Positions 1 to 17,455 of a stretch of DNA of 17,455 nt are shown here, piece after piece. Below the pieces are notes generated by a model. That model made no database searches. It saw only the letters and a program-made list of their open reading frames with translations, and was not told the DNA's origin. The first letter of the stretch is position 1; each line of letters starts with the position of its first letter. The stretch is from positions 1 to 17,455 of the forward strand of contig JAHIUL010000111.1 of assembly GCA_018817195.1 (NCBI GenBank), in the 5' to 3' direction. This DNA comes from Candidatus Margulisiibacteriota bacterium (lineage in GTDB: Bacteria > Margulisbacteria > WOR-1 > O2-12-FULL-45-9). Made by a program: the position numbers and the translations under genes.

Positions 1-87
1 AAGTCCAGGATCTACTATCCGCCGCCTAAAAACCACCCCTGGAGAAGATGGATTTTATCAAAAAAGGGGAATTTAATCCATGCCTGA
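1..87 (+). CDS. C-terminal tail of a transposase (partial, cut by left edge)
   Basis: Frame 1 is open from the first base to a TGA at 85-87 and gives 28 residues, including YYPPPKNHPWRRW and a basic end. A proline run followed by HPWR and basic residues resembles the extreme C-terminus of DDE-type integrase/transposases (IS481/ISNCY-like), recalled from general knowledge rather than a search. The direct repeats that start right after the stop fit the end of an insertion sequence. The fragment is too short to assign a family. It could also be a chance open frame. Confidence 0.42.
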   Translation, partial: KSRIYYPPPKNHPWRRWILSKKGNLIHA

Positions 88-133
88 ATCCGGACATTTT
101 CATTTTGCTAAGATCCGGACATTTTCACTTTGC
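88..133 (+). repeat. Two 21-bp direct repeats, 25-bp period
   Basis: Positions 88-108 and 113-133 share the core ATCCGGACATTTTCA and end TTTGC, differing at one base (T versus C). A 4-bp spacer separates them. They lie directly after the transposase-like reading frame, so terminal transposase-binding repeats of an insertion sequence are the simplest reading. The repetition is seen directly; the role is inferred. Confidence 0.85.
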
Positions 134-153
134 CTTGACACTATATCCTTTTC

Positions 154-183
154 TTGACATTAAAGCTCATCGCGGTATATCAT
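154..183 (+). promoter_or_regulatory. Promoter of the beta-barrel/mini-helix operon
   Basis: A perfect -35 TTGACA lies at 154-159. Two overlapping -10 candidates follow: TATATC at 176-181 (16-bp spacer) and TATCAT at 178-183 (18-bp spacer). Either puts the transcription start within a few bases of the ATGs at 188 and 191, and no Shine-Dalgarno is present, so the mRNA may be leaderless. Another TTGACA at 135-140 belongs to the IS-like end and has no good -10 partner. Confidence 0.5.
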
Positions 184-187
184 CATT

Positions 188-772
188 ATGATGAAACTTC
201 TCGTCAAAGCTCTGATTTTAATCATATTCTGCAGCCCGGCCCTGGCCCGGCCATTTGATTATTATTTAAGCCTTGGCCCTGAATACTGGTCAATTACCAG
301 CCATAAGGACAACACCGATTCTCATCTGCTTACTGGCGGATTTATGTTTCGCGGGAATCTATTTTCAAAAGTAAATGCAGAGTTCAGGGGCGGCACCGGC
401 GAAATCTCAACGACCAGAATCTCATTTAATGAGATTTCCCTGCTCTATAACGCAATTTATACGCCAACCTACTATCTTGGCTACGGCATCTCTTACCTTA
501 CATATAATAATATACTTAACAAAGCCAGCAACACCGCTATTAACCAGAGCGAGCTTAATGCTAAAATCCAATGGCAGCAGAGCTTTAGCGAACTCTGGGG
601 TTTTTATCTAAAACTGGTTGGGCCAAACACGATTGGTTATGACCTGGGCTGGATTGCTTACTTTGATAAAGATTTAGGTGATTTTAACCTGCATGCTGGC
701 TATAAAAATGTAAGTTTAGCTGGTAACAGCTCCATGCACGGCGCCTACATCGCTTCTGAGGTATATTTTTGA
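188..772 (+). CDS. Small outer-membrane beta-barrel protein, first gene of the envelope operon
   Basis: The product is 194 residues (193 if the second ATG at 191 is used). It has a Sec signal peptide of about 20 residues ending SPALA and then alternating polar/hydrophobic strands rich in Tyr, Gly and Asn. It ends in EVYF; a C-terminal Phe with aromatic residues before it is the usual BAM recognition signal of outer-membrane barrels. The size fits an 8-strand barrel of the OmpW/OprF type, though no family signature was recognised. The TGA overlaps the ATG of the next gene (TGATG at 770-774), so translation is probably coupled. No ribosome-binding site precedes either ATG. The barrel fold is well supported; whether it is a pore, anchor or receptor is unknown. 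Confidence 0.75.
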   Translation: MMKLLVKALILIIFCSPALARPFDYYLSLGPEYWSITSHKDNTDSHLLTGGFMFRGNLFSKVNAEFRGGTGEISTTRISFNEISLLYNAIYTPTYYLGYGISYLTYNNILNKASNTAINQSELNAKIQWQQSFSELWGFYLKLVGPNTIGYDLGWIAYFDKDLGDFNLHAGYKNVSLAGNSSMHGAYIASEVYF

Positions 773-1092
773 TGTTTATAAAAAGTATTGCCTTAATATT
801 ATTTATTAGTATTTTGACTGTTTCTGTCTGCCAAGCTGATTCTTTAGTTATCACCCGGGAAAGCTGGTCAAAGGACATTACGCTTAAAGGGGAAAAGGAT
901 AATCCAGTTGTATTGTCCCCTATTCCAAAGCTTACGCTCTCCGGCCAGACAAGCAAAGTAGTTGTTCTGCCTGAAGAATTGACAATGAAAGATGAAATTG
1001 CCGAATTCAGGCTTTTTCGCAACCGCTATGTAATATTCGGCGTCTATTTATTTACGTCTTTATATTATAATTGGTTAACCAGGCACAGATAA
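772..1092 (+). CDS. Short exported protein with C-terminal TM helix, degenerate paralog of the next three
   Basis: I use the ATG at 772, which overlaps the upstream TGA, rather than the TTG at 769; this gives 106 residues. There is a signal peptide (about 1-22, ending VCQA) and a short polar segment beginning with an ITRESWSK motif. The C-terminal block has the pattern EhxxFRxxRY followed by a hydrophobic helix with tyrosines and a basic tail (TRHR). That block matches the C-termini of the three downstream products. The middle is much shorter than theirs and lacks the VPEG-type turn, so it looks like a reduced paralog. The predicted topology is a periplasmic domain with a single inner-membrane anchor. 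Function unknown. The next gene starts after 1 bp. Confidence 0.72.
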   Translation: MFIKSIALILFISILTVSVCQADSLVITRESWSKDITLKGEKDNPVVLSPIPKLTLSGQTSKVVVLPEELTMKDEIAEFRLFRNRYVIFGVYLFTSLYYNWLTRHR

Positions 1093-1093
1093 A

Positions 1094-1510
1094 ATGATAA
1101 AACAAATTTGCTTAACACTTATCATAGCACTGCTGGTCCAGTTATCACCCCTGGCCCACGCCAGGAGCCTGACTGAAAATGAAACTTGGTCTGGTAAAAT
1201 CAAACTCATCGAAGATATTTATGTGCCGGAAGAATTTACCCTGACAATTTCGCCTGATACTCAAGTAGTTACTAACGGCAACAAAATAATTTCTTATGGC
1301 ACCGTCAATATCCAGGGCCAAGAAGATAAAAAAGTAAAAATCCTGTCCAACCCTCCCTTAAGCCAGCAGAACCTGGCCGTGTTAAAAATGAAACCTTATG
1401 ACATTAATACTGAAATACTGAAAGAGGAATTCAACGCATTTAAAATCCAGTATGCTATACTGTGGTCTGTTCTTTTTGCCGGTATGTTTATTATGGTTGA
1501 GGCGCGTTAA
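1094..1510 (+). CDS. Exported mini beta-helix protein with C-terminal membrane anchor, paralog A
   Basis: The product is 138 residues: a signal peptide ending AHA (about 1-23), then a beta-rich region with TWSGKIKL, a VPEEFTLTISPDT segment and GTVNIQGQEDKKVKIL. This W-S-G / VPE-x-x-T-L-x-I-x-P-x-T layout resembles the N-terminal cap and first coils of right-handed parallel beta-helix surface proteins. The C-terminus carries EILKEEFNAFKIQY followed by a roughly 18-residue hydrophobic helix ending EAR. Signal peptide plus C-terminal helix predicts a bitopic protein with the beta domain outside the inner membrane. It overlaps the next gene by 1 bp (TAATG). The fold is inferred from pattern only; function unknown. 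Confidence 0.75.
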   Translation: MIKQICLTLIIALLVQLSPLAHARSLTENETWSGKIKLIEDIYVPEEFTLTISPDTQVVTNGNKIISYGTVNIQGQEDKKVKILSNPPLSQQNLAVLKMKPYDINTEILKEEFNAFKIQYAILWSVLFAGMFIMVEAR

Positions 1511-1977
1511 TGAGAAATATATGTCTATTATTAATCACTGTTCTGCTCATTGAAATCCCTGCCATTGGCACAACTTCCCCACAAGTCTTATCAGGTAAAG
1601 AGGTTGTCTGGTCAGGAGAGATTGAGTTAAAAAACGACGTTGTTGTCCCAGAGGGAACCACATTAAAAATCACACCAGGCTCAAAAATTTACGGGTCCTA
1701 TGAGCAAGCTGACGGAACCGTCTCACCTAAAGAATGGAAGATCATTGTCAAAGGCAGCCTAATTGCGGAGGATACTTTAATTGATCCCATGCCCCACGGC
1801 TTATCAGCCATTCGCATTCCTATCGATTCAAACATCCAAAGCATTAAAATCGCGCCCATGAAAATTGAGACCCAGAAGATCAAAGACGAATTTGCTGTTT
1901 TTAGGACTCAATATGTAGTCTTGTGGGCCCTGCTCTTTGGCAGTATCTACTATGCTATTAAAGCGAGGAAAGAATAG
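1510..1977 (+). CDS. Exported mini beta-helix protein with C-terminal membrane anchor, paralog B
   Basis: The product is 155 residues. It has a hydrophobic signal sequence (about 1-20) and the clearest beta-helix cap of the set: VWSGEIEL, then VVVPEGTTLKITPGSKIYG, then IIVKGSLIAEDTLI. The C-terminal block is IKDEFAVFRTQYVVLWALL followed by the rest of the hydrophobic helix and a basic KARKE tail, consistent with the positive-inside rule. The ATG at 1510 shares one base with the upstream stop, so translational coupling is likely; there is no separate Shine-Dalgarno. It is a clear paralog of its neighbours. No enzymatic motif is visible. It could be a scaffold or the periplasmic arm of an envelope complex, but that is conjecture. 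Confidence 0.75.
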   Translation: MRNICLLLITVLLIEIPAIGTTSPQVLSGKEVVWSGEIELKNDVVVPEGTTLKITPGSKIYGSYEQADGTVSPKEWKIIVKGSLIAEDTLIDPMPHGLSAIRIPIDSNIQSIKIAPMKIETQKIKDEFAVFRTQYVVLWALLFGSIYYAIKARKE

Positions 1978-1979
1978 CT

Positions 1980-2459
1980 GTGCTTAAACATTTGAGAAAT
2001 TTAATCATTTACCTGTTAGTTGTTTCCCTCCCAATGGTTTGTTTAACCAGCAAAGCCAGCGCCCAAACCAAGTGGCCAAAATATGTTGATCTTGAGCAGG
2101 AAACAACTATTGAGCAAAATAAGACTATTAATGTCATGCCTGGCTCTGAAATAAAGTTTTCCAACACAAAAAGCAAGCTTAATGTCCTTGGCCAGTTAAA
2201 CATTAAAGGCAGCGAGAAACAACCCGTGACAATAATTATTCCCAACGCAGTTAAACAAGCTTCTCCTATTTTAATTCAAGATAAAACACTGCTAGAAACT
2301 GATGACAAATTAAAGGAACTGGAAATTTATCCCTATCAAGTTGATACTGATGAAATCGTGGAGGAGCTCCGGGCTTTCCGCTACCAATATGCCTTTGTTT
2401 GGACAGTCTTAATGGGGATCTGTTTCTATCTGGTCCTCAACCGCACCGAGTATTGGTAA
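1980..2459 (+). CDS. Exported mini beta-helix protein with C-terminal membrane anchor, paralog C
   Basis: The product is 159 residues with a GTG start at 1980, 2 bp after the upstream stop; no ATG is available at the N-terminus. The signal peptide ends ASA (about 1-28). The beta domain contains INVMPGSEIKF and LNVLGQLNIKGSEKQPVTI, again the beta-helix cap layout. The C-terminal block is EIVEELRAFRYQYAFVW plus a hydrophobic helix and a short NRTEYW tail. Its last 51 bp overlap the 3' end of the convergent larE gene, and no terminator fits between them. Membership of the paralog family is clear from the C-terminal motif; function unknown. Confidence 0.74.
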   Translation: MLKHLRNLIIYLLVVSLPMVCLTSKASAQTKWPKYVDLEQETTIEQNKTINVMPGSEIKFSNTKSKLNVLGQLNIKGSEKQPVTIIIPNAVKQASPILIQDKTLLETDDKLKELEIYPYQVDTDEIVEELRAFRYQYAFVWTVLMGICFYLVLNRTEYW

Positions 2460-3245
2460 GTTCATGCTGCCGCTCTGAAAACCTTTGAGATCAATTGTTA
2501 CGTAAAGATAGCCTAAATCTTCAAACTTTTTAGAAATTTTATCCATCAACCCATCTTGCAATAATTTAACAATTGACTCTTTATCAAGTTCAATACGCAC
2601 AATTGAATCATGATGCCTAACTCGCAACTGTTTAAAACCCAAGGACTTGAGAAATTTCTCTCCTTGCTCAACTTTTTGCAAAATCTCCTGGGTGATCCTT
2701 GTGCCATACGGAATCCTTGAAGCTAAACAAGCATAAGAAGGCTTGTCCCAGGTAGGCAGGTTCAATTCTTTTGAGTATTTCCTAATATCTTCTTTTGTAA
2801 AGCCTAACTCCATCAGAGGACTTCTGACCCCAAGCTCCTTTTTGGCTTGCGTGCCAGGCCGATAATCTGACATATCACCAAAATTTGAGCCATCTAGAAC
2901 ATAAGGGATATTATTGTCTTTAGCAATTTGCAGAAGCTTAGAAAACAGCTCTTTTTTGCAAAAATAACACCGTTCTTTGGGGTTACTAACGAAGTTTTCA
3001 TCGGAGAATTCATCAGTTTGGATCAATTTCCGCTTAACACCCAACGCTTCGCACATCGCTTCCGCAACCCGCACTTCGTTCTCAGGATAAGTTGGTGATT
3101 GAGCAATTACGGCAAGGACATTATCATCAAGAGTATCTTTGGCAACTTTAATAAGAAAGGTACTGTCAACACCGCCAGAAAAGGCGATAAGGACGGTACC
3201 CATTTGTTTAAGGAGATTTTTGAGATCTTTTAGCTTTGATGCCAT
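2409..3245 (-). CDS. larE: LarE-family ATP-dependent sulfur transferase (PP-loop)
   Basis: The product is 278 residues, close to the 276 or so of Lactobacillus LarE. The PP-loop SGGVDS (23-28) adenylates the substrate, pyridinium-3,5-biscarboxylic acid mononucleotide in known LarE, where sulfur is then inserted to build the nickel-pincer cofactor. Three cysteines stand out: the ERCYFCK pair (C93, C96) and C173 in PSYACLASR. The last matches the sacrificial cysteine of the Lactobacillus enzyme, and a three-Cys set is typical of LarE forms reported to carry a [4Fe-4S] cluster. The GSMN motif (about 259-262) marks the usual C-terminus; the last 16 residues are encoded in the overlap with the convergent gene. 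larB, larC and larA are not in the window, so another tRNA- or cofactor-thiolation role is possible. Confidence 0.8.
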   Translation of the reverse strand: MASKLKDLKNLLKQMGTVLIAFSGGVDSTFLIKVAKDTLDDNVLAVIAQSPTYPENEVRVAEAMCEALGVKRKLIQTDEFSDENFVSNPKERCYFCKKELFSKLLQIAKDNNIPYVLDGSNFGDMSDYRPGTQAKKELGVRSPLMELGFTKEDIRKYSKELNLPTWDKPSYACLASRIPYGTRITQEILQKVEQGEKFLKSLGFKQLRVRHHDSIVRIELDKESIVKLLQDGLMDKISKKFEDLGYLYVTIDLKGFQSGSMNLPILGAVEDQIETDPH

Positions 3246-3251
3246 AGACCA

Positions 3252-3280
3252 ATAATACTAGAAGTATGGGAAATGGACAA
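3252..3280 (-). promoter_or_regulatory. larE promoter predicting a leaderless mRNA
   Basis: Reading the minus strand, -35 TTGTCC (3280-3275) is followed by a 17-bp spacer and -10 TATTAT (3257-3252). Only 6 nt separate the -10 box from the ATG at 3245, so transcription should begin at or next to the start codon. There is no Shine-Dalgarno. Confidence 0.6.
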
Positions 3281-3289
3281 GTAGAGGGC

Positions 3290-3748
3290 TTAACCTTCAA
3301 CTATATAATACTTGATCTGGCGCCTGCCAAACTTTAGGGCGCCTGAGTAGGTCCTCATCCAAATGTCAATCCGATTAGTATACCTGCGGTTCATGCGGTC
3401 TTCCACAATAAATACGCGGTTGCCAAAGCCTTCAATCATGACCTTGGTGCCTAAAGGCAGGAAGTTAGCGGCAATTACGCCTTCTCGGCAGCGGGTGCCG
3501 GAAGCTGTAATCCAGGGGGTATCATCACACTGCCAAACCATGGAGTTATAAGCTGTGGCAGTCACCCTGCCCCAACCCAGTATCTTATACTTGGTCAGCC
3601 TTGATTCCCTGCCAGAAGAACTGACTGAAACCAAAAAGGCAAGCAGCAAAATCACACCAACAGTCCTCAGGGAAACCCCTAATTTATGTTGATTTCTTTT
3701 ACTATTAAACCATCTTTTTATACGAGTCTTTAAATTTGGGTTGCTCAT
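3290..3748 (-). CDS. Membrane-anchored 3D-domain protein (MltA/RlpA-like double-psi barrel)
   Basis: The product is 152 residues: a basic cytoplasmic N-terminus (1-25), one transmembrane helix (about 27-44), then a 3D domain. The name refers to conserved aspartates, seen here in CDDTPWITASG (D75/D76), VEDRMN (D117) and RIDIWM (D128); ATAYN opens the domain. In known proteins this barrel acts on peptidoglycan (MltA-type lytic transglycosylase, Rpf/YabE-like, YuiC). C74 and C87 could form a disulfide. The helix could be an uncleaved anchor or a signal sequence. A strong site (AAAGGAGGG) lies 6 nt before the ATG. It ends 44 bp before larE, which has its own promoter. Confidence 0.82.
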   Translation of the reverse strand: MSNPNLKTRIKRWFNSKRNQHKLGVSLRTVGVILLLAFLVSVSSSGRESRLTKYKILGWGRVTATAYNSMVWQCDDTPWITASGTRCREGVIAANFLPLGTKVMIEGFGNRVFIVEDRMNRRYTNRIDIWMRTYSGALKFGRRQIKYYIVEG

Positions 3749-3860
3749 GGCAATCCCTCCTTTAGTAGTATTATCGGGATAAAAAGACTAAAAATTGCAT
3801 GGTTTTACAAATTAACTTATACTAATATTTGCTATAATTAAGCCAAATTTTGAGGTTTTC

Positions 3861-4442
3861 TTAAAATAATTGCCTGGCCGGCTTTTGGATCATCTGGTAA
3901 ATAGCTGCTGCTGCCAGCAGCTTAATAATATCACCTGGGATAAATGGCATAAGACCAAGCAAAATTGCTTTGTTTAGAGAGATATGCAAGACAAACGCAA
4001 GCTGAAAAACACCACAAAAAAACAGGATAAATAAGCCCAAAAACATAATAGCTACAATCTTAACAAAAGGAGCCTCTTTTTGGCCTTCCAAAAGCTTGCC
4101 AATAATGGCGGCTGCCAGGATAAAACCAATTAAATAGCCCCCAGTTGGGCCAAAAAGTCGAGCCAAACCATAAAGCCCGCCAGTAAACACCGGCATACCA
4201 AAAATACCAATCATCAAATAACCAGCCTGGCTTAAGGTCCCTAATCTTTTGCCCAGGACTGCCCCGGCTAAAAGCACAAAAAAGGTCTGAAGCGTAATTG
4301 GAACAGGAGTAAATGGCAAAGGAATGCGGATATAAGCCCCTGCAGCAGTCAAAGCTATAAAACTGATAACTCCCAAAACAGCAGCAACAGTTCTATCTAA
4401 AACAAACTCTCTTTTCCAAACTTTAATTAATGCCTGCGACAT
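3861..4442 (-). CDS. bioY: BioY, biotin-binding S component of an ECF transporter
   Basis: The product is 193 residues and very hydrophobic, with about six membrane segments. BioY-family signatures are visible: PLPFTPVPITLQT after the first helix, ARLFGPTGGYLIGF in the middle and PFIPGDIIK near the end. It binds biotin in the inner membrane and works with an ECF module (EcfA/A'/T), which is not encoded here. Together with the birA gene at 13375-13929 it points to biotin scavenging; no bio synthesis genes are present. A GAGGTG site lies 7 nt before the ATG. It follows the ferredoxin gene by 39 bp; a weak TTCATT/TAAAAT pair in that gap could be a separate promoter. Confidence 0.92.
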   Translation of the reverse strand: MSQALIKVWKREFVLDRTVAAVLGVISFIALTAAGAYIRIPLPFTPVPITLQTFFVLLAGAVLGKRLGTLSQAGYLMIGIFGMPVFTGGLYGLARLFGPTGGYLIGFILAAAIIGKLLEGQKEAPFVKIVAIMFLGLFILFFCGVFQLAFVLHISLNKAILLGLMPFIPGDIIKLLAAAAIYQMIQKPARQLF

Positions 4443-4481
4443 GTTTTATCACCTCGCAGGCATATTTTAACACAAATCAAG

Positions 4482-4892
4482 CTAGAAATGAACCTTAATT
4501 GCGCGCGGCGGGCATGGCCTGATGCAAAGCTCGCAAGCAATGCATTTTTCCGCGTCAAAATCTACGGCCATGGTCTTGCGGTCCTTGACGTACAAAGCCC
4601 CTGTAGGACAGATCGAAACACAGGCGCTGCACTGGGTGCATTTATTCCAATCAACCCTTATTTCCTTACTAAGGGGCTCAACTTTTACCCCTTCGTCTTT
4701 CAAATGCTTTATTCCCCTGTCAATTTCTGATTTATCCCCGTCCAACTCCAGCACCATATGGCCTTCCTGGTCAGGGGTAATACTGGCCTTCATAATATTA
4801 AAGCTCAGGTTAAAATCCTTGATAAGCTTAAAAACAATCGGCTTATCTATTTTATCTTTTGGAAAAGTTAAAACGATTTTGCGTGATGCCAT
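4482..4892 (-). CDS. NIL-domain 4Fe-4S ferredoxin, partner of the homocysteine-forming protein
   Basis: The product is 136 residues. Residues 1-75 form a NIL domain (ferredoxin-like fold also found in MetN). Residues 80-136 are a 2x[4Fe-4S] ferredoxin with motifs CTQCSACVSICP (C85, C88, C91, C95) and CIACELCIRPCP (C117, C120, C123, C127). This domain pair is the partner of COG1900 proteins in anaerobic homocysteine synthesis (the MA1821/MA1822 type pair of Methanosarcina), where it is thought to supply electrons for sulfur transfer to aspartate semialdehyde. It begins 1 bp after the COG1900 gene, and its Shine-Dalgarno (AAAGGAGGGG) overlaps that gene's last codons, so the two are translationally coupled. 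Confidence 0.9.
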   Translation of the reverse strand: MASRKIVLTFPKDKIDKPIVFKLIKDFNLSFNIMKASITPDQEGHMVLELDGDKSEIDRGIKHLKDEGVKVEPLSKEIRVDWNKCTQCSACVSICPTGALYVKDRKTMAVDFDAEKCIACELCIRPCPPRAIKVHF

Positions 4893-4893
4893 G

Positions 4894-6108
4894 TTATTTC
4901 CCCTCCTTTATTGGACGTTCTTTTAAGGGTTTAAACTTCGGCGCAGAATCCCCCACTGGCAGATCAGCTACTTTTTCAGTTAAAAGAAACTTGCCTTTTT
5001 TAATCTGGTCCTTAAGGTCATTGGCTATTTCCAGGGCTCGTTTGTAGCTGGAAATACCTGAAGTTGGCACTTTTTTGCCTTTGACCTCGATCTGCCCGCT
5101 TTTAACGGTCTTATAATCAACTTCGCCCAGGACCTCGGGTTTACCATTGGGGTACGCGTCACTGTAATCAACAATTGCCGCAACAATATCTTCATCTTTT
5201 ACAGCAGTGTACTTCAATATTTCTTCGTTAAGTATGGGTATCGGGATCCCGATACCAACATTGAGCGATACGCCGTAGCCAACAAAGCTCACTCCTTTAA
5301 TCCACTTAGGATCCATCTGCTTTAAATCACCAATCAAAGCCAGAGTCCCGGCCGGACGCTTTGGCACGCCGTTATCTAATCTCGGGGCATGCGGATTATG
5401 TTGGGTGCCCTGCCAGACGATATAACCTGTCCCGCCGCCCAGCCAGATCCTGGTGCCAATCCCTAAAGTTTTATAATATGGATCATTGAGCAAAGGCGAT
5501 AGCTGGCCGGCACTGCAGTAATTAGCATTGCCCAGTTTTGGCTTGAGTGTGCCTAAATAAGTGTAAATCGTCCTGTCAGATAAATTAACAGCCACATTAT
5601 AGTTTTGATAAGCATTTCTGGAGTTAAACAAAAGGGCTTCATTCAAATCATTAATATTTATCCAGGTATCTAAATGCTTGCGCGGATAACAGTCTGTACC
5701 ATAGGCTTCTACCTGTAGACGCACATCTTTGCCGGCAACTAACTCCTCTATTACGTGGCCGCCGCCATAGGCAAATTCACCTGGGTGGATCTTATTAAGA
5801 GGGTCATCAACTGTTGCTGCAGTCGCCCCAATGTATAGGTCAACAGCCGCCCAACCAGTATAGGCTGGAACATTGTTTAAAAGTGCTGTGCCGCCGCCAG
5901 CCTTTAATTTAGGCTTAGTATGGCCGAAATTAAAATATGCTCCGGATGAGCACATTGGGCCAAAGGTCCCGGTTGTGACAACGTCAACTTCTTTGGCCGC
6001 TTGAGCAAGCCCCTTTTTGGCAACTATCTCAATAATCTCCTCCGCATTGACCACCACTGCCTTGCCTTGCTTAATCTTCTCGTTTATCTCTTTGATTGTT
6101 TTTGCCAT
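4894..6108 (-). CDS. COG1900/DUF39 homocysteine biosynthesis protein (aspartate-semialdehyde sulfurtransferase type)
   Basis: The product is 404 residues. The family converts L-aspartate semialdehyde to homocysteine using sulfide-derived sulfur, bypassing homoserine activation. Conserved-looking cysteines are C53 in GPMCSSGAYFNFGH, C140 in YGTDCYPRK and C198 in NYCSAGQLSPLLNDP; the first is the best candidate for persulfide chemistry. Glycine-rich blocks such as WLGGGTGYIVWQGTQHNP are typical of the family. The C-terminal CBS pair present in some archaeal members is absent, and the NIL-ferredoxin is a separate downstream gene. The AAAGGGGG site overlaps the cysK stop codon, and the gap to cysK is 14 bp, placing it in the rrf2-cysK operon. 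Confidence 0.88.
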   Translation of the reverse strand: MAKTIKEINEKIKQGKAVVVNAEEIIEIVAKKGLAQAAKEVDVVTTGTFGPMCSSGAYFNFGHTKPKLKAGGGTALLNNVPAYTGWAAVDLYIGATAATVDDPLNKIHPGEFAYGGGHVIEELVAGKDVRLQVEAYGTDCYPRKHLDTWININDLNEALLFNSRNAYQNYNVAVNLSDRTIYTYLGTLKPKLGNANYCSAGQLSPLLNDPYYKTLGIGTRIWLGGGTGYIVWQGTQHNPHAPRLDNGVPKRPAGTLALIGDLKQMDPKWIKGVSFVGYGVSLNVGIGIPIPILNEEILKYTAVKDEDIVAAIVDYSDAYPNGKPEVLGEVDYKTVKSGQIEVKGKKVPTSGISSYKRALEIANDLKDQIKKGKFLLTEKVADLPVGDSAPKFKPLKERPIKEGK

Positions 6109-6122
6109 TATATTTCCCCCTT

Positions 6123-7046
6123 TTAGTCTTGAAATAAGGGCGTGCTTAAATAGCGCTCCCCGGTATCAGGCAGCAAGACAATTATAAGCTTGCCTTTGTT
6201 TTCTTTCTTCTTTGCCAGTTTAACAGCTGCATAAACCGCAGCACCCGAAGATATGCCAACCAACAGGCCCTCTTCCCTAGCTAACCGCTTGGCCATGGTA
6301 AAAGCTTGATCATCAGTAACTTTTTCCACTCCATCCAATATTTTTTTATTGAGCACTTGAGGCACAAAACCTGCGCCTATGCCTTGAATTTTATGCGGGC
6401 CAGGCTGTCCTCCTGAAAGGACCGGCGAATCCGCCGGCTCAACTGCTATTATTTTAATCCCTGGCTTCTTCTTCTTTAAAGCTTCACCCACACCGGTAAT
6501 AGTACCGCCGGTTCCAACTCCAGCCACAAAAAAATCAACCTTGCCGTCAGTATCTGCCCAGATCTCCTCTGCCGTAGTTTTCCTGTGAATATCAGGATTA
6601 GCCGGATTCTTGAATTGCTGCGGCATAAAGGCATTTTTTGTTGTTTTTAATAACTCTTCAGCCCTATCAATTGCTCCTTGCATGCCTTTAGCGCCATCAG
6701 TTAAAACAATTTCCGCACCCAAAGCCTTAAGCAGATTTCGGCGCTCAACGCTCATAGTCTCCGGCATGGTTAAAATAAGTTTATATCCCCTGGCAGCGCA
6801 GACAAAAGCTAAGCCAATGCCGGTATTGCCTGAAGTCGGCTCAATAATAATTGCGCCTTTACAAATATTGCCTTCTCTCTCTGCCGCATCAATCATGGCA
6901 ACCCCAATTCTATCTTTAACGCTTGAGCAGGGATTAAATGTTTCAAGTTTAGCCACAACCTCGGCAACAGCATCGTCCACAACTCGATTAAGCCTGACCA
7001 AGGGAGTCTTGCCAACTAATTCTGTTAAATCCTTTGCAATTCTCAT
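6123..7046 (-). CDS. cysK: Cysteine synthase A (O-acetylserine sulfhydrylase)
   Basis: The product is 307 residues from the ATG at 7046. It is a fold-type II PLP enzyme that makes cysteine from O-acetylserine and sulfide. PLP lysine K44 lies in [15 protein letters not shown] (71-76) binds the substrate carboxylate; GTGGTITG is the phosphate loop; GISSGAA lies near the end. The start was chosen because GGAGG sits 8 nt upstream; an in-frame ATG at 7061 lies inside that site and would give 5 extra residues (MEVCL) without a site of its own. It follows the Rrf2 regulator by 18 bp, recalling the CymR-CysK pair of Firmicutes, where CysK is both enzyme and co-regulator. Confidence 0.93.
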
Positions 7047-7054
7047 TAAACATA

Positions 7055-7059
7055 CCTCC
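7055..7059 (-). promoter_or_regulatory. Shine-Dalgarno of cysK that decides its start
   Basis: The minus strand reads GGAGG at 7059-7055, 8 nt before ATG 7046. The alternative in-frame ATG at 7061 overlaps this site (ATGGAGG), so it cannot be served by it. Confidence 0.75.
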
Positions 7060-7064
7060 ATTGC

Positions 7065-7481
7065 CTAAATATTATAAATATAGGCTCTTTCTTTTTGCCT
7101 TTTCTTTAAGGCCATATCTTCCAGGGTCAATTCCCTTAAGTCGTTAATAATATTATTTTGTATTTTTTCAAAAGCCTCAAATACCACCGGAACCTTTTTC
7201 ATCTTTTTATTCGATAATTCAATAGGCCCGTCCAAACACTCAATAATTTCTAATACAGAAACGTCAGCTGGATGCTTTAACAAACTGTAGCCGCCTTCTT
7301 TACCTCTGCTGCTGGAGACCAAGCCCTTCTTTTTTAAGATCAACAAGATTTGCTCCAGATAACGCACAGGTATCTTTTGGCTTTGGGCAATATCACCTAT
7401 CTGATTTAACCCGCCGCCGTATTTAACTGCCAGCTCAAGCAGCGCCTGGATACCGTATTGAACTTTTATTGAAAATTTCAT
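7065..7481 (-). CDS. Rrf2-family transcriptional regulator, CymR-like
   Basis: The product is 138 residues, the same size as Bacillus CymR. A winged helix at the N-terminus (MKFSIKVQYGIQALLELA, then IPVRYLEQILLILKKKGLV and SSRGKEGGYSL) is the classic Rrf2 signature. Only one cysteine (C82) is present, so the three-Cys Fe-S ligand set of IscR is missing and the protein probably does not hold a cluster in the IscR manner. Its position directly upstream of cysK and the homocysteine genes supports control of sulfur assimilation, as CymR does with CysK as partner. That role is inference by analogy. The gene lacks a Shine-Dalgarno and has a near-consensus promoter 8 nt before its ATG. Confidence 0.88.
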   Translation of the reverse strand: MKFSIKVQYGIQALLELAVKYGGGLNQIGDIAQSQKIPVRYLEQILLILKKKGLVSSSRGKEGGYSLLKHPADVSVLEIIECLDGPIELSNKKMKKVPVVFEAFEKIQNNIINDLRELTLEDMALKKRQKERAYIYNI

Positions 7482-7489
7482 ATGTTAAA

Positions 7490-7518
7490 ATTTTAATCGC
7501 TACAGTATTCTGAGTCAA
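7490..7518 (-). promoter_or_regulatory. Promoter of the rrf2-cysK-homocysteine operon, leaderless
   Basis: On the minus strand, -35 TTGACT (7518-7513), a 17-bp spacer and -10 TAAAAT (7495-7490) lie just upstream of ATG 7481. Only 8 nt separate the -10 box from the ATG, predicting a leader of about 0-2 nt. One copy of a TACAGTAT repeat lies inside the spacer and another just upstream of the -35 box. Confidence 0.7.
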
Positions 7519-7534
7519 GCCCTATTTACAGTAT
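7501..7534 (-). promoter_or_regulatory. Candidate operator: two TACAGTAT sites 26 bp apart
   Basis: The plus strand reads TACAGTAT at 7501-7508 and again at 7527-7534. Each contains TACNGTA, a palindrome about its central base. One copy falls between the -10 and -35 boxes of the rrf2 promoter, the other about 9 bp upstream of the -35. A dimeric regulator bound at both would cover the promoter, so autoregulation by the Rrf2 protein is a reasonable guess. An imperfect dyad GATT-N5-AATC lies slightly further upstream (7538-7550). Confidence 0.4.
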
Positions 7535-7612
7535 CTTGATTGACTTAATCGAGATTGCCTCCTATGTTTATTATCGAACTAAGTCATTGAGAAATTTCAC
7601 TTTTTTGACAGA

Positions 7613-7635
7613 TTCTTGACCAAGCTGCTCAAGAA
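7613..7635 (-). other. Hairpin just downstream of thiF
   Basis: TTCTTGA at 7613-7619 pairs with TCAAGAA at 7629-7635 (7 bp, 9-nt loop), immediately after the thiF stop. On the minus strand it is followed by an A-run, not a T-run, so it is not a standard intrinsic terminator. It may protect the thi mRNA 3' end. Confidence 0.35.
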
Positions 7636-7636
7636 C

Positions 7637-8362
7637 CTACGCGCAAACTGAGCATTTCTTGTTTTGGGGAATATCTACTTTCCTAAAACTCATCTCCAGG
7701 GCATTAAAAACCAACAACTTGCCGATCAATGGCTGGCCAACCCCCAGGATGAGCTTAATCGCTTCAGTTGCCTGAATCATACCGATTATCCCGGCAATGG
7801 CGCCAAGCGCCCCAGCTTCCTGACAAGAAGGAATTGAGCCAGGCGGCGGCGGCTCCGCGAACAAACACCTATAACAGGGTCCCTGCCCCGGCTTAATTAC
7901 TGTTACCTGGCCCTCAAACTGATAAATCGCGCCATGGACCAGCGGCTTTTTTGCCAAAACACAGGCATCGTTTGCCAAATACCTGGTAGGAAAATTATCA
8001 CTGCAGTCAACTACAATATCATAATCGCTTATAATGCCTCTAATATTATCCTGCCCCAAGCGCAAAACATATTCATTAATTTTTATGTCTGGATTTAACC
8101 TTTTCAGCCTTTGGGCAGCAGCCGCAGCTTTCTTTTTGCCAATATCTTCAGTTGAAAAAATTACCTGGCGATTAAGATTGCTTAATTCCACAGCATCAGA
8201 ATCCAATAAACCTAAAGTCCCAACACCTGCGCCGGCCAAATAGACTGCAACAGGAGATCCTAACCCGCCTAAACCAACAACCAACACCTTAGCGTTAAGA
8301 AGTTTCTCCTGACCTTTTTCCCCTATTTCCGGCAAAATAATTTGACGGCTATATCTTTGCAT
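7637..8362 (-). CDS. thiF: ThiF/MoeB-type adenylyltransferase activating ThiS
   Basis: The product is 241 residues, an E1-like enzyme that adenylates the C-terminal Gly-Gly of ThiS for thiocarboxylate formation. Seen: the nucleotide loop GLGGLG (30-35), DSDAVELSNLNRQ (54-66), two zinc-binding pairs CYRC (C163, C166) and CSVC (C237, C240), and C180 in SIPSC, at the place of the E. coli ThiF cysteine that links to ThiS. No rhodanese domain is fused, as expected for ThiF rather than MOCS3. The neighbours thiG, thiH and thiS favour ThiF over MoeB. It starts 3 bp after the thiS stop; the GGCGGA encoding the ThiS tail may double as a weak ribosome site. Confidence 0.92.
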   Translation of the reverse strand: MQRYSRQIILPEIGEKGQEKLLNAKVLVVGLGGLGSPVAVYLAGAGVGTLGLLDSDAVELSNLNRQVIFSTEDIGKKKAAAAAQRLKRLNPDIKINEYVLRLGQDNIRGIISDYDIVVDCSDNFPTRYLANDACVLAKKPLVHGAIYQFEGQVTVIKPGQGPCYRCLFAEPPPPGSIPSCQEAGALGAIAGIIGMIQATEAIKLILGVGQPLIGKLLVFNALEMSFRKVDIPQNKKCSVCA

Positions 8363-8365
8363 ATT

Positions 8366-8569
8366 TTATCCGCCTGCCATAAAACGAATAATCTCAATCT
8401 GATCGCCATGCTTAAAATATCTTGTGCAGTATTCGTCACGGCTCACGATTTTCCCATTCACTTCAACCACACACACTTGAGGCTTAACCTTTAACTGGCT
8501 TATTAAATTTGCGATACTGGCGTCAGGCGGCATTTGCCGGTTATTTCCGTTAACAACTATTTCAATCAT
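8366..8569 (-). CDS. thiS: Sulfur carrier protein ThiS
   Basis: The product is 67 residues from ATG 8569, with a ubiquitin-like fold (MIEIVVNG start) and the essential C-terminal MAGG, whose last glycine becomes the thiocarboxylate. The start is fixed by the ATGA overlap with the thiH stop (8566-8569) and the family's usual length; a start at 8587 would add six residues absent from the family. ThiS carries the sulfur that ThiG inserts into the thiazole. Confidence 0.92.
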   Translation of the reverse strand: MIEIVVNGNNRQMPPDASIANLISQLKVKPQVCVVEVNGKIVSRDEYCTRYFKHGDQIEIIRFMAGG

Positions 8570-9660
8570 ATAAATATCCTGTCCCAATCCTTAAAAACCG
8601 GCTCGTAACCTTTTTGAGCAATAACCTTAACTATTTCCTGCAGGCTTCTTTTATCTGAAATCTCAAACTGCTGCTCAGCTTCTAATCCAGAATACGCCCC
8701 TGGACTGGTTTTTGATTCCGCGCTCATTTGCGTAATCGCCAGGGGAATTAAATTGTTTCTAAGCTCGGCCTTTTCCCTGGTAGACAAAACCAAACCTAAT
8801 GTTGGCTGAAAAATCCTAAGAGCACATATCATCTGAATTAATTGGCGATCAGAAACTGGATACGGGGCTTTAAACCCCACCCCAGTATCTGTGAGCCTGG
8901 GAAACGACACGGCAATTTGAGATTGCCAAAAGGTCTTTTTTAAATAAGCCGCATGAAGTCCCAGCAAAGCCATCTCTTCCTGCCATGGCGCCAAGCCCAA
9001 AAGCGCTCCGATATTTAACCTATAAAAACCCGCCTTACCCGCCCTTTCCGGAGTGTCCAGCCTAAACTCATAATCTGATTTTGGGCCATATGGATGCACA
9101 TTATTATATATAGTAGGGCTATAAACCTCCTGATAAATGGTTAAACCATCAGCCCCGCAAGCAGCCAGCTGCTTATATTCAGCTTCAGATAAAGGAAAAA
9201 CCTCTAAAGAAACTGAATCAAATCTCTTATGCAAAAGAGATATAACTTCTTTCAAATAATTTAGCGTAACTTTATCTCTCTTTTCCCCGGATAGCAAAAG
9301 AATATGCCGAAATCCCTTTTGATATAATATTTCAGCTTCTTTTTCCACTTCAGGAACTGAAAGAAAAAGCCTTTTCCCAACAGCCTTATGATTAAACCCG
9401 CAATAAACACAGGCATTATCACATTCGTTGGAGAGATAAAGCGGCACATAAAGCTGGATAGTTTTACCAAAGTGTTTTAAAGTTAATAACCTGGCCCGCT
9501 GCGCCAAGTCTTCCAATTTTTGGGAGGCGGCATCTGAAAGCAGGACAAGATAATCATTAAAACATAACCTGTCCTTTTTGAGGACAGCGTCAACATCTTC
9601 TATTTGAGCAGTTTTAGTCCGTCCAATATTCGCGGTTTTAAGCGCATCCAGAAAGCTCAT
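8566..9660 (-). CDS. thiH: ThiH, radical-SAM tyrosine lyase (2-iminoacetate synthase)
   Basis: The product is 364 residues (E. coli ThiH is 377). The radical-SAM motif [10 protein letters not shown] (C80, C84, C87) binds the [4Fe-4S]-SAM cluster. It cleaves tyrosine to dehydroglycine and p-cresol, giving the glycine imine used by ThiG. Downstream motifs LLLSGE and GLTIYQEVY fit the ThiH/Cof family. The ThiH route replaces the oxygen-dependent glycine oxidase ThiO, so it suggests an anaerobe. It overlaps both thiG (ATGA at 9657-9660) and thiS by 4 bp, so the cluster is translationally coupled. Confidence 0.94.
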
Positions 9661-10421
9661 CCCAAAAATCCAGTTAGCGGGCTTGAAGCTGAAGCTTGCT
9701 TTTGCGGGGATTTAACTCCAACCTCATATGCTTTGCGGCCAGCTTCAACAGCCAGCCTAAAAGCTATAGCCATCTCAACAGGGTCAGCAGCAATGGCAAT
9801 AGCGGTATTAACCAATACTGCGTCAGCCCCCATTTCCATGGCCTGGGCAGCATGTGATGGCGCGCCTAAACCAGCATCAACAACAACAGGAATATTTGAC
9901 TGTTCAATAATAATCTCAATTGCTTCTTTCGTCCTAATTCCCTGATGAGAGCCAATCGGCGATCCCAGAGGCATAACCGTGGCACAGCCAACGTCCTCAA
10001 GCCTCTTTGCCAAAATAGGATCAGCATTAATATACGGCAAAACAATAAAACCTTCTTTAACCAGGATTTCAGCAGCTTTCAAGGTTTCAATTGGATCGGG
10101 CAGTAAATAATTTGGATCAGGTGTGACTTCCAATTTTAACCAATTACCTGCTCCGCCGGCCTTGGCTAAACGAGCTAATCGAATTGCTTCTTCAGCGGTT
10201 CGTGCGCCAGAAGTATTTGGCAGCAATAGATACTTTTCCCTGTCTATGGCATCTAAAATATCTTCATTTTGCTTGGAATCAAGATTAACGCGCCGCAAAG
10301 CAACAGTAACAATTTCAGTTTCTGCAGCTGCTAAGGCCCTAGCTAGGATTTGATTGGAAGGAAATTTACCAGTACCAACAAAAAGGCGGGATTTGAATTC
10401 TTTATCAGCTATTTTTAACAT
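9657..10421 (-). CDS. thiG: Thiazole synthase ThiG
   Basis: The product is 254 residues, a TIM barrel. It starts [19 protein letters not shown], and the Schiff-base lysine is K96 in [22 protein letters not shown] and [23 protein letters not shown] are close to family consensus. It condenses deoxyxylulose 5-phosphate, ThiS thiocarboxylate and dehydroglycine to the thiazole. A GGAGGG site lies close to the ATG, inside a stretch resembling the 3' half of a TPP riboswitch. The upstream gene is an unrelated pseudopilin 36 bp away. thiC, thiD and thiE are not in the window. Confidence 0.95.
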
Positions 10422-10454
10422 TTTCCCTCCGCAGGTAATGTCCAGATGGGTGCA
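10422..10454 (-). promoter_or_regulatory. TPP-riboswitch-like 3' half before thiG (possibly a remnant)
   Basis: The minus strand runs CACCC, ATCTGG, a six-base loop, CCTGCGG and AGGGAA, then the thiG ATG. The 3' half of TPP (THI-box) aptamers reads ACCTGATCTGGATAAT-(A/G)CCAGCG-T-AGGGAA, so most conserved positions match in order. The 5' half (GGGGTGC and CTGAGA) was searched for by eye within about 150 bases upstream and not found; that stretch is the 3' end of the pseudopilin gene. It may be a decayed riboswitch or chance similarity at a ribosome-binding site. Confidence 0.3.
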
Positions 10455-10457
10455 GAA

Positions 10458-10835
10458 TCAATAACTGGCGTAGTTTTTGTTATTGATGAATATTCGACCC
10501 CTTATTCTATCATAATACCAGCCCCTTGAAACAGCGGCTGGCTCAGCAGAACCAACTTGGACAGCATTGCTGTTGCTGATCGGCTCAACCGGGATCCTGG
10601 CATTTTCAAACATTGAGGCTTCAATGCTTGGTGGGAAAGCAGGATATATCCCCCTGGCTGAATTATTGGCATACTGGATAGCAATAGCCGCCCGCATATC
10701 ATCCAATACACCTCTGGCGGCGTTAATATTAACCTGATTAGAAAGATCCATGAAGCGAGGCAAGGTAACAGCTATCAAAACCCCAACAGCCAGCAAAATA
10801 AGCGATAGTTCAACTAAATTCAGACCTTTTTTCAT
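10458..10835 (-). CDS. Type IV pilin-like / type II secretion pseudopilin
   Basis: The product is 125 residues. The N-terminus has the prepilin pattern KKG followed by LNLVELSLILLAVGVLIAV: cleavage after Gly4, Glu at mature position 5 and a long hydrophobic helix. The rest is a short soluble domain ending in RGRIFINNKNYASY. The size and short head domain fit a minor pilin or pseudopilin. No assembly ATPase, platform protein or peptidase gene is nearby, so it is an orphan here. Its promoter is 9 nt before the ATG, and it probably shares a transcript with thiGHSF. Confidence 0.85.
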   Translation of the reverse strand: MKKGLNLVELSLILLAVGVLIAVTLPRFMDLSNQVNINAARGVLDDMRAAIAIQYANNSARGIYPAFPPSIEASMFENARIPVEPISNSNAVQVGSAEPAAVSRGWYYDRIRGRIFINNKNYASY

Positions 10836-10844
10836 TCCATTCTC

Positions 10845-10872
10845 ATTTTAACATGATCGTTTCCTTTGTCAA
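10845..10872 (-). promoter_or_regulatory. Promoter of the pseudopilin-thiGHSF transcript
   Basis: The minus strand has perfect TTGACA (10872-10867), a 16-bp spacer and TAAAAT (10850-10845) with an upstream TG of the extended -10 type. The ATG at 10835 is 9 nt after the -10 box, predicting a near-leaderless mRNA. The -35 box overlaps that of the divergent hflX promoter. Confidence 0.7.
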
Positions 10873-10891
10873 ACATGGGGCATGCTATAAT
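10866..10891 (+). promoter_or_regulatory. hflX promoter, extended -10, leaderless
   Basis: A perfect -10 TATAAT lies at 10886-10891, preceded by TGC (extended -10). TTGTCA at 10866-10871 is a possible -35, but the spacer is only 14 bp. The ATG at 10900 is 8 nt after the -10 box, so the transcript should start within about 2 nt of it. Confidence 0.65.
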
Positions 10892-10899
10892 AGAACTAT

Positions 10900-12003
10900 A
10901 TGATAAGGCAAGAACCAATGCTCAACGGCCCTGAAAAAGCAATTTTAGTCGGTATAGAATTATCAGGACAACAAAATTTTAGCCTGACAGAATCCCTGCA
11001 AGAATTACGCAGGCTGGCTTTAACAGCTGGCGCCGAGCCAGTAGGCCAGCTTACGCAAAGCCGGGCAAGGCCCGACTTAAAATTTTTTATTGGCACAGGC
11101 AAAGTTGAAGAATTGCGTGATTTAATAAATAGCAAAGATGCAAACCTGGCAATCTTTGACTGCGCGCTCTCCCCTGCCCAGGACAGAAACCTGGAAGAAG
11201 CATTGGGAGTGAAAGTTATTGACCGGACTGAATTAATTATTGACATCTTTGCCCAACATGCCAGAAGCCGGGAAGGCGCGCTGCAAGTTGAACTGGCCCA
11301 ATCAAACTTCTTGTTAACCAGATTAACCGGCCACGGGACGATGATGTCGCGCCTGGGCGGCGGCATTGGCACCCGCGGACCAGGAGAAACTAAATTAGAA
11401 GTTGACCGCCGCCGCATCCGCAAAAGAATAGCAGACCTTAAAAAAGAGCTTGATAAAGTAATCAAGGAAAGGACACTGCGCAGGGAAATGCGGCGTAAAA
11501 GCCATTTAACCAGCATAGCCCTGGTCGGCTATACCAACTCTGGAAAATCAACCCTCTTAAACACACTCTCAAAAGCAGATGTACTGGTTGAAGACCAGCT
11601 CTTTGCCACCCTTGACCCAACCACCCGCCGGGTCTACCTGCCAAACCACAAAGTAATTCTTTTAACAGACACAGTCGGCTTTATCCAAAAACTGCCCCAC
11701 CAGCTGGTGGCTGCTTTTAAAGCCACTCTTGAAGAAACAACGCAAGCTGATTTGTTATTGCACGTGGTTGACGCGTCTTACCCCAATTTTGAGGACCAAA
11801 TTGCGGCAGTTTATACTGTTTTGGAAGAACTGGACTGCGCGGCAAAACCAATTATCACTGTATTTAACAAGATTGATCAATTAAAAAAAGACTTACCGGC
11901 AGACCTGCTAAAAAAATATCATCCGGCAATTACGATTTCAGCCCTCTCCGGCCAAAACCTGGACAAATTACAGGACCTTATCGCTACATTCCCCGGCCAA
12001 TAG
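10900..12003 (+). CDS. hflX: HflX, ribosome-associated GTPase
   Basis: The product is 367 residues from ATG 10900. It has an N-terminal HflX domain (about 12-100), the linker signature [17 protein letters not shown], a basic coiled coil, then the G domain: P-loop GYTNSGKST (210-218), DTVGF (from about 257), NKID (323-326) and SALSG. HflX splits stalled or hibernating 70S ribosomes under stress. An alternative ATG at 10918 would drop six residues and has only a weak AAGG upstream; the -10 box position favours 10900. Its 3' end overlaps the convergent aroF gene by 20 bp. It is the only plus-strand gene in the right-hand two thirds of the window. Confidence 0.94.
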
Positions 12004-13003
12004 CCTGGGCCACTTTTTTCAATTCTTTCATTAAAGCGGCAAAGGTATCCGGCTTAAGTGATTGCGCGCCGTCAGACATTGCCTCTTCTGGTCTGGGATG
12101 GACCTCAAGCATCAGGCCGTCCGCGCCGGCAGCGATTGCAGCTTTGGCCATAGCCGGCACAAAATCCCATTCTCCGGTGCCATGGCTGGGGTCAACAATA
12201 ATGGGTAAATGGGTAAGCTTTTTAATTACTGGAACAGCATTAAGATCAAGCGTGTTCCTGGTCGCTGTCTCAAAAGTCCTGATGCCGCGCTCGCACAGGA
12301 TAATATTCTTATTGCCTTCAGATATAATATACTCAGCAGACATCAGCCATTCCTGAATAGTTGATCCTGGACCGCGCTTTAATAATACAGGTTTTTTAAC
12401 CTTGCCTACTTCTTTAAGCAAGTTAAAATTAGCCATATTGCGAGCGCCAATTTGCAGCACATCAGCATATTTGGCCACCAGAGCGACATCCCGGGTGTCC
12501 ATTACCTCTGTTACAACCGGCAAGCCCGTTGCTTTTCTGGCGGCAGCTAAATATTTTAGGCCTTCTTCGCCCAAACCTTGAAAACTATATGGAGAAGTTC
12601 TCGGCTTAAACGCCCCACCGCGCAGCGCCTGCGCCCCTGCCTTACTGACTTCCTTTGCAACTTCTAACATTTCGGCCTTGCCCTCAACCGAGCATGGCCC
12701 GGCAATTACTACTATCTTTTGATTGCCGCCAACCAGCAAATTTTTTCCGATTTTTACTACTGTATCCTGCTTTTTGAATTCACGGCTGACTAATTTGTAT
12801 GGTTTTCTGATCGGAACAATTTCTGAAACACCCGGCAGCATTTGAATCGTTTGAAGTTCAATCGCGCTTTTGTCGCCGATTGCGCCAATAACAGTGCGCT
12901 CAACACCTTTGGACAGATGGATGCCAAAGCCATGCTGTTTTAGCTTGTCAACAACATGGTTAATTTGCTCATCTGTTGAGTCTGGCTTCATTATGATAAT
13001 CAT
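11984..13003 (-). CDS. aroF: DAHP synthase (3-deoxy-7-phosphoheptulonate synthase), type I-beta with N-terminal regulatory domain
   Basis: The product is 339 residues. Residues 1-68 form a ferredoxin-like regulatory domain as in Thermotoga DAHP synthase, where it gives feedback inhibition by Tyr/Phe. The catalytic barrel follows: AGPCSVE (C104, metal ligand), [40 protein letters not shown] and [18 protein letters not shown]. It condenses PEP and erythrose 4-phosphate as the first step of the shikimate pathway. AAGGAGGT in the last codons of aroH is its ribosome site; the 7-bp gap between the genes makes them an operon. The 3' end overlaps hflX tail-to-tail. Confidence 0.94.
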
Positions 13004-13010
13004 CGGGGAA

Positions 13011-13361
13011 CTACCTCCTTAAGGTCACCGCGCCGCGCAGATAGATATGTTTCATTTCTTTTTGTTTTTTTGAAGTGTTTACATGCAGGAGAATACGAAT
13101 ACACTTAGCCAAACTGCCTGGCACGTCTATTTCTTTAGTGCACATCAGCGGGGTTTCATTTAAGCCCATCTGCCTGGCTGCAGCAGCTGGAAATTCCGCA
13201 TCAAGGTCTGCTGTTGTGGAAAAAATTATTGAAGCGATGTCCTCTTCTTTCAACTGATTAGACTTAACAACCTCCGCCAACAACTGCTGGGTTGCTTCAA
13301 TAATTTCTTCCTTATTGTTATTATCAACTGTTATTGCGCCGCGAATTCCTCTAATTGCCAT
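13011..13361 (-). CDS. aroH: Chorismate mutase, monofunctional AroH class
   Basis: The product is 116 residues from ATG 13361. It begins with the family pattern [13 protein letters not shown]; a longer frame starting at TTG 13397 would run into birA and add residues the family lacks. Active-site residues of the Bacillus AroH trimer are recognisable: the Arg of RGAIT, the Glu of CTKEID, the Arg of [11 protein letters not shown] and the YLRGAVTLR end. It rearranges chorismate to prephenate for Tyr and Phe. It is adjacent to DAHP synthase, and both act in aromatic synthesis. No Shine-Dalgarno is evident before 13361. The last two Arg codons (AGG AGG) serve as the ribosome site of aroF. Confidence 0.92.
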
Positions 13362-13374
13362 GGTAAAAATGTTA

Positions 13375-13929
13375 TCAAATTTTGGACAAATAAGCAAGAT
13401 AAGCTTTGTCTAATTGCTGGATAACTATCTGACTAAAATTATCCAAATCAAATGACTTACCTGCTTCTATTTTCATTGAAGTAGCTTTATTTTGTAATTC
13501 CAAAGGAAAATCAGCCGGCTCATTATTGACATTTACCCCAATTCCAATGATAACTTCACCAGAGGCTACCCTCTCAACCAATACCCCGCAAATCTTCTTG
13601 CCGTTAACCAGCACATCATTTGGCTCTTTGATCAGGCCTACCAGGCCGCCCGCTTTATTAATTGCTGCAATAGCCGCGTTGGCGCCAAGCAAAGTAATTG
13701 GCGCAAGGTCCTTGGGATTCTTATACGGCCTGACAACAGCCGACAAATAAAGGCCTTTCCCAGCAGGTGAAACCCAGGCCGAGCCAGGCTTGCCCCGGCC
13801 TTTGCTTTGCGCAAGCGCAACCACAACAAGGCCTTCTCCTTCGCCCTGCTTAATTAATTGCCTGGCCTTATCATTGGTTGAAGCGATTTCTTGATAACGA
13901 ATAATTTTTTTCCCGATTATTTTGTCCAT
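13375..13929 (-). CDS. birA: Biotin-protein ligase, catalytic domain only (class I)
   Basis: The product is 184 residues, without the N-terminal HTH of regulatory BirA. The RYQEIASTNDKARQL start, the biotinyl-AMP loop GRGKPGSAW (44-52) and NGKKICGVLVE are family signatures. The usual KWPNDV reads KEPNDV here; the catalytic lysine is kept. The C-terminal SH3-like domain is very short. It attaches biotin to carboxylase subunits. There is no ribosome site. The ATG begins within about ten bases of the stem of the porin terminator, so the birA-aroH-aroF unit may depend on read-through or on a promoter I cannot see. It pairs functionally with bioY. Confidence 0.92.
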   Translation of the reverse strand: MDKIIGKKIIRYQEIASTNDKARQLIKQGEGEGLVVVALAQSKGRGKPGSAWVSPAGKGLYLSAVVRPYKNPKDLAPITLLGANAAIAAINKAGGLVGLIKEPNDVLVNGKKICGVLVERVASGEVIIGIGVNVNNEPADFPLELQNKATSMKIEAGKSFDLDNFSQIVIQQLDKAYLAYLSKI

Positions 13930-13969
13930 ATATAATAAGAAAGCCCCCCGATTATCGGGGGGCCTTCTT
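13930..13969 (-). terminator. Intrinsic terminator of the SLH porin gene, directly before birA
   Basis: GCCCCCCGA (13943-13951) pairs with TCGGGGGGC (13955-13963) around a 3-nt loop, and A/T-rich arms extend the stem to 13937-13969. On the minus strand the stem is followed by TTTCTTATTATAT. It lies 25 bp after the porin stop. The T-rich tail ends at the birA ATG. Confidence 0.88.
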
Positions 13970-13993
13970 TAATCAACTCGGATAGCAGTAAAC

Positions 13994-15418
13994 TTAGAAG
14001 TTATACATTAACCCTAAGGCTGCTATGTCTGATGTATCTTTGTTCTCCTGGTCTTTATAAACGCGATATGTAGCATCCAAACTTGTGTTTGGAGCGATGG
14101 CGTATGAAATGCCGCCTTCAGCAGTCAGCCTGCTTAAGGTTGATTCAAAATCATACAAACCATTTAATCTGATATCGCCCTTACCAACCAACTTGATATC
14201 ATCAGATACTGTCTGAACAACTGTACCGCCAATGTTAACTGTGTTGTTAATCAATGGGCGCATAAAGTTATCATAACCAGCATAGTCAAATTCTTCAGCA
14301 GCATATTCTGTGCTGATGAACTTTGAGCCAACTTTTGACACCTGGATTGTCGCAACAGTACCAGTGTCTAAAATATCGTCCAAAGCCAATGCTCCAGCAA
14401 TCATCATATTGCTTGAGCCATCAGTTCCGCCAACACCAAGCTTTGCGCTTGCTTCAATCTTATCGGTAAGAGGAGCAGAAACTCCAACAATACCCCTAAG
14501 ATCTCTGGTCTCAGTTGAGAACTGACCAGCGCTGAAGTAGTCACCAGTTACGTCAAGCTTCATGGTGTTAACCATTGGCACACCTGAGAAAGCATAACCG
14601 ATTTTACCGGTGATCTGGTTTGACTGAACCCTTCCAGAAGCAGGATGTTGTTTGGCTTTATAGCGGCCATAAACATCAGCACCACCCATATTGGTAGATG
14701 CCGCGATATAAGTGCCAGGGCGCACATAAGTTACGCCAATTTCACTTGGAATTGTTCCAGCTGGATCAGCTGAATGCTGCTTTGAGCCAGGACCCACGGC
14801 CAGTTCCAATTTGACAGGATCAGCAAGACCCATTGCTGACAGGTTAACCGGAACTGATGACACTATGTCAATCAGGTCAGTGGCTAACGCCCCGCCAGTT
14901 GAGTTAGATCCGTCATCCATGAAACCATAGTCCATGGTATCCAAGTTGATAGCAACTTCAGCTCCGCCGCCCATATCTTGAACAGTGGTAAGTTGAAGTC
15001 TGTAGCTAGCAACAGCTCCGCGGATTCCGCCCTTTTCAGCCAAAAGATTGCCGAACATCCAGCTAGCTTTATAGCTGCCCATTAAAGGCAAGCCAGCGCC
15101 AGAAGGTGATCTTCTGCTCTTTAGAGCAGCAACGTCCTTCTTCAATGCATCGATGTCAGAAGAAACGTTTGTTGCGGCGCCAACGGCTTTGGCTAATTTG
15201 GAAAGAAATACAGCGGTTTCGTACCTGGTAATCTGCTTGGTACCGCGGAAAGTTCCATCAGGATATCCGTTGGTAACGCCAAGCTTTACCAGATCATAAA
15301 CTGCAGAAGCTGCCCAGTGACTCTCAGGAACATCCTTGAATTTCATCTGAGCAGATGCAGAGGTAGCAATTGCAAAAGTAACTGCAAAAGCCACGAACAA
15401 TACTAAAAATTTCTTCAT
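13994..15418 (-). CDS. SLH-domain outer-membrane porin (major)
   Basis: The product is 474 residues: a signal peptide (1-23, ending ASA), one SLH domain (about 26-78: FKDVPESHWA, NGYPDGTFRGTKQITRYE), a short coiled coil (about 84-103), then a long beta-barrel ending LGLMYNF with terminal Phe. In Cyanobacteria and Negativicutes such porins sit in the outer membrane while the SLH domain grips pyruvylated or polyamine-modified peptidoglycan. It has its own strong promoter, a leader of about 210 nt, a GGAGG site before the ATG and a strong terminator, suggesting high expression. It is a full-length paralog of the porin upstream. Confidence 0.9.
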   Translation of the reverse strand: MKKFLVLFVAFAVTFAIATSASAQMKFKDVPESHWAASAVYDLVKLGVTNGYPDGTFRGTKQITRYETAVFLSKLAKAVGAATNVSSDIDALKKDVAALKSRRSPSGAGLPLMGSYKASWMFGNLLAEKGGIRGAVASYRLQLTTVQDMGGGAEVAINLDTMDYGFMDDGSNSTGGALATDLIDIVSSVPVNLSAMGLADPVKLELAVGPGSKQHSADPAGTIPSEIGVTYVRPGTYIAASTNMGGADVYGRYKAKQHPASGRVQSNQITGKIGYAFSGVPMVNTMKLDVTGDYFSAGQFSTETRDLRGIVGVSAPLTDKIEASAKLGVGGTDGSSNMMIAGALALDDILDTGTVATIQVSKVGSKFISTEYAAEEFDYAGYDNFMRPLINNTVNIGGTVVQTVSDDIKLVGKGDIRLNGLYDFESTLSRLTAEGGISYAIAPNTSLDATYRVYKDQENKDTSDIAALGLMYNF

Positions 15419-15634
15419 TTTTTCCTCCTTAGTCTTTTGAGGTCTTTCAGTTTCAACCCTACTAGGCTCGGTTTTGACCTAAAGTATCCATGTTACCTTT
15501 AAATCTCCCGGGCTGTTTAAGCCTACTCCTGATAGACTTGTCCAGGTGGTTGACTAAGTTCTTTCACCTCCTTTCTTATCCACCCAAACCTGCTTATAAA
15601 TAAACATACTAATATTTAATTATAAGCTGGCTAG
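15419..15634 (-). other. Long 5' leader of the SLH porin mRNA
   Basis: About 210 nt separate the predicted transcription start (near 15628) from the ATG. The leader holds a hairpin at 15440-15480, a 13-nt perfect match to the complement of the 16S rRNA 3' end (AGAAAGGAGGTGA, minus strand of 15564-15576) with no start codon at usual spacing, and the real ribosome site (AAGGAGG) just before the ATG. A possible nine-codon upstream frame (ATG 15491 to TAG 15462) has an AAAGG in front and stops within the hairpin. No known riboswitch was recognised. Confidence 0.6.
15440..15480 (-). other. Leader hairpin near the porin ribosome-binding site
   Basis: On the minus strand AGGTC (15480-15476) pairs with GACCT (15444-15440). 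Inside, AACC pairs with GGTT, and CCT-AGT-AGG forms the tip. The stem ends about 10 nt before AAGGAGG, so it could affect translation or mRNA stability. The pairing was read by eye. Confidence 0.5.
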
Positions 15635-15662
15635 AGTATATCACCATGACCCTTTTTGTCAA
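15635..15662 (-). promoter_or_regulatory. Strong promoter of the SLH porin gene
   Basis: The minus strand reads perfect TTGACA (15662-15657), a 16-bp spacer and TATACT (15640-15635). It begins 12 bp after the stop of the upstream porin gene, with no terminator between, so read-through from upstream may add to it. Confidence 0.8.
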
Positions 15663-15674
15663 GCCCCAAAATCA

Positions 15675-17036
15675 TTAAAAAGAGGTGCTGATTTTAACCC
15701 CAAACAGGTCAGAAAAAGCAGGCACAGGGTCAGCAAACTGGGCAATCTCGCTGGGCACATTATAAGCCCGGTAAAACACTTCAACGGCTATTGTCGACGA
15801 AAGTTTATAGTTCAGGCCAAGCTGCCAGAGAAAGTATGTTTCTGGATAAGCTGCCCCGTAGCGGTAGCAGCCGTCAGTCACATAGTCCCCTTTCCATTGA
15901 AGAGAAAGATCATCAAATATTTTCTGGTCAATTCTTAGGCCGATATCAACCATTCCATCCAAAATTAAGCGGTCAAAATTATTAAGATAAATAAATTCAT
16001 ATTCATCCAAATAATTATCACGATATTTACTTCCCACCTTGTCAAACCGCGCAACAATGTTTGTCCCTGTTTGCCAGGGGTCGTTAATTTCTTTAATTAA
16101 TTTAAGATACATGCCGCTTGTGCCGTCCCGGGGCGAACCAACTCCTAAAAGGACCTTAATCTTATACTTTTTGACCGGCTCGCAATCCACTCCTAACTCA
16201 GCCAAAAAATCATGCGGACCGTCTATTTCAAAAAGATAACGCGGCCTAAAATTAACGCTTGCAAAACCATAATTGTATTCAATATTTGTTGTTAATTCAT
16301 GAACACCGATTTTGCCGGAAGTCTGCACCTGACGTGTTACATAAGATCCCGACCAGCTTAATTTGCCGATTTTTCTGGAAACCTCAACAGCAGTTTTTGG
16401 CCGGATATAAATGGTATAGTTCTCACTGGGAAAAATGCCTTCAGAATCTACGTGGGGAACAACCCCAGGGCCAAGATTCACTTTATAATAATAAGCGCCA
16501 ATTTTAAATTTACCTTCAACATCAATTAACTTGGTGGCAAAAGGCCGATCAGAGCTACTGTTAAATCCGGCATCAACTGTATCAAGCGTAATTTTAAGGT
16601 TTGAATCATAATCAAAATCCCTTAGCATGCTAAGTTTTAATCGATAATCAAACTTGCCGCCGCGGTTAACTGTAGGAGAAACAATTGCCCCTGATTCAAC
16701 CTTGCCGTAAAACTTAACTTTTCTGTCAATTTCATTCTGTTCAAATTTGATAACAGCAACCTCATTTTTTAATTCGCTAAGTAATTTTTCTTCGACAGCA
16801 TCTCCTTCATTCAGATAGCGAGAAAGCTTTGATAAAAATGAGGCGATTTCGTAGCGGGAAACTTCACGGGTTCCTTGGAAAGTTCCGTCTGGATAGCCGC
16901 CGGTAACCCCCATCCTAACTAAATCATATACTGAGTCATAAGCCCAGTGCCCCTTTGGAACATCATTAAAACCAATGCCAGCAAAGCCGGCGCAGGCCAG
17001 CCAGATTATAAAACTAAAGGTAAGAAGATATTTCAT
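15675..17036 (-). CDS. SLH-domain outer-membrane porin (second, diverged paralog)
   Basis: The product is 453 residues from ATG 17036 (a TTG at 17048 would add four residues before the signal peptide). The order is signal peptide (about 1-20), SLH domain (about 21-74: FNDVPKGHWAYDSVYDLV, GGYPDGTFQGT), a charged coiled coil (about 78-105) and a beta-barrel ending GVKISTSF. Landmarks shared with the next porin include LDTVDAGF versus LDTMDYGF, YIRP versus YVRP and KVGSKY versus KVGSKF, so the two are paralogs along their whole length. The start overlaps the glycosyltransferase end by 23 bp with only a weak ribosome site, suggesting coupled, lower expression. Confidence 0.88.
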   Translation of the reverse strand: MKYLLTFSFIIWLACAGFAGIGFNDVPKGHWAYDSVYDLVRMGVTGGYPDGTFQGTREVSRYEIASFLSKLSRYLNEGDAVEEKLLSELKNEVAVIKFEQNEIDRKVKFYGKVESGAIVSPTVNRGGKFDYRLKLSMLRDFDYDSNLKITLDTVDAGFNSSSDRPFATKLIDVEGKFKIGAYYYKVNLGPGVVPHVDSEGIFPSENYTIYIRPKTAVEVSRKIGKLSWSGSYVTRQVQTSGKIGVHELTTNIEYNYGFASVNFRPRYLFEIDGPHDFLAELGVDCEPVKKYKIKVLLGVGSPRDGTSGMYLKLIKEINDPWQTGTNIVARFDKVGSKYRDNYLDEYEFIYLNNFDRLILDGMVDIGLRIDQKIFDDLSLQWKGDYVTDGCYRYGAAYPETYFLWQLGLNYKLSSTIAVEVFYRAYNVPSEIAQFADPVPAFSDLFGVKISTSF

Positions 17037-17455
17037 GCGCAATCTCAACTGCCGCCTTAGGGCGGCTGACCCGTTTAATATTTTTCTTCAATTCTTCAAA
17101 TTCCGATGTTTCTCTTAATTCTTTCACAATAGCAGCAACTTTCTTGGGGTCCTTGCTCACCCGGCCGACATTTTCCCTGACCACAAACTCAACATTCCCC
17201 TCTTCTTGCCCGGGCAGCCAGGAAGTAATAATAATAGGCAAATTCATGGCCATGGCTTCAGCAATTGTGCCGGGTCCGGCTTTGGTAATAATAAGATCTG
17301 ATTCTGCCATGATGTCGTGAACTTTATCCGTAAAACCATGGACAACAATCGGGAGACTAAATTTGTTTACACTCTTTTTCAATCTTATTTCCAGGCTCTT
17401 ATTGCGGCCGGCGATTACCACTAATTGAGCCTTAATTTTTTGATTGTCTAATTCT
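17014..17455 (-). CDS. GT28-family diacylglycerol glycosyltransferase (MGDG synthase/MurG-like), C-terminal part
   Basis: The frame is open to the right edge, so only the last 147 or so residues are present. They form the nucleotide-sugar-binding half of a GT-B enzyme: VVIAGRN, VHGFTDKVHDIMAESDLIITKAGPGTIAEA, then PIIITSWLPGQEEGNVEFV. The KAGPGT...EA and PGQEEGNV motifs are those of monogalactosyl/glucosyl-diacylglycerol synthases, closer than MurG proper. It probably transfers a hexose to diacylglycerol at the inner membrane. A GTG at 17421 is only an internal codon. Its end overlaps the second porin gene, so both are in one transcript. Confidence 0.87.
   Translation of the reverse strand, partial: ELDNQKIKAQLVVIAGRNKSLEIRLKKSVNKFSLPIVVHGFTDKVHDIMAESDLIITKAGPGTIAEAMAMNLPIIITSWLPGQEEGNVEFVVRENVGRVSKDPKKVAAIVKELRETSEFEELKKNIKRVSRPKAAVEIAHEISSYL

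Follow-up and report, generated by a model that had tools for sequence, protein, structure and literature searches.

The TamA/TamB and AsmA-like bridges combine an outer-membrane barrel with a beta-rich periplasmic protein anchored in the inner membrane, TamB-like proteins being long and anchored at the N-terminus. Ten-stranded outer-membrane barrels are exemplified by the omptin/OpcA fold, the active site of omptins consisting of a catalytic Asp/His set, and Wza is the precedent for a helical pore in the outer membrane. To our knowledge, few trans-envelope systems are known outside the Proteobacteria and Bacteroidota. The Margulisbacteria, which are close to the Cyanobacteria, represent a lineage that matters for the evolution of two-membrane envelopes.

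OmpM-type SLH porins are reported to be tethers of the outer membrane (PMC10628300). The cassette described here likewise contains an outer-membrane barrel with a candidate inward link, but this barrel lacks an SLH domain (Pfam), while SLH domains were detected in two other proteins of the window, by which we mean the whole stretch analyzed (17,455 nt of contig JAHIUL010000111.1, Candidatus Margulisiibacteriota bacterium, GCA_018817195.1). The candidate link would, moreover, go to putative inner-membrane proteins and not to peptidoglycan.

Cassette Organization

Five genes on the forward strand (188-2459) encode one outer-membrane barrel and four paralogs (table 1). The composition given in the original prediction, a barrel accompanied by paralogous proteins with a signal peptide and a C-terminal helix, holds, and the tight packing is real, with junctions measured at -1 to +2 bp. 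Across the ten cassettes identified in this study, 39 of 42 junctions fall between -11 and +9 bp; for several genes of the distant cassettes we selected the start codon ourselves. The three outliers comprise +35 in G002, where the gene may start earlier, -44 in G051, whose start codon is uncertain, and +230 upstream of the barrel gene of G040.

The promoter-like sequence directly upstream of the barrel gene is the best-scoring site in 3.3 kb, over which 11 sites were found and 8.4 expected, indicating no overall excess. The four other loci of the same cassette type (L041-L044) have TTGACA-17-TAxxxT, with boxes read by eye, ending 7-9 nt before the barrel ATG, and across all five loci the last base of the predicted promoter lies 4-9 nt upstream of this codon. 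At so short a distance the transcript should be nearly leaderless.

Table 1. Features of the cassette and its flanks (window positions unless a locus is named)
Feature	Position	Strand	Description
Paired repeat with CCGGACATT, outside cassette	88..127	+	15-mer twice without mismatch (88-102, 113-127)
Sigma-70-like promoter (predicted)	154..183	+	TTGACA-18-TATCAT, 11/12 consensus matches; directly 5' of barrel ATG
Gene 1, outer-membrane beta-barrel	188..772	+	194 aa, signal peptide, C-terminal Phe
Gene 2 (class 1)	772..1092	+	Signal peptide, short beta segment without beta-helix cap, C-terminal helix, end NWLTRHR
Gene 2 C-terminal helix, conserved	985..1089	+	
Gene 3 (class 2)	1094..1510	+	Signal peptide, beta-helix cap, C-terminal helix, end EAR
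Gene 3 C-terminal helix, conserved	1409..1507	+	
Gene 4 (class 3)	1510..1977	+	Signal peptide, predicted small beta-solenoid, predicted C-terminal helix 121-154
Gene 4 C-terminal helix, conserved	1870..1974	+	
Gene 5 (class 4)	1980..2459	+	Signal peptide, degenerate beta-helix part, C-terminal helix, end LNRTEYW
Gene 5 C-terminal helix, conserved	2346..2456	+	
larE, ATP-dependent sacrificial sulfur transferase; flank, outside cassette	2409..3245	-	TIGR00268, 338.6 bits, cut-off 150
TTGAC-N7-GTCAA-like palindrome (candidate operator)	L041:228, L042:9284, L043:5196, L044:6917, L106:157, L095:4025, L096:4091, L097:5076		

Distribution and Cassette Types

Among 74 genomes of the phylum (Margulisbacteria/Saganbacteria), that of the window (G000) included, nine carry cassettes, ten in total: G000, G002, G007, G008 (with two cassettes), G020, G025, G040, G051, and G058. 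The genomes are 55-100% complete and absences are therefore approximate. Five cassettes belong to a main type with the order barrel, class 1, class 2, class 3, class 4 (G000, G002, G007, the first of G008, and G020), so that the conserved synteny in relatives for which the original prediction proposed to search is present, four other genomes sharing all five genes and their order. The other five cassettes are variants with four to six paralogs. Three of them have four or five paralogs followed by a different candidate barrel (the second of G008, G040, and G058), and two have no adjacent barrel (G025 with four paralogs and G051 with six).

A search with gene 4 in 57 genomes (that of the window included) matched 24 at E ≤ 0.1, eight of which carry a cassette; the matches in the other 16 are weak (E 0.0027 or worse) and lie mostly within long frames. 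The sequence at a weak gene-4 match in G042 (locus L040) was inspected and contains no cassette. A profile search of all 74 genomes matched 19, nine of them with a cassette. Ten profile-matching genomes (E ≤ 0.01) were counted as cassette-free, their matches being limited to the beta part (positions 1-95) and lying in frames of 265-1179 aa; matches past position 95 (the helix part) are confined to cassettes. Orthologs of gene 2 among contigs of 84,980 species were found at four loci, all titled Margulisiibacteriota or Saganbacteria, and protein searches returned 11, 5, and 14 proteins (the window's own protein in the first and third), with Margulisbacteria, Saganbacteria, or “bacterium” as the named organisms. 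Because the protein and contig searches rely on exact words, distant kin in other lineages are possible. The cassette has been seen so far only in one little-known bacterial phylum.

A Paralog Family United by Its C-terminal Helix

Used as a query against its own genome, gene 4 recovers gene 3 (E 1e-13), gene 5 (1e-10), and gene 2 (0.015) and nothing else at E ≤ 10, and gene 2 matches a profile of 38 family members (the paralogs of its own genome included) with an E value of 1.1e-19. The family finally comprised 44 paralogs, with 38 in the set used for the profile and the Pfam scan. Its members are united by a C-terminal helix with a one-sided stripe, E-[F/I/L]-xx-[F/Y]-[R/K]-xx-Y-xxx-W, which is their best conserved part. 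Between main-type genomes this helix is 65-78% identical, compared with 39-53% for the periplasmic part, and is the more conserved of the two in all four classes; in gene 2 from five genomes the values are 78% and 45%, and the gap is smallest in gene 4 (65 vs. 53). In 28 divergent rows (24 paralogs outside the main type plus the four of the window) the information peaks at E(-8), F(-7), F/Y(-4), R/K(-3), Y(0), and W(+4), the aromatic, basic, and Tyr columns being favored by construction because the pattern by which all but nine hand-set anchors of the 44 were positioned contains these residues; E(-8) and W(+4) are not so favored in the pattern-set rows. The one-sided moment at 100 degrees was reached by 181 of 20000 shuffles and is slightly higher at 90-95 degrees.

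Class-specific tails are kept to the last residues (NWLTRxR in class 1, EAR in class 2, and N[RK]xxYW in class 4). Within the last eight residues, K or R is present in all 20 main-type tails and in 16 of 24 others, the remaining eight having neither, and the net charge is positive in 14 of 20 and 15 of 24 tails, respectively. Close to the C-terminus, the best 19-residue stretches show moderate hydrophobicity and low hydrophobic moments (0.02-0.28); in the A class and the gene-2 class, some C-terminal segments seem so short or polar that a single membrane span is hard to assign with confidence. We infer from these sequences that the paralog helix would cross the inner membrane and end in the cytoplasm, aided by packing with its neighbors.

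The original prediction had made the beta-helix the defining part of the paralogs and placed its cap in three of the four; the cap proved clear only in genes 3 and 4, and many family members, down to 70 aa, do without the beta-helix. Nine members of 70-96 aa have no cap, about half of the 44 have no recognizable one, and gene 5 of G007 has lost it. Every one of the ten cassettes has one to three subunits carrying a recognizable cap, two class-1 pattern matches (W_1 and G007_1) having been discarded as spurious. On these counts the beta part is dispensable. For gene 4, an AlphaFold2 model of moderate confidence (pLDDT 74, pTM 0.44; block means 92-93 over residues 131-150) predicts strands between residues 31 and 114, forming a beta-solenoid, followed by one unbroken helix. 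This solenoid model, at a pTM of 0.44, has no significant match among known folds.

For all 20 main-type paralogs, the four best matches in other genomes are the proteins at the same position. The class-1 model fits one member best in the second cassette of G008 and in G025 (by under 2 bits), G051, and G058, and is the best fit to no member of G040. From these fits, the cassettes seem to draw on a common set of subunit classes, with weaker indications for the most distant members, six of which (G051_B, G051_C, G040_A, G040_B, G058_A, and G058_E) match none of the class models well (E 0.03 or worse) and were assigned from their position and from the helix motif as judged by eye.

Main-Type and Variant Barrels

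Gene 1 would be one residue shorter (193 aa) if the ATG at 191 is its start; after the signal peptide it has about 174 residues with short loops, and the structural model predicts a ten-stranded outer-membrane barrel. The main-type barrel is present in 5 of the 74 genomes, always inside a cassette, and the same five genomes carry a strong match to gene 2 (class 1); the weak gene-2 matches in two more genomes (G025 and G058) belong to variant cassettes. Homology between the main-type barrel and the candidate barrels of the variants is not demonstrable, hhalign giving a probability of 10% over the first 35 columns only, most of which belong to the signal peptide and the remainder to the residues that directly follow. 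The label “barrel” in the variants consequently rests on length, signal peptide, C-terminal aromatic residue, and position.

An Accessory Cassette between larE and iscR

The main-type cassette sits between larE and iscR, and the same genes adjoin in cassette-free relatives; this type of cassette is accessory. For these comparisons iscR (Rrf2 type), iscS, and iscU were named by eye and larE outside the window by similarity. Among nine cassette-free relatives with larE (G001, G004, G005, G006, G009, G010, G013, G021, and G023), its neighbor is iscS in five and iscR-iscS in three, and in G023 larE and the isc genes are separated by a single gene with a 3D-like domain; no larE was detected in G003, G040, G051, and G058. 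In the window, a membrane-anchored protein with a 3D-like domain (3290-3748, reverse strand; Pfam 3D below the cut-off) adjoins larE, and similar genes, read by eye, are also neighbors of larE in several relatives. A single contig carries both flanks in G007 (where it includes only the start of iscR), in G008 (whose second cassette lies on the larE side), and in G020 (with space for one small gene before iscR). For G000 and G002, the cassette contig carries one flank, and the other is near the head of a different contig. The G025 cassette is not beside its larE. The second cassette of G008 overlaps the end of larE on the same strand; at this locus (L035:7957-10753) larE, five small paralogs, and the different candidate barrel lie on one strand, convergent with the main-type cassette.

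The 15-mer of the CCGGACATT pair recurs once in the window with two mismatches (at 10594), 0.04 matches being expected with up to two mismatches. A similar CCGGACATT pair is found at the head of the iscR contig of the same genome (C47; L106:1-191, the window side being 88-156), and a 16-bp flank is common to both contig ends in the orientation expected of one split intergenic stretch. The CCGGACATT pair is probably the end of an insertion sequence separating the cassette from iscR at the contig end and, given the paired repeats and the common flank, such an element may account for the contig break in G000. A palindrome near TTGAC-N7-GTCAA precedes the Rrf2/IscR-type gene heading iscS-iscU with and without the cassette, and this candidate operator is for that reason assigned to iscR.

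LarE identity is 74-76% among G000, G002, and G007 and 55-59% to G020, a gap that has no counterpart in the cassette proteins; the LarE of G008 is itself divergent (50-58%). Lateral transfer between families is possible on these identities. We claim no functional link between the cassette and sulfur metabolism. Elsewhere in the window, 13994-15418 and 15675-17048 (both reverse strand) encode two neighboring SLH-domain proteins (Pfam SLH), the first with NCBIfam por_somb below its cut-off, which are probably barrels of the OmpM/cyanobacterial-porin kind, and 10458-10835 (reverse strand) encodes a small protein whose N-terminus, read by eye, is type IV prepilin-like.

A Putative Envelope Complex and Alternative Readings

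We place at about even the chance that the cassette encodes an obligate, accessory hetero-oligomeric complex of the cell envelope, which would probably be of a kind not described before. An obligate assembly is suggested by genes that nearly overlap and, in the main type, by a barrel and paralogs that occur in exactly the same genomes. A fixed set of different subunits, each keeping its own conserved helix, together with the overlapping genes and co-inheritance of the barrel, favors the hetero-oligomer that was proposed originally. Against such a complex stand the two of ten cassettes that have no adjacent barrel and the variation in paralog number from four to six. The lack of demonstrable homology between main-type and variant barrels, the short or polar C-terminal segments, the eight tails with neither K nor R, the moderate confidence of the solenoid model, and the distant paralogs that match none of the four class models also count against it.

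In this complex the paralogs would lie in the inner membrane with an N-out/C-in topology, and their helices, only moderately hydrophobic when alone, would pack as one pseudo-symmetric bundle via the E-F-Y-W stripe, with a separate slot for each subunit. On the periplasmic side of this bundle, the subunits with a beta-solenoid would form a short stalk or cap, with the outer-membrane barrel as a partner at the far side. We infer the contact with the barrel, the spanning of both membranes, and the biochemical role; the whole would most likely be a passive bridge or conduit between the membranes, since family searches of genes 1-5 found no ATPase, motor, or enzyme domain. A fuller picture, which we regard as doubtful, is a previously undescribed two-membrane machine of the Margulisbacteria in which four to six different, pseudo-symmetric inner-membrane subunits are bundled by the helix stripe, a mosaic periplasmic beta-solenoid stands on them and a dedicated barrel is docked, with the main type as an exchangeable module at larE-iscR.

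The C-terminal helix might instead be a disposable sorting tag of the exosortase/PEP-CTERM type, the paralogs then being separate surface proteins without a joint complex. Their layout of signal peptide, variable domain, motif, hydrophobic helix, and often basic end resembles such tags, but Exosortase_EpsH (PF09721) was detected at E ≤ 0.001 in none of 20 genomes (9 with and 11 without the cassette), which are 71-100% complete, so that a single absence is not proof; in a control set of 14 genomes only Methanocaldococcus jannaschii matched. A discarded tag would not need the tails that main-type paralogs of classes 1, 2, and 4 preserve to their ends, and with helix-part matches restricted to cassettes we consider this reading extremely improbable. 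By analogy with Wza, several aromatic-rich, moderately hydrophobic C-terminal helices per cassette and an outer-membrane barrel as companion could also indicate a helical pore in the outer membrane, around or beside the barrel. This is very unlikely given that the low moments of the best 19-mers are unlike those of an amphipathic pore helix and that the K or R near the end of every main-type tail fits a stop-transfer helix of the inner membrane.

Other readings concern the periplasmic parts and the patchiness of the cassette. Beta-helices can stack, and the caps and the solenoid-like model of gene 4 would be compatible with solenoids stacked end to end into a filament or surface fiber, its subunits freed from the membrane; this has little probability, however, as many subunits have no recognizable solenoid, the cap is lost in gene 5 of G007, and it is the membrane helix that is best conserved. 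A conflict module, in which membrane-active proteins are exported through the barrel or phage entry is blocked at the envelope, would suit the occurrence in 9 of 74 genomes, the presence/absence at one locus, where G008 also has its second cassette with a different candidate barrel, and the faster change of the periplasmic parts. Genes 1-5 nevertheless have no match in PADLOC or meaningful match in PHROGs, gene 4 has no relatives among the phages and plasmids searched, the gene-2 alignment matches none of the viral contigs, and keeping four to six different subunits exceeds the needs of a toxin, leaving this reading unlikely. A hetero-oligomeric envelope complex is the reading that we prefer.

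Comparison with Known Systems

The original prediction knew of no described system with this composition, and no convincing match was found in the family libraries searched (Pfam, NCBIfam, PHROGs, and PADLOC), genes 1-5 giving only stray matches (E above 0.08) against these libraries and PDB sequences. In Pfam, gene 1 has no family at E ≤ 1, genes 2-4 have no match, gene 5 has one stray match (DASH_Dad3, E 0.088), and a single stray match was found in 1 of 38 paralogs (Sar8_2, E 0.0062). Family scans gave only two stray matches (E 0.03) for ten main-type barrel sequences and none for the three variant barrels, and the gene-4 profile matches no PDB sequence at E ≤ 10. PADLOC matched none of the five proteins, although a new system would escape such a search. 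A literature search, in sources available in part, found no paper on the cassette proteins. No known family or system among those tested fits the cassette. As a small, optional, and self-contained unit, a barrel with four paralogs in a fixed subunit code would offer a compact model of how paralogs become an obligate hetero-oligomer, and the helix signature is a concrete handle for finding the cassette and testing its assembly.

The cassette nonetheless shares elements with several described groups. The rung motif W-x-G...VPxGxTLxIxPG of genes 3 and 4 is like that of secreted beta-helix proteins and seems to recur in long proteins of the relatives, where weak matches, confined to the beta part, lie mainly within open frames of 240-1416 aa. 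The paralogs have no right-handed beta-helix family match in Pfam or the PDB and differ from generic proteins of that kind in having one short putative solenoid followed by a membrane helix. Gene 1, modeled as ten-stranded, resembles the omptin/OpcA fold in its predicted strand number, yet is only 8-12% identical without a sequence match, and no His is among the invariant or nearly invariant columns of ten gene-1 orthologs, indicating that the omptin active site is absent. Neither genes 1-5 nor the 38 paralogs have a Pfam match of TamB/AsmA type. The cassette is like the TamA/TamB and AsmA-like bridges in combining a barrel with putative inner-membrane-anchored, beta-rich periplasmic proteins, and differs from TamB-like proteins in being built of several tiny proteins with the anchor at the C-terminus.
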